The notes below the pieces were generated by a model. It made no database searches and was not told where the DNA came from. It saw only the letters and a list, made by a program, of their open reading frames with translations. A stretch of DNA of 62,927 nucleotides from an archaeon. GTDB lineage: Archaea; Hydrothermarchaeota; Hydrothermarchaeia; JALTZZ01. The first letter of the stretch is position 1. Every line of letters starts with the position of its first letter. Location: positions 1-62,927 of the forward strand of contig JALTZZ010000048.1 in NCBI GenBank assembly GCA_027051165.1. The letters run 5' to 3'. Both the position numbers and the translations under genes were made by a program. Of this stretch, positions 1-62,927 are shown one piece after another.

Positions 1-74
1 ATTAAGGAAGATTTAAGATGTTTCCCTATATTTTAAGATCATTTTTCTTTTTCGTGAAATGAAAATATATATTT

Positions 75-169
75 AAACGTCCTTTTATCGGAAAAGATTA
101 TATTAGCTTTAACTGCTAAATTAGTGAAAAAATTTTGTTGACTATGTGGGATATTGTGTAAGGGGGTTA
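75..169. repeat. Solo end fragment of the insertion sequence found at the far end of the window
   Basis: The string AAACGTCCTTTTAT at 75-88, followed about 70 bases later by AAGGGGGTTA at 160-169, repeats the arrangement at 62819-62832 and 62904-62913, the right end of the element at 61883-62914. The sequence between the two motifs has diverged, so this looks like an old, isolated IS end. It lies just downstream of the hsdR stop and may mark a border of the defence island. Confidence 0.5.
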
Positions 170-181
170 GAGTTTAAAAAT

Positions 182-3100
182 TCAACCCATTACTGCAGCA
201 TGTTCAATTATCAACTCAGAAAGTTCCTTAATAATAGAATAGTTCCTGAATCCTCTTTTCATGAGAACTCTTTTAACTTCTGCTTTTATCCTTGATTTCA
301 TATACTGTTTTCTTTTCCATTCAGAGATTTTAACGTAACCAGACAAAATCCTTGCAATCTCTCGTGCAATCTCTTCTATCTCTCTTTTATCCTCCATGGG
401 GAGATTGGGGTAAGACAAAAGAAGTGAATAGAATGCATACTCTTCTTCACTCATTTTTAATTGCTTCCCTTCTTCCTCAGCTTTCCTAATTTCTCTGGCA
501 ATCTCAACAAGCCGTGAAATCATTTCTGAAACTTCTATCAATTTTGTGTTGTGCTTTTCTATAAGTTCTTTCAGTTTTTCGTAGAGACTCTTATATTTCC
601 AAGGATTGATCCTCATCTTAACTCTCAGCGTGTCATTGAGTATTTTTGCCAGTATCTCTGCTGCAAGATTCTTGTATTCAAGCTTTTGAATCTCTCTAAG
701 GAACACCTCAGAAAGAATAGATATTTCTGGCTTGTCCTTCTTCAGCAACTCAAATATATCGATAGGCTCTTTAGCCGATATACTCTTAGATATGAGCATG
801 CTGACTTCCCTTTCAAGATCTTTTGAAATTTCTCTTATTTTTCTCACAGAATATTTGACAATCATTTTCTTTATCATTTCAAAAAATGCTAAATCTTCTT
901 TTATTGCTGTAGCTTCAGGATGCGGAGCTGCGAGTAGGTAAAGCTTTTTTAAAGCAATAAAATTTTTTACAAAGTTCTTTTTAGTATTTTTATCTTTAGC
1001 TACCCTTTCATAAGCTTGAGCTGTCAATCTTGCGAGTTCATCAGAGCATAATTCTTTCCAATTTTTGTAGTTTAATCCAGAAAAGTATGAAGAAACGATA
1101 TCATACTTTTCTTTAAGCAATGTCAGAACTTCGTTTATATCAACTAACGTTTCTCTTATCTGCTCAACTGTATATTTTGAAAGAGACTTCCTTAAATCAT
1201 CAGCTATACCTATGTAGTCAACAATTAAACCACCGGGCTTATCTTTAAAAACCCTGTTGACTCTCGCTATAGCTTGAACTAAAGAATGATTTTTCATAGG
1301 TTTCCAGAAATACATTGTATGTAAACATGGGACATCAAATCCAGTTAGCCACATATCAACTACTATGACCATCTTCAAATCAGATTCAGGATCTTTGAAT
1401 TCATCAGCAAGATCCTTCAACTCCTTTTTTGTTCTTATATGCTCCCAGAAGTCTTCGGGGTCTTTTGACTTGTTACCCGACATTACCACTACTACTTTCG
1501 GAGCGTTTGGTTGTTTGATGATCCTCTTGTAAAGCTCAACTGCAACTCTTCTGCTTATCGTTACAACCATTGCTTTTCCATCCAACTCCTGAATTCTTCT
1601 GTTAAAATGCTCGACAATGTCTTTTGCCACTTTTTCAAGGTAATCTTCTGTAAGCATTATTCTTTCGAGTCTTGCAAATACTCTCTTAACTGATTCCTTT
1701 TCCTCAGGATCTAAAGCTATTCTCTCAGATATCTCCTCAAATTCAAGGTCTATGAACTCGTTTGTTAAATGAAGCTCTGAAAGTCGAGACTCGTAGTAAA
1801 TTGGAACGACGATTCTATGTCTCCTTGCCTTTTCTATGGTATATACACTTATATAATCTCCAAAAACAAGAGTTGTTGAGCGATCTTCATAATCTATTGG
1901 TGTAGCTGTAAAACCAAGGAAAGAAGCATTAGGGATAGCCCTTCTCAAATTTTCTGCAAGCTGCCTATAATGGCTTCTGTGAGCTTCATCTGCTATCACT
2001 ATAATGTTTTTCCTGTCGGTGAGGAATGGATATTCCTCATCTTTTGACCTCCTACCAAATTTTTGAATTGTTGCAAAAACAATTCCACCTCTCGTTTCTT
2101 TTATTGTTTTTTGGAGTTCTTCTATCGTCTCGACATGGCTTGCAATCGGTAAAGCATTCGCAAATACCCCATAGAGCTGTTCATCAAGCTCTCTTCTATC
2201 CGTTAGGAAGAGAAGGAGTGGATAATCCAGCTCTGGAATCTTAAGAACCTTTCTTGCGTAGAAAAGCATTGTAAGAGACTTTCCACTACCTTGTGTGTGC
2301 CATACCACACCAATCCTCCTTTCTTCTGGAGTTCTTCCGTAGAGAATAGCTCTTTTTGTTCTTTCAACAGCTTTCTTTACAGTGTAGAATTGGTAGTAGG
2401 TAGCTATTTTCTTCACATAACCCTTACCAGCCTTGTCGTATATCACAAAATCCTCGATAAATTCGAGAAAGCGTGTTTTTCTAAACAAGCCAAGCAGGAG
2501 AACATCAAGACTTGTTAGAGTTTTACCTTTCCATCTGTATATCGCTCCCTCCTCGAATTCCTCAACTTTAACATCGTCATCACTCTCTATACCCTCCCAG
2601 ACAAAGAATCTCTCCCAATCAGATGTGGGGGAGCCGTATTTTGTTTCAAGACCATCACTGACGACGAGAACCTGAGCATACTGATAAAGCTGGGGAATGT
2701 CTAACATCTTTATTTTATGATCATTAAAAGCATCCTTAGCTGTATCTCCAGAGTTGAAGCCCTTAAACTCGAAGATTGCAAGAGGAATACCATTAATGAA
2801 AATGACAAGATCTGGACGTCTGTATCTACCACTCTCATAGTAGAACTCAACCTCAAATTGATTAGAGGCAAGAAATTCATTATTGTCGAGGTTTGAAAAA
2901 TCGATTAGCCTAACGAGTCTTGTTCTTTCTTTATTTCCTTCCTTATAGCTGAGACTTACACCAGTTATAAGCATCTCGTAGAACATCTTGCCCCTTATCA
3001 CAGCATCTGGATGATCTATACTTGAAACCATTTGGTAAACTCTTTCAGCCATTTCATCGTTGAGCCATGGATTTATCTTTTTTATTGCTGAAATAAATCG

Positions 3101-3247
3101 TTTTTTGAGAATAACATCTCTGTAGGATTCTCTTTCTCTATTATCAGGAGTAAGATTAGAGCCGTGAATGTATGAGTAGCCCAAGTTTTTAAGAACGTTT
3201 ATCGCGTGATTTTCCACCATGTATTCTTCTGTTAGATTAGCGTCCAC
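182..3247 (-). CDS. hsdR: Type I restriction enzyme, R (motor/nuclease) subunit HsdR
   Basis: This is the ATP-dependent DNA translocase and endonuclease of a type I restriction-modification complex; it works with HsdM and HsdS on unmethylated DNA. The 1021-residue length is normal for the family. The N-terminal nuclease has the PD-(D/E)xK signature: Asp146 in RPDLVIF, then FEFK with Glu160 and Lys162. The SF2 motor has a Walker A at about 317-325 (HTQGSGKS), DEAH at 420-423 and a following FTATP motif. Translation starts at a GTG. Only three bases separate it from the upstream OLD-like gene, and it is the last gene of the eight-gene operon. All main catalytic motifs are present, so it appears intact. 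Confidence 0.96.
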   Translation of the reverse strand: MDANLTEEYMVENHAINVLKNLGYSYIHGSNLTPDNRERESYRDVILKKRFISAIKKINPWLNDEMAERVYQMVSSIDHPDAVIRGKMFYEMLITGVSLSYKEGNKERTRLVRLIDFSNLDNNEFLASNQFEVEFYYESGRYRRPDLVIFINGIPLAIFEFKGFNSGDTAKDAFNDHKIKMLDIPQLYQYAQVLVVSDGLETKYGSPTSDWERFFVWEGIESDDDVKVEEFEEGAIYRWKGKTLTSLDVLLLGLFRKTRFLEFIEDFVIYDKAGKGYVKKIATYYQFYTVKKAVERTKRAILYGRTPEERRIGVVWHTQGSGKSLTMLFYARKVLKIPELDYPLLLFLTDRRELDEQLYGVFANALPIASHVETIEELQKTIKETRGGIVFATIQKFGRRSKDEEYPFLTDRKNIIVIADEAHRSHYRQLAENLRRAIPNASFLGFTATPIDYEDRSTTLVFGDYISVYTIEKARRHRIVVPIYYESRLSELHLTNEFIDLEFEEISERIALDPEEKESVKRVFARLERIMLTEDYLEKVAKDIVEHFNRRIQELDGKAMVVTISRRVAVELYKRIIKQPNAPKVVVVMSGNKSKDPEDFWEHIRTKKELKDLADEFKDPESDLKMVIVVDMWLTGFDVPCLHTMYFWKPMKNHSLVQAIARVNRVFKDKPGGLIVDYIGIADDLRKSLSKYTVEQIRETLVDINEVLTLLKEKYDIVSSYFSGLNYKNWKELCSDELARLTAQAYERVAKDKNTKKNFVKNFIALKKLYLLAAPHPEATAIKEDLAFFEMIKKMIVKYSVRKIREISKDLEREVSMLISKSISAKEPIDIFELLKKDKPEISILSEVFLREIQKLEYKNLAAEILAKILNDTLRVKMRINPWKYKSLYEKLKELIEKHNTKLIEVSEMISRLVEIAREIRKAEEEGKQLKMSEEEYAFYSLLLSYPNLPMEDKREIEEIAREIARILSGYVKISEWKRKQYMKSRIKAEVKRVLMKRGFRNYSIIKELSELIIEHAAVMG

Positions 3248-3250
3248 GTT

Positions 3251-4717
3251 CTACCCCTCTTCCAAAGCATTTTTAAGAGATACGTAAATCTGTGGCAGTT
3301 CCTTTGAATTAAGATATGATGTAAAAAATTTTATTGCCTCAAATCTGTTTGGCTTCTTAGATAGACCAAACATTCTTTCCAAATTAGGTGATTGAATGAA
3401 GACTTTATCATCTCCAAGAAATTCTTTCAATCTTGAGATTTGTTTTTGGGTGGTTTCGTTGCCAGGATCTTCATCAACCAGCACAAAAGTAGGTATTTCG
3501 AAAAATTTTAAAATTTCTGCTACTGGTTTAATGGCAGTAATACTCCCACAGTCAATTACTGAGATGTTTTCCTTATCTAAGTCCAATCCAAGTTTTTCTA
3601 ATGCTAAAACACAGGCTATCTTGTCTGCGGGACCTTCAACCAAAATAACTTTATTAGCAAAGAATATTTCGTTCATTTCCTCGTTAAATTTAGAGGCGAG
3701 TTTAATTTTGTCTTGATCTGAAACACTCTTATGAATTCCAGAAAATACTTTTGTTTCTGAATCGTCCTTTCTAACTAAATAAATATGCTTAAAGTCAATA
3801 ACGTTTACAAAAGACCTCTCATGAGTCGTGTAAACTACTTGAATTCCTTCGTTAGAAAGTTCCTTGAGCATTCTATAGAAATGTCTGCATCCATGTGGGT
3901 GGAGATAAAGTTCTGGTTCTTCAATTGCAATCATCAGAGGGTTCCTGACTATTTCTGCATAAGCTCTTGCAATTGCTATTGCCAAGGCACTCTGAACTCC
4001 GGCCCCCATGTTCTCTGCGTCAAATATCAGCACTTCGTTTTCGTGTAGATATGGTCTAAGATATTTTATAGTCTCAATTGGATGTTGTAGAGAAAGTCTC
4101 AAGCTTAGGTTTAATCCCACTTGAGATTTTATGTGGTCTCTGAGTATCTCTTCCACTTGCTTTATGTAGGGAAATATCTTCTCCTCAAAAGACTGCTCGA
4201 CAGTACACTTAAACTCTTCTTTAGTAGTGTCTGGAATTCTACTTTCAATATGTTTTAGCAGTTTTCCGTACAATGTCCACTGACTTGGTCTGATTTGTTG
4301 TGTAGCTTGTCGATTGAGCCCGATATAGAGCAGCAACACTTCGTTTTTCATCCTATTGGACACTCTCACCTCACGACCAGATGGATATCTCAGAGGATTT
4401 CCGTCCTCGTCGAGAGCTATGTAATGACAATTTTCTCCATCAAAGAACAAATAGAACCCCCAAACACTATCGTTACAATTCAGCGGTGAATCGAATATTG
4501 CCTTTATTTCTATTGGATTTGTAGTATCATAATTATAAAAATCGTCTTTATCAAATGAACGGACTGTAGGATAGGATTCACCAAGAATTAAGTTAAGGGC
4601 TGCAAGAATATTTGATTTACCAGCGTTGTTTGGTCCGATAAAAACGTTGAATGCACTCAGCTCGATTTCCAAATTTTTTATAGAGCGGAAATTTTTGATA
4701 GTTAGTTTTTTGATCAT
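3251..4717 (-). CDS. OLD-family ATP-dependent endonuclease (ABC-type ATPase plus TOPRIM)
   Basis: The protein has the architecture of OLD (overcoming lysogenization defect) nucleases. An N-terminal SMC/RecF-like ATPase has Walker A GPNNAGKS at 28-35, an ABC-signature-like GAG stretch near 238 and Walker B IAIEEPE at 263-269. A C-terminal TOPRIM nuclease follows, with acidic Glu361 (LVEGPADK) and the VDED pair Asp415/Asp417. Known OLD proteins are DNA nucleases, many of them phage-defence effectors, alone (class 1) or with a UvrD-like partner (class 2, Gabija). No UvrD-like gene is seen here. The start ATG overlaps the hsdS stop (ATGA), so it is translationally coupled into the restriction operon. 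Its position between hsdS and hsdR is unusual. Confidence 0.88.
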   Translation of the reverse strand: MIKKLTIKNFRSIKNLEIELSAFNVFIGPNNAGKSNILAALNLILGESYPTVRSFDKDDFYNYDTTNPIEIKAIFDSPLNCNDSVWGFYLFFDGENCHYIALDEDGNPLRYPSGREVRVSNRMKNEVLLLYIGLNRQATQQIRPSQWTLYGKLLKHIESRIPDTTKEEFKCTVEQSFEEKIFPYIKQVEEILRDHIKSQVGLNLSLRLSLQHPIETIKYLRPYLHENEVLIFDAENMGAGVQSALAIAIARAYAEIVRNPLMIAIEEPELYLHPHGCRHFYRMLKELSNEGIQVVYTTHERSFVNVIDFKHIYLVRKDDSETKVFSGIHKSVSDQDKIKLASKFNEEMNEIFFANKVILVEGPADKIACVLALEKLGLDLDKENISVIDCGSITAIKPVAEILKFFEIPTFVLVDEDPGNETTQKQISRLKEFLGDDKVFIQSPNLERMFGLSKKPNRFEAIKFFTSYLNSKELPQIYVSLKNALEEG

Positions 4718-5976
4718 ATTTTCACCACCCTCAACCTCCCAAACACGAGCTGGGGAAGTAGTACATCCCTAATTTTCTTTAATGTTAAAATTTGCTTCTG
4801 ATTATTTATTATTTTCTTGAAGATGGGTTCGACGAGAGAATGGAAGCGTTGAATGACTGGTTGTGGTGGAATAGGTATCAAGTAATTTTGCTCAAAATTC
4901 TTTAGATCAAAACCCCATACTCCTGTTCCTGTATAGTATGTTTGAGCTATGTACTCCTGATAAGATCTAAATATCAAGTAAAGATATGATTTATAATATT
5001 CTTTTTTCGGAGACACCTTCGTTATATGGTGTGAATAAACTCCTATATCCATCTCATAATCTGGAGGAAAAACAACAAATGCAGGACTCGCTAGTAGTCT
5101 TCCAGTTTTCGTTTGTTCAGTATTCGCAAATATTAGATCTCCTTCCTTTACAAAGTGTCTTTCTTTTAGTCGATCGCTTTTAATCCACGCAAATTCTGTT
5201 TTAAACCCTCCTCTTTCTTCAATGTTATTTAGAGTTATGAAAACATAAGCTCCATCCTCGTATTTGTCTAACTTTTCACTCCCTTTGTAGGATAAGCCAT
5301 TCGTAAAGTCCGCAACTTCACCGATCGGCTTAACCTCCCATCCCTTCGGAATCTCAATGTCCAGCTCTTCGTTGTAAACGAACTCCTCATCTTGGAAAGG
5401 CTCAAAATCGATGAACCAGCTTTTGAATATCGCCATAGTTATCTTTTCCAAAATCTCGTTTTGCTTCTTCTTGTTCTCTATCAGGTCGTCGAACCAAGAA
5501 AGGACAGTTGCGATGCGGGTTTGTTCTTCTGAGGGAGGGTAGGGAACCTTAATATTTTTTAAATCTCTTTGTGTTATCAAAGGCTGTGTTGACCCCACAT
5601 TCAATTCAATCAACTCTTTGTTTCTTACACTCAAATGATAAAAATAGAACTTGATGACGGAATTATTGTCTTTTCTTTGCATGATTAGAGCATTATCGGA
5701 TACCCATATTTTATAACCAGCTGGTATATAAAATACGTTACCTAATGTCCCAACCCTTCCAGTTACTAAAAGCTCTCCAGTCTCGTTGTAGTTAGAGGTG
5801 TATCCCATCAACCCGTTTGCTCCCCAGATTTCATATTCATCATCATTGTTAACTAAAGGTGGTCTCTTACCATTTTTTACTTTGAAAAGTTTTCCCAGTT
5901 CTTTAACCTCCCAATCTTTCGGAATCTTCCCGATCTCAGTCTCCTTGAAATCTGTTTCCCATCTGAACTTTACCAT
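4714..5976 (-). CDS. hsdS: Type I restriction-modification specificity subunit HsdS
   Basis: HsdS recognises the bipartite target sequence for both methylation and restriction. The 420 residues form the usual two target-recognition domains with conserved spacer helices. Each half opens with the family pattern of an IP.(D/G)WEV phrase followed by a lead-in to the recognition domain: IPKDWEVKELG near residue 18 and IPKGWEVKPIG near residue 210. Both are typical repeats of methylase_S domains. The end carries the common LLPQLVFGRL phrase. It starts nine bases after the KAP-type ATPase stop and ends in an ATGA overlap with the OLD-like gene. The recognition domains are too variable to predict the DNA target. 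Confidence 0.95.
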   Translation of the reverse strand: MVKFRWETDFKETEIGKIPKDWEVKELGKLFKVKNGKRPPLVNNDDEYEIWGANGLMGYTSNYNETGELLVTGRVGTLGNVFYIPAGYKIWVSDNALIMQRKDNNSVIKFYFYHLSVRNKELIELNVGSTQPLITQRDLKNIKVPYPPSEEQTRIATVLSWFDDLIENKKKQNEILEKITMAIFKSWFIDFEPFQDEEFVYNEELDIEIPKGWEVKPIGEVADFTNGLSYKGSEKLDKYEDGAYVFITLNNIEERGGFKTEFAWIKSDRLKERHFVKEGDLIFANTEQTKTGRLLASPAFVVFPPDYEMDIGVYSHHITKVSPKKEYYKSYLYLIFRSYQEYIAQTYYTGTGVWGFDLKNFEQNYLIPIPPQPVIQRFHSLVEPIFKKIINNQKQILTLKKIRDVLLPQLVFGRLRVVKI

Positions 5977-5985
5977 GTCTACTAT

Positions 5986-8256
5986 TCACCCCTGTAAAAA
6001 CCTATTAAGTTCCTCAAATAATTCTACAATTTCATCTTTCATGCTCTCAGGATCGTTTATATAAATTATATGAAGTCCTTCTACTGATCTCTCTTTTCTA
6101 TCCGCAAAGCATACAATTCTATGGGTTTTTGCATTGTCTTTGATCTGATTTTTCACACTCATTACAGCATTTATTTGATTATAGATCAGTAAAATTTGAC
6201 GGCTTAAGTCTTGTTTAAAAATTACTAAAGGACTATATCTATTCAGAGCATTACGAATTTGAATTGCAGAACCACTAAATAAAGAAGGGTTTTGTTGTAA
6301 GTTTTGTAGTTGTAAATTCAAGTGAGCGTTTAGGGATACAAACATACGAGAAATGATATTTGGCAAGTTATGCAACATTACCCTGATATGGTTCTCAATT
6401 TGTTTTGTTCTGTTTTCTATATCATCTCTTTTGTAAGAATATGGTGGTTTTTGACTTACAAGATTGTTATATACTGGATAGTGTGCATTAAATTGACTTA
6501 AAGCATCAAAACCCCAATTCTTTATTTGCTGAACATATTGTGTTGGATTTCTCCAAAATTCTTCATGAGTTAATTCTTTCTGCCCTTGTAAAATTCTGAA
6601 TGCATTAATTAAAGCAAAAATATATTCAGCAAATGATTTAAAGGTATTTATAAATCTTTTTTCAAACTCTGCCAATTCATCGAGTTGATCTGGGATTTCT
6701 GAGGGGATTATTCCATTATAGTTATAAGTTCTTATTTTAATATCCATTCCTCTAATAGTAGCAGAAGTTTCACTTTGCACATTTAACGCTCCGTGTCTAT
6801 ACAGAAACAAATTAAAATCTCGAATGGCAGAATCTTCAACTCTATCTGTATCAGGATCTGTTATTTGATATCCAGTATAACTTGAATATATATTATGGGC
6901 ATGTTCAAAAAGCTTTCTTAATATTAATTCATTCTCCAACCATTTTGAAGGGTTTAAAGCCATATATTTACCTTCAAACAACACAGTAATAGCTTTATGA
7001 AATCTGGCTTTTTTAATGTCATCTTCCGATAAGCTATCAATTTCGATAATAGGACGGTTTTCTTGATCAAAACCAGTAATTCTATCTTTAATAAATTTTA
7101 TTAAATCGAAAAAGTCATTTTCAGCCTCAAACGCTATTGCCCTTTTTAACAACTCTAAGTTTTTATCATCAATTTCTTTAGTTTCTATAATTTCATCAAA
7201 AAATTTGTTCAAATCACTCCACAATGGGCGACATAAAAAATATTTTGATGTAAAATATGTATACTCTTTTGGTCTATAATAAAGGTTCTCTTCAGATCTC
7301 TCACTATAATTGTAAATCTCTTCGCCCCCAATAAAAATAAATATGGCATCTGAAAGTGTAAAAAGATTTTTAAAAAACTTAAGAACCTCGATAACTTGAT
7401 CAAGGTCTAATTTATCCAACTCATCAATTACATAAACAAGTTTTTTACCGTTTGCCTTAAATTTTCTATGTAATTGTTCCAAATCAAATTCTAAATTTCC
7501 AATGCTGCTATCAAACTCATATAATTCTTCAGCTTTTTCTATTTCTTCTTTTAGTTCTTTTAAATTTAGTTTTTTCCTATACCATAAGTTTATTGCATAG
7601 GGTAAGGGAAATGCAAAGATCAATGGAATTAATTTATTTAAAGAAGTCCAAGGTGTTAGCGATGCATTAGTAAATTGCAAAGCTACTGCAATAGTCCATG
7701 AGGTTAAAAATATCATAATTTTTATATTCGCTTCATTGAGTAAAATTTCATACGCCTTTTCTTCTATCGCCTGTCTTGAAAATTCTTGTTTTCTTTGATA
7801 ATTTTCTAAAAGTCTAAACTCTTTAGCAACAGCTTTCTTATACAATTTCGTAACATCTTCTTTGATATCATTTGGTAAGTTTATATCTTTTGTGCTTGAG
7901 TAAAGCCTTCTAATTAAATTTTCAATGATTTTTCGTGGATGGATTTTTGAATTTTCAGATTTTTGTTCTGCTTCAGCTTCAAGTTGAGCAGCATTGAGCA
8001 AGACTACTATTATGTTCTTATCTTTATTCTTTGCTTCCCATAGTGCTTTATATACGAGAGAAGTTTTTCCAACCCCTCTATATCCGCTTATTAGTATTGC
8101 ACCACTTGTTCTCCTTAAAATTTCATTAGTTAATAATTTAAGCTCCTTCTCTCTACCAACAAAAGATCCTTGAACGTGTCTATCGTCTGTTGGAGGATTA
8201 ATATTGATATCCCAATCTTTCTTTAATACGATCCTCATTTTATTTGACTGTCTCAT
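5986..8256 (-). CDS. KAP-type membrane-inserted P-loop ATPase in the restriction operon
   Basis: The 756-residue protein has Walker A GYRGVGKT at 58-65 and Walker B LVYVIDELDK with Asp278/Glu279. Between them lie two hydrophobic helices at about 178-196 and 207-226. A transmembrane pair inserted between Walker A and B is the hallmark of KAP NTPases, the family of Kidins220 and the phage-exclusion protein PifA. The roughly 450-residue C-terminal part is helical and I do not recognise it; it may sense or bind a partner. The start ATG overlaps the HepT stop (ATGA); a second ATG six codons in is possible. A membrane-linked abortive-infection or sensing role is inferred from the family and the operon. 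Confidence 0.75.
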   Translation of the reverse strand: MRQSNKMRIVLKKDWDININPPTDDRHVQGSFVGREKELKLLTNEILRRTSGAILISGYRGVGKTSLVYKALWEAKNKDKNIIVVLLNAAQLEAEAEQKSENSKIHPRKIIENLIRRLYSSTKDINLPNDIKEDVTKLYKKAVAKEFRLLENYQRKQEFSRQAIEEKAYEILLNEANIKIMIFLTSWTIAVALQFTNASLTPWTSLNKLIPLIFAFPLPYAINLWYRKKLNLKELKEEIEKAEELYEFDSSIGNLEFDLEQLHRKFKANGKKLVYVIDELDKLDLDQVIEVLKFFKNLFTLSDAIFIFIGGEEIYNYSERSEENLYYRPKEYTYFTSKYFLCRPLWSDLNKFFDEIIETKEIDDKNLELLKRAIAFEAENDFFDLIKFIKDRITGFDQENRPIIEIDSLSEDDIKKARFHKAITVLFEGKYMALNPSKWLENELILRKLFEHAHNIYSSYTGYQITDPDTDRVEDSAIRDFNLFLYRHGALNVQSETSATIRGMDIKIRTYNYNGIIPSEIPDQLDELAEFEKRFINTFKSFAEYIFALINAFRILQGQKELTHEEFWRNPTQYVQQIKNWGFDALSQFNAHYPVYNNLVSQKPPYSYKRDDIENRTKQIENHIRVMLHNLPNIISRMFVSLNAHLNLQLQNLQQNPSLFSGSAIQIRNALNRYSPLVIFKQDLSRQILLIYNQINAVMSVKNQIKDNAKTHRIVCFADRKERSVEGLHIIYINDPESMKDEIVELFEELNRFLQG

Positions 8257-8600
8257 AATTGCTCCCTCATCATCTTCAGCAGAACCTCTTTGAGCTCAGG
8301 GAGCTGTTTCTTTACAATCACCCAGATAACTTCAAGATCAACCGCAAAATAACTATGGATCACGACATTTCTTAGCCCTACAACTCTTTTCCATGGAATT
8401 TCCCTATATTTTGAGCGGAGATCCTCCGGTATGTATTTTGCAGCCTCTCCTATGATTTCAAGATTTCTTAATACAGCATCAACAACCAGTTCATTTTCTA
8501 CAAAATCCTCTAAGGTCTCCATTGAAGAAGTATATCTCTCAATTTTCTCTATAGCTTCTATCATGTCTTGGATGAACAGTTTTGGGTCTCTTTTAGACAT
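8253..8600 (-). CDS. hepT: HEPN toxin of an MntA-HepT (MNT-HEPN) module
   Basis: This is a 115-residue all-helical HEPN-domain protein of the HepT/DUF86 type, expected to act as an RNase toxin. The catalytic RX4HXY motif is complete: Arg77, His82, Tyr84 (RNVVIHSY). In characterised pairs the partner MntA adds AMP to the tyrosine of this motif and so silences the RNase. The gene overlaps mntA by eight bases upstream and the KAP ATPase by ATGA downstream. Because the active site is intact, the module is probably functional. Placement inside a restriction operon suggests it is a second line of defence released if the operon is disturbed. Confidence 0.93.
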   Translation of the reverse strand: MSKRDPKLFIQDMIEAIEKIERYTSSMETLEDFVENELVVDAVLRNLEIIGEAAKYIPEDLRSKYREIPWKRVVGLRNVVIHSYFAVDLEVIWVIVKKQLPELKEVLLKMMREQL

Positions 8601-8916
8601 AAACTATTTCTTCCCTAATGGACTCCCACAGCAACGGTTTTCTCATCGCAGCATTCTTTGTTACTATATCTACCCTTATTCCAAGCAGTTCCTCAAGGAA
8701 CTCCTTTAAATCCACAATTTCCCAACCTACAGGCTCGGAAAATTCAACTATAATATCAACATCGCTTGTTTCCTTTTGCTCACCTCTCGTTACAGATCCA
8801 AATACACCAATACTTTTAACTTTAAACTTCTCTTTAAGAATTCTATTGTTCTCTTTTAGTATTTGAATAATTTCCTCAAGGTTTTTAACTTTATTTGATT
8901 TCATTCCATATATCAC
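8593..8916 (-). CDS. mntA: Nucleotidyltransferase antitoxin of an MntA-HepT module
   Basis: This is a minimal polymerase-beta-fold nucleotidyltransferase of 107 residues. The signature GSX10DXD is complete (Gly40-Ser41, Asp52, Asp54) and a third acidic residue is seen at Asp83 in RVDIV. Characterised homologues neutralise the adjacent HEPN toxin by AMPylation. The GTG start overlaps the upstream membrane-protein stop (GTGA); an ATG four codons further in, at 8904, is an alternative. The gene order, antitoxin then toxin with an eight-base overlap, is standard for the family. What is not standard is translational coupling to a restriction system on both sides. Confidence 0.92.
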   Translation of the reverse strand: MIYGMKSNKVKNLEEIIQILKENNRILKEKFKVKSIGVFGSVTRGEQKETSDVDIIVEFSEPVGWEIVDLKEFLEELLGIRVDIVTKNAAMRKPLLWESIREEIVYV

Positions 8917-9200
8917 CTTTCTCCCGTTATGGCTGAAACTATAGTTCCTGCAACATCCCCTATAACTATACTTGGCAAAGATTCGACAAAAAATTTTATC
9001 ATATTCTCTAAGTTTTTAGCCATAAGATTCGGATCGGATGAAACAGGAAAAACAAAGAAAATTAGAGTTAGTATAAATATAGCAGATCCAACATCTGAGA
9101 GAATCTTGTAGGGATTTATTCCAACAATTTTACCTGTAATGAAGCCAACAATTCCGAAGATTACAAGCAATATTAACTGAGTTCCGAGATCCAATTTCAC
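8913..9200 (-). CDS. Small membrane protein between hsdM and mntA, family not recognised
   Basis: The product has 95 residues. Two strongly hydrophobic segments at about 8-25 and 35-53 are clear membrane helices. A third, weaker segment (SLPSIVIGDVAGTIVSAI) forms the C-terminal part. I recognise no catalytic motif. The GTG start overlaps the hsdM stop (GTGA), and its own stop overlaps the mntA start (GTGA). This two-sided coupling is good evidence that it is translated. The size and helices are compatible with a holin-like or pore-forming effector, or with a membrane partner for the two-helix KAP ATPase of the same operon. Both ideas are inference. Confidence 0.7.
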   Translation of the reverse strand: MKLDLGTQLILLVIFGIVGFITGKIVGINPYKILSDVGSAIFILTLIFFVFPVSSDPNLMAKNLENMIKFFVESLPSIVIGDVAGTIVSAITGER

Positions 9201-10804
9201 ACCTCCAACTTATATCCAAGAGCATCGAAAACCTCTTTGATTTTAGTCTTAAGCTCTTCTTCATCCTTCAACAACTTTGAAAGTTCCTCACTATACACTC
9301 TCATCTTCTCATCGAAGCTCTCATCATCCAAATTCAGCTTAACTCCAACGTATCTTCCCGGTGTTAAAACATAGCCGTTCTTTGCTATCTCCTCAAGAGT
9401 TGCAACTTTAGTAAATCCAACTTCATCTATCTTATCCAGCTCTCCCTTCTCGAAGAGCCTGAACTTCTCCACAATCTTTGCTATATGCTCGTCTGTCATC
9501 ACATTCTGCCTTCTTGAAATCGGAGTGTAGAGATCTTTAGCGTTGACGAAAAGCACCTTCTCCCTCATGTGCTCTGGCTTCTTCTTTCTAACGAACCACA
9601 GCGAAACTGGTAGAGATACGTTGTAGAAGAGCTTTGGTGGACACGCAACGATTCCGTAAACGAGATCAGCCTTAATTATTGCCTTTCTTATCTTCCCCTC
9701 AACTCCACCAGCCGATAAGGATCCGTTTGCCATAACAAAGCCAGCCTTTCCATTTGGTGCCAAGTGATATATAAAATGGAGTATCCACATGTAGTTGGCG
9801 TTACTATTTGGAGGAACATGGACTTTAGCTCCATTTATTCTCAACCTTGGATCCTCTGGCTTAATCCTTTCAGCACCCCACTCACTATCATTAAAGGGCG
9901 GATTAGAAGTTACAAAGTCAAACCTCATGTCATAAAACTTGTCGTCATGATAGGAGTCCCCAACTCTTATATCTCCTTCAACCCCCCTAATGACGAGGTT
10001 CATCTTGGTTAGCTTCCAAGCCATAGGATCAGAATCCTGTCCGTAAATTTGGAGATTGAACTTGTCTATTCCTTCTTTTTCAAGCTTTTCTATTGCTGAA
10101 ACAAAGAATCCCCCGCTTCCGCATGCTGGATCAAACATCCTTCCTCCGTTAATATCCAAAACCTCAACTATAAGCTTAGTTAGAGATCTCGGAGTATAAA
10201 ACTTTCCTCCTCTCTTTCCCTCAACTTCTGTAAACTTTCCAAGAAAATACTCATAAATTCTACCGAAGATATCCCTTGCTTTGTGATCATATCCAAAATC
10301 TATTTTAGAAAATAGGTTTATCAAATAAGCCATATCATAATGGTCGAGCGTTGAGTTTAGGTAAACCTTCGGGATTACATCTTGCAGTTGTTTTGGATAT
10401 TTCTTTTCAAGGATTTCAATAGCATTCTCAATAATTTCAGCTATATTTGGCTGATTTGCATTACTTTCTAAGTAATCCCATCTCGCCTCTTCAGGAATAT
10501 AAAGAACACCAGCCTCAAGATAATAATCTTCATCTTCCAAGGCTGCTTCCCTTAATTTTACATCCTCTATATAATAGTTGCTTTCTTTATTTGAAAAAAG
10601 TTTTTTTAGCTCATTTCTTCTCTCGTAAAAAGCATAAGAAAGATAACGTAAAAAGATGAGACCAAGAACTATGTATTTGTATTGATGAACTTCAACTTTT
10701 TTTCTTAACTTGTCCGCCGCTTTCCAGAGCTGATTTTCAAAATCAGGCGTAAGTTCATGAAGTTTAGAATCTCCACCATTTATAAAATTTTTGAGCGTTA
10801 CCAT
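9197..10804 (-). CDS. hsdM: Type I restriction-modification DNA methyltransferase HsdM
   Basis: This is the N6-adenine methyltransferase subunit; it protects host DNA and is the scaffold for HsdS and HsdR. It is 535 residues long. The N-terminal helical domain (to about residue 170) is followed by the methyltransferase fold, with the SAM-binding motif DPACGSGGF at 225-233 and the catalytic NPPF at 301-304. It is the first gene of the operon. The ATG start at 10804 is preceded by GGTGAT (complement of 10811-10816), a usable ribosome-binding site. The stop overlaps the next start by GTGA. Intact; normal length. Confidence 0.96.
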   Translation of the reverse strand: MVTLKNFINGGDSKLHELTPDFENQLWKAADKLRKKVEVHQYKYIVLGLIFLRYLSYAFYERRNELKKLFSNKESNYYIEDVKLREAALEDEDYYLEAGVLYIPEEARWDYLESNANQPNIAEIIENAIEILEKKYPKQLQDVIPKVYLNSTLDHYDMAYLINLFSKIDFGYDHKARDIFGRIYEYFLGKFTEVEGKRGGKFYTPRSLTKLIVEVLDINGGRMFDPACGSGGFFVSAIEKLEKEGIDKFNLQIYGQDSDPMAWKLTKMNLVIRGVEGDIRVGDSYHDDKFYDMRFDFVTSNPPFNDSEWGAERIKPEDPRLRINGAKVHVPPNSNANYMWILHFIYHLAPNGKAGFVMANGSLSAGGVEGKIRKAIIKADLVYGIVACPPKLFYNVSLPVSLWFVRKKKPEHMREKVLFVNAKDLYTPISRRQNVMTDEHIAKIVEKFRLFEKGELDKIDEVGFTKVATLEEIAKNGYVLTPGRYVGVKLNLDDESFDEKMRVYSEELSKLLKDEEELKTKIKEVFDALGYKLEV

Positions 10805-10810
10805 TTCGGT

Positions 10811-10870
10811 ATCACCATTAAACTAAATAGCAAAAAGTATATTAAATTTTTAACTTTTTAACTATAAAAA
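10811..10870 (-). promoter_or_regulatory. Probable promoter and ribosome-binding site of the hsdM-hsdR operon
   Basis: Reading the minus strand, a TATA-like TTTAATATAC (complement of 10837-10846) lies about 33 bases upstream of the hsdM ATG. A second candidate, TTTTTATAG, lies near 10863-10871. GGTGAT at 10811-10816 is the ribosome-binding site. This is the only promoter-like sequence before eight overlapping or nearly touching genes. The surroundings are very A+T rich, so the exact box is uncertain. Confidence 0.4.
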
Positions 10871-10952
10871 GTTTTAATATATCTACGGCTTTTCAAGGTA
10901 ATGGATAAACTATAACCATAAATAATCATATTATTAGGAATTCTATAGATTT

Positions 10953-10964
10953 TCACAGTTGTGA
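10953..10964. repeat. 12-bp palindrome TCACAGTTGTGA, copy 1 of 3
   Basis: This is an inverted repeat with one mismatch (G/T at the centre) relative to copies 2 and 3. All three are preceded by T, giving TTCACAGYTGTGA. It is the copy nearest to the hsdM promoter, about 80-115 bases from the candidate TATA boxes. Such a repeated dyad is the usual form of a regulator-binding site. Confidence 0.6.
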
Positions 10965-10995
10965 GATGTAATCCTCTTTCTATGAATGTAGACCT

Positions 10996-11007
10996 TCACA
11001 GCTGTGA
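10996..11007. repeat. 12-bp palindrome TCACAGCTGTGA, copy 2 of 3, next to a BRE/TATA pair
   Basis: This is a perfect dyad, 43 bp from copy 1. It is followed on the plus strand by a purine-rich BRE-like CGAAAGG at 11013-11019 and TATA TTTATAAA at 11020-11027, one of the best-formed promoter cores in the window. A protein bound here would sit directly upstream of TFB/TBP. Confidence 0.65.
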
Positions 11008-11019
11008 GGTTTCGAAAGG

Positions 11020-11027
11020 TTTATAAA
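11020..11027 (+). promoter_or_regulatory. Strong archaeal promoter core (BRE + TATA) pointing away from hsdM
   Basis: CGAAAGG at 11013-11019 followed by TTTATAAA fits the BRE/TATA consensus. Transcription would start near 11048-11055, at the edge of a GC-rich stretch that ends in T6 at 11090-11095. No open reading frame follows, so a non-coding transcript is the simplest reading. Confidence 0.5.
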
Positions 11028-11049
11028 GGAATTTGGGAAGAACACATAT

Positions 11050-11096
11050 TATCAGACCGTCAGAGAACCAGAGCCCCCGCCATCCGCTGTTTTTTC
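11050..11096 (+). ncRNA. Candidate small RNA in the GC-rich island upstream of the defence operon
   Basis: A roughly 45-base GC-rich stretch (including AGAGCCCCCGCCATCCGC) stands out from A+T-rich flanks. It begins about 25 bases after a BRE/TATA pair and ends in TTTTTT, a typical archaeal terminator. I could not derive a convincing fold, and it does not match tRNA, 7S, RNase P or a clear C/D or H/ACA pattern. The call rests on composition plus the promoter and terminator signals only. Confidence 0.3.
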
Positions 11097-11117
11097 GCCC
11101 ATCACAGATGCGGTTTT

Positions 11118-11129
11118 TCACAGCTGTGA
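11118..11129. repeat. 12-bp palindrome TCACAGCTGTGA, copy 3 of 3, next to a TATA-like box
   Basis: This copy is identical to copy 2 and lies 122 bp from it. It is followed after ten bases by TTATAAA at 11140-11146, so it too sits just upstream of a TATA-like sequence. Nothing coding is seen on the plus strand before the converging guaA end at 11261. Confidence 0.6.
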
Positions 11130-11260
11130 ATATTCAAGCTTATAAAGCTGGATATAGAGTAAAAAATCTATAAATAATCAACTCATCTTACATAAAAAGG
11201 AATGTTCTCTCGAAAAATCTCATTTTACAAGATAGTTATAAATAATCCTCAAAAAATTTT

Positions 11261-11833
11261 TTATCTTTTAATTCCACATATCGCCAAGAAATTTTTAAAT
11301 ATTTCTCTTCCTCTCGGCGTATGCTCAACTTCTGGATGGAACTGAACACCAAAAAGATCATAGTTCTTATGTCGCATTGCCTCAATTTCACAGTTTTTAG
11401 AGTGTGCAAGTTTTAAGAAATCTTTTGGAAGTTTTTTTACTTCATCTTTATGACTTACCCAAGCCTTAAAGCTTGGAGACAATCCTTTAAGTATTTCGTC
11501 TTCATCGTCTACGATAATCTCCTCTTCCGCATACTCACCGACTTCTGCTTCCCTTACTTCGCCATTAAAAAGCAGTGCTATCAGCTGATGTCCAAGGCAT
11601 ATGCCAAGAATAGGTATCTCCTTATAAAAATTCTTTATAATATCCTTACTGTTTCCGGTTTCCTCAAGGTATGGTCCACCGCCTATAATAATACCCTTCG
11701 GATTTTCTTCGGAAACCTCATCTACAGTAATCGTGTTGTTTACAAGCTTTACGCTTACATTTAAGTCCCTTACAGTTCTATATATTCTGTGGTTATATTG
11801 ACCCTTATTTGCAATAACAATTATCTCCACCAT
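11261..11833 (-). CDS. guaAA: GMP synthase, glutamine amidotransferase subunit (archaeal two-subunit type)
   Basis: This subunit hydrolyses glutamine and passes ammonia to the separate ATP-pyrophosphatase subunit (GuaAB), which converts XMP to GMP; GuaAB is not in the window. It is a class I glutaminase with nucleophile Cys in GICLGHQL and the His-Glu pair in FHPEVEHT. I place the start at the ATG at 11833 (MVEIIV) because of the GGGGAG site before it and because the first beta strand then begins at once, as in homologues of about 190 residues. A longer reading from 11884 would add 17 basic residues. The gene overlaps the end of mptE by 13 bases. Confidence 0.92.
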   Translation of the reverse strand: MVEIIVIANKGQYNHRIYRTVRDLNVSVKLVNNTITVDEVSEENPKGIIIGGGPYLEETGNSKDIIKNFYKEIPILGICLGHQLIALLFNGEVREAEVGEYAEEEIIVDDEDEILKGLSPSFKAWVSHKDEVKKLPKDFLKLAHSKNCEIEAMRHKNYDLFGVQFHPEVEHTPRGREIFKNFLAICGIKR

Positions 11834-12486
11834 ATCTTTGCTCCCCTTTCTTTTTCTATATATTCGATAAGCCTTTTTGCCCACATTAACTTTTTTAATT
11901 TAATATCTCTGCTACCGGTATAGCTACAAACACTGTTGAAATTAAAGGCTACAAGCTTTATCTCCCGTGCTCCAAACTCGTGTGCAAGAAAAACCGCTCT
12001 GTCTCCATCGGTAAATCCTCCAAAATTCTTTAAGAGTCCAAACGGCTTAACCTGACACGTTCCAACTACATTTTTTAATCTTTTAACGAATTTCAATTTG
12101 TCTATGTTGTCCCCGTGTGCATGAACAACAACTACTGCTCCCTCTCTATCCGCATTTAGTATCTTCTCTAAATCTCCATCTAAGTCAGTAACTATTATAT
12201 CTGGATTAAAATTTAAAAAATTAAGTGCTTTGTCTGCAGCTATTTTGCATATACCCTTTTCCTCTTGCGGAGGTGTATTTACCTTTTTACCAGCAGCACC
12301 ATATATAAATACTTTTTTTCCTCTTATCCTTTTCTTAATCTTGTCAATGCTCCTTATAACATCACTTTCTCTTTCTTTTAGAATTTCATTTAAAATGAGG
12401 GCAGATTTTACATCCATAAAATAAGAAAAATTAAAGTCTTTTAAGATTTCTATATATATCTCATGCCAGATTCTATGATTCATCAT
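11821..12486 (-). CDS. mptE: 6-hydroxymethyl-7,8-dihydropterin pyrophosphokinase, MptE (DUF115)
   Basis: This enzyme activates 6-hydroxymethyl-dihydropterin with ATP, a step towards tetrahydromethanopterin, the C1 carrier of methanogens and Archaeoglobales. The DUF115 fold shows its conserved glycine/aspartate motifs in order: FIYGAAGK, IVTDLDGD, VVVHAHGDN, then GGFTDGDRAVFLAHEFGA in the C-terminal half. The 221-residue length is close to archaeal MptE. The start overlaps the bioY stop (two ATG codons, 12486 and 12483, are equally possible). Bacterial-type HPPK is unrelated in sequence. Confidence 0.88.
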   Translation of the reverse strand: MMNHRIWHEIYIEILKDFNFSYFMDVKSALILNEILKERESDVIRSIDKIKKRIRGKKVFIYGAAGKKVNTPPQEEKGICKIAADKALNFLNFNPDIIVTDLDGDLEKILNADREGAVVVVHAHGDNIDKLKFVKRLKNVVGTCQVKPFGLLKNFGGFTDGDRAVFLAHEFGAREIKLVAFNFNSVCSYTGSRDIKLKKLMWAKRLIEYIEKERGAKIWWR

Positions 12487-13274
12487 TTATAATTCTTTAA
12501 AGCCTTTAACGTAATGTAGCTGAGGATCAGTATAACCGCTCCGTAGAACGTGCTCACCTTTATTAAGCTTAAGCTTGCTTTCTCTACTGTAAGCAATTTT
12601 ATCCAGAAAACTGCTATAACTACTGCAGTTGAAATTGTTCCAAGGGCAACAATTGCTTTTCTGAAGATTTCTGGTCTTCTCGCATCAAGCTCTCCGTTAT
12701 ACATTTCCTTCGGTATGATAGCATAGGAGACGGCAGTAGCTGCAAATACCTTCAATATATCACCTGGTATAAACGGAACTACACCCTTTATGAAGGCTTC
12801 TTTAAAACTACCGAGTATAAATGCTAAATTTAGGAATCCGAGCAAATATATTACTGCAACACCGGAGAACATTACAACAAGCATATTGCCAAGTTTTCTC
12901 GCCCTGACGTAGCTGTCAAGCATGTATCCTACTATAAGGCTCGCAAGCAAAAAGCCTACGATATAGCCTCCAGTAGCTCCGAGAAGAACCTCTATACCGT
13001 GCCTGCAGCCAGCAAACCACGGAACTCCAGCCACTCCAAGTGCTATGTATATGAGCATGCTTAAAAACGCATGCCTACCAAGAACGCTCGATGAAAGGAG
13101 AACCGCAAATACCTGACCCGTTATAGGCACCGGCGTAAAGGGTAAGTATATTTTTAGCTGAGCAAATATTCCGGTAATTCCAGCGAATATAAAGGCTAAG
13201 ATAACCTTATAGACAAGATTTGCCTCGCTTCTCCAGACGTAGAACCTATACAACATATTCTTATAAGCTTCCAT
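12483..13274 (-). CDS. bioY: Biotin ECF transporter substrate-binding subunit BioY, with C-terminal extension
   Basis: BioY is the membrane subunit that binds biotin, alone or with the EcfAAT energy module (no such genes here). The core is clear: LPFTPVPITGQVFAVLL and the glycine-rich GATGGYIVGFLLASLIVG helix. The usual size is about 180-200 residues. This one has 263, with two extra hydrophobic segments at the C-terminus (about 208-228 and 240-257). The start is supported by GGGTGGTG before the ATG. A possible biotin-repressor site lies 21 bases upstream. Confidence 0.9.
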   Translation of the reverse strand: MEAYKNMLYRFYVWRSEANLVYKVILAFIFAGITGIFAQLKIYLPFTPVPITGQVFAVLLSSSVLGRHAFLSMLIYIALGVAGVPWFAGCRHGIEVLLGATGGYIVGFLLASLIVGYMLDSYVRARKLGNMLVVMFSGVAVIYLLGFLNLAFILGSFKEAFIKGVVPFIPGDILKVFAATAVSYAIIPKEMYNGELDARRPEIFRKAIVALGTISTAVVIAVFWIKLLTVEKASLSLIKVSTFYGAVILILSYITLKALKNYK

Positions 13275-13294
13275 GACACCACCCTTGTTTGAGT

Positions 13295-13325
13295 GTTAAA
13301 ATCCAGTTCTTTTAAAAGATTTAAC
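13295..13325. promoter_or_regulatory. Possible biotin-repressor (BirA-type) operator in front of bioY
   Basis: On the plus strand GTTAAAATC (13295-13303) and GATTTAAC (13318-13325) form inverted arms separated by 14 bases, with one base missing from one arm. Long-spaced GTTAA/TTAAC arms are the usual form of biotin operators. The site lies 21 bases upstream of bioY and just downstream of an A+T-rich TATA-like stretch at about 13330-13345, where it would cover the transcription start. No birA gene is in the window. Confidence 0.4.
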
Positions 13326-13548
13326 GATATTAAAATAAATATAAGAATTTACGTTTTACTCAGAATATCTAAAAAATAAGAAAAGTCTCTGTTTAAATTT
13401 TTTAATTTATTAATATCAATCTTTTCAGCAAATTTTACAATCATATATTTTTCGTAATTCTTTTTAAGACCTGTCCAAATAACGAGGTATTGGCACAAGC
13501 ATGCACACAGTAAAATATAAATAGGCGGTGAGAGGGGGCAAGGGAATA

Positions 13549-13905
13549 TGAAGGTAGATATTTTCGGTTACGGAAAGGTGAACTATAGCGATAAAAGTTT
13601 ATTCAACGAGAAATTTCTTAACTTCGATGGATTTTATTAATTCTTAAGTTCTGCAAAAATAAACCTTTATTCGTCGTTGATATTGGTATAAAGGAGTTTT
13701 CGAAAGGCTCGGCTTAGATTATGTTCATGAAACCCTTAGCAAGAAAGCAAGGTTGAAAGTGTCTTCTCCTCCTATAAGCAGAGAAGCAAAGTCTCCTTTA
13801 ATAATTTTTAGAAGTATGTTGAAATCAAAGTGGTGCAAAAAAGCCCTCGAAAATGCTAACTTCTTCGCTTATATGTTCATGCTTTACTACAACTCCCCGA
13901 GATGA
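13549..13905 (+). pseudogene. Decayed coding remnant, probably of a mobile element
   Basis: A TATA-like AAATATAAATA at about 13513-13523 and purine-rich leader precede an ATG. Only 30 codons are open before a stop (MKVDIFGYGKVNY...). Coding-like sequence then continues in two other frames: FCKNKPLFVVDIGIKEF up to about 13714, then a frame running from there through LDYVHETLSKK, SPLIIFRSMLK and ANFFAYMFMLYYN to a stop at 13905. At least two frameshifts are needed to join the pieces. I do not recognise the family. The rest of the gap (13275-13548 and 13906-14050) holds only the bioY control region and the in-frame tail of the next gene. Confidence 0.45.
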
Positions 13906-14050
13906 TGCCTTATTTTTGGATAAGTCTTGTTTTTATTACAATATTATTTTCATTTTCAACAATGTTTGCTTTTTTGCACATCTCAGCAAATTCTAAAATA
14001 AAAATTCTCAACTTAGAAAGAGCTCTTTTCTTGCTTCTTTGCAACAAATC

Positions 14051-14527
14051 TTAGTTCAAACTCGCTGAATATTCTTCGTAAGAATCTTCCTTTGAAAAAT
14101 GCTTCTTTATATCTTCTCCTTTAGTAAGGTTTATAATATCGCTCTTTACCGACATAACCTCCTGCCTTAAGAATTTGATCTCATCCTTTAAATCTTCCAT
14201 CTTGCTCTCTATACGCTCGAACCTCTTCCCAACGTATCCCCCAAATTCGTCAAATCTCTTATCCATTTCGTCGAACTTTCCGTAAACCTCATTGAACCTC
14301 TTGTTCACTTCGTCGAACTTCTTGTCGATCTCGTTGAATCTTCTGTTTACATCGCTTTTAAACTCCTCTATTATTTTAACTATAAACTCCTGCTCCTTTC
14401 TCATCTGGCTGACAACTAAAAGCAGAACCTCGGAATCGCTGAGCTTTTTTCCTTCTCTAATCTTCTTAACGATGGTTTCGAGTGCCTCCTTTATTACTGC
14501 ATCGAAGAGCATTGAAATAGCTTCCAT
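14051..14527 (-). CDS. Coiled-coil protein of unknown function, possibly shortened by a stop codon
   Basis: This is a 158-residue charged protein. From about residue 55 to 115 it has a near-perfect seven-residue repeat of the form RRFNEID/KKFDEVN/KRFNEVY/GKFDEMD/KRFDE, a long parallel coiled coil. The N-terminus is a short helical cap. No enzyme motif is visible. Translation past the TAA at 14053-14051 stays open in the same frame for another 46 codons (to 13910) with plausible helical sequence (DLLQRSKKRALSKLR), so the ancestral protein may have been longer. A similar coiled-coil gene is found broken at 32678-33009. Confidence 0.6.
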   Translation of the reverse strand: MEAISMLFDAVIKEALETIVKKIREGKKLSDSEVLLLVVSQMRKEQEFIVKIIEEFKSDVNRRFNEIDKKFDEVNKRFNEVYGKFDEMDKRFDEFGGYVGKRFERIESKMEDLKDEIKFLRQEVMSVKSDIINLTKGEDIKKHFSKEDSYEEYSASLN

Positions 14528-14579
14528 ATCTTTATTCTGCTTCTAAACAATAAAGAAAGGATAAAATTCTCAAAAAATC

Positions 14580-15848
14580 TTAAAGTCCAAATAGTTCTGA
14601 GAGTGTTTTCCCCTCTTCTATAGCCTTTTTGTATAGTTTTTCCTTTTTCTTAATTTCTTTTGCTTTCTTTAGAATTTCAAGAGCCCTCTCCTTCTCCACA
14701 ACCACAACGCCTAATTCATCCGCTACTATAAAGTCTCCGGGTTTCACAACTACACCAGCACATGCTATTGGAACGTTTATCTCTCCATGCCCATGGGGTT
14801 CTCCAGCATTTGGCGATACCTTCCTAAACCATATCGGAAAACCAAGCTTCTTTATAGCCTCTACATCTCTAATAGCCCCATCAATTACTGCACCTTTTAA
14901 GCCTCTTTTAAGAGCTGTTCTTGTAGCAAGTTCACCAAATACGGCTAAGTTGCTTTCTTGAGAATCCACTACAAGTATTTCTCCTTTTTTTGCCAAATCT
15001 ATAGCTTTTACAACCTTTCCCCAATCACCATCAAGCGTTCTAACAGTTACAGCTCTTCCGCATATTCTTTTATTTGTTAAGGCTTTAAGACCACGCATTG
15101 CATTAAATCTTTTCATAGCATCGCTTATTATCGCCGTCGAGATCTTCTCAAATTCTTTTATTATTTCTTCCTCGCTTATCTCCTCTCTATACTCCTCAGC
15201 TTCCTTTAAGCCTATTGCCATGCAGAATTTTTTTGTCGTTCCATAAACGTCTTTTGCCTTTGTTATTGCCCTCCCGACAACGAATATGCTTACGCCAGCC
15301 TCCTTTAAATATGGTATTGTTTCAAGAGTAATTCCGCCAGCGGCAGCTATAGGTAGGCTCGTCTCCTCTTTTATTTTCTTTATCTCAAGAAGACTTGCAT
15401 CAACCTTCTTTAGTCTGACCTTCTGAATATCTATGGGAGTATGTATTAAGATGTAATCAACGCCGAGTTCTTCTAACCTCTTTATCCTTGAAATTTTGTC
15501 CTCAACGTTCATGAGATCAGCCATTATTTTTATTCCATGTGCTCTTGCTGTTCTAACAGCTCTAACAATAGTCTCATCACTTGCAAGTGCAAGAATGCTA
15601 ACTATATCAGCTCCATTTTTTGCTGCAAGCTCCACTTCTAAGTCGCCTGTGTCTATAGTTTTCATATCAGCGACAATAGTAGCTTCTGGAAACTTCTCGC
15701 GAAGAATTCTTACAGCTTTAATTCCATGCGTCTTTATCAGTGGCGTGCCGACTTCGAGCCAGTTTGCACCAGCTTTGTATGCGAGATCGGCTATAACCAC
15801 AGCATCTTCTATGCTTATTAAATCGAGGGCTACTTGGAGAGCAAGCAT
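14580..15848 (-). CDS. hps: 3-hexulose-6-phosphate synthase fused to an RraA-like domain
   Basis: Residues 1 to about 210 are a TIM barrel of the OMP decarboxylase/KGPDC superfamily, with the signature VADMKTIDTGD and phosphate-binding AAGGITLETIPYL. This is 3-hexulose-6-phosphate synthase, which joins or releases formaldehyde and ribulose 5-phosphate. In archaea lacking a full oxidative pentose phosphate pathway it mainly supplies pentoses. Residues from about 230 to 422 form an RraA/HMG-aldolase-like domain (GRAVTVRTLDGDW, VIDGAIRDVEAIKKLGFPIW). The two-domain fusion is known from archaea; the reaction of the second domain is not settled. It ends the minus-strand run from adkA. Confidence 0.9.
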   Translation of the reverse strand: MLALQVALDLISIEDAVVIADLAYKAGANWLEVGTPLIKTHGIKAVRILREKFPEATIVADMKTIDTGDLEVELAAKNGADIVSILALASDETIVRAVRTARAHGIKIMADLMNVEDKISRIKRLEELGVDYILIHTPIDIQKVRLKKVDASLLEIKKIKEETSLPIAAAGGITLETIPYLKEAGVSIFVVGRAITKAKDVYGTTKKFCMAIGLKEAEEYREEISEEEIIKEFEKISTAIISDAMKRFNAMRGLKALTNKRICGRAVTVRTLDGDWGKVVKAIDLAKKGEILVVDSQESNLAVFGELATRTALKRGLKGAVIDGAIRDVEAIKKLGFPIWFRKVSPNAGEPHGHGEINVPIACAGVVVKPGDFIVADELGVVVVEKERALEILKKAKEIKKKEKLYKKAIEEGKTLSELFGL

Positions 15849-15866
15849 GCTATGTCTTTCTCCTTT

Positions 15867-17273
15867 TTAAACTTTTTCCTCCAAACCAACGGCGTTGAAG
15901 AATCTATCTATTACTGCTTCTTCAACGAGCTTTAACAGGGCATTTCTATCTTTAACGCTTCCGAAGAGTCCGAGAGGTATCTTTGCTGCGGCAGCCGTTG
16001 AGTGTCCGCCTGCTTGACCAATGTCGCCAAAAGCCTTCTGCATGATTTCTCCAAGATTTATTCTTATATCTTTTGTTCTCCCGGAGATGAATACCGCATC
16101 CTTTGCGATGCCGAATATTAGCGTTGTCAGAATGCCTTCAAGATTAAGAAGATATTCTGCTGCTTGAGGAAGTGTATCCCTCTCTCTTATAAAACCTACG
16201 TTGGAGATCAGATAGCTTCCCTTAATCTTCCTATTTTTTATAGCGTTTGCAAGAACATCGAGAGTTTCCATAGAAAGCGTCGGTCTTTCGATCCTCGAGA
16301 TTATATCGTGATTCGCCTTAGGATACAGATACGATATAGCCCTTATATCAAGCTCGCTTAAACCCCGCATGAAGTTGCTGGTATCGGTCTTTATTCCATA
16401 GAGTAAAGCTGTTGCAAGCGTTTCATCTATTGGTAGATCAAGAAGAATTAAGTATTCGGTAAGTATGCTTGCATTTGCTCCAACTTCTGGCCTTATATCA
16501 ACGAACTCACCCTTTACCTTTTTTATATCAACCTGATGGTGATCTATAACAATATCTGGTGCATGGTTTGGTGGCAGAGAGTTGTTTATCCCCGGAATAC
16601 TCGCCTCAATTAAGGCTATCTTTGAATATTTGCTCAGATCAACTTTTGATATGTGGCTCATCCTTATTTGAAGCAGATTAATTAGAGCCTTATTTTCCTC
16701 GTGCCCCACCTCACCGCCGTAGATTATAGTTGCACTCTTTCCCTCTCTCTCCACAATGTATTTGAAAGCCATTGCACTCGCTATGGCATCAGGGTCAGGG
16801 TTGTCTTGAATAACTATTGCAACGCTATTTGCATCGGAAATTATTTTTCTCAGCTTCCTAATCTTCCTCATGCTCTCAATTTTTTCTAATAGCTCAACTG
16901 CATGCTCTGCAAGAACTTCAGTTGGATACAAAATTACATCAACATCTTCTTCAATGCCGTTTTTAACACCTTTAGCCCCTCCTCTGACGATTATTGGAAC
17001 ATCACTGTTTATTTCTCTAACAGCTTTTACCGCTCTTTTATTTGTTTCCATGTCCTTAGTTAGAATAAGAACTGCGCTTGCCTTTTCTATACCAGCTTTT
17101 TTTAGGGTATCTTTGGAGGTTATATCTCCCTCTATAACTTCATCAAAACCAGCTTCTCTTAAGCTCTCAACCCTCTCTTTGTTTATGTCAACGATAACAA
17201 CACCTTTTTTCTGATCTTTAAGTAATTTTGCGGCAATATATCCAGCTGTTCCACAGCCAAGAATTACATACAT
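15867..17273 (-). CDS. TrkA-N / DHH-DHHA1 phosphoesterase fusion
   Basis: The N-terminal 120 residues are a Rossmann RCK/TrkA-N domain with the nucleotide loop GCGTAG. From about 150 a DHH phosphoesterase follows, with NPDPDAIASAMAF (motif I) and IDHHQVD (motif III). The C-terminal DHHA1 domain ends in the GQAGGHSTAAAAKI loop. DHH proteins of this type cleave oligonucleotides or cyclic dinucleotides. An RCK domain that binds nucleotides could make the activity respond to ligand, which is inference. I choose the ATG at 17273 rather than 17294 because GGTGA lies at the right distance upstream and the first beta strand begins there. Confidence 0.82.
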   Translation of the reverse strand: MYVILGCGTAGYIAAKLLKDQKKGVVIVDINKERVESLREAGFDEVIEGDITSKDTLKKAGIEKASAVLILTKDMETNKRAVKAVREINSDVPIIVRGGAKGVKNGIEEDVDVILYPTEVLAEHAVELLEKIESMRKIRKLRKIISDANSVAIVIQDNPDPDAIASAMAFKYIVEREGKSATIIYGGEVGHEENKALINLLQIRMSHISKVDLSKYSKIALIEASIPGINNSLPPNHAPDIVIDHHQVDIKKVKGEFVDIRPEVGANASILTEYLILLDLPIDETLATALLYGIKTDTSNFMRGLSELDIRAISYLYPKANHDIISRIERPTLSMETLDVLANAIKNRKIKGSYLISNVGFIRERDTLPQAAEYLLNLEGILTTLIFGIAKDAVFISGRTKDIRINLGEIMQKAFGDIGQAGGHSTAAAAKIPLGLFGSVKDRNALLKLVEEAVIDRFFNAVGLEEKV

Positions 17274-17308
17274 ATTATTCTTCACCAACCTCATATTTAC
17301 CTTTAAAT

Positions 17309-17830
17309 TTATTTAAGCTTTTCGATTGCAGCAGCAATAATTTCTATAACATCCTTAGCCTGCCAGAGGGCAGTATTTAAAACAATGTCATAAATTTCGA
17401 GGTTTTTTATGTTTATTCCATAAATCTCCATATATCTCTTTGCTTCGCTTCTTTCTCTTTCTATAATTTCCCTCAATACAGTTTCATATTCTTTTTTCTC
17501 TCTTTTACATACCCTCTTAACACGAACTTCGAGAGGAGCTTTAAGAAACACTCTTAAATTTGCATCTTTTATTAACCAGCCGCTTAGCCTTCCATCAACA
17601 ACAACATTTCCAGCTTTTGCAAGCTCTACAATTTTCTTATCAAGCTCTATATCAATGTTCTTGTCCTTCTCTGCAAGTCTTGAAAATTCGAGCAAACTTA
17701 GTCCACGCTCCTTTGCAAGCTCCCTAAAAGCCTCACCAGCAGAAATATGTCTAAGATTAAATCTCTTAGCTATAGCTTTTGCAACAGTAGTTTTTCCACT
17801 TCCTATAAGACCGCTAATTGTTATAATCAT
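17309..17830 (-). CDS. cmk: Cytidylate kinase, archaeal type
   Basis: This enzyme phosphorylates CMP/dCMP with ATP. It is 173 residues long, with Walker A GLIGSGKTT at 7-15, the NMP-binding helix after HISAGEAFR, and a lid rich in Arg (RVCKREKKEY). It is the short archaeal form without the insert seen in bacteria. It lies eight bases downstream of rpl34e, in the usual archaeal order adkA, DUF106, rpl34e, cmk. In many archaea rpl14e and cbf5 follow; here the DHH gene follows instead. Confidence 0.92.
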   Translation of the reverse strand: MIITISGLIGSGKTTVAKAIAKRFNLRHISAGEAFRELAKERGLSLLEFSRLAEKDKNIDIELDKKIVELAKAGNVVVDGRLSGWLIKDANLRVFLKAPLEVRVKRVCKREKKEYETVLREIIERERSEAKRYMEIYGINIKNLEIYDIVLNTALWQAKDVIEIIAAAIEKLK

Positions 17831-17838
17831 CTTTTATG

Positions 17839-18126
17839 TTAGCCAAAGAGTTTTGGAGCTTCCCCTCTAACCTTTGCCTTTATAACTTCACGCATGCACC
17901 TTGAGCAGAGATAGCCACCATATGGTCTCTCTGGTCTTCTTTCGCTTTTGCTAAGCTTCTTTATTTCACTCTTCCTACCTCTTGCAACCCCATGCAGGGG
18001 CTTTTTGCATATTGCACACTTTGGATAATCAACCTTCTTCTTTCTGTAGTGTATTGTTACCCTACCACCGGGAAGCTTCACATAGACCCTTTTTAAAGAT
18101 CTCGATCTATACCTTGGAGCAGGCAT
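17839..18126 (-). CDS. rpl34e: Ribosomal protein L34e (eL34)
   Basis: This is a 95-residue basic protein of the large ribosomal subunit. It begins [16 protein letters not shown] and has a zinc ribbon formed by CAIC ([13 protein letters not shown]) and CSRC ([10 protein letters not shown]). The linker RPERPYGG is typical. It lies between DUF106 and cmk with short spacers, so it is probably co-transcribed. Size and sequence are standard. Confidence 0.96.
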
Positions 18127-18140
18127 TTAGCTCACCTTCT

Positions 18141-18632
18141 TCAATATTCAAGCTTCATTATTTTTTTTATTATTGGAGATACTGCAATTGATACAAATAT
18201 ATACCATCCAAACCAACCCAAATTATTTCCAAATATTGGTAAGTTAAAGGGTAGCTCAACTATAGAAATATTTTTTGGAATCTTCCAGCTGAGCCAAGAG
18301 AGTATAGCAATTATAGGTAAAAAACTTATAAGCATGGGTTTAAAAGATTGTTTAAACATCTCTCTTTGAATGCTCAACATTTCCATTTGAAGCTTTTGCA
18401 ACTTCTTTGTATTCTTGCTTTTATGGGCTTCTTTCATCTGCTCTTGCAATTTTTTTAATTTTTCCTTCATGCTTCTCATTTTCTTTAAATCCATTGTGTA
18501 AGCGGTTATTATATTTATTAAGATGCTTACAAGAAAAGCAATAATAAATATTCCTAAAACGTAGTTAATATGTTCATTTGAACTTAATTTAAAGAAAATA
18601 CCAAAAACTTTATCAAAAGCTTCAAATACCAT
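18141..18632 (-). CDS. DUF106 membrane insertase of the YidC/EMC3/TMCO1 superfamily
   Basis: This archaeal relative of YidC/Oxa1 and EMC3 helps insert membrane proteins next to the ribosome. It is 163 residues long, with membrane helices at about 26-46, 97-114 and 135-155. A basic coiled coil between the first two (KKMRSMKEKLKKLQEQMKE) is the cytosolic ribosome-facing element typical of the family. Its place between adkA and rpl34e is the conserved archaeal position. Confidence 0.88.
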   Translation of the reverse strand: MVFEAFDKVFGIFFKLSSNEHINYVLGIFIIAFLVSILINIITAYTMDLKKMRSMKEKLKKLQEQMKEAHKSKNTKKLQKLQMEMLSIQREMFKQSFKPMLISFLPIIAILSWLSWKIPKNISIVELPFNLPIFGNNLGWFGWYIFVSIAVSPIIKKIMKLEY

Positions 18633-18645
18633 AGTTATCTACCGC

Positions 18646-19221
<576 letters not shown>

Positions 19222-19339
19222 TTAAGATTTACAACAATACTTATTGCTCGTATAATGTAACGTCGTTATCTATTATAGTTAATGCTCGCTTCTCTGGATT
19301 CTGAATATATTTATATTGTTACACAACCAAAAAGAGGCT

Positions 19340-19990
19340 ATGAAGGTTGGTATTAATATTATTGCAAGAGATAGAAAAGGCTTGCTTAGAGATGTATCAT
19401 CAATAATAACGAAGCACGGTGCTAACATTACCTATGCACACCTCTTTTTAAAAAACTCCACTGCAAATATATATTTTGAAATAGAGGATTTTGATGATTT
19501 AAATAAGCTACTTGAAGAATTAAAAAATGTAGAGAACGTTGAAAAGGTGGAGATTTCTAGGTCTTTTGAGGAAATTTATGGGAAGAGGGTAATTGTAATA
19601 GGTGGCGGAGCTCAGGTTTCTCAGGTGGTTTTGGGTGCGGTTACAGAAGCTGATAGACATAACCTAAGGGGAGAGAGAATTAGCGTAGACACAATACCGC
19701 TTGTTGGAGAGGAAAGCATTGCCGAAGCGGTAAAAGCTGTTGCGAGGCTTCCAAGGGCAAAGATACTCGTCTTAGCGGGTTCTCTCATGGGTGGCAAGAT
19801 AACCGAAGCCGTAAAGGAGCTTAGAGAAAAGCACAACATACCAGTGGTATCGCTCAACATGGCTGGAAGTGTCCCTAAGGTAGCGGATCTCGTTGTTACC
19901 GATCCAGTGCAGGCTGGAGTAATGGCTGTAATGGCTATCGCTGAAACCGCAAAGTTCAATCTTGATAAGGTAAAGGGGAGAAAGTTTTAG
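19340..19990 (+). CDS. ACT-domain protein with C-terminal DUF5612-like Rossmann domain
   Basis: Residues 1-75 form an ACT ligand-binding domain ([19 protein letters not shown], the usual opening). The rest is an alpha/beta domain starting [20 protein letters not shown], with a further glycine loop [10 protein letters not shown] and [14 protein letters not shown]. Amino-acid binding and a regulatory role are likely; the exact ligand cannot be read. The ATG at 19340 is chosen because AGAGG lies just before it and the ACT strand begins at once. Its end overlaps the convergent TPR gene by four bases. Confidence 0.75.
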
Positions 19991-21462
19991 AACTTTTTAA
20001 GTTCTTTTATTCTTTCTTCAACTTTTCTCAAAAGCTTACCTTTGGCAAGTTTTTTAGCCTCCAAATAGTGTTTTAAAGCTTTATTTTCATCACCCTTCTC
20101 TAAATAGACATTTCCTATAGATACCAGCGTTTTGACAAAATTTAGCTTATCTCCAATGCTTTTGAAGATGTTTAATGCTTTTTTATAATATTCCAAAGCT
20201 TTACTAAGATCGCCTTTTACAAAGTATAGGTTTCCGATATTTAAGTAACTAATAGCAATACCTCTCTTTCTTCCAAGCTCTTTATTTATTTTTAAAGCTT
20301 TTCTATAATAATATAGAGATTTTTTAAATGCACCCATATTAAAATAAATATTGCCAATACCGATATATACAACCGCTATAACTTCTTTATTTTTAATTTT
20401 TCTTGAAATTTTTAAAGCTTTTTCATAATATTCTAAAGCTTTATCTACTTTCTCAAATTTATTATATACATTTCCAATATTTACATACAACATTGCCAGA
20501 ATATCTTTGGAGTCCTCTAAATCTTTTGTCAACTTTAAAGCTTTTTCAAAGAAATCAAGCGCCTTTTTAAAGTTTCTTTTTTCCATATATATTACGCCAA
20601 TATTTAAAAGACTTGTAATAATACCATCTAAATAATCTATTTTCATGCTAAGATTTAAAGCTTTTTCAGTATATCTCAAGGCTTTGTTTAAATTACCCTT
20701 AACTTTATAAATATATCCAAGATTTATATAACAAATTACAATATATGATTTCTCATCTAATTTTTCGGCTATCTTTAAGGCTTCATTGAAAAATTCCAGT
20801 GCCTTGTCTGAATTTCCTAAATAATCATAAATAATTCCAAGCTGATTAAGAATATCAAACTTTAACCTCTCGTTCTTTACTTTCTTGAGCATTTCTTCGT
20901 GAATTCTTTTTCTTCTCAGTAGGTCTTCTTTGCTTTCATAAGTCAACGGTGCAGTCAAAATTTCAAGAGCATAAGAAGAAACTTCATCTCTAAATTCAAT
21001 TTCATAAATATTTCCACGATACCTCCAGAAATCTGGAGCTTCCTTTATAATTTTTTCTAAAAAGGCATAATTTATAAAAATTAAGCTTGGAACTCTTATT
21101 CTATAAAAAAGCTCTCTAAAGTTGTTCAAAGCATTTAGAATATCTTTTTTTGGTTCTTCTGGTGTAAGCCATACAAGAACATCAGCATCTCTTTCAATTT
21201 CATTTTTTAAGATTTCTATAATCTGGTTACCGTTTTTGATCTTAATTACTTCAACATTGAAATGGCTTCTGAGCAAATTAATTATTTTCTCTCTATAGAG
21301 GATAGAATTGACAACACACAGAATAATATTTCCTCTACCTTTTGAAATTTCAAGTTCAGTAACTATAGTATCAATCTCTTCTATACTCTTCAAAATTTTC
21401 TTTTCATTTCTTTTTTCCACCTTTTCAGAAGTGGCAACAGTATTGGATTTACATCGCACCAC
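19987..21462 (-). CDS. TPR protein partnered with an AAA ATPase (split STAND-like pair)
   Basis: This is a 491-residue protein. Residues about 35-160 form an alpha/beta domain containing [28 protein letters not shown] and [18 protein letters not shown]...L....PDFW.(W/Y)R pattern recurs in bacterial ATPase-TPR signalling proteins. Residues from about 210 to the end are eight or so tetratricopeptide repeats ([10 protein letters not shown]-type), a protein-binding superhelix. The GTG start has GGAGGG close by; the next GTG codon (21459) has better spacing. The first 73 bases lie inside the end of the ATPase gene, so the two products are coupled. The reading as sensor arm of the pair is inference. 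Confidence 0.8.
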
Positions 21463-22679
21463 CTACCCTCCTTATCTTCATACTCAACAGCGGTTAAGCT
21501 GAAAAGAAGCTCTCTTGTAATAGTATCGCTGATATCCCTATCTCTTGCCTCTTTTCTTTCATGTATCTCTATAAGCCTTTTCTTATGTTCTTCTGTTATT
21601 GTTCTGTCATAAATTCTTCTAAGTTTTTCTAAAGATTCTCTAATCTCTTCGGATGTTATTTTAGTTTTCTTGTTTCGGTAAGCTTTTATTGCTGAATCCC
21701 TTATTATGGAAATAAATTCTCCAAGTTTTCCAGTTGATATTATTGCCTCTTCCAAAGCATCCTCATCAATAAGACTCAAATCCATTCTTTTTTCTGCAAC
21801 CCTCTTATAGAATTTTAAGTTTTCTTTGATAATATTGCCTTTTCTATCTTTTATAGGATGTTGTGGAAGTATAAAGCATCCATCAAAGCTCTGTCTTACG
21901 TTTTCAAAAAAAGGATTGAATGCAAGCGGCACTGGAAATGTATATATAACAAAACAGTTTGGCTTGAGGAGCAGAGAATAATTTTTATAGAAAAATTCAT
22001 CAGCCTGCTCACCACGAGTAAGCTTGTCGAGATCGTCTATTATAACAACAACACGTTTATCTGATTCATTTTCGATTTCTTCTATAAGAATGTTTTGCCT
22101 CTGTATCAATTCGCTGATTCTTGTTCTTAACTCTTTTCTTACATATTTCCTTGTCTCTGCTTCTCGTCCTATTTTAAGAATAAGAAATTTTGAAAATGTC
22201 AACCCAAAACCCTTGGTTTCTTTGATCTCCCTCTCCTCCACTCTTGTAATTTTCATCATAAATTTTTTGAAATCTCTCTTTAAATCCTTCATTATTTCAA
22301 TTTCCATTTCTTCTGCAGTCTCATAAATTTTTAAAGCCATAGAGGCGAAAAAATCTCGGACATCAAAATCGTTAACATCTAAAATATCTCTTACAGAATA
22401 TTTAATAATTATAAATCTATTCTTATTAAGAAGTTTAAGTGATAATTTATTAAGTTCTGTGCTCTTTCCGCTTCCTCTAAAACCAAGAAAAAGATATTTT
22501 TCTTTTCTTATAGAATTTTCAATTCTATCTCTAATTTCCTCAACAATTTGAGCTTCTTTGGATCTTTCAACATAAAACTCTTTAAACTCCTCTTCTGTTT
22601 TTAAAGGTTCTACGACAAAGTTGTTGTAGACTTCAACCAAATTTTTAGCTCTCGGCATTCTTTTCTTCCTCCTCATCAT
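21390..22679 (-). CDS. P-loop AAA/STAND-like ATPase paired with a TPR protein
   Basis: This is a 429-residue soluble ATPase. Walker A GFRGSGKST is at 66-74 and Walker B VVVIIDDLDK has Asp215/Asp216. A sensor-like basic region and a helical lid (SLEKLRRIYD) follow. The sequence before Walker A (LVEVYNNFVVEPLKTEEEFKEFYVERS) resembles the lead-in of archaeal ORC-like and defence ATPases, but I cannot place it in a named family. It ends inside the TPR gene start with a long (73-base) overlap. Its own start lies only 36 bases from the divergent mqnE. NTPase switch plus TPR sensor is the usual logic of STAND-type immune proteins, here on two polypeptides. Confidence 0.78.
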   Translation of the reverse strand: MMRRKKRMPRAKNLVEVYNNFVVEPLKTEEEFKEFYVERSKEAQIVEEIRDRIENSIRKEKYLFLGFRGSGKSTELNKLSLKLLNKNRFIIIKYSVRDILDVNDFDVRDFFASMALKIYETAEEMEIEIMKDLKRDFKKFMMKITRVEEREIKETKGFGLTFSKFLILKIGREAETRKYVRKELRTRISELIQRQNILIEEIENESDKRVVVIIDDLDKLTRGEQADEFFYKNYSLLLKPNCFVIYTFPVPLAFNPFFENVRQSFDGCFILPQHPIKDRKGNIIKENLKFYKRVAEKRMDLSLIDEDALEEAIISTGKLGEFISIIRDSAIKAYRNKKTKITSEEIRESLEKLRRIYDRTITEEHKKRLIEIHERKEARDRDISDTITRELLFSLTAVEYEDKEGRWCDVNPILLPLLKRWKKEMKRKF

Positions 22680-22715
22680 ATATTTAGTTTTTATAGTTTA
22701 TATCTATAACGGCTT
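22680..22715. promoter_or_regulatory. Compact divergent promoter between the AAA ATPase and mqnE
   Basis: Only 36 bases separate the two annotated starts, and they are almost all A/T, with TTTTATAG (22688-22695) and TTTATATC (22697-22704) as TATA candidates for the plus strand. A TATA here puts the mqnE transcript start near 22717-22728, so the mqnE message is leaderless or starts at an internal ATG. Confidence 0.4.
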
Positions 22716-23894
22716 ATGAACAATATACTGAATAATGCTATGCGTAAACAAGCAAAACTTTTAAATAAAATTTCATTAAACCATAGTATAATGCTGAGCT
22801 TAGAAGTTTTGAAAGATAGCGATATATTTGATATTTATAAAAAAATAGAAAATGGAGAAAATTTAACAAAAAAAGACGGCTATGCCTTAATTAAAAGCAG
22901 CGATATAATTTCATTAGGTATTATTGCAGATAAAATAAGGGAGAGAAGCTGCGGCGATGAAGTTACATTTGTTTTAAACAGACACATCAACTATACCAAT
23001 ATATGCACAAGCAGGTGCAAGTTCTGTGCTTTTTACAAAGATAAAGAGAATGGATATACGCTTAGCGTTGAAGAAATTTTAAAAAAAGTTGATGAAAGCA
23101 TTAAGCTTGGTATAACAGAGCTTCATATTGTGGGAGCTTTAAATCCAGATATCGAGTTTGAATACTATGAGGAAATGCTTAAAAGAATTAAAGAAAGATA
23201 TCCGCAGATTCAGATAAAAGCCTTCAGTGCGGTTGAGATAGATTTCTTTTCAAAGATATATAATATGAGCTATAGGGAAGTTCTTGAAAGATTGAAGGAT
23301 GCCGGCTTAGATTTTTTACCCGGAGGAGGTGCGGAAATACTTGACGATGAACTCAGAAAAGAACTATGCCCAAATAAGGCAAGCAGCAAAGCATGGCTCA
23401 AAGTCATGGAAACCGCTCACAAGCTTGGAATAAAAACGAATGCAACAATGCTCTATGGACATATAGAAAAGCCTGAGCATAGGATTGATCATATTTTCAA
23501 AATCATAGAGCTGCAGAAAAAAACAAAAGGCTTTCTTGCATTTATTCCATTAAGCTTTCATCCAAAGAATACTGAGCTTGAAGATGTCGTTAAATACGAG
23601 GTTGGTGGAGTTGAAGATTTAAAGGTTATAGCAGTTTCAAGAATACTTCTCGACAGATATATAAAAAACATCAGAGCTTATTGGGTAATGCTTGGAAAAA
23701 AGCTTACACAGGTTGCTTTACACTATGGAGCAAACGATATAGATGGAACCGTTATAGAAGAAAACGTATTTCATTCAGCTGGTGCTAAAGAGAGGTTCAT
23801 GCCTATGGATGAACTAATAAGGCTTATTAAAGAAGCTGGAAGAATTCCAGTTCAGAGAACAACAGACTATAAAATTATAAGGAGATTCTCATGA
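22716..23894 (+). CDS. mqnE: Aminofutalosine synthase (radical SAM), MqnE
   Basis: MqnE joins the MqnA product to S-adenosylmethionine to give 6-amino-6-deoxyfutalosine, the second step of the futalosine route to menaquinone. The radical SAM cluster motif is CTSRCKFC. The family signatures PGGGAEI, TNATMLYGHIE and FLAFIPLSFHP follow in order. The related MqnC shares some of these, but TNATMLYGHIE favours MqnE. The true start may be internal (ATG at 22740 or 22791), since the expected transcript start lies near the first ATG and homologues begin close to 22791. The stop overlaps mqnA (ATGA). Confidence 0.87.
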   Translation: MNNILNNAMRKQAKLLNKISLNHSIMLSLEVLKDSDIFDIYKKIENGENLTKKDGYALIKSSDIISLGIIADKIRERSCGDEVTFVLNRHINYTNICTSRCKFCAFYKDKENGYTLSVEEILKKVDESIKLGITELHIVGALNPDIEFEYYEEMLKRIKERYPQIQIKAFSAVEIDFFSKIYNMSYREVLERLKDAGLDFLPGGGAEILDDELRKELCPNKASSKAWLKVMETAHKLGIKTNATMLYGHIEKPEHRIDHIFKIIELQKKTKGFLAFIPLSFHPKNTELEDVVKYEVGGVEDLKVIAVSRILLDRYIKNIRAYWVMLGKKLTQVALHYGANDIDGTVIEENVFHSAGAKERFMPMDELIRLIKEAGRIPVQRTTDYKIIRRFS

Positions 23895-24694
23895 AAATAA
23901 ATTTAAAGATTGGAAGAACACACTTTAGAAATACAGAATTTATATACGTTCCCCTTGAAAAAGTTGTTAAAGTAGATTATACTTTTGCTCATCCACCAGA
24001 GCTTGCACATCTCTTAAAAAAGGGAAAATTAGATATAGCACCAGTTTCTTCGATATTTTACTCTAAAGAATTTCTTATATTTCCCGATTTCTGCATATCC
24101 GCTAAGGGTTCTACAAAGAGCATTTTAATTTTTTCTGATAAGGTGAAGAGGCTTGAGGATATAAAGAAGCTTGCAACTCCCTATAATTCCGCAAGTTCCG
24201 TAGCTCTTGCCCAAATTCTGTTCAAAATTATGGGAATAAATTTAAAGATCATAAAGAATATGGAGCCCAGCCTTAAAGATATGCTCAAAGTAGCCGATGC
24301 CGCTCTGCTGATAGGCGACGATGCCCTTATTGCGAGCGAGAAATACAATGCAATAGCTGACTTAGGTGATATATGGTATGATATTACAGGAAAAAAGATG
24401 GTATATGCTCTATGGCTCATAAATAAAGATCTTTATGCAGAAAATAAAGAGAGAGAATTTAAGATTCTTCTTGAAAGCTTTAAAAAAGCTATAAGTTATG
24501 CATATAAAAATTTCGACGAAGTTTTAAATATAATATCAAATGGAATAGATATAAATATTCTTAAGGAGCATATAAAAAGGATAGATTATAGGCTCGACGA
24601 TAGGGCTTTGGAGGGGCTAAAGGAATATTTAAGACTTGCAGAAGAAGCTGGAATAAAAAGGCATGCTCCAGAGATAGAAATTTTAAAGCTTTAG
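23891..24694 (+). CDS. mqnA: Chorismate dehydratase, MqnA
   Basis: MqnA dehydrates chorismate to 3-enolpyruvyl-benzoate, the first step of futalosine-dependent menaquinone synthesis. It is a 267-residue periplasmic-binding-protein-like fold without signal peptide. Family motifs seen are KGKLDIAPVSSI, the Ser/Thr loop YNSASSVAL and ALLIGDDALI. MqnD has the same fold, but the LLIGD(D/A)AL motif favours MqnA. It overlaps mqnE (ATGA) and is followed 12 bases later by the transporter gene. MqnB, MqnC and MqnD are not in the window. Confidence 0.88.
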   Translation: MKINLKIGRTHFRNTEFIYVPLEKVVKVDYTFAHPPELAHLLKKGKLDIAPVSSIFYSKEFLIFPDFCISAKGSTKSILIFSDKVKRLEDIKKLATPYNSASSVALAQILFKIMGINLKIIKNMEPSLKDMLKVADAALLIGDDALIASEKYNAIADLGDIWYDITGKKMVYALWLINKDLYAENKEREFKILLESFKKAISYAYKNFDEVLNIISNGIDINILKEHIKRIDYRLDDRALEGLKEYLRLAEEAGIKRHAPEIEILKL

Positions 24695-24706
24695 AGGGGT
24701 TTTGTA

Positions 24707-26425
24707 ATGCTCGATATTAACAAATATCTAATAATAGCTCTCGTTGCATTTTTCGCAATATATTTTGCTCCCGTAGATGCTGGTGGAAACGTTGTAAAAG
24801 TTAGCGATGGTAGGGGTGTTGTTGTCGAGAATAAGCTTGTTGTAGTGGATGAGGATGGATATATAAAAACCTCAGATGGCAAGTTCCTTTTAACAGAAGA
24901 TGGATATAAACTAATAGTTGGTGGAAAAGACAAAGAAAAAGTTTTTGTTTTTAAGGATAAAATTTTTAGAACGATTGTTACAGACAGCGGCATGCAAATA
25001 GTAGCAGAAGATGGAAGGAGAATCTATGAGCACAATGGAAATATAATAACCCAAGATTTTAAAAAAGTAATAACTGAGGATGGAAAATTGGTAAAATCGG
25101 GCGAAAGGGCTATTTTATCAAGAAACGGTAAAATAATAATCGCTATAATGATTTTTGCTTTAATACTTTTTTTAACAGAGGCTATACCATTACCAGCGGT
25201 TGCACTTCTTATAGGTATCTTTCAGGTATTCTTTATGAAGTCTAATCCGAACGATGTTGCAAAAAGCTTCTTCAACGACAGCGTATTTTTTATAATGGGA
25301 AGCTTGATGATTGCAAAAGCATTCGTAAAGCAAGGCATTGACAAAAGAATTGCCCTTGCTATCCTCAAAAGAACAGGAACAAAGGTAGATAGCGTTGTTA
25401 CGGGCATTGTTGCATCTACAGCTATATTAGCTGCTTTTATAGCCGATCATACCGTTGCGGCAATGTTCCTTCCAATAGGAATCGCTCTTACTGTAAACAG
25501 CGGAAGCGGGTTGAAAAATCTTGGAAAACTTCTAATGTTCGCCATAGCATACGGCTGCGCCATCGGTGGTCCGGGAACTCCGAGCGGAGGTGCAAGAAAC
25601 GTTATTGTAATAGAATACTGGAAGGAGCTCTTTGGATTCAATATGAGTTACGGATTATGGCTTTTATTTTCTTTCCCCTTTGTTCTTATAATGATACCTC
25701 TTACGGCAAAAGTTCTCAACATAGTTTTTAAACCAGAGGTTAAAAATCTTTCAAGAGCTATGGAGACCATAAGAGAAGAGCTTAAGAATAAGCCTATGTC
25801 GAGGAACGAAAAGCTTGCAATAGCACTTTTTGCGACAATTCTCCTAATGTGGATTACTCTGAGCACTAAGTTTGGTTTGGGAACCATAGCACTTTTTGGA
25901 GCTCTCTTATTCCTCATTTTTAGGCTTGCTGAATGGAAGGATTTCAACAGAATAGATTGGGGAGTTGTTCTCCTATACGCTGGTGCTATGAGTCTTGGGT
26001 TGGCAATGATAAATACGGGTGCGGCAAGATGGATAGCGGAGAACTTCCTTGAAATATTAAGTAGATACGGATTAGCAACTGAGCTTGGACTATCACTTGC
26101 AACCGCTCTTTTAGTTGGAGCAATGACGAATACTATGAGCAATGCTGCTGCTGTAGCAGTTACAAGTCCGATAACGATGAACATGGCATCTTTAGCCGAT
26201 ATAAGTGTGGTTTATATAGGTCTGGTAACCTCTATAAGCTCTGCATTTGCATACCTCATGGTTATAGCCACCCCACCAAATGCGATAGTATATTCTTCTG
26301 GCTACCTAAAGCCTATAGATTTTCTAAAAGCTGGATTTATCATGTTCTTTATATCAATGCTTGTCTTAATAGTAATGATAAAGGTTTGGTGGCCCTTTGT
26401 TAGTCTAATTACGGGGGTGATTTAA
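24707..26425 (+). CDS. SLC13/DASS-type anion symporter with an extra surface domain
   Basis: The C-terminal 430 residues are a divalent-anion:Na+ symporter (sulfate/dicarboxylate family), with GGPGTPSGGARNVIVIEYW and MTNTMSNAAAVAV as the two SNT-like substrate/ion motifs and about ten membrane helices. The first helix (about 7-22) is separated from the second (about 145-162) by some 120 hydrophilic, beta-rich residues with repeated EDG(K/Y/R) units (TEDGYKL, AEDGRRI, TEDGKLV). This insert should face outside the cell and is not part of the standard fold. In a sulfate reducer, sulfate or an organic acid is a likely substrate (inference). Confidence 0.82.
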   Translation: MLDINKYLIIALVAFFAIYFAPVDAGGNVVKVSDGRGVVVENKLVVVDEDGYIKTSDGKFLLTEDGYKLIVGGKDKEKVFVFKDKIFRTIVTDSGMQIVAEDGRRIYEHNGNIITQDFKKVITEDGKLVKSGERAILSRNGKIIIAIMIFALILFLTEAIPLPAVALLIGIFQVFFMKSNPNDVAKSFFNDSVFFIMGSLMIAKAFVKQGIDKRIALAILKRTGTKVDSVVTGIVASTAILAAFIADHTVAAMFLPIGIALTVNSGSGLKNLGKLLMFAIAYGCAIGGPGTPSGGARNVIVIEYWKELFGFNMSYGLWLLFSFPFVLIMIPLTAKVLNIVFKPEVKNLSRAMETIREELKNKPMSRNEKLAIALFATILLMWITLSTKFGLGTIALFGALLFLIFRLAEWKDFNRIDWGVVLLYAGAMSLGLAMINTGAARWIAENFLEILSRYGLATELGLSLATALLVGAMTNTMSNAAAVAVTSPITMNMASLADISVVYIGLVTSISSAFAYLMVIATPPNAIVYSSGYLKPIDFLKAGFIMFFISMLVLIVMIKVWWPFVSLITGVI

Positions 26426-27136
26426 ATTAAGTTTCTCATATGCGTTGCAGATAGCGATAAGGCATACAACGCGGTTAGGATGGGTGGTGAGATAGCAAAA
26501 AAGCTCAACTCCGATATAACACTCCTTCATATAATCGAAAAGCCAATCTCGGTATATGAAATAGAATCAACAAAGGAAATTCTTGAGGAATGGGGAATAG
26601 ATTTCTCCGCCATAGTATGTTTAAAAAAAGCTAAGAGCATATTAAAAGAAATTGGATACAGAGCTGTGATAAAAAATAAAAAAGAAGAAATAGCTCACGA
26701 AATAAAACCCGGTGTATATGAAATTCTTGAAGAAGAAATAAAAAGAAAGTTGATAATAAAGGTTAGAGAGGGAAAACTTTATGAAGAAATCTTAAAAGAA
26801 GTCAAAGATATTAGCTATGACTATCTCTTTATAGGAAAAAGCAGAAGAGCGGGATTAAAAAGGAAAATTTTCAAAAGTAGATCAGAAGCTATAGCAAAAA
26901 AAGTTAATATACCTGTATTTATAATTACAAAGAGCACAAAAATAGAAAAAATAGGTATTGACAATAATGTTAAAGATTTTGGGCTTGAATTTTCAGCAAA
27001 AATCAACGTTGAAAGTGAAACAAAAGATTTTGATTATCTAATTGAAAATTATGAAAGATACGATATTGTTGTAACAGAAAAAAAGAAAATAAAATCTTTT
27101 GAAGAAAAAACAGAGGCAAATATTCTCGTTGTTTAG
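26426..27136 (+). CDS. Universal-stress-protein-like protein, probably starting at ATT
   Basis: The sequence KFLICVADSDKAYNAV, then IAKKLNSDITLLHIIEKP, is the first beta-alpha-beta unit of the Usp fold. A start at the first ATG (26480) would remove that strand. In frame upstream, an ATT at 26426 follows directly on the transporter's TAA stop and has GGGGGTGA (26413-26420) five bases before it. ATT is therefore the likely start. A later motif YDYLFIGKSRRAG gives the usual fourth strand. The C-terminal 60 residues end with a degenerate second half. It is fused operon-style to the SLC13 gene, a common pairing of Usp with transporters. Confidence 0.7.
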   Translation: MKFLICVADSDKAYNAVRMGGEIAKKLNSDITLLHIIEKPISVYEIESTKEILEEWGIDFSAIVCLKKAKSILKEIGYRAVIKNKKEEIAHEIKPGVYEILEEEIKRKLIIKVREGKLYEEILKEVKDISYDYLFIGKSRRAGLKRKIFKSRSEAIAKKVNIPVFIITKSTKIEKIGIDNNVKDFGLEFSAKINVESETKDFDYLIENYERYDIVVTEKKKIKSFEEKTEANILVV

Positions 27137-27312
27137 TTTTTTATTTATTCTACTCATCAATTTTATTGTTTTGCTTATCAGAAAGCGCCTGCACATGTAA
27201 AAATAGATAATTAAAAATAAATACTGAATTACAGAGTTACAATCCTCAAAGTAAGCGACTATTAAAAATGGAGATTAATTTATTTTACTTTGTTAGGTGT
27301 TGCATTAATAAC

Positions 27313-28611
27313 ATGACACTTGAAAAGCTCAGCGAAAGCCTTACAAAAGTTGTTAAAAAGATCACCTTTGCAACATTTATAGATGAAAAGTTCGTTAAAG
27401 AGATTATTAGAGATATACAGAGAGCATTGCTCAGTGCTGATGTAAATGTTAGACTCGTTTTTGAGCTTTCAAAAAGAATAGAGGAGAGAGCTTTAAAAGA
27501 AAAGCCGAAAGGTTTGGGTAAGAAAGAGCATGTTCTGAGAATACTTTATGAAGAACTCGTAAAACTTGTTGGTAAGAAGAAGGAAATACCCCTAAAAGCT
27601 AAGATAATGCTTGTAGGGATTCAGGGCTCTGGAAAAACAACAACCGTAGCTAAGCTTGCAAAGTTTTATTTGAAAAAAGGGCTTAAGCCTTGTGTGGTTG
27701 CATGCGATACATACAGACCAGCGGCATTTGAACAGCTTCAGCAGCTTTTAGAACCTATAAACGTTAAACTGTTTGGTTCTGCAGATGCAAAAGATCCTTT
27801 GAAGGTGCTCAAGGAAAGTCTTGAGAAGGTAAGGAAATATGATGTTGTAATCGTTGATACAGCTGGAAGACATAAAAGTGAGAAAGAACTTTTTGATGAA
27901 ATGAAAAAACTGGCTGAGATTCTAAAACCTGATGAGAAGTTCCTTGTAATAGACTCGACTATAGGACAAAGAGCTAGAGAACAGGCTAAGGCTTTTCACG
28001 AAGCTATAGGCATAACGGGCGTTATACTTACGAAGCTCGATGGCTCAGCTAAGGGAGGAGGTGCACTTAGCGCTGTTGCTGAAACTGGAGCTCCAATAGT
28101 TTTTATAGGAACTGGTGAAAAAATAGATGATTTTGAGCCTTTTGATCCGGACAGATTCATCTCAAGGCTTTTGGGAATGGGAGACTTGCGGAGTCTTATG
28201 GAGAAGGTTAAGGAAGTTGCAAAGGAGAAGGACTTTGAAAGCATATTAAAGGGGGATTTCACGCTCTTAGACCTTCAAGAACAGCTTGAAGGTATATCAA
28301 AGCTTGGAAAGCTTGGAAGCATTATAAAAATGATCCCCGGAATAAGCATGATGTTAAGTAAGGAACATATAGACTTAACAGAAAAGAAAATAAAGAAATA
28401 TTTAACTATTTTGAATTCCATGACTATTGAAGAGAGATTGAATCCAAAAATACTAAACTCTTCGAGAATAAGGAGAATAGCCATGGGTTCTGGAACGAGC
28501 ATCGAAGAAGTAAGAGAACTTATAAACTACTATAAAACTATGAAAAAAGCTATAAGAAGCTTTAGAAGAGGTGCTTTTAGAGGAAGATTTCCATTTAAGA
28601 TTAAAATCTAA
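27313..28611 (+). CDS. srp54: Signal recognition particle GTPase SRP54 (Ffh)
   Basis: SRP54 binds signal sequences emerging from ribosomes and the SRP RNA, and docks with FtsY. The N domain begins [14 protein letters not shown]. The G domain has G1 [11 protein letters not shown]3 DTAGRH and G4 [11 protein letters not shown]. The C-terminal M domain is methionine-rich ([21 protein letters not shown]), the part that binds signal peptide and RNA. The start at 27313 gives the standard length of 432; an upstream in-frame ATG at 27268 would add 15 unusual residues. It stands alone on the plus strand. Confidence 0.96.
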
Positions 28612-28728
28612 TTATAGATGCAGAACCTAAATAAATGAGTGTAGATTTCTGCTCTGAATATAAACGGTTCCCTTTCCAGATAATTCAACGACTAAATTCT
28701 GAGCTCTGAAATGCTGTTCTAAAAACAC

Positions 28729-29001
28729 TTATACTTTTAATCTTAGCCCGTGTGTGAACGCTACAAGATGTCCAGCACCTACAATAATTTTTTCATTTTT
28801 GAGCTCTCTTTTGATTAAGCTTCCAAAACCTGATAAAAATACATTTCCATACCCTCTAAGCTTTAGCAGAAAGATCCCTTCTTTCGAAAATACTGTTCTA
28901 ATGCTACCGACTTCCGTATCTACCTCTACATCACCGCCCACTGCTAAAAAATCGTGGTGCTCTCTATCTCCAAGATACGGAGGAGCTAAAGTTACAGTTT
29001 T
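28729..29001 (-). pseudogene. C-terminal remnant of an AIM24/TIGR00266-family protein
   Basis: About 90 codons are open. They read TVTLAPPYLGD, HHDFLAVGGDVEVDTE, EGIFLLKLRGYGNVFLSGFGS and IIVGAGHLVAFTHGL, the ordered motifs of the second half of the AIM24/TIGR00266 beta-prism family. The N-terminal half is missing: a TAA at 29004-29002 closes the frame upstream, and the only ATG, at 28941, falls in mid-domain. The protein would not fold normally. This looks like a truncated gene. Confidence 0.6.
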
Positions 29002-29065
29002 TTATAATTCTGTATTTCATTAGAAAATCCTGAATTGTTGTGGAATTATTTTTCGACTTTTGAAT

Positions 29066-29479
29066 TTACTTTGGACAGCACTCACCACGTGGTATTGGTT
29101 TGCCGTGTGGACACTCTTTCGGGTGGTTTAAGAGCGTGCATATCGCATCTGCAATTTCGCTTGATATTGTGTGCTCCATTCTGCATACAACCTCCTCGTC
29201 AACGCTTACCTTTAAGACCCTGTCGAGAAGAACCTCAACGAGTCTGTGGTTTCTAACAATTCTTTCTGCTTCTTTAATGCCAGCATCTGTCAGCTTGGCT
29301 CCGTCTCTTGTATATTCTATTAACCCAAAGGACTCCAGCTTTCTGAACATCTCCACAACGCTTGCTGGAGTTATTTTTAGTGCCTCAGCCATCTCCTTAA
29401 CTCTGACAATATCCTTACCCTCTTCAAGAAAGACGTATAAGGCTTCAAGATACTCTTCAACGCTTTCGCTCAGCTTCAT
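29066..29479 (-). CDS. DtxR-family metal-dependent repressor
   Basis: This is a 137-residue regulator with the winged-helix domain at about 1-65 (VKEMAEALKITPASVVEMFRKLE) and the metal-binding/dimer domain after it (ERIVRNHRLVEVLL, CRMEHTIS). The end has the motif CPHGKPIPRGECC, shared with the neighbouring 211-residue regulator. It is the third gene of the feoB operon, eight bases after the second. In Archaeoglobus and others DtxR-type proteins sense Fe(II) or Mn(II). The two operators in front of feoB match the DtxR dyad, so autoregulation is likely. Confidence 0.9.
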   Translation of the reverse strand: MKLSESVEEYLEALYVFLEEGKDIVRVKEMAEALKITPASVVEMFRKLESFGLIEYTRDGAKLTDAGIKEAERIVRNHRLVEVLLDRVLKVSVDEEVVCRMEHTISSEIADAICTLLNHPKECPHGKPIPRGECCPK

Positions 29480-29487
29480 AATCCCAC

Positions 29488-30123
29488 CTAATCAAGAGGC
29501 TTTACGTAAATGCTTTTTGCTACCTCTCTGTCGAATGATATAAGAGAACTTCCGAGCTTTATTGTAAAGCTTGGAAATTTTTGCTTAAGCTCAACAACTC
29601 TCTTCGGCTGAAGACCGAGTGAGGAAAACCTCTCAAGCAGACTCTTATCTTTTATTAATGTATATACTATTTCGGCTTTCTTCCCTATCTCAAGCTCTTG
29701 AAGCGGTATTATAATTGATTTAACCTCTTTTGTATACTTTAGACAGCATTCCCCGCGAGGTATCTCTTTTCCATGCGGACAAAGAGCTGGGTGCCCTAAG
29801 AACGTGCATATCTTATCCGTAAGCTCTTCATCAATTATATGCTCAAATTTGCATGCAAATCCCTCGGAAGCCTCTTTTTCAACATCGAAAACTGTGGTTA
29901 AAAGAACTTCTGCAAGTCTGTGTCTTCTTATTATTTTTTTAGCTATTTTTCTTCCTCTGCCTATGAGTTTTATTTCCCCGTTTCCCTTTATTTTTATATA
30001 ACCCTCTCTTACAAGCCTTTCAAGAATATCCTTATCAAATACCTTTAAAAAATTTTCCACAGTATTTTCTTCCTGTTCTTCAAGAACCCATATATATTCA
30101 AGAGCTTCTTCAATAATTTCCAC
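29488..30123 (-). CDS. DtxR-like regulator fused to a FeoA/SH3 domain
   Basis: This is a 211-residue protein. The first 70 residues take the place of the winged helix but are poorly conserved. Residues about 65-135 are a recognisable DtxR metal/dimer domain (IIRRHRLAEVLL, CKFEHIIDEEL, CPHGKEIPRGECC). Residues 136-211 are a FeoA-type SH3 domain (LLERFSSLGLQPKRVVELKQ). A FeoA-like domain is expected next to FeoB, and here it is supplied as a fusion to the regulator. The gene starts four bases after feoB. It may act as a FeoB partner as much as a repressor. Confidence 0.82.
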   Translation of the reverse strand: MEIIEEALEYIWVLEEQEENTVENFLKVFDKDILERLVREGYIKIKGNGEIKLIGRGRKIAKKIIRRHRLAEVLLTTVFDVEKEASEGFACKFEHIIDEELTDKICTFLGHPALCPHGKEIPRGECCLKYTKEVKSIIIPLQELEIGKKAEIVYTLIKDKSLLERFSSLGLQPKRVVELKQKFPSFTIKLGSSLISFDREVAKSIYVKPLD

Positions 30124-30127
30124 AACA

Positions 30128-32110
30128 TCACCCCATAAATGCTCTAAGCAGAATGTTCAAGATTCCGCCTATAATGAAGGCTGTGGGTATTATTGTAATC
30201 AGAGCAACCAATGTAAACTTTACCCCTCTCTCCTTTATCATTATAAGCAGATTTGCCAAGCATGGGACGAAGAGTGTTATTGTAACCACGCTTACGATTA
30301 TCTGCACCGAATCTAATAAGCCTTTTTCGTAGAGTGCAAAGAATCCAGCAGCTCCAAAGTCTCTTCGTAGAAAGCCCAGTATAAATGCACTTGCTGCTTC
30401 TCTTGGTAAACCTAAGAGGTTAACTGTAACTGGTTCAAATACTCTGTATAACGTGTTAAGCATGTTTAATTTATCCATTACGAAGAGAAGCAAAGTTCCA
30501 AGTATGAATATTGGAACAGCCTCTATGAGATACCATTTAAGTCTTGTCCATGTTTTTATAATGATGTTTGAGAGCTTTGGAACTCTTAAGGGCGGGAGCT
30601 CGTATATATAGAAGCTGCTTTCTCCCGTTTTTATAATTTTGCTCAGCATGTAACCGACGAGGACTAATACTATGATAACAACGCCAAACCATATACCAAA
30701 GGCTAATATTCCAACACCTGCTATCAAGGATAGAATAACCCCTTGCTGAGCAGAGCAAGGAATTGCAAGTGCTAAGAGATACGTAGCGATAAGCCTCTCT
30801 TTAACCGTCGATAATGTTCTTGTTGTTATCGTTGCCATTGTAACGCAGCCGGCTCCGAGTATGAGAGGAATTATTGCTCTTCCGCTAAGCCCTATTTTTT
30901 TAAGGACGATATTTACGTAGCTCGCAAGCCTCGGCAAGTAACCGCTATCTTCAAGAATGCCAAAAGCTATGAAAAATGTTGTTACTACTGGTAGAATGAT
31001 TGCGAATGCGTAGGTTAGAGCCATTGTAAATATTCCATACTCTCCAACAAGCAAATCTTTAATTATTCCATCTCCGAATACTGTATAAACAATTTCTTTT
31101 ATTTTTGGGTTTATAATTCCATTAAATATTTTTTCCTCCATAAGGTCGACGAGCACGCCGGCACCAAATACACCCACGAAGTAATAGAAGAACAGAATTG
31201 TTACGAAAATAAAGAATAGTGAATAGAATGGATGAATTATGTAGTCATCAAGTTTATCTAAAAATGTCTTGTATTTTATCTCTTCCTTTTTTATAATTTC
31301 AGAAACTATTCTATCTGCATATTTCTGCCTTGTTCTATTTATTATATAGCCTACTGGTATGGAAAATTTCCTTTTTAATGTGTTTACGACTTCATCTATA
31401 TGCCTAAGTTCTTTTTCTTTAAGATTCTTTCTTAAATAATCCTTCAGAGTTTCATCCCCGGAAAGTATCATTAGTGCAAGACTCCTTCTTGATATTCTGC
31501 TTTCTGGAAGCATGTGCTCAATTTCCTTTACTGCTTTTTCAATTTCATCTGGATATTTTATATCTATTTTAGGAACTTTTGCATTTTTTAGAGAACCGTA
31601 GAGCTCTTTAATACCCTTGTTTTCTATTGCCACCGTTGGCACAACTTTAGTTTTTAAGATTTTTTCAAGCTTTTTATAATCTATCAAAATTCCTTTGGAA
31701 AGTGCTTCGTCAAACATGTTGAGAGCAACTACTAAAGGCAAGCCAGCCTCCGCAATCTGAATTGCTAAATTTATACCCCTGTCAAGATTCTTCGAGTCAA
31801 CAACGAGGATAACCTTGTCAATGTGCCAGTTGAGAAGTATGTCTCTTGTAACTCTTTCGTCCTCGCCGTTTGGTATTAAGCTATACGTGCCGGGGGTATC
31901 TATTATTTCAACATTTCCATCGAATCTCAGCGGTGCTTGAAAAATTTCAACTGTTGTTCCGGGATAGTTCGATATATTTGCTGATTTATGTGTTAACCTA
32001 CTGAAAAGAGCTGATTTTCCCACATTTGGATTTCCGACCAGAGCTACTATCTCTTTTTTACCACTCTTATTTGCTGAATATTCACCACAACCTCTGCACA
32101 TGAATGCCAT
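30128..32110 (-). CDS. feoB: Ferrous iron transporter FeoB
   Basis: FeoB is a GTP-dependent Fe(II) importer in the cytoplasmic membrane, 660 residues long. The G domain has G1 GNPNVGKS at about 27-34, G3 DTPGTY and G4 NMFD. After a helical guanine-dissociation-inhibitor-like linker come the two Gate domains with about nine helices (LPVVTTFFIAFGILEDSGYLPRLA; CAQQG-like CSAQQG). The N-terminus has an unusual CXXC, MCRGCG, before the G domain. GGGGTGG precedes the ATG. It is the first gene of an iron operon with two DtxR-type regulators. Confidence 0.95.
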   Translation of the reverse strand: MAFMCRGCGEYSANKSGKKEIVALVGNPNVGKSALFSRLTHKSANISNYPGTTVEIFQAPLRFDGNVEIIDTPGTYSLIPNGEDERVTRDILLNWHIDKVILVVDSKNLDRGINLAIQIAEAGLPLVVALNMFDEALSKGILIDYKKLEKILKTKVVPTVAIENKGIKELYGSLKNAKVPKIDIKYPDEIEKAVKEIEHMLPESRISRRSLALMILSGDETLKDYLRKNLKEKELRHIDEVVNTLKRKFSIPVGYIINRTRQKYADRIVSEIIKKEEIKYKTFLDKLDDYIIHPFYSLFFIFVTILFFYYFVGVFGAGVLVDLMEEKIFNGIINPKIKEIVYTVFGDGIIKDLLVGEYGIFTMALTYAFAIILPVVTTFFIAFGILEDSGYLPRLASYVNIVLKKIGLSGRAIIPLILGAGCVTMATITTRTLSTVKERLIATYLLALAIPCSAQQGVILSLIAGVGILAFGIWFGVVIIVLVLVGYMLSKIIKTGESSFYIYELPPLRVPKLSNIIIKTWTRLKWYLIEAVPIFILGTLLLFVMDKLNMLNTLYRVFEPVTVNLLGLPREAASAFILGFLRRDFGAAGFFALYEKGLLDSVQIIVSVVTITLFVPCLANLLIMIKERGVKFTLVALITIIPTAFIIGGILNILLRAFMG

Positions 32111-32122
32111 CGCACCACCCCA

Positions 32123-32136
32123 TTAGGCTAACCTAA
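32123..32136. promoter_or_regulatory. DtxR-type operator 1 upstream of feoB
   Basis: TTAGGCTAACCTAA is an inverted repeat TTAGG-N4-CCTAA, the core of the DtxR/IdeR/MDR1 operator type. It lies 13 bases upstream of the feoB ATG. Together with site 2 it covers the expected transcription start, because a TATA-like sequence (TTTTATTTAAAA on the minus strand, about 32174-32185) lies about 25 bases further upstream. Repression by one of the two DtxR proteins of the operon is the natural reading. Confidence 0.85.
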
Positions 32137-32139
32137 TAA

Positions 32140-32153
32140 TTAGGCATACCTAA
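32140..32153. promoter_or_regulatory. DtxR-type operator 2 upstream of feoB
   Basis: TTAGGCATACCTAA is a second TTAGG-N4-CCTAA dyad. Its centre is 17 bases from that of operator 1, so dimers could bind side by side on nearly opposite faces of the helix. Confidence 0.85.
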
Positions 32154-32339
32154 TGAAACTATTATTGAAATTTTAAATAAAAGACTCACATACTTAGCTT
32201 GAGTGTTGTATGAATTTTTTAAAATAATAATAAGATAGATGCAAGTTTTTGTGTCGAAATAAAGATCTTACTAAAAACAGAGACTAAAGTAAGCATTGTT
32301 CCTATAAACGTTGCAAGTGTAAACTGTCATATTCTTTAA

Positions 32340-32528
32340 ATTTTCCTTCGAGATCTTTTGAATCCTTTTTCTTCTGTTTCATCTCTCAAAGGAGCAGTAA
32401 ACTGCTTTAAATCAATCATTGAGTTGAAGAAAAAGTTTAACCTCAAAAAACAGATAAAAACTGGTAGCAAAATTTACTTACGTAGTGATTATGTTTTAAG
32501 AAAATTGAATACAGAATATCTTAAATGA
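32340..32528 (+). pseudogene. Open fragment of an unrecognised protein
   Basis: Sixty-two codons are open with no start codon near the beginning, ending in TGA at 32526-32528. The sequence looks like real protein (IFLRDLLNPFSSVSSLKGAV, FKSIIELKKKFNLKKQ), helical and basic, but I cannot name a family. It is probably the tail of a decayed gene. The remainder of the gap, 32186-32339 and 32529-32677, shows no coding or structural signal that I can support. Confidence 0.3.
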
Positions 32529-32677
32529 ACATTTGACAGAATGATTTTAAATGTTTTTTAATACTTCAAAACAAACACAAAAAAGTCCTATTTTACTCTT
32601 TTAAAATCTTTCAGTTGCAAAGCAAAAAGAAAATAATTATAAAACATAGGCTAAGTTCTTACTATTTCTTTCTCTTC

Positions 32678-33009
32678 CTAAGTAAAGACCTTTTCCTCAA
32701 GCTTTCTTAACCTAATTAGAATGTCTTTTATTATTTCCTGATCTTTTCTGAACTTCTCAAATTCAGCTTTTAAGTTCCCTATCTCTATAGTAAACGAATC
32801 AATTCTTGCATTGGTCTCATCTATGAATCGAGGCGTTTATTTGTAATTTCAAGAGCAGTTTTCATGCCTTCGATAGCAATTCTAAAGCCTTCAAGAGTTC
32901 CTCTAACCTCCCTTTTAAACTCTCTCAGCTCTTGCTTTAAATCGCCTATAATTGCTTCTTTAAGCTTTTCAACCATCTTATCGTATTCCATCTTAAAAAA
33001 AGCCTTCAA
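32678..33009 (-). pseudogene. Frameshifted coiled-coil protein gene
   Basis: The first part (MKAFFKMEYDKMVEKLKEAI...ITNKRLDS) ends in a TAG at about 32821. The coding sequence resumes in another frame at once (IDETNARIDSFTIEIGNLKAEFEKF...RKLEEKVFT) and ends at 32678. One small insertion or deletion near 32825 joins the halves into a protein of about 109 residues rich in heptads. It resembles the intact coiled-coil gene at 14051-14527 in style and may be a decayed relative. Confidence 0.6.
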
Positions 33010-33119
33010 TAGCGTTGAACAAAAAACTTACTCTGCTACAATTTTAGATTAGAGTGATAAAAAAAGTAACAAATATAAATCTTTAGAAAGAAACACGAAA
33101 ATAACACGCGATTTAACAC

Positions 33120-34546
33120 TTACTATGTTTTATCTTCCCGTTGCTTGCAAGACTCCTTGCGAAAGCAAGGGGAGATGGATGGAAATTTTTTAACGTGGAA
33201 AAAAGCAAACCAATACATGTGTTCAGAATGCCTAACTATACAACTTAAAGCGATTGTCAGAGGATTACAGAATAACCTTAGGCTACATGTGCTACCACAG
33301 CGCTAAGCTTTGGAATCAAGCTCTTTTTCTGCTTAACAAAAAAGAAGCCAAGCTAAACGTCTATGACCTATACAACAGGCTAAGGAACAGCGTTCACCTA
33401 AGGGCTCTGCAGTCGAGAGTCTCGCAAATAGTCTTGGACAAACTCGTCAGAGCTTACAAGAAGCACTTGGAAGATCAGAGTATTGCAAAGCCTAAGCCAA
33501 GGAGAAAGCATAGAACAGTAGTCTTCGATAAAACTGGATTTAAGAATTTGTGGAAGCAGAATAAGGCTCAGCTTAAGCAGGAGCTTGAGAAAGCACCTAA
33601 AAGAGAAGCACGGCATTGATCTAAGGTTTCTGTGGCTCGAAATCGGCTTGCCACTAAACGAGAAAGCTATCAAAAACGTTCAGATTGCTCCAAAGAGAGA
33701 TGAGTTCGAGCTGCATTTAATCTATAAAGCTGAGATAAATCCTATAGACTTCAACAGGAGCAAGGTAATGACCATAGACCCCGTCTCTTCAAACTTCTTT
33801 GCTATAGTTGTAGAAGGGGTTGAAACGCCTTATATTATAGACGGCAAGGGATTAAAGAGACTGCTTAGAAAGTATTTGAAGAGAATCAAAAAGCTTCAGA
33901 GCCTAAAAGACAACTTAAAGAACAAAGACTTGGCTTTTCACAGCATTGAGAAGAGGATAAAGAAGCTCTGGGTTAAGGTTCACAGACTGCTTAGAAACTT
34001 CGCTCACACAGTTTCAAACCTCGTTTTAGAGCTTGCTTTAAAGCACAACGTCAAGGAGATAAGGATTGCTGATGGCTTTCAGAACAAGAACAAAGAATCA
34101 AACATAAATTCAATAGCAGATCAGATGTTGCACCTATTGCCTCATGGCAAGGCTTTCGAGTATCTTAAATACAAGGCGGAAGAGCTTGGCATATTCGTAG
34201 ATACAATTAGCGAAGATTACAGCTCTGGGGCGGACAGCCTGCTTAATAAGGCTGTTGCTGAAGAAAGCTGCACCCCAGAGCTTAGAGTTAAAAGAGATCT
34301 GTTTAAATCCGTCTTGGGTTTTATAAATGCCGATATCAACGCCTGCAGAAATTTGTTAAAGAAGCTCGGCATATTCGATAGGATAAGCGGTTTAGGTAAG
34401 CCCATAAGGCTTAGGATATTCCACAGGTTTAAAGATAGCTCCGCCTACGGAATAAGTAGGAGTAGGGGTGCGTTTTACCAAGCTGTGGGGATAAGGCTCT
34501 TGCAAGGGCAAAATCCTCACGAAGCCCTTATAAAGGGGCAGTTTAC
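33120..34546 (+). mobile_element. IS605/IS1341-type transposable element carrying a broken tnpB
   Basis: The left edge is TTAC at 33120-33123 followed by CCGTTGCTTGCAAG and a short hairpin (CTCCTTGCGAAAGCAAGGGGAG). The right edge is the GC-rich segment ending AAAGGGGCAGTTTAC at 34546. Both edges recur, with divergence, at 45400-45714 with the tnpB removed, which defines the ends by comparison. TTAC next to the left end is a known target type for IS605-family elements. No TnpA (Y1) transposase is present. The right-end segment corresponds to the omegaRNA region of related elements. Confidence 0.7.
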
Positions 34547-34601
34547 TCTTCCCCAGATAGATGAGGAATCCATCACTGAAGTCAAAAGGGCTAAAGAATA
34601 A
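33195..34601 (+). pseudogene. tnpB: RNA-guided nuclease TnpB, broken by two frameshifts
   Basis: The coding sequence is in three frames. The start region (HVFRMPNYTT) stops at about 33245. The second part runs 33254-33619 (MCYHSAKLWNQALFLLNK). The third overlaps it from 33585 to 34601, and the natural join is KQELRKHLKEKHG. RuvC motifs are weak: the first Asp is in MTIDPVSSNF and the last in NADINACRNLLKK, but the usual glutamate motif reads IRIADGF and the CXXC zinc ribbon is absent. The end runs about 55 bases past the inferred element edge. It is almost certainly inactive as a nuclease. Confidence 0.8.
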
Positions 34602-34710
34602 GCTTGCTGAAGGTGAAATCAAGGGATGCACATCTGTGCTAACCTGAGGTGAAATTGTTTATATTGTAAGAAGGAATTTTGGGAAAGAAGAAAGCTTATC
34701 TGCTGGAAAA

Positions 34711-34911
34711 ATGTTTCTGAGCTTTCCAAACCTAAAAATATACTCTATAGATCTTGATATTATACTTAAAGCTCAGGAAATCGTTGAAAGGTTCAATGTA
34801 AAGCAGAGAGACGCTATCCATGCCTCCTGTGCCCTGAAGTTCTGCAACGGCAGAATTATTAGCAATGATTCAGATTTCGACAAAACAGACGGTATCAAAA
34901 GAATATTTTGA
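34711..34911 (+). pseudogene. vapC: C-terminal fragment of a PIN-domain (VapC-like) toxin
   Basis: The 66 codons contain the second half of a PIN domain: VKQRDAIHASCALKFCNG carries one catalytic acidic residue, and RIISNDSDFDKTDGIKRI the C-terminal pair. The first half with the opening Asp (DTN/DTS type) is missing. It begins about 160 bases after the TnpB element, so the element or its decay probably removed the N-terminus. A complete homologue would have about 130 residues. Confidence 0.6.
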
Positions 34912-35025
34912 GCTTTTACTATAGTATTCCAAGGATAAAGGTTGAATATTTCATTATATCCGTAAAGGAAAAATATACAAGCACACCTTTTAATGTCTCT
35001 TTCGTCATAGATATCAGGTCTTCTT

Positions 35026-35211
35026 TTAAGAATTTTTTGAGAATTCTTCTTCTACTTTTAGTAGTCCGTAAAGCTCTACATCCTCCATGAATTTGTCAAA
35101 GTCATCACTAACTGTGAAGTCTATCACCTTCTCTATTCTGCTTTTTAAAATACTCTCATCTATATTTTCAGGAACTTCAATGGTTATTGTTTTAGGCATA
35201 TCCATTATCAA
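35026..35211 (-). CDS. Small VapB-like antitoxin candidate
   Basis: This is a 61-residue acidic protein, MPKTITIEVPENIDESILKS followed by a helical tail (DDFDKFMEDVELYGLLKVEEEF). The opening beta strand and the helix resemble archaeal antitoxins paired with PIN toxins. It lies on the opposite strand to the PIN fragment at 34711-34911, so they are not one operon. Its own toxin, if there was one, is not visible downstream. Start at 35205 or 35199 is also possible (three early ATG codons). Confidence 0.45.
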   Translation of the reverse strand: MIMDMPKTITIEVPENIDESILKSRIEKVIDFTVSDDFDKFMEDVELYGLLKVEEEFSKNS

Positions 35212-35483
35212 AAAGTTAGCAATCTCACAGCTATGTCTCTTTGAAGTTTGAAGAAAATATTAATATAACTCTCTTACAAGATGAGCGATGCAGGAGGAAT
35301 AATTCCTTCATAAAAACAAATTTAATTCCCTTACACAATACTCTATATGGTTAACAAAATTTTTTCACTAATTTAGCATTTAAAACTAATCTTTTTTAAA
35401 ATTTTTAGCTTGAAATTTTCTTTTTAATTTTTGACAGAAATGATGTTACGGACTAAATACATGCCTCCTGTAGGGAGTTATAC

Positions 35484-35490
35484 TTATATA
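35484..35490 (+). promoter_or_regulatory. TATA box of purC
   Basis: TTATATA lies 50 bases upstream of the TTG start chosen for purC, placing the transcript start near 35513. An ATG at 35504 would lie before that point, which supports the TTG start. The rest of the gap from 35212 to 35483 is A+T-rich with no gene that I can support. Confidence 0.5.
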
Positions 35491-35539
35491 GGTTGAAAAT
35501 CTAATGAAGTATTCAAGCAAGCATATAGGAGGTAAATAC

Positions 35540-36229
35540 TTGAAGCTGTTATACAAGGGAAAAGCTAAAAACGTTTACGAAATAGATGAAGAAACTGTTC
35601 TTATAGAGTTTAGAGACGATATAACTGCAATGGATGGAAAGAAGAAAAGCGAGCTTAAAGGAAAGGGAGAGCTAAACGCAAAGATATCTGCAAAGCTCTT
35701 TGAAGTGATCGAAAAAAGAGGCATAGAAACGCACTATATAAAATTCGAGGAGCCAAACAAGATATATGCAAAGAAGGTTGAGATAGTGCCTGTTGAGGTT
35801 ATATGCAGAAACATCGCTACAGGAAGCTTGGTGAGGAGGTATCCGTTTAAAGATGGAACAGAGCTTAAGAAGCCAATAGTTGAGTTCTGCCTTAAGAGCG
35901 ATGAGTTCCACGATCCAATGATAAACGAAGACATTGCGGAAGCTCTCGGAATAGCTAACGGAGAAGAGCTTAAAAAGATGAAGGAAATTACGCTAAAAGT
36001 TAACGATGTTCTCAAGAGATTCCTTATAGAGAGAGGTATTATACTTGTTGATTTTAAACTTGAATTTGGCAGGTTTAACAACAAGCTCTTGGTTGCAGAT
36101 GAGATAAGTCCAGATACTTGTAGATTCTGGGATGCAGAAACCAGAGAAGTTATGGATAAAGACAGATTTAGAAAAGATATGGGAAGTGTTTTAGAATATT
36201 ATAAAGAGGTTGCAAGAAGAGTTCTCTAA
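35540..36229 (+). CDS. purC: SAICAR synthetase, PurC
   Basis: PurC joins CAIR with aspartate using ATP, in purine synthesis. The opening LKLLYKGKAKNVYE, the motif VEVICRNIATGSLVRRY and the C-terminal LVDFKLEFGR and ADEISPDTCRFWD are classic. I place the start at the TTG at 35540: AGGAGG (35527-35532) is at ideal distance, homologues begin M-K-L-L-Y-K-G-K, and the TATA box at 35484 puts the ATG at 35504 upstream of transcription. Length is then 229. The radical SAM gene follows closely. Confidence 0.95.
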   Translation: MKLLYKGKAKNVYEIDEETVLIEFRDDITAMDGKKKSELKGKGELNAKISAKLFEVIEKRGIETHYIKFEEPNKIYAKKVEIVPVEVICRNIATGSLVRRYPFKDGTELKKPIVEFCLKSDEFHDPMINEDIAEALGIANGEELKKMKEITLKVNDVLKRFLIERGIILVDFKLEFGRFNNKLLVADEISPDTCRFWDAETREVMDKDRFRKDMGSVLEYYKEVARRVL

Positions 36230-36239
36230 GGATGATAAA

Positions 36240-38024
36240 ATGGTAGAAGAAAAGACTCATTTAGATGTTCTAATAGAGCAGGCAAAGGAGGAGAGTTTAA
36301 AAGATAGATTCCTAAAAAATAAAATTGTTTTTTTAATAGACAGGCTTGCAAAAATACAGGAAGATATTGATAAAAAGAACATAGATCAAAACTACGGATA
36401 CCTTGCAATGCTTCTCTATATATTCAGATATATAAAAAAAGAGGTTGGAAAAGATTTAGCAGATAATGTCTTCAAGGCACTGTCCTTTACAAACTGGAAC
36501 TTCGATGTTTATAAAGATCTGTTAAATGCTGAGGATGAGGAAAAAGAAATTGATATTCTTGCTGAAAAATTTATAAAAGAAGAAAATTTTAAAATTGAAA
36601 AAGAGGTTTTAAAGAGCATTATTAGAGATACATGGAGAGATTTGTTATTAGAGAGAGACTTTGAGTTTGATAAAGAGGTTGAAAAAATAAGAAGCTATAA
36701 GAAAAAGCTTTACATGCTTCTAAATTCTGATGTAGAAAAGGAAAGAAGAAAAATAGTAGAATTCCTAAAAGAGAAAAAAGCTTTTAAAGTTGATCTGAGG
36801 CTAATGAACATAGGCATTGTTCCAACCGAAAGGTGCGTAAACAACTGCAGATTCTGCTTGGTTGATTGGAAGCCGAGCTTAGAAGAAAGAGGCGTTGATC
36901 TTACAGATGAAGATTTTAAAAGAATAGCAGACGAGGTTATAAAATTCGCTGGCAAGCACGGACTTATAGTAACTGTCACCGGTGGAGAACCGTTTTTAGC
37001 TCTGGATAGAGTGCTCTATATATTAAAAAAGGCAAAAACAAGGGTAGATATTACAACAAGTGCGTTTTGGGCAGAAACCAAAGAAAAAGCAAGCGAGATT
37101 ATATCAAGGCTTATAAAAGCTGCGAAAAAGAATAAGAATCCTAAGTTCTGGTTTACGCTTCAGCTAAGCTTAGATGCGTTTCATCAAGAAGTTTACAGAA
37201 GAAACGGTGAATTTAAGGAGAACGTTCCGCTAAAGAACATTGCAAACATTATAGAGCTTTCTCAGAAGAAATTCAAGGAGCTTGAAGTTGTTTTACTGAC
37301 AAAATATACAAGATACCAAGATCCAATAGTTTATTTAATTAAGGAGCTTGAAAAGAGGGGATTTAAGCCCAAAATAACGAGGAAGATATATGATAAAAAT
37401 TTCAAAATAAGCATATATGAAAAAGGAGAATACAAGCACTATCCAGCTTTAATGAAAGCATACATGAGCCTCGGATATGGTAAAGAGATCCTTATTTTCT
37501 ATACAGCTGTCGAGAGCATAGGCAAAGCCTCTATAATGCACGAATTTGAGTTTCCATACTTCAGAAAAAGAGTTAAAGACTTCTTTGAAGGAAAAAATCC
37601 AGAAAAACTTCCAGTAATAGGTTTTGAGGTAAGCGATGATGGAAACGTATATCCGGGAGCGCATGCAATTTTTACATACAGCATAGGAAACGTCTTGAAG
37701 AGCAGTCTTGATGATATATTTGAGTTTGCATGCTACGATCCCCTTATAATCTTTTTATCGCTTGATCCGAAAAAAATAGTTGATATTGCCGTTGAAGTGG
37801 AAAAGGGACTCGAAGTTTTAAAAGAAAAAGCTTCATCTCCTTTTGTAGCCGTCTATAAGATTCTTGAGAGACCCTCAATGAGGCTGTATATAACGAAGAA
37901 GCTTATAGAAACTATGTATCCGAGGAATGTTGTTGAAGAATTGAAAAATAACTTCAACTTCAAAGATATAAAAAAGGAATACTACAAAAATAAGGAAGAG
38001 GAAGATGTTTTTATCTATTCATAA
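36240..38024 (+). CDS. Radical SAM protein of unknown function
   Basis: This is a 594-residue protein. The first 190 or so residues are helical and charged, unlike standard radical SAM enzymes. The cluster motif TERCVNNCRFC lies at about residue 196-206, followed by the SAM-binding TGGEPFLA. There is no CX2C-rich SPASM tail and the C-terminus is again helical. The start at 36240 has GGATGAT before it. I do not recognise a named pathway. Its 10-base distance from purC suggests co-transcription without telling what it does. Confidence 0.72.
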   Translation: MVEEKTHLDVLIEQAKEESLKDRFLKNKIVFLIDRLAKIQEDIDKKNIDQNYGYLAMLLYIFRYIKKEVGKDLADNVFKALSFTNWNFDVYKDLLNAEDEEKEIDILAEKFIKEENFKIEKEVLKSIIRDTWRDLLLERDFEFDKEVEKIRSYKKKLYMLLNSDVEKERRKIVEFLKEKKAFKVDLRLMNIGIVPTERCVNNCRFCLVDWKPSLEERGVDLTDEDFKRIADEVIKFAGKHGLIVTVTGGEPFLALDRVLYILKKAKTRVDITTSAFWAETKEKASEIISRLIKAAKKNKNPKFWFTLQLSLDAFHQEVYRRNGEFKENVPLKNIANIIELSQKKFKELEVVLLTKYTRYQDPIVYLIKELEKRGFKPKITRKIYDKNFKISIYEKGEYKHYPALMKAYMSLGYGKEILIFYTAVESIGKASIMHEFEFPYFRKRVKDFFEGKNPEKLPVIGFEVSDDGNVYPGAHAIFTYSIGNVLKSSLDDIFEFACYDPLIIFLSLDPKKIVDIAVEVEKGLEVLKEKASSPFVAVYKILERPSMRLYITKKLIETMYPRNVVEELKNNFNFKDIKKEYYKNKEEEDVFIYS

Positions 38025-38032
38025 AGCCAGCA

Positions 38033-38878
38033 TTACAGAGAGCAGTATGTTACCAGGCATATTGGAATTTCCTCTATATTTTTAACTATACTCTCGCTTA
38101 TGCTTCCGAGAAGTGTTTTCTTTAACGACGGGCATCTCCTTCCGATAACTATTAAATCGTAATCACCGGTTAATGCTTCTTTAATAATTTCCTTAGAAAC
38201 CTCTCCCCTTCTCACTATATGCTCGGAATCTATGTATTTATCTATGCCTTTAAAAACATCTTTATTCTCGCCAACGTAGAGAAGTGTTGTTTTTGAACCA
38301 AAGGCTTCTGCAACTAAATTTGCAACCTTAACAGCTTCAAGAGAGTGCTTCGTTCCATTAAAGGGGACGAGTATATTTTTAACTCCTCCGCTTTCAATCC
38401 CCCTGTATCCAAAAACAAATATTGGGATACTGTAGCACTTTTTAACAACTTTTTCTGTTGTTTTTGCAATTTTTCCCTCATCTCTCCCTCTTTTTATGAA
38501 CATACATGAATATCTTCCTCCTTTAGCTTCTTTAACAATTTCCTCTGATGGATATCCTTCTCTAACCTTTATTTCTATTCTATCTCTTGGAATGCCGAAT
38601 TCCTTTAAAATTTCTATAGCACTGTTAAACATCGGTTTTACTCTTGTATTGTAGTAGCTTTCCTTTATTTTTTTAAAAACATCACCGTTCATATGCTTCT
38701 CCAAGCTTATAAATGTCGGAATATTTCTGGAGTATTTTGCTAAATAGCTCAATTTTATTGTATGAAGCAGTGTTATTTCTGAATTAAATTTTGAAGCAAA
38801 AACAGCCAAATATTTTAGCATGTCTACAGTTTCTTCAGAATAGTCTATCGGAACCAAGAGGTTTTTAAACACTTTCAT
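38033..38878 (-). CDS. Tandem universal stress protein
   Basis: Two Usp domains occur in one 281-residue chain: KNLLVPIDYSEETVDML at the start and KNILVPFNGTKHSLEAV at about residue 165. The second ends with VIGRRCPSLKKTLLGSISESIV, which fits the ATP-binding pattern G-2X-G-9X-G(S/T) loosely. The first half lacks a clear version, so it is probably the non-binding one. It is divergent from the ion permease gene 140 bases away and convergent with the radical SAM gene. Confidence 0.85.
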   Translation of the reverse strand: MKVFKNLLVPIDYSEETVDMLKYLAVFASKFNSEITLLHTIKLSYLAKYSRNIPTFISLEKHMNGDVFKKIKESYYNTRVKPMFNSAIEILKEFGIPRDRIEIKVREGYPSEEIVKEAKGGRYSCMFIKRGRDEGKIAKTTEKVVKKCYSIPIFVFGYRGIESGGVKNILVPFNGTKHSLEAVKVANLVAEAFGSKTTLLYVGENKDVFKGIDKYIDSEHIVRRGEVSKEIIKEALTGDYDLIVIGRRCPSLKKTLLGSISESIVKNIEEIPICLVTYCSL

Positions 38879-39020
38879 GATGAATATCTAATAATTTAAC
38901 TAATAAAAATCTTTCTGCAATTGTTAATTCGTCATGATTTTCAATGGTATTTTCAGAAATATTTGAAGTGGATAACGCCTGAAAAAAAATGTTAACATGA
39001 AAACTTGATGGAGGAATTTT

Positions 39021-40328
39021 ATGGAATATGCACAGGTAAACACTACGGTTCAGCTTGTAGTATTGGCTATATTCATAGGAACCTATATATTAATCTTTAC
39101 GGAAAAAATGCATAGAACAACAGCATCATTACTTGGAGCAGTATTAATGATGCTTGTTGGAAAGTATTTCGGTATTTTAACACCTGAAGATATTATTCAT
39201 ATGATAGAATTTGAAGTAATATTTTTGCTTGCTGGGATGATGATGATAGTTGCAGTTTTAATGCCCACAGGTTTTTTTGAATTTTTAGCGATAAAATCTG
39301 TTAAGCTGGCTAAGGGGAATCCGTGGAAAATGATGATAATTCTTGGAATTGTAACAGCGGTTTTATCAATGTTTGTAGACAATGTCACAACAGTGCTTTT
39401 GATGGTTCCTATAACCGTTATGGTTGCCAATACCTTAAGGATTAGTGCTGTTCCTTTGCTCCTTGTTGAAGCTCTACTTTCTAATGTAGGTGGTGTTGGA
39501 ACGCTCGTAGGTGACCCCCCAAATGTCATGATTGCTGCTGCTACAGGATTTACTTTTATGGATTTTATAGTTCATTTAATGCCCATAGTAATTGTGGCAC
39601 TGTTTTTTTCCCTATATACTTTAAAATATCTCTATAGGGATTACATAAGTAGGATACCCGAGAATGTGGAAGATGTCATGAAAATTAATGAATATGAAAT
39701 GATAAAAGATCCAAAAACAATGAAAAGAACCGTTGCAATATTATTATTTACAATCTTCTTATTTATAATTCATCATAAGATAGGCTTAGAGCCTTTTGAG
39801 GTTGCAATGCTTGGTGGTATTCTTGCTATAGTTGTTAATAGAGCAGATCCACATAAGGTTCTTCTGGAGATTGAATGGTCCACATTATTCTTCTTTGCAG
39901 GACTCTTTATAGTTGTTGGCACTGTTGATAAGGTAGGCATATTAGCAATGATTGCAGAGGAGATAACAAGCTTCGTGCATGGAAATTATATTCTTGCAAC
40001 AATATTAATTTTATGGATATCTGCTATAGCATCTGCCATTGTTGACAATATACCATTTACAGCTGCAATGATACCAGTTGTAAAGCATATGGGCGAACTG
40101 GGAGTAGATGTCAATCCAATATGGTGGGCATTAGCAATTGGTGCTGGTTTTGGTGGCAATGGCACACCTATAGGTTCGAGTGCAGGTGTAATTGTTATTG
40201 GTCTAAGTGAGAAGTATGGTCACCCTATAACATTTAGAGAATGGCTACATAAAGGCACGCCAGTAATGATAGTGAGCTGTATTATAGGTTCTATAGCATT
40301 ATTGTTATTTACAGAATATTTCTATTGA
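39021..40328 (+). CDS. ArsB/NhaD-type ion permease (IT superfamily)
   Basis: This is a 435-residue membrane protein with about 11 helices in two repeated halves. The first half has MFVDNVTTVLLMVPIT and GGVGTLVGDPPNVMIA; the second has AIVDNIPFTAAMIPV and GGNGTPIGSSAGVIV. These DN-T and G-PPN/G-P-GSSA pairs are the signatures of the ArsB/NhaD/P-protein families. Substrate could be Na+/H+, arsenite or an organic anion. GGAGG precedes the ATG. Its end is 10 bases from the convergent histidine kinase gene. Confidence 0.85.
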   Translation: MEYAQVNTTVQLVVLAIFIGTYILIFTEKMHRTTASLLGAVLMMLVGKYFGILTPEDIIHMIEFEVIFLLAGMMMIVAVLMPTGFFEFLAIKSVKLAKGNPWKMMIILGIVTAVLSMFVDNVTTVLLMVPITVMVANTLRISAVPLLLVEALLSNVGGVGTLVGDPPNVMIAAATGFTFMDFIVHLMPIVIVALFFSLYTLKYLYRDYISRIPENVEDVMKINEYEMIKDPKTMKRTVAILLFTIFLFIIHHKIGLEPFEVAMLGGILAIVVNRADPHKVLLEIEWSTLFFFAGLFIVVGTVDKVGILAMIAEEITSFVHGNYILATILILWISAIASAIVDNIPFTAAMIPVVKHMGELGVDVNPIWWALAIGAGFGGNGTPIGSSAGVIVIGLSEKYGHPITFREWLHKGTPVMIVSCIIGSIALLLFTEYFY

Positions 40329-40338
40329 ACATGGTAAG

Positions 40339-41343
40339 TTACAGCTTTCTTTTAATTTTTTCTCTCGCAACCGGTAGAAGAACTGTAACTTTTGTTCCCT
40401 TATTTACTTCGCTTTCAATCTCGATTTTTCCTTTATGCATATCAACAATTATCTTTGAGATGTAGAGCCCCATGCCAACTCCAGGGAACCTTCTCGTTGT
40501 CTTGCTTTCAACTTGATATAGCGGATCAAATATGTATTTAAGCTTTTCTTTCGGAATTCCTATGCCAGTATCCTCTATTATTACTTCGATATATCCGTTT
40601 TCAAGAATCCTCCTTCCCAAATGCCTGTGCTTAACTTTTATATAAACCTTTCCGCCTTCTTTATTGAATTTTATTGCATTTGAAAGGATTGATGTAAAAA
40701 GGAACACAAGTTTACTTTTATCTCCCTCTATATTTGGTAAATTTTCCTCAAAATTTTTATGTATCTCTATTTTCTTGTTCAAACTCAAAATACTAACGTT
40801 TTTTAAAGATTCTTCAATGATATCAACTATATTAACATGTTCTTTTACTAAACCTATAATATTTCTCTTACTTGCTTCAACAAGGCTTTTTGCTGTATTT
40901 TCAAGTCTTGCAATGTTTGATTTCATTTTCTCTAAGACTAAGGGATCAACAGTTCTTTCATCGAGAAGTTCGCTCACAAGCATCTTTAAAACGGCAATCG
41001 GTGTTAGAAGTTCATGCGAGACGTTTGATAGAATATTATCTTTACGCTTAAGAATCTCTTCGATTTCATCTCCAAGATCTCTAACTAATATAAGCTTTTT
41101 ATCTTCAAAAGGTATCGTTATAAATTCTTCATCAACAAAGATTAAGCTTAGTGCTTTGTCTTCATATTTAAAATTAAAAATTGGACACTCAGTTCTGCAT
41201 TCGTGTTTATCTTCTTTACATTTTAGTTTTGATCGTATAACGTTTTCATTTCCAAATACAACATCCATATCGCAGTTCTCATCGATGAACACTATAGAAA
41301 GAATGTCGCAGAGAGATTTTGAGAAAGCTTTGAAGTATTTCAT
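40339..41343 (-). CDS. Soluble sensor histidine kinase with a cysteine-rich N-terminal domain
   Basis: This is a 334-residue kinase with no membrane helix. The phosphoacceptor His110 is in NVSHELLTP. The catalytic domain has the N box LSNAIKFNKEGG, G1 EDTGIGIP and G2 PGVGMGLYISK. The first 90 residues are a sensor with Cys12, Cys24, Cys42, Cys49 and Cys53; the last three sit in KCKEDKHECRTECPIF, a likely metal or redox site. No response regulator gene is nearby. It could sense metal, arsenic or redox state inside the cell (inference). Confidence 0.85.
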   Translation of the reverse strand: MKYFKAFSKSLCDILSIVFIDENCDMDVVFGNENVIRSKLKCKEDKHECRTECPIFNFKYEDKALSLIFVDEEFITIPFEDKKLILVRDLGDEIEEILKRKDNILSNVSHELLTPIAVLKMLVSELLDERTVDPLVLEKMKSNIARLENTAKSLVEASKRNIIGLVKEHVNIVDIIEESLKNVSILSLNKKIEIHKNFEENLPNIEGDKSKLVFLFTSILSNAIKFNKEGGKVYIKVKHRHLGRRILENGYIEVIIEDTGIGIPKEKLKYIFDPLYQVESKTTRRFPGVGMGLYISKIIVDMHKGKIEIESEVNKGTKVTVLLPVAREKIKRKL

Positions 41344-41424
41344 ATCGTAATATTTTCTTTGTGTGTATATAAAGGTTTTATGTTTCGAAAGAATACAACT
41401 TTTAATATATATGTAATTAATAAA

Positions 41425-42093
41425 TTATTCTTTAATTATTATACCATCTCTTATTTTTAACTGTCTCTTCGCTCTCTTCCCTATTTCTGGGTCGTGAGTA
41501 ACAATTACTAATGTTTTTCCTTCTTCTTTATTTAATTTCTCAAGAATTTCGATAATTTTTCTTCCTGTTTTTGTATCAAGGTTTCCGGTTGGTTCATCTG
41601 CAAGTATAACTTCTGGATTGTTAGCAAGAGCTCTCGCAATCGCAACTCTCTGTTGCTCTCCACCACTAAGCTCCCTTGGCTTGTGGTGCTCCCTACCTTC
41701 TAAGCCAACCATTCTTAGAAGTTCTTTCGCTCTTTTAATTCTCTTTCTTCTATTAACGCCAGCAAACCACATCGGCAGTGCTACATTTTCAAGAGCAGTT
41801 AAGGTTGGTATTAGGTTGAACTGCTGGAAGACAAATCCTATTTTTTTAAGTCTTATCTTAGCAAGTTCTCTATCACTTAGTCTGCTTATATCTCTGCCAT
41901 CTATGTAAACCCTTCCTTTTGTTGGTCTGTCTAAGCCACCAATTATGTTCATTAAAGTGCTTTTTCCGCTACCACTTGGACCCATAATTGATATATAATC
42001 TCCACTCTCTATTTTGAGGTTTATACCTCTAAGAGCAACAACCTTTGCTTTGCCAAGCTTGTATATCTTGTGAACGTTTTCAAGCTTTATCAT
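41425..42093 (-). CDS. ABC transporter ATPase, LolD/MacB type
   Basis: This is a 222-residue ATPase with Walker A GPSGSGKST, Q-loop FVFQQFNLI, signature LSGGEQQRVAIARAL and Walker B VILADEPTGNLD. Family members drive FtsX/MacB-type permeases for lipoproteins, peptides or cell-envelope work. It starts in an ATGA overlap with the CARDB gene. No FtsX-like permease lies downstream in the same operon (a histidine kinase follows), so the membrane subunit must be elsewhere or has been lost. Confidence 0.92.
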   Translation of the reverse strand: MIKLENVHKIYKLGKAKVVALRGINLKIESGDYISIMGPSGSGKSTLMNIIGGLDRPTKGRVYIDGRDISRLSDRELAKIRLKKIGFVFQQFNLIPTLTALENVALPMWFAGVNRRKRIKRAKELLRMVGLEGREHHKPRELSGGEQQRVAIARALANNPEVILADEPTGNLDTKTGRKIIEILEKLNKEEGKTLVIVTHDPEIGKRAKRQLKIRDGIIIKE

Positions 42094-43331
42094 TCTTCAA
42101 TTTCCCTTCTTTTCTTCACTTTTCTATAAATTAGATATATTAACAGCAAGACTGCAATAAGCAGAGGTATGGAGTATGACGATTCTCCTTTCTTAGATCC
42201 CACATATATAGAAAACTCTTTTTCATCTCTGTATAAATTTCCAACTTCATCGTAGTATGTTAAGATAACTCTGAAGGTATAGCTTCCGCTTGTTGCTGAA
42301 TTATCAACCTCTAAATCATATATAGCTGTTGCTGTATCGTCTGGCTCTAAGCTTCCCAAGAATGACACCTTCTCTCCGCTAAACGCCTTAGGATATTTGA
42401 GCACAGCTTTTATTGATTTTGCTTTCTGCTTCCCTATGTTCTCAAACTGAACAGAAAGTGTAAAAGAAGAGCCCGGGAAAAGCTTTTCTCCTTTCTCTGG
42501 AGAAATATCTACACTTGATATCTCAAGCTTCGGTTTTTCTTTCTCTGTTACGTATATTTCAAAGTTCTTTTTTTCTTCAATAAACCTTTCATCGTATCTA
42601 TATCTAACAATTAGCGTAAAGTTGTATAATCCGGATTTTATATCTTTGGAAGTCTTTAAATTAAAAATTGCTGTTGCTCTCTTATCTCTTTCTAAGCTTC
42701 CCAAGAATTCTTCATTCTCACCGGTAAAGTATTCTGGAACTATGAGCTCAAGCCTAACACCTTTCGCTGTATCTTTACCTATGTTTTCAATTGTTATCTG
42801 GAGGGAGAAGTCCTGATCAGGATATATCAAGCTTGGTGATGTATTAATACCGGCGAGAACAATTTTTGGTTTTCCAACGAATTTTAATCCTATGTAGAGA
42901 ATTTTTTCTTCAGTTTTCATGTTTGGATTCTTATATCTAACCTTTATAGGTATAAGGTAGCTTCCGGGCTTTACATCGTTTACGTGAATAGAAAATGATG
43001 TTTCTATCTCTTCTTCTTGAAGAACTGCACCAAAGAACTGTTCACTTTCAAAGGCTTCCTTCGCTCTTTTTGTATAAAAAATACTTGATCCTATAGGTGT
43101 TATATAATTGTTTTGAACAATTTCAACTTCTACTTGCGTAGCAAAGTCTGTTCCTAAATTTTTTAATGTTATATTTAAAATTTCATCTTCTCCTATATAG
43201 AGCTCCTCAGGTTCAACATCTACTACAACAAAATTTACATTGCTTCCCTGTGCATAAACCGAGCAGAAGCAGAGCACAGAAAAGATAAATATAAACATTC
43301 CTATGCTCAAGGGTTTTACCGAAGTTTCCAT
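42090..43331 (-). CDS. Secreted, membrane-anchored CARDB-repeat protein
   Basis: This is a 413-residue protein with a signal peptide (about 1-27, ending VYAQ), three repeated Ig-like CARDB/NEW3 domains of about 115 residues (each with an (I/V)..(I/V)(K/T)N(L/I)G.(D/Q) phrase: ITLKNLGTDFA, ITIENIGKDTA, VQFENIGKQKA) and a C-terminal membrane helix (385-402) followed by KKRR. It should stand on the outer face of the membrane. Coupling with the ABC ATPase (ATGA) suggests a substrate-capturing or envelope role. Archaeal surface proteins of this build often pair with MacB-like systems. Confidence 0.85.
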   Translation of the reverse strand: METSVKPLSIGMFIFIFSVLCFCSVYAQGSNVNFVVVDVEPEELYIGEDEILNITLKNLGTDFATQVEVEIVQNNYITPIGSSIFYTKRAKEAFESEQFFGAVLQEEEIETSFSIHVNDVKPGSYLIPIKVRYKNPNMKTEEKILYIGLKFVGKPKIVLAGINTSPSLIYPDQDFSLQITIENIGKDTAKGVRLELIVPEYFTGENEEFLGSLERDKRATAIFNLKTSKDIKSGLYNFTLIVRYRYDERFIEEKKNFEIYVTEKEKPKLEISSVDISPEKGEKLFPGSSFTLSVQFENIGKQKAKSIKAVLKYPKAFSGEKVSFLGSLEPDDTATAIYDLEVDNSATSGSYTFRVILTYYDEVGNLYRDEKEFSIYVGSKKGESSYSIPLLIAVLLLIYLIYRKVKKRREIEE

Positions 43332-43377
43332 AGCAATATTAATTAAAGATACTATCTAACAAGAAACTTGCAATAGA

Positions 43378-43443
43378 AATGTTGCCCAGCTGGAGGACCC
43401 GTGCTCATCCTGAGCGTTGCACGAGCCATGGCGGCTGGGCATT
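43378..43443 (-). ncRNA. Candidate H/ACA-type guide RNA
   Basis: This is a GC-rich island in A+T-rich flanks. On the minus strand TGCCCAGC and GCTGGGCA form an 8-bp closing stem (complement of 43434-43441 and 43383-43390). The second arm is followed directly by ACA (43382-43380). Inside, GTGC/GCAC closes an upper stem with a G/A-rich loop (CAGGATGA) that could form a K-loop. Unpaired strands of 8-11 bases on both sides would be the pseudouridylation pocket. This is the layout of an archaeal single-hairpin H/ACA RNA. It could instead be a hairpin of other function; the target is not known. Confidence 0.5.
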
Positions 43444-43449
43444 TATATA
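43442..43449 (+). promoter_or_regulatory. TATA box of thrS
   Basis: TTTATATA lies 88 bases upstream of the thrS ATG, at the edge of the H/ACA candidate. It would give a leader of about 55 bases. Confidence 0.4.
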
Positions 43450-43529
43450 GTAGAGTGGTAACGTGAGCAATTAGTTTATCAACGTTAAAAAACATTTCAG
43501 CTTAGATATTAATTTTGGAGCGTGAGAAG

Positions 43530-45389
43530 ATGAGAATGCTCTTAATTCATGCTGATTATATTAAATACGAGGCAAAGAGTAAGACAAGAATTGCGGAAGA
43601 GATAGGAGATGAACTAAAAACTCAAGGTGCTGAGAACTGCCTCGTCGCATTTATAGCCGTTGAGAGTGCTGACGAAAAGAACAAGGATTTTGTCGTTGAA
43701 AAAGCTAAAGAAGAAATATTAGACGTATACAATAGGGTTAAAGCCGATTGCATATTTATCTATCCATATGCACATCTTAGCTCAGATTTGGCTAAACCAA
43801 GCTTTGCAGTAGAGGTTTTGAGGGAGCTTGAAGATAAATTAAAAGAATATAATGTGAAAAGAGCTCCATTTGGCTGGTATAAGGCATTTGAACTAAAATG
43901 TAAAGGTCATCCTTTAAGCGAGCTTTCAAGGGTTATTGTTCCAGAAGAAGCTAAAAAAGAGAAGGAAATTGTCTCGACAGCCTTAAAAGCTGAGGAAAAG
44001 ATGAAATCATACTGGTATATACTCACACCAGAGGGCAAGCTTATAGATGCAGATGAATTTGATTTTTCAGGTTATGAGAACCTAAAAAAACTTTACGAAT
44101 ATGAAAAGAAAAAAGTTAGAACGGCAAGAGAGCAACCGGCACATATAAGAATAATGCTCGATCATGAGCTCGTTGACTATGAACCGGCAAGCGATCCGGG
44201 AAATTTGAGGTGGTATCCTAAGGGTGTTATAATAAAAAGACTTCTTGAGAGTCACGTAAGCAACATTCTCGCAGAATACGGTGCTATGGAAGTGGAAACT
44301 CCTATTATGTATGCTTTTGATCATGAAAAGCTGAGCAAATATTTGCATAGGTTTCCAGCAAGGCAGTATACTCTAAAATCCGGAGATAAAGAATACTTCT
44401 TGAGGTTTGCAGCATGCTTCGGGCAGTATCTGATAATGCACGACATGCAGATAAGCTATAGGCATCTGCCTCTAAGACTCTACGAGCTAACCCATTACAG
44501 TTTCAGAAGGGAGCAGAAAGGTGAGCTGAGTGGTTTAAAGAGGCTTAGAACGTTTACAATGCCAGATATGCACACTCTGTGCAGAGATATGGATCAGGCA
44601 AAGGAGGAGTTTAAAAATCAATACATGCTTGCAATGAAGTATATGAAAGACTTGGAGCTCGACTATGAGGTTGTTATAAGGTTCATTAAGAGTTTCTACG
44701 AGGAAAATGAGGATTTTGCAAAAGAACTTGCAAGACTTGTAAACAAGCCAATACTTATAGAGATGTGGGATGAAAGATTTTTCTATTTCGTAATGAAGTT
44801 TGAATTTAACGTTATAGACAGTATAGGAAAAGCAGCAGCACTATCTACCGTGCAGATAGATGTCGAGAACGCCGAAAGATTTGGAATAACGTTTGTTGAT
44901 GAAGATGGAAAAGAAAAGCATCCTATCCTTCTGCATGCGAGTATTAGCGGAGGAATTGACAGAAATCTCTATGCACTCCTCGAACAAGCATGGATCAAAG
45001 CTAAAAAAGAAAATAAGAAGCCAATGCTACCTATTTGGTTGAGCCCCATCCAAGTTAGAATAATACCCGTTAGCAGTGCATACTTGGAGTTTTGTGAAAA
45101 ATTGCTCAAGGAGCTTTCGAACTTTGCAAGAGTGGACTTAGATGACACAGACGATACCTTGCAGAAAAAAATTAGAAAAGCTGAGAAAGAATGGATACCA
45201 TTTATAGTAGTTGTCGGAGAAAAAGAGGTTAAGAGTGATAAGCTGAGTGTTAGAGTAAGATCAGAAAACGTAGTAAAGGAAATGACAAAAGACGAACTCA
45301 TTGAGATTATAAAGAAAGAATGTAAAGGAAAGCCTTTCAGAAAGCTTACCTTACCAAAAAAACTATCGAAAAGACCAAAATTTAGATAA
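43530..45389 (+). CDS. thrS: Threonyl-tRNA synthetase, archaeal type
   Basis: This enzyme charges tRNA-Thr. It opens [18 protein letters not shown], the archaea-specific editing domain (related to D-Tyr deacylase). The class II catalytic core follows: motif 1 [11 protein letters not shown], motif 2 in [19 protein letters not shown], and motif 3 around [18 protein letters not shown]. The C-terminal anticodon-binding domain runs from about residue 505. I choose the ATG at 43530 because homologues begin there and GGAG (43517-43520) precedes it; a TTG at 43515 is the alternative. Length 619 is normal. Confidence 0.96.
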
Positions 45390-45399
45390 AATTTTTAAG

Positions 45400-45714
45400 T
45401 TACATTTCTATCTCTCCGTTGTTTGCAAGATCCATTCAGCAAGGGAGGAAATACGCAAGGTTAGCCGAGGAAGCGGTAGATGGAAATATTTGCTAACGTT
45501 AGTGCTGGCAAATGCGATAGCTTAAGCCTTAGCTGAGCTGATAAGCTCGATTCTAACAACCTGACCGCTAAGCATGGGTATAGTGGGTAAGTAGCTCCAC
45601 CACCGTTTATTGGGCAGGAGTAGAGGGCGTCCTAACCAAGCTGCGGGGTAAGGCACCTGGGGCAAGGGTGTAAACTCCCCATGAAACCCTGCCTGTAAGG
45701 GTGGGGTAGTTCAC
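45400..45714. mobile_element. Miniature relative of the TnpB element: left and right ends without tnpB
   Basis: TTAC at 45400-45403, then CTCTCCGTTGTTTGCAAG, matches the left end at 33120. The segment from about 45590, with AGGAGTAGAGGGCG, CCAAGCTGCGGGGTAAGGC, GGGCAAGGGTGTAAACTCC and GGGGTAGTTCAC (end 45714), matches the right end at 34435-34546. About 1.1 kb of coding sequence is missing in between. The GC-rich right half is the part that in active elements forms the omegaRNA. It fills most of the 45390-45855 gap; the last 140 bases show nothing besides the next gene's promoter. Confidence 0.7.
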
Positions 45715-45855
45715 TGTTATTAATTCAAATTTTTATATTATTCTTACTTGGCACTTTTTTACGTAAGATATTATTATCTTTTAACTCCAAATACTTTTAA
45801 ACTGAAACAAAAGATTTATATTTTTAAGCCTCTTGTAAGAATATAGGTGGGGGAT

Positions 45856-46110
45856 ATGCCGTTCTACATAAATGGACTTGAATACCTTGGTAGACCCGTT
45901 AAGATTAGGGGAAAAACTGGTAAGGTGGAAGCTAAGAGATTCGTTACCCTCAAGATTACAGATAAAATGCCCACTATGGAGGAAGTAATAGAAATTGCAA
46001 AGAAAAATCCGAGAGTAAAGAAGGTGTGGGTAATGGAAATTAACGGTAACAAATGGAGAAAAGTTCTCCCAGAAGGCAAAGGTTCGATATCTGTTGATCA
46101 TCGTTCTTAG
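45856..46110 (+). CDS. Small archaeal protein, DUF5622-like
   Basis: This is an 84-residue alpha/beta protein, MPFYINGLEYLGRPVKIRGK, then RFVTLKITDKMPTMEEVIEI and KVWVMEINGNKWRKVLPEGK. I recall the DUF5622 pattern from Archaeoglobales-like genomes but cannot name a function. The ATG at 45856 has GGTGGGGG immediately upstream, and the candidate GTG nine bases earlier is inside that site. It is a solitary gene between mobile remnants. Confidence 0.65.
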   Translation: MPFYINGLEYLGRPVKIRGKTGKVEAKRFVTLKITDKMPTMEEVIEIAKKNPRVKKVWVMEINGNKWRKVLPEGKGSISVDHRS

Positions 46111-46220
46111 GTTCTTTAAGTTTTTCTCTCTGGATATCTTCCTGAAGGAGAATTTTTATGCTCCTTAATATTTTAATTAAAAAATAAGTTGGTAAATGCA
46201 ATACTTGTTCAAAATGAGCA

Positions 46221-46455
46221 TTATTGCCTCTTCTTTTTCTTATCTTTCTTCTTTATAGGGTAAACGAGAACTTGAACAACGTCACCAACCTCAATTCCAA
46301 CAACTTCTCTTTCTATTTCGGGGATAACGATTCTGTATCCTTCTCTTACTTTAGCCTTAAATAGGGCAGAATCAAGAAAAAAATCCCTTTGCGATGCTTC
46401 CTACGATGTTGAGAATTTTCTCCTCATCTACACTGCTAATGTCTATTTTAGTCAT
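46221..46455 (-). pseudogene. AbrB/SpoVT-type regulator gene with a one-base frameshift
   Basis: From ATG at 46455 the frame reads MTKIDISSVDEEKILNIVG to a stop after GFFS. With one base fewer in a run of seven A (46377-46383 on the plus strand) it continues as LDSALFKAKVREGYRIVIPEIEREVVG and on to VVQVLVYPIKKK, ending at 46221. The KVREGYRIVIP...VVGIEVGDVV part is the swapped-hairpin AbrB DNA-binding domain, placed after a short N-terminal helix. Full length would be 77 residues. The error may be real decay, a sequencing error in the homopolymer, or slippage. A palindrome stands just upstream. Confidence 0.65.
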
Positions 46456-46481
46456 GCCTATATTTGACTATTTTTCCGAGA

Positions 46482-46518
46482 ATGACATTAAACTACATTA
46501 AATGTATTTAAATGTCAT
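46482..46518. promoter_or_regulatory. 37-bp palindrome, probable operator of the AbrB-like gene
   Basis: The stretch pairs with itself at 16 of 18 positions around base 46500, with the perfect core TACATTAAATGTA and outer arms ATGACATT/AATGTCAT. It lies 27 bases upstream of the AbrB-like ATG. Autoregulation by that protein is the simplest explanation. The rest of the gap up to 46738 is discussed with the next gene. Confidence 0.65.
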
Positions 46519-46738
46519 GAAATTTATGATTGTAATTAGAGGGATTGCACATAAAAAATGTGCAGATGTCTCTTATATATCTTAAAAGAAAGTAGAGGTA
46601 TGCAGATGAGGGGGGTTTTTAATACCTTTTCTTTTGCTATTTTAGGAGATTTTGGTGGAGATTTGTTAGGGAGAGAGCAATATTTTAGAACAGGGAAAAC
46701 AGCTCCTAAATCAAACACAAGAGACTATAAGGGAAAAA

Positions 46739-47827
46739 TTGCTTCCAATAGTGGTCTTAGAGGAGCTAAGAGAGAAGTATTTACTATTTAAGCCAGAATA
46801 CTTTGTAATAGATGAAGGAAAAGAATATGAAGTAAAAGTTCTTGTGCTCGATGAAAGCGAGGTTAACAGTGTAACACTTTACTACTCAGTAAACGGAAAG
46901 CAGAAATCGGTTAAAATGTCAAAGACTACATGCTTAGAAATACCGAATATCCAAAATATAAATCTGATCTTCTACGGTTGCTATGGGGCAAAGATACCAG
47001 CACAGAAAGCAGAAACATATGTAGAGTATTATGTGGAGGTCGTTGATAAGGACAACAACAAAGCAAAAATACCGATAGGATTCTACTATGTAACCAAGAT
47101 TTCTGGAAAGAAAGTTTTAATCGTTGATCCAGAAATGAAACTATGGTTCGTTGCTATGAACTACAGAGAACTTAAAGATACCTTAGAGAAAGCGCTGGTT
47201 TACAGAATGAACGTAGAAGGTTTAAGCGACCTTGTAGATTCTGGAAAGAAATTTGAAAGGTTTGCGGGAAAGTTGATAACAAGAAAAAAGTGGGAAATGA
47301 TTTCCGACGACTTCAAGATACTAATAGTTCAGCCAGAACAGCTGAGAGAATACCTAAGCAGGTTCAATCCAGATGTAGTTTTAATATCGAATACATGGCT
47401 AAGACCGTGGGATCTGGAATATACTCATGACTCTCTCAGCAGTCTGATAAGCTATCTTAGAAAGAGGAATGCTGAACTAATAGTTACCCATGGAAGCCTA
47501 TACGATCAGCTTGTATGGACGAGTTGCAAAAGAGAGCGTGCAGTGAGAATTGGCGCTAGAGGACATGTAGGCGATAAAATAGAGGTATACAATGATAAAA
47601 GTTTGGCTGTAGCACTCGGTCTTTATCCTCTGCCATTACTTGAATATGCGATGGATAGATTAGCTGAAAGCGCCTGCAACATACCAGAAGTAAGATATGA
47701 GCTAAGCATTGCAATAGGCTCCACACCATTAATAGTTCCCTACGTTCCCTTCAGCGGAAATCTTCTCGTAGAGGAGGAGCATGAGGTAACAAAGGGCTTA
47801 GGTAGGCAGTTTAATAGGGATGTTTGA
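46739..47827 (+). CDS. Protein of unknown function, probably damaged at both ends
   Basis: This frame has 362 codons from a TTG at 46739, but coding-like sequence in the same frame (NILEQGKQLLNQTQETIREK) extends back to a TAG at about 46667. Before that another frame reads MRGVFNTFSFAILGDFGGDLLGRE from 46606, which would make a plausible N-terminus after one frameshift. Residues about 25-115 look like a beta sandwich (EGKEYEVKVLVLDESEVNSVTLYYSVNG), as in surface or Ig-like domains. The remainder is alpha/beta (KILIVQPEQLREYLSRFNPDVVLISNTWLRPWDLEYTHD; cf. a glutaminase-like or DUF4350-like fold). It ends abruptly beside a transposase remnant. I do not recognise the family. Confidence 0.5.
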   Translation: MLPIVVLEELREKYLLFKPEYFVIDEGKEYEVKVLVLDESEVNSVTLYYSVNGKQKSVKMSKTTCLEIPNIQNINLIFYGCYGAKIPAQKAETYVEYYVEVVDKDNNKAKIPIGFYYVTKISGKKVLIVDPEMKLWFVAMNYRELKDTLEKALVYRMNVEGLSDLVDSGKKFERFAGKLITRKKWEMISDDFKILIVQPEQLREYLSRFNPDVVLISNTWLRPWDLEYTHDSLSSLISYLRKRNAELIVTHGSLYDQLVWTSCKRERAVRIGARGHVGDKIEVYNDKSLAVALGLYPLPLLEYAMDRLAESACNIPEVRYELSIAIGSTPLIVPYVPFSGNLLVEEEHEVTKGLGRQFNRDV

Positions 47828-47873
47828 AAATAAATACAGTAAGGTGTATAAAAGATGTTGTAGCAAGCGGTGA

Positions 47874-48286
47874 TTAGCAAAACTTACGTAAGCGGGATTT
47901 AACTCTATTTTTCACATTGACGAGGAAGAGTTTAAGATAGAGCAGCCGGCGTTTTTTGGGCTTTAAAACTGCGAAGCTCTCGTTGCCAAGCAATCGAAGC
48001 CAGAATCTGCGACTGTGTGTTTTTTCGTTTTTCACATCAGCTAAGAAATCTGAGCTTGTGCATATACAGATTCTCTGAGAGATCACTGAAATGTTACTTG
48101 TATCATGATATGAACATGCCAGTGCTTTCTCTTTTTTCCCGATCTCGCTTCGCAGTAGGTGCTCCTGTTGTCCACTCTAATTCCGGTAGAATCGCATGCT
48201 AAAATGTTGCTTTCCTCTTTAAAAAGCTCTTCATAGAACCTCTTGTTCTTATGCTCAAGTAATACTTTTACAAATATCTCATAAAT
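47874..48286 (-). pseudogene. Remnant of a DDE (IS4/IS5-like) transposase
   Basis: On the minus strand, LLEHKNKRFYEELFKEESN then ILACDSTGIRVDNRSTYCE and GKKRKHWHVHIMIQVTF is the segment around the first catalytic Asp (CDSTGI). After a frame change, HTVADSGFDCLATR gives the second Asp. Stop codons and frameshifts break it, and the third acidic residue and ends are not visible. The family seems related to, but not the same as, the element at 61883-62914 (DTTDI, DKGFCAQKN). It has probably truncated the neighbouring 46739-47827 gene. Confidence 0.65.
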
Positions 48287-48482
48287 TTAAGACCTCTTCG
48301 TCTTCATGTTGTCCTTTCGCTAATAAGTGCATATATAAAACTTGCAACAGAGCAATTTTTCTTTTAAATTCCCGCTCAAATCTTAACTTAAAGATGCCTA
48401 AAAACGCGGTGATTATTATTACCGTGGTCGAAATTAATACTTTATGGCTCTCGATAAATTGCGTGATACCTTCTATAGACAT
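48279..48482 (-). CDS. Small single-helix membrane protein
   Basis: This is a 67-residue product with one membrane helix at about 17-31 (TTVIIITAFLGIF) and a basic, then acidic, tail. No family is recognised. Its last bases overlap the transposase remnant, so the C-terminus may be chimeric. It may be the truncated start of a longer gene. Confidence 0.35.
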   Translation of the reverse strand: MSIEGITQFIESHKVLISTTVIIITAFLGIFKLRFEREFKRKIALLQVLYMHLLAKGQHEDEEVLNL

Positions 48483-48579
48483 AAAACTATATTAGAAGTC
48501 CAGAGGATTATAAAAATTTCTAAAATCCTCTCCTTGAGTTTATTGATCAACAATAGCTTAAATTATTACAAGTTCCATA

Positions 48580-49665
48580 TTATTTTTTGATTATTTCGAT
48601 GAAGTTCTTCAGAAATTCTTTATTTTCTTCCTCTAAACCAATGCTTACCCTTATATAGTTTCCGTGCAATCCTTTGAGGTTGCTCATGTTTCTTACTATT
48701 ATCCCTCTTCTCATAAGCTCCTCCACAACTTCATCTGCATTTCTGTTGAGCTTTATTAGCAGAAAATTAGCCCTCGAAGGATAAACCTTGATATCCTCTA
48801 CGCCAGAAAGTTCATTGAAAAGAAATTCCCTCTGGCTTTTAACAAGGTTTACGGTTCTTTTTAGGTGGTCTCGATCCTTCAATGCTAATACTCCAGCTTT
48901 CTGAGCGATACTGCTTACATTAAACGGTAGCTTTATTCTGTGCAGATAGTCGGTAACTTCTTCACAGGCTATCGCATATCCGAGCCTTAATCCAGCTAAT
49001 CCGAATGTCTTCGAAAAGCTCCTTGCCACAACGAGATTTTCATACTCGTTAACAAGTTTTACATAGCTTATTCCCGAAAATTCTGCATAAACCTCATCCA
49101 AAACAACCGCTACCTCTTTATTTAGGATTTTTATTAAGTCGTCTTCCTCTATAATATTTCCAGTTGGATTGTTGGGAGAGCATATAAATACGAGCTTCGT
49201 TCTCTCATCAATTTTTTCGCTTATCTTGTTAGCCTCGAATTCAAAGTTTTTATCTTCCCTAAGCTGAATGTTGACAACTCTTCCGTTAAAAATTTTTATA
49301 AGGGTCTCGTATATGGGAAATGTCGGTATTGGAACGATAGCTTTTTCTCCTTTATCTAAAAAGAGCTTTACAAAGAGCTCTAAGGCTTCATCGGATCCAT
49401 TTGTTACCGTTATATTTTCCTTCTTCATTCCTACGTATCTTGCTATGGCTTCTCTGAGCTCTTTGGATTCTTGATCTGGATAGAGGTGAATGTTACCTAT
49501 ATCTTCTTTTAAAAATTTCAGAACACTTGGTGGTGCTCCCAGAGGATTCTCGTTTGATGCAAGCTTTATTACTTTTTTTAATTTATATTTCTTTGCCACA
49601 TCTTCTTTTCTCTTCCCAGCCTTGTATTTTTCAATATTCCTTATCCATTCTCTTATGAGCTTCAC
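48580..49665 (-). CDS. hisC: Histidinol-phosphate aminotransferase
   Basis: This PLP enzyme of histidine synthesis has 361 residues of fold type I. The motifs are KLASNENPLG at the start, TNGSDEALELFV, CSPNNPTGN and the PLP lysine in SFSKTFGLAGLRLGY. No other his biosynthesis gene is adjacent (hisS is at 57.4 kb but belongs to translation). It is divergent from the UPF0173 gene, with about 70 bases between starts. A broad-specificity aromatic aminotransferase is possible, since the two are close in sequence. Confidence 0.88.
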   Translation of the reverse strand: MKLIREWIRNIEKYKAGKRKEDVAKKYKLKKVIKLASNENPLGAPPSVLKFLKEDIGNIHLYPDQESKELREAIARYVGMKKENITVTNGSDEALELFVKLFLDKGEKAIVPIPTFPIYETLIKIFNGRVVNIQLREDKNFEFEANKISEKIDERTKLVFICSPNNPTGNIIEEDDLIKILNKEVAVVLDEVYAEFSGISYVKLVNEYENLVVARSFSKTFGLAGLRLGYAIACEEVTDYLHRIKLPFNVSSIAQKAGVLALKDRDHLKRTVNLVKSQREFLFNELSGVEDIKVYPSRANFLLIKLNRNADEVVEELMRRGIIVRNMSNLKGLHGNYIRVSIGLEEENKEFLKNFIEIIKK

Positions 49666-49735
49666 GCTTTTTTATTGTTTCTTATCCTTTAAAAATATTT
49701 ATACCAAGAAGGACAATACTACTCTGGTGATAAAA

Positions 49736-50407
49736 ATGAAGATAACATACTACGGACATGCGTGCTTCATGATAGAAGGTAGCAAGAAGATACTTATAGA
49801 TCCTTTCATAACCGGAAATCCTCTGGCAAATGTAAAGCCAAGCGACTTGAAGCCAGATATTCTGCTCATAACGCATGGGCATGGCGACCACCTTGGGGAT
49901 GCTGTAGATATTGCAAAAAATTCTAAGCCCATAGTTGCATGTATATATGAAATATCTCTTTTCTTGGGAAAACATGGAGTTTCATGCGAACCCATGAACA
50001 TAGGCGGTAGTATAAGCGTTGACGGTGTAAAGATAACGATGGTTCCCGCACTTCATTCAAGCAGCGTTGAGGGAAGCTTTTCAAGCGATGCATGCGGATT
50101 TGTCGTTGAGATTGACAACAAGACTATATACCATGCCGGCGATACAGCGCTTTTTAGAGATATGAAAACTATAGGAGAGCTCTTTGAAATAGATGTCGCA
50201 ATGCTTCCTATTGGCGATAGGTTTACGATGGATGCAAAGCAAGCGGCTATAGCTGTTAAGTGGCTCAAAGCCAAGAAGGTTATTCCAATGCACTATGCAA
50301 CATTCCCGATAATAGAAAAAAGTCCAGAAAAATTTGTTGAAGAGGTAAAGAAGGTAAGCGATGCGGAAGTTCTGATTGTTAAGCCTAATGAAAGCATAGA
50401 GATTTAA
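49736..50407 (+). CDS. UPF0173 metal-dependent hydrolase (metallo-beta-lactamase fold)
   Basis: This is a 223-residue hydrolase with the zinc motif THGHGDHLGD, further ligands in PALHSSS, and HAGDTALF near the end. The family is widespread and its substrate unknown. The ATG at 49736 is preceded by GGTGAT. A longer in-frame reading upstream (from 49490) runs antisense through hisC and is not real. dapB follows within 10 bases. Confidence 0.9.
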   Translation: MKITYYGHACFMIEGSKKILIDPFITGNPLANVKPSDLKPDILLITHGHGDHLGDAVDIAKNSKPIVACIYEISLFLGKHGVSCEPMNIGGSISVDGVKITMVPALHSSSVEGSFSSDACGFVVEIDNKTIYHAGDTALFRDMKTIGELFEIDVAMLPIGDRFTMDAKQAAIAVKWLKAKKVIPMHYATFPIIEKSPEKFVEEVKKVSDAEVLIVKPNESIEI

Positions 50408-50417
50408 GGTGAGCGGC

Positions 50418-51242
50418 TTGAGAGTTGGAGTAGCGGGAGCACTCGGAAGGATGGGCTCGCTTATATCAAGACGAGTCTATAATGAAAGCGACATGGAGCT
50501 AATATGTGCATTTGAAAGAGATGACAACGAGAATATAGGCAGAGACCTTGGCGAGCTCATAGGACTTGGGAGTATAGGTGTAAAAATAGACAGAAGCAGC
50601 GATATGAAGGATGTTTTGAAAGAAAAGAAGCCAGATGTTCTCATAGACTTCACATCCCCAGATGCAACGCCGAAAATCGCAAGAGCGTGTGCCGAAGAAG
50701 GCGTTAGCCTTATAATAGGAACCACGGGAATAAGCCCGGATAAGCTTAAGGAAATAGAGGAGCTCATAGTTAAAAACGGGGTTTCTGCAGTTATATCCCC
50801 GAACATGTCCCTCGGAATGAATGTCCTTTTTAAGCTCGTCAAAATTGCCGCTGAGGTTTTGAGAGATAAGGATTACGATGTGGAAATTATAGAGGCTCAC
50901 CACAGATTTAAAAAAGATTCTCCAAGCGGAACAGCTCTGAAGATAGGTGAAATTGTAGCAAAAGCTCTCGGAAGCCCTCTCGATGAGGTTGAGAGATACA
51001 GAGGTAGGGGAATATTTGAGAGAAAGAAAGGAGAAATAGGCTTCAGCGTTATAAGAGCTGGAGACATAGTCGGCGAGCATACAGTAATGTTCGCAACCCT
51101 CGGGGAGAGGCTTGAAATAAGGCATGTAGCTCATAGCAGAGAAGCTTTTGTAAACGGAGTTATAGCTGCAGTAAGATTTTTAAAGAATGCTGAAAAGGGA
51201 AAAATATACAACATGTTTGATGTGCTCGGATTAAGGGGATAG
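50418..51242 (+). CDS. dapB: 4-hydroxy-tetrahydrodipicolinate reductase, DapB
   Basis: This is the NAD(P)H reductase of lysine/diaminopimelate synthesis. The Rossmann motif [10 protein letters not shown] is at the very start; later VDIGTTG-type [10 protein letters not shown], the catalytic [17 protein letters not shown] and the C-terminal [14 protein letters not shown] are all present. I prefer the TTG at 50418, which has AAGGTGAG at a good distance and starts right at the Rossmann strand; a GTG at 50409 would have no ribosome site. Translation of rfcS begins three bases after its stop. Confidence 0.93.
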
Positions 51243-51244
51243 AG

Positions 51245-52219
51245 ATGTTAGATACGATATGGGTTGAGAAGTATAGACCAAAAAAGCTCGATGAGATTGT
51301 GGGTCAAGAAGAAGTCGTTAAAAGGCTTAAGGGATATGTGGAAAACAGAAATCTGCCAAATCTTCTTTTTGCAGGCCCGCCTGGCACTGGAAAGACTACA
51401 GCAGCTCTCGCTCTCGCAAGGGAACTCTATGGAAGGGAGTGGAGAGCAAACTTTCTCGAACTTAATGCAAGTGATGAAAGAGGAATAGATGTTGTTCGAA
51501 CAAAGATAAAAGACTTTGCGAGAACGATGGCTATAGGCGGAGCTTTTAAGATAGTCTTTCTCGACGAAGCTGATGCACTAACAAAAGATGCACAGCATGC
51601 ACTGCGTAGAATAATGGAGATGTATGCCTCAACATGCAGATTCATACTGAGCTGCAACTATTCGAGCAAAATTATAGAGCCAATACAGTCGAGGTGTGCA
51701 CTCTTTAGATTCAAGCCCTTAGACGATGAGGCTGTAAAGAAGAGAATAATGTATATAGCGGAGAAAGAGGGACTTAAGCTGACGGAAGATGCTGTAAAGG
51801 CTATAATATATATAGCCGAAGGAGACCTAAGAAAAGCTATAAACACGCTGCAGTCAGCCGCAGCCTTTGGAAAGGAGATAGATGCAGATACGATATATAA
51901 GGTTGTCGCAAGAGCAAGACCAGAGGAAGTTAAGGAGATAATACTAAACGCGCTAAAGGGCAACTTTATACAGGCACGAGATAAGCTTAGAGAGCTTATG
52001 ATAAACTACGGAATGAGCGGTGAAGATATAATATCGCAACTTCATAGAGAAAGCCTTGGTTTAAAAATTCCGGAGAGAGCAAAGGTAGCCTTGGTGGATG
52101 TAATAGGAGAATACGATTTTAGAATAAGAGAAGGAAGCAATGAACTTATTCAGCTCGAAGCACTCTTAGCACAGTTTCTCAGAATAGGGAGAGAGATCAA
52201 GGAAGGGAAGTATGATTAG
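51245..52219 (+). CDS. rfcS: Replication factor C small subunit
   Basis: This is the archaeal clamp loader small subunit, which opens the PCNA ring with RFC large. It is 324 residues long, with box [10 protein letters not shown], Walker [10 protein letters not shown], box V DEADALT and the SRC motif QSRCALFRF. It has no intein, unlike several euryarchaeal homologues. It is close behind dapB and in front of the coiled-coil pair. The large subunit is not in the window. Confidence 0.97.
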
Positions 52220-52254
52220 AAAGATTTATCTTCTATGAATGAAAACCCTTAAAC

Positions 52255-53097
52255 ATGGACATAAACTATATACTCCAGAACATTACTAAACCGCCATATA
52301 TTTATGTTCTCGTTGGAGTTTCTTTGCTTGTTGTTCTTATTTTAATAATTTTCGTGAAAAAAAGAAGAAAAAGGAGAGAAGAAAGCGAACATATAGAGTT
52401 TGAAGAAGAATTTAGAGAGGAATTTGAAGAAGGGATTAGAGACAGAGAGCATGAAGCAGAGAAGTTAAGGAAGGAAAAGGAGGAGTGTGAAAGGGAACTT
52501 TCCGAAATTAAAGAAAAATTTTCAAAAGAAATTGAAGAAAAAACGAGAAAAATAAAGGGGCTTGAGAAAAAATTAAGTGAATATAAAGAGGACATCTTAA
52601 AAATAAATGCACTTAGAGATGAAGTTGAATACCTTCAAAAACGCTTTGGCGAGCTTGAGCAGGAGAAAAAGAAGGCTATAGAGGAGTGCGACAATAGAGT
52701 AAAGAAGGAGAGGGAAGCGTGTGAAGAAAAAATAAAAAAGCTTGAAGAAAAGATGGAAAACATGATAGCAGAGTTCGAAGTGGAGAAGCAGAGGATCAGA
52801 AACGAGCTTCAGAAGAAAATTTACGAGCTCGAAGAAAAGCTTAAGAGGGCTCAGGAAACCATAGAAAGGAGCGAAGAAGTATTCAACGAAAGGCTTAAAG
52901 AGGAGCTTAAAAAGAAAGATAAAGAATGCAGAAAAAGAATAGAGGAAATAAAGGAGAAAACTAAGTTAACTCTTGCAGAAATTAAGAAGGAAAAGGATGT
53001 CATTATAGAAGAACTTAGAAAGGAAAATAACGCTCTTAAAAATGAAATAAATGAATTGAAGGAAAAAATAAGGATGCTTGAAATAGAGAGGCTTTAG
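52255..53097 (+). CDS. Membrane-anchored long coiled-coil protein 1
   Basis: This is a 280-residue protein. One N-terminal membrane helix (about 17-34) is followed by KKRRKRRE, so the rest is in the cytoplasm. From 40 to the end it is a Glu/Lys-rich coiled coil of about 240 residues. No enzymatic motif is visible. A paralogue of the same build follows directly. Scaffold or chromosome/division-related roles are possible, but nothing in the sequence decides. It lies 35 bases after rfcS. Confidence 0.7.
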   Translation: MDINYILQNITKPPYIYVLVGVSLLVVLILIIFVKKRRKRREESEHIEFEEEFREEFEEGIRDREHEAEKLRKEKEECERELSEIKEKFSKEIEEKTRKIKGLEKKLSEYKEDILKINALRDEVEYLQKRFGELEQEKKKAIEECDNRVKKEREACEEKIKKLEEKMENMIAEFEVEKQRIRNELQKKIYELEEKLKRAQETIERSEEVFNERLKEELKKKDKECRKRIEEIKEKTKLTLAEIKKEKDVIIEELRKENNALKNEINELKEKIRMLEIERL

Positions 53098-53106
53098 GTG
53101 GTAGAT

Positions 53107-53724
53107 ATGGACTATACTATACCTCTTGCATCTGGAGTGGTGTTTTTTTTAATTACAACGCTTATATTTTTCTCTAAATATAGAGAAGCAAAAAGAAGAG
53201 TTTTAAATCTGCAGGTTGAGCTTTCGAATCTCGACACAGAGAGGGTAGAGCTTACAAGAGACATAGAACACCTTAAAGATGAGAACAGGCAACTAAAAGA
53301 GGAAATTGAGAAAATAAGGAAGGAGTATGAAAAAAGGTTTGAAGAGCTTAAGGAAAAAGAGATGAAAGTTAAAGAGCTTGAAGAAAATTTAAGAGAAGAG
53401 ATGCTTAAAATAAGTGCAATAAAAGAGTCTCTTGAGATGCACAGAAAAAAGATAGGTATCCTTGAAGAAGAGAAAATAGAGCTTGAAAGGAAGATATCAA
53501 AGCTGAAAGAGGAATATGAAAAGAAAATAGATGAAGTCAGAAAGAAGGCTGAGCTGAGAGAAAGGGAGCTAAAGGAAAAAACAAAGGAACTCGTTAAGAA
53601 GTATTTTGAAGAAAAGGATAAAACAATTGAAGAGCTTAGAAGGGAGAACGAGGAGTTAAAGAAGAAGGTCGAAGTTTTGAAGGAGAGGCTAAGCTTGTGG
53701 GAGGCTGTCGGCGATCTTGAGTAG
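53107..53724 (+). CDS. Membrane-anchored long coiled-coil protein 2
   Basis: This is a 205-residue protein of the same design as the preceding gene: a short N-terminal membrane helix (about 7-23) and a Glu/Lys/Arg coiled coil to near the end, closing with LKERLSLWEAVGDLE. The ATG at 53107 is preferred to the GTG at 53098, which lies within the ribosome-binding stretch AGGTGGTAG. The two genes are adjacent, so their products could form a hetero-coil. It converges with the PAC2 gene two bases away. Confidence 0.68.
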   Translation: MDYTIPLASGVVFFLITTLIFFSKYREAKRRVLNLQVELSNLDTERVELTRDIEHLKDENRQLKEEIEKIRKEYEKRFEELKEKEMKVKELEENLREEMLKISAIKESLEMHRKKIGILEEEKIELERKISKLKEEYEKKIDEVRKKAELRERELKEKTKELVKKYFEEKDKTIEELRRENEELKKKVEVLKERLSLWEAVGDLE

Positions 53725-53725
53725 A

Positions 53726-54499
53726 TCAGCCTATATATCTCGTCTCCTCTTCGCTCGGTTCCTTTTGTATTATTCCTAAATCTTCTATTATTCTTCTTTC
53801 AACCTTTGTTATTTCGGCAATTTTTTTCTTTGAGGCTTTTGCTTTTTCTTTCAGCTTTTCGACATCTATTTCTACTTCTATAAGCTCAGTTAAAACTCTT
53901 AGCACGGCTAAAGCTGCATTGTGATCTATGTATAGCCCAGAGGTTTCTCCCATTAAGCATACACCGTCTATTCCTCTTAGCTTTCCCAGTGCAAGAAGAA
54001 GCCCGCTTACCCCAATTAATTGACCGACTGCATCTCTCTTCACAACAACGCCAAGCTCTTCAAGCTTTTTAACAAACTTCTTGCTTGTAACTGCAGCGAA
54101 TACCTTAGGCTTTTCAACAAACCTGCCCACACCTAAGCCGCCGAGAGTGTATATTGTTTTTATTCCGAACTGCTGTGTAAAATTCAAAATCTCTTCGGTA
54201 AGCTTATACTGACCCTCTGGAGAAGTGCTTTGAGTATTTCCGGTAACAATTATAAATTCTTTTTCATCCTTCTTGTAGTAGTAAAAGCTGTTCTTCATTG
54301 GAGCTATCAAGCCGCTCTTTCTTATAATAACGTTTGGCGGAAACGTGTCTGAATAGAGCGTTGCAAACTTCTTTGCCCTAAGCTCTCTTATAAGATACTT
54401 TGCTGCAATTTTTCCAACATTTCCTATCCCGGGCAAACCCTCAATTAAAATTGGATTTTCAAGCTTAGGTTTTTTATAAACCTCAATCTTAAATTTCAT
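53726..54499 (-). CDS. PAC2-family proteasome assembly chaperone-like protein
   Basis: This is a 257-residue protein of the archaeal PAC2/DUF75 family. Motifs are LIEGLPGIGNVGKIAAKYL, FIIVTGNTQS and TLGGLGVGRF, then DGVCLMGETSGLYIDHNAA. Some family members help 20S proteasome alpha-ring assembly; others are uncharacterised. It is the last gene of the L44e-S27e-aIF2alpha-Nop10-PAC2 cluster, a conserved archaeal order. Intact. Confidence 0.9.
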   Translation of the reverse strand: MKFKIEVYKKPKLENPILIEGLPGIGNVGKIAAKYLIRELRAKKFATLYSDTFPPNVIIRKSGLIAPMKNSFYYYKKDEKEFIIVTGNTQSTSPEGQYKLTEEILNFTQQFGIKTIYTLGGLGVGRFVEKPKVFAAVTSKKFVKKLEELGVVVKRDAVGQLIGVSGLLLALGKLRGIDGVCLMGETSGLYIDHNAALAVLRVLTELIEVEIDVEKLKEKAKASKKKIAEITKVERRIIEDLGIIQKEPSEEETRYIG

Positions 54500-54511
54500 T
54501 TATTCATCTCC

Positions 54512-54688
54512 TTATATTTCACCTCTAGCTTTAAGAATTTCAAGCTTGAGCTTTCTCCTATATTTTCCAAACCTATCCTCTGGAGAGAATCTTGGAGGAT
54601 GCGGGGTTACAGTATTCTCACCACAGAGCTTGCACACATCTTTAAGTGTGTAAATCTTGCATTTCTTGCAGAACTTCAAAACGCTCAT
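54512..54688 (-). CDS. nop10: H/ACA ribonucleoprotein subunit Nop10
   Basis: This is a 58-residue gene. Two CXXC-type pairs (CKKC, CKLC) make a zinc ribbon; the C-terminal part HPPRFSPEDRFGKYRRKLK is the conserved RNA/Cbf5-binding tail. Nop10 is needed for pseudouridylation by H/ACA complexes, which fits the guide-RNA candidate at 43378. Its ATG overlaps the aIF2alpha stop (ATGA at 54685-54688), and PAC2 follows 12 bases later. Confidence 0.95.
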   Translation of the reverse strand: MSVLKFCKKCKIYTLKDVCKLCGENTVTPHPPRFSPEDRFGKYRRKLKLEILKARGEI

Positions 54689-55476
54689 TTCACCCTCACG
54701 AATTTACCTTCTCCACCGTTCTTTTTTATGTAATCGAGAACGAAATCTGTAACTTTTTTCAGAGCTTCTTCTGCTGTTTTATAATCCTGAGCCTTTATAA
54801 CAACCTTATATTTTGGTGCACCCACGTAGAATATATCAATTTTTGCTCCATCGAGAGATAAATTTTTAGCCTTTATGAGAGTATCCTTTATAACCTCAAC
54901 ACCATTGCTTTTGCTGCATCTAAGCTCGAAATATCCAGAAATTTTAACCTCTGGAAGGGTTACGTTCTCTTTAACAACTTTAATCAGAACATCTTTCCAT
55001 TTCTTAGGTATTCTTAACCCTTTTAAAGCTTTTTCTCCAAACTCTACAATTTCCTCGAATCCATCATATATCTCCCCAAATTTTTCTTCGAGTTTAAATC
55101 CAACCTTCTGATAAGCCTCATCAAGTGTTGCACCAAGCTCTTTAGCCATTATTTCGAGAAGCTTCTCCGCTTTCTGTGCTCGTTTCCACTCCTGAATTTT
55201 CTGCTTTCTTTGGGATTGTGTAACTCTTCTTATTGAAAGATCAATATGCCCCTTCTTTGGATTTACCTCTAAAACCTTTGCAACAACTTTCTGTCCTTCT
55301 TTAACAAAGTCTCTTATGTTCCTTATCCACGTGGATGCAACCTCACTTATGTGAATATAGCCCTCTTTACCCCCATACTCATCGAGCTTGCAGAATGCAC
55401 CGTGAGGTTCTACCTTCGTTATTGTGCAGATTACAAAGTCCCCTTTGCTTGGATAAGGATCCTTACGCCTTACCAT
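54685..55476 (-). CDS. eif2a: Translation initiation factor aIF2 alpha subunit
   Basis: This factor forms, with the beta and gamma subunits, the complex that brings Met-tRNAi to the ribosome. It is 263 residues long, with an N-terminal S1/OB domain (GDFVICTITKVEPHGAFCKLDEY...GYIHISEV), a helical middle domain and an alpha/beta C-terminal domain. It lies between S27e (one-base overlap) and Nop10 (ATGA), the usual euryarchaeal arrangement. Confidence 0.96.
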   Translation of the reverse strand: MVRRKDPYPSKGDFVICTITKVEPHGAFCKLDEYGGKEGYIHISEVASTWIRNIRDFVKEGQKVVAKVLEVNPKKGHIDLSIRRVTQSQRKQKIQEWKRAQKAEKLLEIMAKELGATLDEAYQKVGFKLEEKFGEIYDGFEEIVEFGEKALKGLRIPKKWKDVLIKVVKENVTLPEVKISGYFELRCSKSNGVEVIKDTLIKAKNLSLDGAKIDIFYVGAPKYKVVIKAQDYKTAEEALKKVTDFVLDYIKKNGGEGKFVRVK

Positions 55477-55661
55477 TATTCAAGCACGCTCACAATTTTT
55501 GTTAATATCTTAGCCTTCCCCCCAGTAGGCTCGGCAAGAGTTCTTCCGCATACTAAGCACTTAACAACCGTAGAGGCACAACCAAATATAACTTGCTCAT
55601 TCCCGCAGTCGTTGCACTTAACTCTCAGAAACTTGCTTCTTGGCTGAGTTATCAGCTCCAT
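55476..55661 (-). CDS. rps27e: Ribosomal protein S27e (eS27)
   Basis: This is a 61-residue protein with a zinc ribbon, [12 protein letters not shown] then [16 protein letters not shown]. It belongs to the small ribosomal subunit. Standard length. Its TAA overlaps the aIF2alpha start by one base, and it lies 16 bases after L44e. Confidence 0.96.
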
Positions 55662-55677
55662 AATAACACCTCGCAGC

Positions 55678-55956
55678 TTATACTTCTACAAGCTCAAACC
55701 TTTTAACCCTAAAACCTTTTATGCTGTGCGACTTACCACAAACCTTACATCTAAGCAGAAGAGCCACCTTTTTCGTAGGTTTCGATCTATCTGGCTTTGC
55801 TCTTGGAAAGCTTCCATAACCTTTAAGTTTTCTTCTGAATCTTCTCTGCCCCTCACTCAGCTCACTGGCTTGCTTCTTTTTAACTTTGACCACTTCATGC
55901 TCTGTATGTTTTCTGCAACTTGGGCAAAACGTCCTTTTAACCTTTGGATACTTCAT
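55678..55956 (-). CDS. rpl44e: Ribosomal protein L44e (eL42)
   Basis: This is a 92-residue basic protein with a zinc ribbon made by [10 protein letters not shown] and CKVCGKSH. The middle has [20 protein letters not shown], the segment near the ribosomal E-site. I start at the ATG at 55956 ([14 protein letters not shown]), as in all homologues; an ATG nine codons upstream is not likely. It is the first gene of the cluster. Confidence 0.95.
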
Positions 55957-56026
55957 TTTTAAGCACCCTGTATTCGTTGACAATCCTCTCTTTAACGATT
56001 AACTGATTAAAAAATTATTAAAGAGA

Positions 56027-56668
56027 TTAGACTCTGTCGAGGTAGTCATACATTATTATGCTCTCGATTTCCATAAGAATTTTTGATATGTTGCTCTTTG
56101 ACATCCCAAGCTTTTTTGCAAGATCCTTTTGAGTAGCTTTTCTTGGTATGGAATAATATCCCATTCTTAAGGCTTCCTTTAGGACTTCTTTATATTTTTT
56201 CGGAAGTATTATTGTATTTCTTTGCTCTTGTGCTCTTAGAAGTTCAATATCATATCCCATTATATCCATGAGCTTAAGAAATGTCTTCTTTGTCTTTGAA
56301 TCCGCTATTATTGTTCCAGAAACAATTCCTTTTTTTATTTTTACTGGCATTTCTATTATAACTCCGCTTATGTAAAATGCTGGAAGCGGAACAATTCTTT
56401 TAGCTCTCACATAAAATGCTGCTGAATCCTTTAGCTTTTTAATAATAGTCATATGCTTCACAGATTTGTGAAGAAAAACTTCTTTCAAAAAATCCTTGAA
56501 TCCTTCTCCACGAACGGATACGTGTGCATTGTAGTGACTAAAGCCGTGCCATGTAAAACTGTTGATAAAGACCTCTATTTTCGGATATTTTGCTGTCAGT
56601 GACGTCCAGCAACCCTTTGGTGCTGGCATTTTTAAAGAGTAAAACATAGGCTCATGAGGTGGCATCAA
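56027..56668 (-). CDS. HTH_10/Bat-type transcription regulator
   Basis: This is a 213-residue archaeal regulator. The C-terminal HTH_10 domain (EALRMGYYSIPRKATQKDLAKKLGMSKSNISKILM) is of the type in bacterio-opsin activator Bat. The first 150 residues are a beta-rich sensor domain with KGCWTSLTAKYPKIEV as its opening. The start is uncertain: ATG codons at 56668, 56665, 56647 and 56629 are possible. It is divergent from the HARP gene with about 100 bases between. Target genes are not identifiable. Confidence 0.75.
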   Translation of the reverse strand: MMPPHEPMFYSLKMPAPKGCWTSLTAKYPKIEVFINSFTWHGFSHYNAHVSVRGEGFKDFLKEVFLHKSVKHMTIIKKLKDSAAFYVRAKRIVPLPAFYISGVIIEMPVKIKKGIVSGTIIADSKTKKTFLKLMDIMGYDIELLRAQEQRNTIILPKKYKEVLKEALRMGYYSIPRKATQKDLAKKLGMSKSNISKILMEIESIIMYDYLDRV

Positions 56669-56772
56669 TGAATAACTGTATTCATCACGTATGAAAACTT
56701 TTTCCTAAGAATTTGAGAACGATGTTCACAATTATCAAAAAGGTTATAAATGTTGAGCGAAAAGATTAGTCT

Positions 56773-57435
56773 ATGCAAACCAAGCAGAGGTTTGTTTTAG
56801 ATACAACAGCCCTTACCTCCGTAGAAATAAGAAATGGGGACTTGTGCACGACGATAAGGAATGTATTGCATCTAATAGCTAAAGCGAGAATGAAGCTGAA
56901 CATAAGCTGTCATATACCATTTCCAAGCGTTTATGAGGAGCTTATAAATTTTATAAAGAGATATAACTGTGGAGAGGATATAATAACGGAAATTGATACA
57001 TGGCTTGTTAAAAAAACACCAAACAGATTTGAAGTAAAAATTCCAGCTGAAGTTTTCTTTGAATATATAAAGGATATGAGGGAGAGAATGAACAAGGGAA
57101 TGAGAGTTGCAGAAGAAGCTATACTTAAGGCTACAAATGAAGCTCTTAGATTTGCAAACGAAAAAGATAAGGAGGAGATAATTCGCGAGAACGTTGGTAA
57201 GGTTATAAACGAATTCAGGGCGAAGTATAGGAATGCACTAAGGTATGGAACCCTCGACAGCGCACCAGATTTGGATGTTCTACTGCTCGCAAAGGAGATG
57301 GATGCTGGCGTTGTTGCAAGTGACGACGGCATAAGAAAGTGGGCTGAAAAGCTTGGACTTAGGTTTGTAGATGGTAGAGCCTTTCCTAAGATGCTTGAGG
57401 AATATCTGCGATTTGTTGAGGGAAAGGAAGAGTAA
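56773..57435 (+). CDS. HARP-type protein-only RNase P homologue (RNA ligase partner, UPF0278)
   Basis: This is a 220-residue PIN-like metallonuclease. The first acidic motif is [10 protein letters not shown]; the second half has [36 protein letters not shown] with the remaining acidic residues. This sequence matches the family once called RNA ligase partner and later shown, by the Aquifex homologue, to have tRNA 5'-processing activity (HARP). In archaea an RNA-based RNase P usually exists too, so the cellular role is unclear. It is 12 bases ahead of hisS and probably in one transcript with it. Confidence 0.82.
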
Positions 57436-57447
57436 AGGTGAGGTGGA

Positions 57448-58686
57448 ATGTTTACGAGACCAAGAGGAACAAGAGACTTTTTGCCAGAAGAAATGAAAAA
57501 GAGAAGAAAAGTTGAAAATATAATAAGAAAGGTTTTTGAAAGCTATGGCTATGAAGAGATCATGACACCGACATTTGAGCATATAGAGCTTATAACAGCA
57601 AAATCTGGTGAGGAAATTAGAAGAAGCATATATAATTTTAGAGATAAGGGAAACAGAGAGCTTGCACTTAGACCTGAGCTTACAGCTCCGGTTATGCGTG
57701 TATATGCAAACGAACTACAGTTTAAGCCAAAGCCCATAAGACTATACTACATAGCAAACTGTTTCAGATACGAGAGACCTCAAGCTGGGAGATTTAGGGA
57801 GTTCTGGCAGGCAGGAGTTGAGCTCATTGGAAGCTCCTCACCCATGGCTGTAGCGGAAATAATAGCACTTGCCGACGATGTTCTAAAAAAGCTTGGCTTG
57901 AAAGATTATGAGATAAATATAGGACATATTGGAATTCTCAGAAAGATTCTTTCTGAAGTTGATGAAAAAAAGCAAAATTTAATACTACATTATGTTGATA
58001 AAGGGGAGCTTGGAGTTGTTGAAGATATGCTTAAAAATGAAAAAGTAGATAAAGAACTCTTCTTTAAAGTTTTAAAAATGGAAGGAGATAGAGATATATT
58101 AGATGAGATTAATAATGGATTATTAAAGGATTATGTGAAAGATTTCTCAAGAACTCTTGATATACTCGATATTTTTGGAGTAAAATATAAAATAAACCTT
58201 GGAATTGCAAGAGGGCTTGAATACTATAGCGGCGTTGTTTTTGAGATATATGCGAAGAGACTTGGTGCTCAAAAGCAGATATGCGGCGGGGGAGTATACA
58301 GCTTAGCCCACGTTTTCGGAGCAAAGCCCACCCCAACATGCGGCTTTGCATTCGGATTTGATAGGCTCATCTTAGCCCTTGAAAAAGAAAACTTACTCAG
58401 CGATGATAAGAAACCAAGATTCCTCTTAATACCAATGGTCCTCAAAAAAGAAGTATTCGATGTAGCCAGAATTGTGAGGAAATACTTTGCTTGCGAAATG
58501 GAGGTTATGGAAAGGAAGCTTAAAAAAGCTCTTGAATATGCAAATACAAGAAGAATAACTCATGTTTTAATCTTGGGAGAGGATGAGCTAAAGAGAAAGG
58601 AGGTTGCTGTGAAGGATATGGAAAAGAACGTTCAGATAAATATAAAGATAGATGAGCTTGAGGAATATCTAAAAAAATTAAAATAA
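57448..58686 (+). CDS. hisS: Histidyl-tRNA synthetase
   Basis: This class II synthetase has 412 residues. It begins RPRGTRDFLPEE, has motif 2 FRYERPQAGRFREFWQAG, the HisA motif RGLEYYSGVVFE and motif 3 GFAFGFDRLI, then an anticodon-binding domain. HisRS is the synthetase that reads the extra G-1 of tRNA-His, a product of RNase P processing; its pairing with the HARP gene is therefore of interest. Its last nine bases overlap the convergent glycosyltransferase gene. Confidence 0.95.
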   Translation: MFTRPRGTRDFLPEEMKKRRKVENIIRKVFESYGYEEIMTPTFEHIELITAKSGEEIRRSIYNFRDKGNRELALRPELTAPVMRVYANELQFKPKPIRLYYIANCFRYERPQAGRFREFWQAGVELIGSSSPMAVAEIIALADDVLKKLGLKDYEINIGHIGILRKILSEVDEKKQNLILHYVDKGELGVVEDMLKNEKVDKELFFKVLKMEGDRDILDEINNGLLKDYVKDFSRTLDILDIFGVKYKINLGIARGLEYYSGVVFEIYAKRLGAQKQICGGGVYSLAHVFGAKPTPTCGFAFGFDRLILALEKENLLSDDKKPRFLLIPMVLKKEVFDVARIVRKYFACEMEVMERKLKKALEYANTRRITHVLILGEDELKRKEVAVKDMEKNVQINIKIDELEEYLKKLK

Positions 58687-59847
58687 CCATCTTTTTGCTT
58701 TTTTATTAAAGTTTTTAGTAATCAATAAAGGAGTTTTTTCAACATCTTTATAATCTTTATAATCTTTTTCGCTGATTAAAATTTTGAAAAGATTTTCGAG
58801 CATTTTAACGACTCTCTTAGCGCTGTTTTCTCTCGCATATATTTCCGCAGCTTCTAATACCTTGGTTCTGTATTCACTATCTTCAATTAATCTCTCTATT
58901 TTTTTAACTAAGTCCTGAACGTCGTTATATATGACCGCAGGCTTAACGCCGTTTATACTTGGCAACGTCTCGAAGTGTCTCGTGTTTGGCACAACAGTTG
59001 GACACAGCGAGGATAGACACTGACAGAGCGTTGAGGAAACAACAATATACCTCGTTTTTCCTTTTGGTAAAAGGTGAACATCCGCGTTTTCAAGGTATTT
59101 GTAAATTTCTTCTGTATCTGGTCTATCGGATATCTGATATATCCATGGCTCTTTAACACTCAGCAAGCCGTTTGATCTGACAATTTTATAAGTAAGATTG
59201 TATTTTCTTCTTAGCTTTTTAAGAGCGTTGATGTAGTCATTGTATTCTGATATAGGTTGTCTACCAAAACTGAAGAATGTAATTTCATTCCCTTTTTCTT
59301 TATTTATTTCCTTTTTTCTTCTCCTAACATATTCTTCATCATATATGCACGGATATGGAACTATATGAATTTTCTCTGGACTGCACATGCTTCCTACAAT
59401 TTCTTTTATAAATCTGTCGTCAAAAACAACTACTGCATCGAATATGTCGAGGGAGGAATATTTTATATGATCTCTGCATCCTTCATGAATTATTACCATT
59501 GTTTTACTCTTCTTTTTTATTTTAGGCAGTATTTCTTCTATTTCTTTATACGGAATGCTTGCGTATGATTCAACGATAAAAACATCGAAATCTTCTGAAA
59601 GTATTAGATTTTTATCTATTTTACCTCCTTTTCCATTAGGATCAACTTCTTCGTAGCACCTTATAACAAAATCTTCATCTTCTTTTCTTATAATCTTGTG
59701 GTGCCACCACTTGTTTGCACTCTCGCGTGTAGGAGCAAAAACTGTAATATCGTAATTCTTTTTTAGAAATTCATTAACTATAAGCTCGGCATGCATTGAT
59801 ATTCCACATGTGGCGTTCCATCTGCTCAGAACGGCTATTTTCTTCAT
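58678..59847 (-). CDS. GT-B-fold glycosyltransferase
   Basis: This is a 389-residue protein that starts KKIAVLSRWNATCGISMHAELIV, the glycine-containing N-terminal loop of GT4-like enzymes. A middle strand IVPYPCIYDEEYVRR and the C-terminal half ENADVHLLPKGKTRYIVVSSTLCQCLSS contain the donor-site area, though the usual E-X7-E pattern is not clear. An in-frame ATG at 59865 would add six residues; no ribosome site helps decide. It is a solitary gene; the acceptor is unknown. Confidence 0.72.
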   Translation of the reverse strand: MKKIAVLSRWNATCGISMHAELIVNEFLKKNYDITVFAPTRESANKWWHHKIIRKEDEDFVIRCYEEVDPNGKGGKIDKNLILSEDFDVFIVESYASIPYKEIEEILPKIKKKSKTMVIIHEGCRDHIKYSSLDIFDAVVVFDDRFIKEIVGSMCSPEKIHIVPYPCIYDEEYVRRRKKEINKEKGNEITFFSFGRQPISEYNDYINALKKLRRKYNLTYKIVRSNGLLSVKEPWIYQISDRPDTEEIYKYLENADVHLLPKGKTRYIVVSSTLCQCLSSLCPTVVPNTRHFETLPSINGVKPAVIYNDVQDLVKKIERLIEDSEYRTKVLEAAEIYARENSAKRVVKMLENLFKILISEKDYKDYKDVEKTPLLITKNFNKKAKRWLF

Positions 59848-60023
59848 ATATTTATTATAGTTCATTCACAACATAAACTTTTCTATATAGGGCTGATGAT
59901 TATTAATTAGCAAATAATGATCAAATATTTTATCAAATATATTAATATAATTTATTTGTGTTATTTATAAGTTGTAAATGAAGGTGTTCATAGATATATT
60001 TTTGTTTGTTTATCTTCAGTTCT

Positions 60024-61862
60024 ATGTGCATGAAGATAGATCTGGCTTCGGAAGAGAAGACGAGAGCACTACTTCTCGGAAACGAGGCTATTGCGAGAGG
60101 TGCAATGGAGGCTGGAATAAAGCTTGCAAGTGCGTATCCCGGAACGCCGTCCACAGAAATTATAGAGAGCATTATTCCTTATGCAAAGAGATTGAATATC
60201 CATGTTGAATGGAGCATTAATGAAAAGGTTGCCTTAGAGGTAGCTATAGGTGCAAGCTATGCTGGAGCTCGTGCAATAGTTGCGATGAAGCATGTTGGCT
60301 TAAATGTTGCGAGCGATGCACTTATGACTCTCACCTATACCGGTGTAGAAGGCGGCATTGTCATCGTGAGTGCAGACGATCCAAATGCCCATTCTTCGCA
60401 GAACGAACAGGATAACAGAATATTGGCAAGGTTCGCAAAAGCTGTATGCATAGAGCCTTACGATGTTCAGAGCTGCAAAGATTTTACGAAAAAGGCTTTT
60501 GAAGTGTCGGAAAAGTTTAAAATTCCAGTCGTTCTAAGAACTACGACAAGGGTTAGTCATGCAAAGGGAAGCGTTGAGTTTGGTAGTTTTGAGAAGGTTG
60601 GTAGGGAATATAAGTTCATAAAGGATGCAAAGAGATATGTAGTTGTTCCGAAGCATACAAGGGTTCTACATAAGAAGCTCAATGAAAAACTTAAAAAAAT
60701 TGAAGAATATGCAAATAGAAGTGAATTTAATGAGATGATAATTAACGGAAGGTTAGGAATAATTACAAGCGGAGTTTCAAGGACGTATGTCAGAGAAGCT
60801 ATAAAAGAGCTCGACAACGTATCAATCTTGGAGATAGGCTTTACAAATCCTCTACCGAGAAAGCTTATTGAGGAGTTCATTACCCAGGTTGACAAGGTGC
60901 TCGTTGTTGAGGAACTTGAACCCTACTTAGAGGAAGGCGTTAAAAAGATTGCACATGAAAGCGGAGTTTGGCTTGAAATACATGGAAAAGATATTCTTCC
61001 ACGTGAACTTGAATTTACTCCAGATATTGTCAAAAAAGCCGTATATAAATTTGTAAATAAGGAGTATAATAATATAGGTTTAAAATTTGAAGTAGATATA
61101 AGCATTCCAGAGAGACCTCCAGTTCTGTGCGCTGGCTGTCCGCACAGAGCTCTTTTCTACGCACTTAAAAAAATAACAAAGAAGAAAATCTACACTGGAG
61201 ATATAGGATGTTATACCCTTGGCTTAGCTTATAAAACCATAGATACATGCCTCTGTATGGGTGCAAGTGTTACAATAGCTCAAGGATTTTATCACGCAGG
61301 CGTTAAAGAAAAACCTGTTGCAATAATAGGAGATTCTACGTTTATACATGCCGGCATAACTGGGCTTATAAACGCAAGCTATAACAAAGCTAATATTGTT
61401 GTTATAATTCTTGACAACAGAACCGTAGCTATGACAGGTTTGCAACCAACGCCAGCAAGTGGCGTAAATGCTCTCGGTGAGAAAACAAAGGAGCTTAGCA
61501 TAGAGGAACTTGCGAAGGTATGCGGAGCAACTTTTGTTAAAACCGTTAGTCCATATAATTTAGAGGAGACGATAGAGGCTCTTAGAAAAGCTTTTGAACA
61601 TGATGGATTGGCAGTTGTTATATCAAAGGAGCCGTGTGCATTACTTGCAAGGAAAATGAAGCTTACAAAACCAGCTCCTAAGGTGCATAGAGAAAGGTGC
61701 AGAGGCTACCTGTGCCAAGCATGCAGTGCTTGTGTAAATCTTTTCAACTGCCCAGCAATAGTTCTCGAAAAGGGAAAGGTAAGAATTATTGAGGAACTCT
61801 GCACAGGCTGCGGGGTTTGTGCTCAAGTATGTCCAAACGATGTCTTTGAAGTAGTAGATTAA
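60024..61862 (+). CDS. iorA: Indolepyruvate:ferredoxin oxidoreductase alpha subunit, IorA
   Basis: IorA oxidises aryl pyruvates from aromatic amino acids to acyl-CoA, reducing ferredoxin. It is about 613 residues long. The opening LLGNEAIARGAMEAGIKLASAYPGTPSTE is the pyrimidine domain; GDIGCYTLG and GDSTFIHAGITGLINASYN belong to TPP binding. The C-terminus has two ferredoxin clusters: CRGYLCQACSACVNLFNC and CTGCGVCAQVCPND. IorB normally sits beside it, but downstream is an insertion sequence. Start at 60024 or 60030; TATA TTATTTATAA at 59961-59970. Confidence 0.93.
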   Translation: MCMKIDLASEEKTRALLLGNEAIARGAMEAGIKLASAYPGTPSTEIIESIIPYAKRLNIHVEWSINEKVALEVAIGASYAGARAIVAMKHVGLNVASDALMTLTYTGVEGGIVIVSADDPNAHSSQNEQDNRILARFAKAVCIEPYDVQSCKDFTKKAFEVSEKFKIPVVLRTTTRVSHAKGSVEFGSFEKVGREYKFIKDAKRYVVVPKHTRVLHKKLNEKLKKIEEYANRSEFNEMIINGRLGIITSGVSRTYVREAIKELDNVSILEIGFTNPLPRKLIEEFITQVDKVLVVEELEPYLEEGVKKIAHESGVWLEIHGKDILPRELEFTPDIVKKAVYKFVNKEYNNIGLKFEVDISIPERPPVLCAGCPHRALFYALKKITKKKIYTGDIGCYTLGLAYKTIDTCLCMGASVTIAQGFYHAGVKEKPVAIIGDSTFIHAGITGLINASYNKANIVVIILDNRTVAMTGLQPTPASGVNALGEKTKELSIEELAKVCGATFVKTVSPYNLEETIEALRKAFEHDGLAVVISKEPCALLARKMKLTKPAPKVHRERCRGYLCQACSACVNLFNCPAIVLEKGKVRIIEELCTGCGVCAQVCPNDVFEVVD

Positions 61863-62135
61863 ATTGTTCTGTTGTAGGTTTTATAACCCCCTTGCTGAGT
61901 CTTGACTCAGCAAGAGCTTGGAGCTTTTCCTTTTTATTAAATCCCATAGATATGCCTAATAAAAGGACGCTTAGAGCTGTGAACTTTGCAATAGAGCGAT
62001 TAGAATATCTGTGCAGATTTTTTAAGGAGTTTGAGAACCTTGAATAAATCTTCGACAACGCTTCTGACAGCTTTAAATTCTCCCAAGAGCACAAAAAGCT
62101 CTTGAAAGCTAAGAACATCCGATCGTAGAACTTTT

Positions 62136-62730
62136 TTACATCTTCATTTTTCTGGGCTTCAAAAGGGTACGATAATCTACCCGTAATCCTTTTAACGTTA
62201 AGATTTCTCTTAGGAAAGGCAAGACTTTATAGTGCATAATGCTCCTCCAGTAGTTTTTCTGAGCACAGAATCCCTTATCTATTTTACCACCTTTTCTCAA
62301 AACTCTTCTTCTCTTAAGGTCTTCAGTGATTTTAAGGAAGAGCTTTGGGTCGTTCGGCGAGTCTTCGTGCAAATAAATCCCGACAGGTTTTAGGGAAGGA
62401 TATTCCACGACTAAAGCTAATTTATATCCCCTATAGAACCCCTTGCCTAAAGCATGGCTCCATTTATATTTTTTGCTCTCTGAACAGATTTATATCGGTA
62501 GTATCGAGGAGATTTACCGAGCTCCTCTTAATAAACCTGTTTATAACTGATAAAAGCTTTATGAACTGATTCTCGTTGAATCTGCTGAGGAAGCTGTATA
62601 TTTCATCTGCAGATGGAATCTCTGCAGCTCTAATCTGAGCTCTCCATTCCTTTTAAGCTCCTCTATCTGTTATGCTTCTCTCAAAGGATATAGCTGGGTG
62701 TCCTAGATTAGGGATTAGAGGGCTTTTCAT
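62136..62730 (-). pseudogene. DDE transposase of the insertion sequence, with several frameshifts
   Basis: Starting at ATG 62730 the pieces read MKSPLIPNLGHPAISFERSI, stop; then AAEIPSADEIYSFLSRFNE and SSVNLLDTTDINLF, with the first Asp in DTTDI; a stop; then the last part from 62408 with VEYPSLKPVGIYL-type sequence, DPKLFLKITEDLKRRR and KGGKIDKGFCAQKN, the second Asp motif. It ends at 62136 with LLKPRKMKM; the third acidic residue (Glu) motif is not seen. At least two breaks make it inactive. Overall it is IS4/IS5-like; I cannot give the subgroup. Confidence 0.7.
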
Positions 62731-62742
62731 GCCTATCACCAG

Positions 62743-62764
62743 AGAAGGGGTTAATACCCCTTCT
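62743..62764. repeat. 22-bp palindrome just upstream of the transposase start
   Basis: AGAAGGGGT-TAAT-ACCCCTTCT is a perfect inverted repeat with 9-base arms. It lies 13 bases upstream of the minus-strand transposase ATG, inside the element. It could be a transposase-binding or regulatory site. Confidence 0.6.
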
Positions 62765-62927
62765 CCTATATAAATCTTTCTGCGTTTCGTCTGGAAAATT
62801 TTGCCTTGTTTCTAATGCAAACGTCCTTTTATAAGAATTAATAGTTTCTCTTGGAAAATTAGTTTTTATAGAAAAACTAACCTCCTTGCATCACTCATCT
62901 CACAAGGGGGTTATTAAATTATATTGT

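Follow-up and report, generated by a model that had tools for sequence, protein, structure and literature searches.

An archaeal genome carries what appears to be a complete type I restriction-modification operon with other defence-type genes lodged between hsdM, hsdS and hsdR. With moderate confidence, we read it as an operon with exchangeable cargo slots, in which an MntA–HepT pair is a long-term partner of restriction and a probable second-line defence, and in which a KAP-like ATPase, a small membrane protein and an OLD-like nuclease are recent, separate modules. The locus combines the full set of hsd genes with intact motifs, its MntA–HepT pair is linked to hsd in both archaea and bacteria, and its relatives exchange cargo at the same slots. 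The window, the whole stretch of 62,927 nucleotides that was analysed, corresponds to contig C48 in a draft archaeal assembly of 2.38 Mb; its sequence ends 181 bases past the hsdR stop codon.

The eight reading frames at positions 182–10,804 are all open and lie on the minus strand, in the order hsdM (type I N6-adenine methyltransferase subunit; 9,197–10,804, 535 aa), a gene for a 95-aa protein of no known family with two predicted membrane stretches (TM95; 8,913–9,200), mntA (minimal nucleotidyltransferase antitoxin; 8,593–8,916, 107 aa), hepT (predicted HEPN RNase toxin; 8,253–8,600, 115 aa), a KAP-like P-loop ATPase gene (5,986–8,256, 756 aa), hsdS (type I specificity subunit with two target-recognition domains; 4,714–5,976, 420 aa), a gene for an OLD-like ATPase with a TOPRIM nuclease domain (3,251–4,717, 488 aa) and hsdR (type I restriction/translocation subunit; 182–3,247, 1,021 aa). 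Reading of the ORFs and measurement of the junctions bore out the tight coupling described in the first-pass annotation: neighbours overlap by 4 bases (hsdM/TM95, TM95/mntA, hepT/KAP and hsdS/OLD) or 8 bases (mntA/hepT), with gaps of 9 bases from KAP to hsdS and 3 bases from OLD to hsdR. The non-coding region 5' of hsdM (10,805–11,260, minus strand) contains an AT-rich, promoter-like stretch directly before the start codon, and none of the junctions measured within the operon has a gap of that size. Judged by this spacing, the eight genes probably share one transcript. Chance or artefact as the origin of the operon was rejected, because the order hsdM–mntA–hepT–KAP–hsdS recurs in an independent assembly.

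HsdM matched N6_Mtase (354 bits) and HsdM_N (80.7 bits) in a Pfam profile search and carries the motifs NPPF and DPACGSGG; its identity to the HsdM of Archaeoglobus, the DPANN archaeon, the M. jannaschii plasmid and the bacterial genomes was measured at 67–87%. HsdR exceeded the cut-off of TIGR00348 (731 bits), carries PD...EFK, TQGSGKS and DEAH, and is 80% identical to its counterpart in Archaeoglobus sp. UBA230, which sits there on a separate contig, and 69% identical to that of M. jannaschii. Two Methylase_S stretches were found in HsdS by profile search, and its identity to the HsdS of relatives is 39–49%. With HsdM, HsdS and HsdR all present and their motifs intact, the locus has the gene content of a complete type I operon, and restriction activity would follow from its family. 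Complexes of the form HsdM2–HsdS–HsdR2 cleave unmethylated foreign DNA.

Relatives of this hsd backbone were found by an HsdM scan of 84,980 species, a plasmid search and whole-genome searches. Nine more informative loci emerged, their HsdM being 63–88% identical over the available part; one other contig (L049) breaks off within HsdM, was uninformative and was left out. Archaeoglobus sp. UBA230 (L045) has hsdM–mntA–hepT–KAP–hsdS in the same order (83, 67, 76, 77 and 43% identical, respectively), with neither OLD nor HsdR alongside, and bacterial metagenome-assembled genomes G103 and G105 have M–MntA–HepT–S. Other cargo was seen in G104 (M–MNT–HEPN(PF05168)–PHP), G527 (M–MNT–255 aa–DNA methylase–HEPN–MNT–S–548 aa–R), G599 (M–143 aa–ThsB TIR–S–MNT–HEPN(PF08780)–R) and G732 (M–trypsin-like–S–217 aa–R), all bacterial, as well as in an M. 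jannaschii plasmid (M–112-aa hydrophobic protein–S–R) and the DPANN archaeon G056 (L044; interrupted M–GmrSD/HNH–220 aa–S–126 aa–163-aa membrane protein–R), whose 220-aa protein had no Pfam match and is PIN-like by eye only. The DPANN system is apparently decayed or misassembled, because its hsdM (L044:10001-11605) and hsdR (L096:5662-8628) are both interrupted on low-coverage contigs. Separately, another type I locus in the window's own genome (contig C13, L039:7604-13780) has hsdM and hsdS separated by genes for a PIN protein and for an unknown protein of 528 aa.

Cargo exchanged in the M–S and S–R slots thus includes GmrSD, trypsin-like, ThsB-TIR, class II HEPN/MNT and small membrane proteins, and even backbones with HsdM 83–88% identical hold different cargo in the same slots. 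The full eight-gene set was found in no other genome among those searched, which upholds the first-pass annotation's claim of an unfamiliar composite only for the set as a whole, since UBA230 keeps M–MntA–HepT–KAP–S and two bacterial genomes keep M–MntA–HepT–S. Its association of the inserted genes with this hsd family gained support, with MntA–HepT recurring in archaea and bacteria and KAP in a second archaeon.

The KAP protein matched KAP_NTPase weakly, though above threshold (32.5 bits against a Pfam cut-off of 20), and its Walker A and B motifs (GYRGVGKT and VIDE) agree with a P-loop ATPase of the KAP family. This match is what it shares with PifA-like KAP ATPases; the PADLOC PifA profile matched at just 7e-4, and an orthologue was found in one other archaeon, at the same operon position in UBA230. 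A hydropathy threshold for a membrane segment within the P-loop domain was passed by the UBA230 protein (residues 176–194) but not by the window protein, and an AlphaFold model of the latter was of low confidence (mean pLDDT 36.7) and was discarded. The gene is AT-rich (GC 0.30, GC3 0.22) compared with the other genes of the operon (GC 0.34–0.39). A search of 394 genomes returned the UBA230 orthologue and one weak P-loop match (L053); none was found in the plasmids or viral contigs searched, in 22 phylum relatives or in about 100 archaeal relatives, nor in 395 bacterial genomes, an empty search result of little weight.

The OLD protein combines AAA_15 and OLD-like_TOPRIM domains (PADLOC Old, 188 bits, 6.5e-56) with the motifs GPNNAGKS, IEEPE and a TOPRIM-type VEG. 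As in stand-alone class 1 OLD proteins, an ABC-type ATPase is joined to TOPRIM with no adjoining UvrD helicase, the neighbours here being hsdS and hsdR; unlike other members of their known families, the window OLD and KAP both serve as operon cargo. The 95-aa protein, with hydropathy peaks at residues 10–28 and 33–51, had no Pfam, PADLOC or NCBIfam match at 0.001 and no homologue by tblastn in loci L045, L046, L048 and L052. Motif reading, profile matches and junctions confirmed two further points of the first-pass annotation, that the key catalytic motifs of HsdR, HsdM, HepT, MntA, KAP and OLD are intact and that defence-type parts are united in one coupled operon.

That annotation had also proposed that the eight genes work together, which found no support: close relatives swap cargo, and neither the membrane protein nor OLD is shared at these positions. 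Joint action of KAP, the small membrane protein, HepT, OLD and the Hsd complex as one composite machine could draw on the tight gene overlaps throughout and on the linkage of KAP to hsdM–mntA–hepT–hsdS in two archaeal groups. We consider it very improbable, given that the membrane protein and OLD genes are absent at these positions from every related operon seen and KAP from eight of the ten backbones, that relatives retain the hsd backbone with other cargo, and that UBA230 has M–MntA–HepT–KAP–S without OLD or HsdR alongside. The genes for KAP, OLD and the membrane protein are sporadic among relatives, were apparently added later and are most simply taken as separate modules.

The MntA–HepT pair behaves differently. 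MntA matched NTP_transf_2 (63 bits) and PADLOC family PDC-S09 (1.8e-28) with GSX10DXD intact from residue 40 (G40S..D52VD), and HepT is a single domain matching the HepT-like profile (107 bits) with RX4HXY intact (R77NVVIHSY84). Adjacent PF01909 and PF01934 genes with both motifs, as defined for this class (PMC7641770), mark a class I MntA–HepT type VII toxin–antitoxin system, and AMPylation by MntA and RNA cleavage by HepT have been demonstrated in Shewanella and Thermococcus pairs (PMC7641770). The window pair resembles these in its signature motifs, its MNT-then-HEPN order and its overlapping genes (PMC7641770), but it is embedded in an hsd operon, not free-standing, and belongs to a distinct clade. 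From its motifs, MntA would be expected to AMPylate HepT in the window archaeon as well.

We built a tree of concatenated MntA–HepT from the four hsd-linked class I pairs (the window archaeon, Archaeoglobus UBA230 and two bacteria) and 26 free-standing archaeal pairs. The four formed one clade (support 98/94), and the free-standing pairs, one from the window's own class among them, branched outside it; flanking genes were inspected for the two nearest to the clade. Separate recruitment of the four from local free-standing pairs was rejected on the basis of this tree. HsdM among the loci of this clade is 68–83% identical and the pairs are of one clade; the hsd linkage therefore spans the divide between archaea and bacteria, which suggests a long-standing, stable partnership of MntA–HepT with this hsd lineage. 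Elsewhere in the same archaeal class, genome G003 has a pair in the S–R slot of an operon from an unrelated hsd family (L134:2744-3374); this pair (L134/L164) groups with the free-standing ones and appears to be an independent recruitment. Bacterial relative L046 encodes a HepT without the RX4HXY segment next to an intact MntA gene (L046:11911-12192); because the catalytic-motif segment is lost, the HepT RNase seems dispensable there, and the toxin is apparently not kept everywhere.

HEPN/MNT pairs are also frequent in the backbone as a whole, occurring in seven of ten members (window included), where they represent three HEPN families and occupy both slots. Thirty other type I loci, taken from related archaea and a single bacterial phylum, served as controls; an MNT gene was embedded in three of these, in one case together with HepT, in a count that took ORFs of 70–260 aa only and would miss fusions. 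The contrast gave a Fisher p of about 0.0006 in a small sample of non-independent backbones; when the seven were counted as about three acquisitions among six lineages, p rose to about 0.045. Thermophiles commonly carry HEPN/MNT pairs, and this abundance may explain part of the association.

These data also bear on whether the cargo is merely parked. Type I operons could be recombination hot spots whose modules are independent and are kept by a shared promoter and co-transfer, not by mechanism, and we give this slightly less than an even chance. Such parking fits the fast turnover of cargo at conserved slots between relatives with 84–88% identical HsdM, the unrelated or absent cargo of most other type I loci and the naming of the S–R site as a potential recombination hotspot (PMC12255303). 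It fits less well with the finding that, while other cargo turned over quickly, one MntA–HepT clade has stayed beside this hsdM in organisms ranging from archaea to Thermodesulfobacterium, and with the repeated entry of different HEPN/MNT families into the lineage. Parking and our preferred explanation overlap, as both accept a modular operon; they differ on the coupling of MntA–HepT to restriction.

In the preferred explanation, the M–S and S–R gaps would be docking slots for other defence genes, and HsdM2–HsdS–HsdR2 would cut unmethylated foreign DNA as a first line while MntA-dependent AMPylation would keep HepT silent. Were restriction overwhelmed or inhibited, HepT would cut cellular RNA and growth would stop in the manner of PrrC. 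KAP, the 95-aa membrane protein and OLD, more recently acquired, would act separately from the same transcript. The analogy with PrrC and the conserved linkage make a PrrC-like backup role of HepT likely, and a trigger linking restriction failure to HepT would follow from the same analogy. A more specific version, which we regard as unlikely, has this dedicated clade gated by the type I lineage, so that the Hsd complex or methylation state would keep HepT AMPylated and anti-restriction proteins would trigger RNA cleavage. The pair could instead be an addiction module that stabilises a mobile hsd operon against loss and has no antiviral backup role, as would suit a type VII toxin–antitoxin pair with intact motifs whose host backbone has clearly been transferred among phyla of archaea and bacteria; the type I operons of the DPANN archaeon, M. 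jannaschii and G732 manage without MntA–HepT, however, and we hold this reading to be somewhat unlikely.

Type I operons are known to harbour embedded cargo, with PrrC, DarTG2 in EPEC (PMC12255303) and TgvAB (PMC11411939) as documented cases; HEPN genes are known near restriction-modification systems (PMC3710099), and 'guilt-by-embedding' candidates include PDC-S09 (PMC12988326), the PADLOC family matched by the window MntA. As at this locus, the type IC system EcoprrI/PrrC has a HEPN RNase gene within its hsd operon, and PrrC is a second-line defence upon restriction failure (PMC3710099, PMC12707154); the first-pass idea of back-ups that fire when the complex is perturbed is the PrrC model. 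PrrC is an ABC-ATPase–HEPN fusion, whereas the window encodes a small 115-aa HepT with a predicted AMPylating antitoxin, so that HepT, judged by the missing fusion, is not a PrrC but may work like one. The RptR-RMS-DarTG-M48 island of EPEC likewise holds a toxin–antitoxin pair in a type I operon within one defence island, but its toxin is DarT, its cargo occupies the S–R slot only, it has a dedicated repressor, RptR, and it lacks KAP and OLD (PMC12255303). TgvAB (a type I-embedded GmrSD of Vibrio VPI-2) and the rlo genes (RloF, Campylobacter) also lie between hsd genes (PMC11411939), a likeness extended by the GmrSD gene in the M–S slot of the DPANN relative; their cargo types differ, and those systems act on modified DNA. 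Exchangeable embedded cargo in a type I operon is thus of a documented kind. As far as the genomes and open-licence literature searched are concerned, the eight-gene set, the linkage of KAP to hsd in two archaeal groups and an MntA–HepT clade dedicated to hsd operons across two domains are new.

Upstream of hsdM, 150–314 bases away, lie three TCACARCTGTGA palindromes (10,953–10,964 with one mismatch, 10,996–11,007 and 11,118–11,129) against 0.11 expected; the window has no further copies. The form (TTCC)TCACAGCTGTGA(GGAA) occurs about 215 times in the window's genome, compared with 0–3 copies of this longer form in most phylum relatives. On plasmid- or virus-like contigs, the centre of the palindrome often falls about 36 nt ahead of a start codon, next to a TATA-like box; contigs C10, C16, C20, C27 and C34 (L118–L122) bear copies, and copies also precede hsdM at each of the three loci inspected (the window, C13 at L039:7392 and C76 at L040:2466-3922). 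A specific hsd operator like the repeats of RptR was rejected: the homologous hsd loci of relatives that were scanned have no upstream palindromes, which mark plasmid-like contigs here. The palindrome looks like a candidate operator for the regulon of a large mobile element, and the window copies resemble leftovers of that element more than they do an hsd operator. Similar clusters of 11 and 3 copies occur in phylum relatives L153 (G013 C22 and C50) and L150 (G017 C48), with none or chance levels in the remaining ones. Behind a palindrome-bearing promoter region on plasmid-like contig C34, we also noted an arrestin-like protein (Arrestin_N, 50 bits; L118:11398-12096).

HEPN/MNT systems are among the most abundant toxin–antitoxin types in archaea, and to our knowledge no trigger for release of the toxin has been established. 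An MntA–HepT clade tied to one restriction family offers a concrete candidate, namely loss or inhibition of restriction. The locus and its relatives also show archaeal type I operons at work as carriers that swap defence modules between phyla. If true, an Hsd-gated MntA–HepT would add to PrrC a second guard of the same type, of independent evolutionary origin and common to archaea and bacteria.

Follow-up and report, generated by a model that had tools for sequence, protein, structure and literature searches.

A short GC-rich stretch on the minus strand, between two divergent genes, raises the question of whether it encodes a box H/ACA guide RNA and, if so, which uridine that RNA would address. 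The original prediction, made on the window (the entire 62,927-nt stretch of archaeal DNA analyzed here), described a probable single-hairpin H/ACA RNA at 43378 to 43443, composed of an 8-bp closing stem followed at once by ACA, a pocket, and an upper hairpin with its loop. All of these parts are present on the minus strand, and the exact element runs from 43441 to 43380, a 62-nt sequence that reads UGCCCAGC CGCCAUG GCUCGUGC AACGCUCAGGAUGA GCACGGGU CCUCCA GCUGGGCA ACA (Table 1). We conclude that this element is very probably a true H/ACA guide sRNA with one hairpin, aimed at a uridine in helix 34 of 16S rRNA. The reading is based on the fold, the spacing, the complementarity to the 16S rRNA of relatives, same-pocket hairpins in other archaea, a base exchange that matches between guide and target, and the presence of both cbf5 and nop10. 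We further infer that the element is transcribed, assembles into an RNP, and directs modification of the organism's own 16S rRNA.

Table 1. Positions in the window of the putative guide RNA, its parts, and the neighboring or functionally related features
Feature	Position	Strand	Basis or remark
Whole H/ACA hairpin with ACA box	43380..43441	-	Fold, descriptor scan, model R2 (59.8 bits)
Lower stem, 5' arm, UGCCCAGC	43434..43441	-	8 bp with 43383-43390
5' guide strand, CGCCAUG	43427..43433	-	GCCAUG: 6 bp with 16S CAUGGC, on the 3' side of the target U
Upper stem, 5' arm, GCUCGUGC	43419..43426	-	8 pairs with 43397-43404
Apical loop, AACGCUCAGGAUGA, 14 nt, read as K-loop	43405..43418	-	Sequence; layer count 8 + 2 = 10
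Upper stem, 3' arm, GCACGGGU	43397..43404	-	Computed fold
3' guide strand, CCUCCA	43391..43396	-	CCUCC: 5 bp with 16S GGAGG, on the 5' side of the target U
Lower stem, 3' arm, GCUGGGCA	43383..43390	-	Computed fold, sequence
ACA box	43380..43382	-	Immediately 3' of the lower stem; 14 nt (8 + 6) from the pocket-closing pair
Probable thrS TATA box, ATTTATATA	43441..43449	+	By eye; abuts the 5' end of the RNA
thrS, archaeal threonyl-tRNA synthetase, divergent neighbor	43515..45389	+	PF08915, PF00587, PF03129
CARDB-domain protein gene	42090..43331	-	Domain match
nop10, H/ACA RNP protein gene	54512..54688	-	PF04135, E = 2.3e-23

Both stems are present in the minimum-energy fold, and the same stems are still optimal at 80°C. 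The internal loop that forms the pocket has 7 and 6 nt on its two sides, and the upper stem has 8 bp, with a ninth added when one pocket pair closes. The original prediction was right about the existence of a pocket but drew its strands slightly too wide, including bases of the upper stem. It had also placed the hairpin in a GC-rich patch, and the most GC-rich 60-mer of the window lies inside the element (rank 1 of 62,868; window mean GC, 36%). The folding z-score of the hairpin on its own is modest, about -2.3 for an 81-nt and for a 66-nt stretch, with 4 of 200 dinucleotide shuffles equally stable in each case. The plus strand of the same region folds with a z-score of -1.75 (11 of 200 shuffles as stable), and a plus-strand hairpin was dropped as a candidate because it has neither an ACA nor a GA stem. 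A geometric descriptor following published rules for productive folds matched once in the window and never in 40 dinucleotide shuffles, both strands included; as its parameters were set with the candidate in view, this count measures rarity and not blind prediction.

Productive archaeal folds are described as having a GA stem of 10 layers, 14 to 15 nt to the ACA, and a lower stem of 7 to 9 bp (PMC4652768). The ranges that we used for membership were 14 to 16 nt between the ACA and the pocket-closing pair and 8 to 11 layers for the GA stem. The candidate has an 8-bp lower stem with an internal loop above it, an ACA directly 3' of that stem, and the 14-nt spacing. Its guiding form, in which one pair of the computed upper stem is opened, costs 2.4 kcal/mol and consists of 8 pairs plus 2 K-loop layers (10 in all), a 6-nt 3' guide, and the lower stem of 8 bp, giving a 10/6/8 fold at 14 nt. 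The same 10/6/8 fold is listed for Pa40.2-L1932 (PMC4652768). The 3' side of the K-loop, AUGA, supplies the expected UGA/GA dinucleotide; the 5' side has AA in place of the usual GA, which would make one of the two sheared K-loop pairs A-A, and this side of the candidate is unusual.

In its plan of stem, pocket, stem, K-loop, and ACA, the candidate resembles the single-hairpin sRNAs of Pyrococcus and Archaeoglobus, with which it also shares the 14-nt spacing, bipartite pairing around an unpaired UN of the rRNA, and, if its K-loop forms as read here, a GA stem of 10 layers; it differs from them in the AA on the 5' side of the K-loop and in a lower stem of 8 bp rather than the commoner 9 (PMC4652768, PMC3608112). 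Pa19 of Pyrococcus abyssi, the guide of 16S S1017, likewise has a single H/ACA motif and addresses the same stretch of 16S rRNA, possibly the same site to judge from the coordinate; it needs a bulge to reach its 10/6/9 fold, whereas the candidate fits without one (PMC4652768). Most likely, the candidate is a further example of a known archaeal guide type, and it is the gene itself that is new.

Nop10, named in the original prediction as a sign that the machinery exists, is indeed encoded in the window, and cbf5 is found on contig C69 (TIGR00425, 480.7 bits, above the cut-off). The minimal RNP consists of Cbf5, Nop10, Gar1, and L7Ae (PMC3608112). The assembly comprises 171 contigs at an estimated completeness of 100%, yet neither a 16S nor a 23S rRNA gene of the organism is detectable in it, and the target site was therefore read from the 16S rRNA of relatives in the class. 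Of 25 genomes searched for rRNA genes, 10 had an SSU match and 8 an LSU match. The pocket fits best at 16S GGAGG-[UG]-CAUGGC, where the UG stays unpaired and the flanks form 5 + 6 Watson-Crick pairs with the pocket (arm duplex energies, -7.0 and -7.9 kcal/mol). The complementary rRNA site with a U at the pocket that the original prediction called for is therefore present in relatives, in perfect form in six of the eight class 16S genes that cover it (L034, L035, L036, L037, L038, and L041). The remaining two (L039 and L040), together with L042 from outside the class, have GGUGG, one mismatch with CCUCC; a partial 16S gene without the target region (L043) was left out of the eight. We take the target U to be E. 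coli U1052 in helix 34, presumably two bases from C1054 and close to the decoding site. Since shuffled pockets scored as high as the observed best in 54, 34, and 31 of 2000 cases for three rRNA pairs (1.6 to 2.7%), and in 164 of 1000 (16%) under looser rules that allowed guides into the stems, a null computed on two correctly oriented loci, the pairing by itself is weak and, taken alone, would be suggestive only.

More weight can be placed on hairpins elsewhere that combine the same pocket with other stems. The original prediction had proposed an H/ACA covariance search as a check. With Rfam this gave no match in the window at gathering score; at E ≤ 10, positions 43200 to 43560 had three matches, none to an H/ACA family and HgcG not among them, and four loci scanned at E ≤ 1 had no match. 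HgcG (RF00064, Pab40) has the H/ACA type in common with the candidate, but it has several hairpins and its model is longer, at 276 positions. Among 11 loci scanned (L095 and L097 to L106), weak HgcG matches appeared in two from a family of genomes that we designate f16 (L095, 1450 to 1627 on the plus strand, 29.4 bits; L101, 1410 to 1613 on the minus strand, 33.7 bits), below the gathering score of 77, which suggests that Rfam may be without a family for the guide of this group. A covariance model, R2, was built from 24 synthetic sequences in which the stems were random but complementary and the following letters were fixed: GCCATG or CCATG and CC[T/A]CC in the pocket, GA on the loop's 3' side, and a terminal ANA. 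The score of the organism's own locus under R2 is partly a matter of construction, whereas those of other genomes are not.

Across 40 genomes, R2 returned the organism's own locus, one other genome (G028; E = 9.6e-4), and one weak match (E = 0.86); the own locus was its only match at E ≤ 1 in its genome and at E ≤ 10 in the window. Across 394 genomes, searched with stricter filters and up to 13 candidates scored per genome, 13 had a match at E ≤ 1 and 10 at E ≤ 0.01. The latter are the organism's own genome and 9 of the 393 others, all in two families, f39 (G153, G187, and G290) and f16 (G070, G110, G285, G334, G217, and G200). A tenth, G028, also belongs to f16 and was lost in this run, having been found with the laxer filters of the 40-genome run. 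The resulting tallies of seven for f16 and three for f39 count matching genomes and are not fractions of either family; the weak matches L096, L106, L107, and L108 (E = 0.24 to 0.86), of which L106 is without a proper 3' pocket, were left out of these counts. A decoy model with the same stems and scrambled pocket letters, R3, had no match at E ≤ 0.01 in the 394 genomes (best, 0.07; 6 of 394 at E ≤ 1) and none at E ≤ 10 on the 12 R2 loci, and the R2 matches thus depend on the pocket. The identification as a probable single-hairpin H/ACA RNA gains support from the 16S match, the same-pocket hairpins in other archaea, and the decoy control.

An ACA end is present in all 10 R2 matches besides the organism's own, and the K-loop carries GA and UGA in all seven f16 hairpins; the three of f39 have the 5' GA but GG before the 3' arm. 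When the stems of the 12 R2 matches were aligned, 91.3% of cells were paired and double changes occurred in 15 of 16 pairs, whereas sliding the partners by one column lowered pairing to 46.6 to 48.4%; this 12-row count takes in the doubtful L106 and leans towards structure because the alignment was fitted to the model.

Guide and target can moreover be followed together. Of 17 genomes searched for the site GAGGNGGTGCATGGC, 11 have it, among them 8 of the 10 R2-positive genomes besides the organism's own, the exceptions being G070 and G285 (16S missing or different). The 5' end of the 16S gene was located upstream of it in six of the eight, and in G153 and G290 the site was taken as 16S by context. 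In each of the eight, the guide pairs over 6 to 8 bp on the downstream, CAUGGC side and over 4 to 5 bp upstream, at 14 nt to the ACA, with one mismatch in G290, whose 16S reads GGCGG. A base exchange links the two partners: 16S GGUGG goes with guide CCAC(C), and the CCUCC of the candidate fits the GGAGG present in most relatives of the class.

If the 16S gene of G217 is taken to start seven bases before TTGATCC, its target U falls at position 1004 of 1,492 nt. An H/ACA-guided pseudouridine is reported at S1004 of Archaeoglobus fulgidus, its guide being Af190 as worded in the source, and in P. abyssi the pseudouridine at S1017 is guided by Pa19 (PMC4652768). The predicted site may therefore be the A. 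fulgidus S1004 site, the two coinciding by coordinate, and f16 probably consists of relatives of Archaeoglobus, as the same 16S coordinate suggests. The hairpins of this family have the guide strand GCCAUG in common with the candidate, and five of the seven have lower-stem ends UGCCCG...GGGCAACA, close to UGCCCA...GGGCAACA in the candidate; they differ in the other guide strand, CCAC(A/C) matching GGUGG as opposed to CCUCC matching GGAGG. The likeness to the A. fulgidus guide is read from the coordinate and the f16 hairpins. As far as passages of PMC2584109 show, the 16S positions described as modified in Haloferax volcanii, four in number, do not include the target site, and passages of PMC11698992 and PMC6138745 contain no statement on it.

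Closer to the organism, no convincing counterpart was found. The best full-length match of thrS is to Candidatus Hydrothermarchaeum profundi (68%, best segment), closely followed by further records labelled Hydrothermarchaeota. R2 found no counterpart in the 22 other genomes of the class, two of the same order included; these are mostly drafts of many contigs, and R2 would overlook a guide whose pocket letters had changed. At 22 of 32 thrS loci, those of named organisms, R2 had no match at E ≤ 1, and the regions upstream of thrS were also inspected by eye at 17 loci. DNA similarity detected only the own locus in 41 genomes, 40 of them relatives. A model built from the single sequence, R1, had matches at E ≤ 5 in 11 of 121 genomes, all but the own at E = 0.16 or worse, and alignments of the best 10 of its 14 matches on 12 loci (own included) contained no convincing H/ACA RNA. 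The pattern GCCATG...CCTCC...ACA matched 30 times in 16 of the 23 class genomes, against 6 matches for a backwards control, and only at the own locus does the lower stem among these matches exceed 5 bp.

The position of the hairpin invites a different reading, namely, that it is a cis element, serving thrS or the divergent CARDB-domain gene as a 5' leader or attenuator, and no guide RNA. It sits between divergent genes, with about 49 nt separating its 3' end from the start of the minus-strand gene, and the plus strand folds nearly as stably. The original prediction placed it upstream of thrS, which is correct as to position; the RNA points away from thrS, however, and is probably not its leader, a reading that was dropped. 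A probable TATA box, recognized by eye, lies between the hairpin and thrS, which probably puts the hairpin outside the thrS mRNA. A leader or terminator would also leave unexplained why the hairpin carries an ACA, keeps the 14-nt spacing, has what reads as a 10-layer GA stem, and shares with hairpins elsewhere a pocket matched to 16S rRNA, and we regard a cis element as very improbable. The guide RNA gene and the thrS core promoter are probably arranged back to back, as judged by eye. On the minus strand, inspection by eye showed no clear TATA box 25 to 30 nt ahead of the RNA, and the guide RNA may have a weak promoter of its own or be processed from a longer transcript. Around this locus, the minus-strand row at 40339 to 43331, with an ORF resembling a sensor histidine kinase (by eye), an ABC-transporter ATPase, and a CARDB/NPCBM-associated protein, is perhaps a transporter cluster with its regulator. 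On the other side, 3' of thrS, the stretch at 45390 to 45716 (plus strand) has no convincing gene, stops in all six frames, 60-mers of up to 65% GC, and no Rfam match at E ≤ 1; it ends in CCCTGCCTGTAAGGGTGGGGTAGTTCAC, which we take to resemble the 3' end of IS200/IS605-type tnpB elements (the omega-RNA end), and may be what is left of a decayed transposon.

Some guides act on more than one target, and the hairpin might be a real H/ACA guide whose main target is another uridine, in 23S rRNA, tRNA, or mRNA, the 16S match being coincidental. The frequency with which shuffled pockets equal the rRNA score fits such a view, as does a partial 23S pairing elsewhere (score 24 versus 30; L_L045, position 777). 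Against it stand the same-pocket hairpins of two other families, which match the 16S site down to the exchanged base, and the agreement of that site, by coordinate, with a reported pseudouridine; we consider a different main target very improbable. A chance GC-rich inverted repeat or a mobile-element relic would be in keeping with a single copy, the lack of a DNA-level homologue in the 40 relatives, and the modest folding z-score, but it does not account for a descriptor absent from 40 shuffles or for agreement with the pocket and spacing rules. Because a DNA similarity search of the own genome gave a single match at E ≤ 0.001, the hairpin is not a member of a repeat family; a repeat element was dropped for this reason, and we assign chance or a relic a negligible probability.

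If the hairpin acts as a guide RNA, its K-loop would be the binding site of L7Ae, and its stems and ACA would be bound by Cbf5 together with Nop10 and Gar1. The pocket strands CCUCC and GCCAUG would then capture GGAGG-UG-CAUGGC of 16S rRNA and place the target U, U1052 in E. coli numbering, in the active site of Cbf5, where it would be converted to pseudouridine. The lower-stem ends UGCCC...GGGCAACA that the candidate has in common with five of the seven f16 hairpins suggest one ancestral RNA. It is possible, and we put it forward tentatively, that the same U1052 guide has been kept in distant archaea, a Hydrothermarchaeota-like lineage and two further families, with guide and rRNA changing together.

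A literature search, judged by titles and abstract openings, turned up no pseudouridine work on this lineage. With the stems left random and the pocket fixed, a covariance model recovers H/ACA-shaped guides that here fall below every Rfam gathering score; it connects the candidate both with hairpins of other archaea and with the coordinate of a published pseudouridine. For an uncultured lineage, this names a specific, testable rRNA modification site together with its putative guide. If the guide has indeed been kept across these archaea, it would represent guide-target coevolution at a site beside the decoding center.
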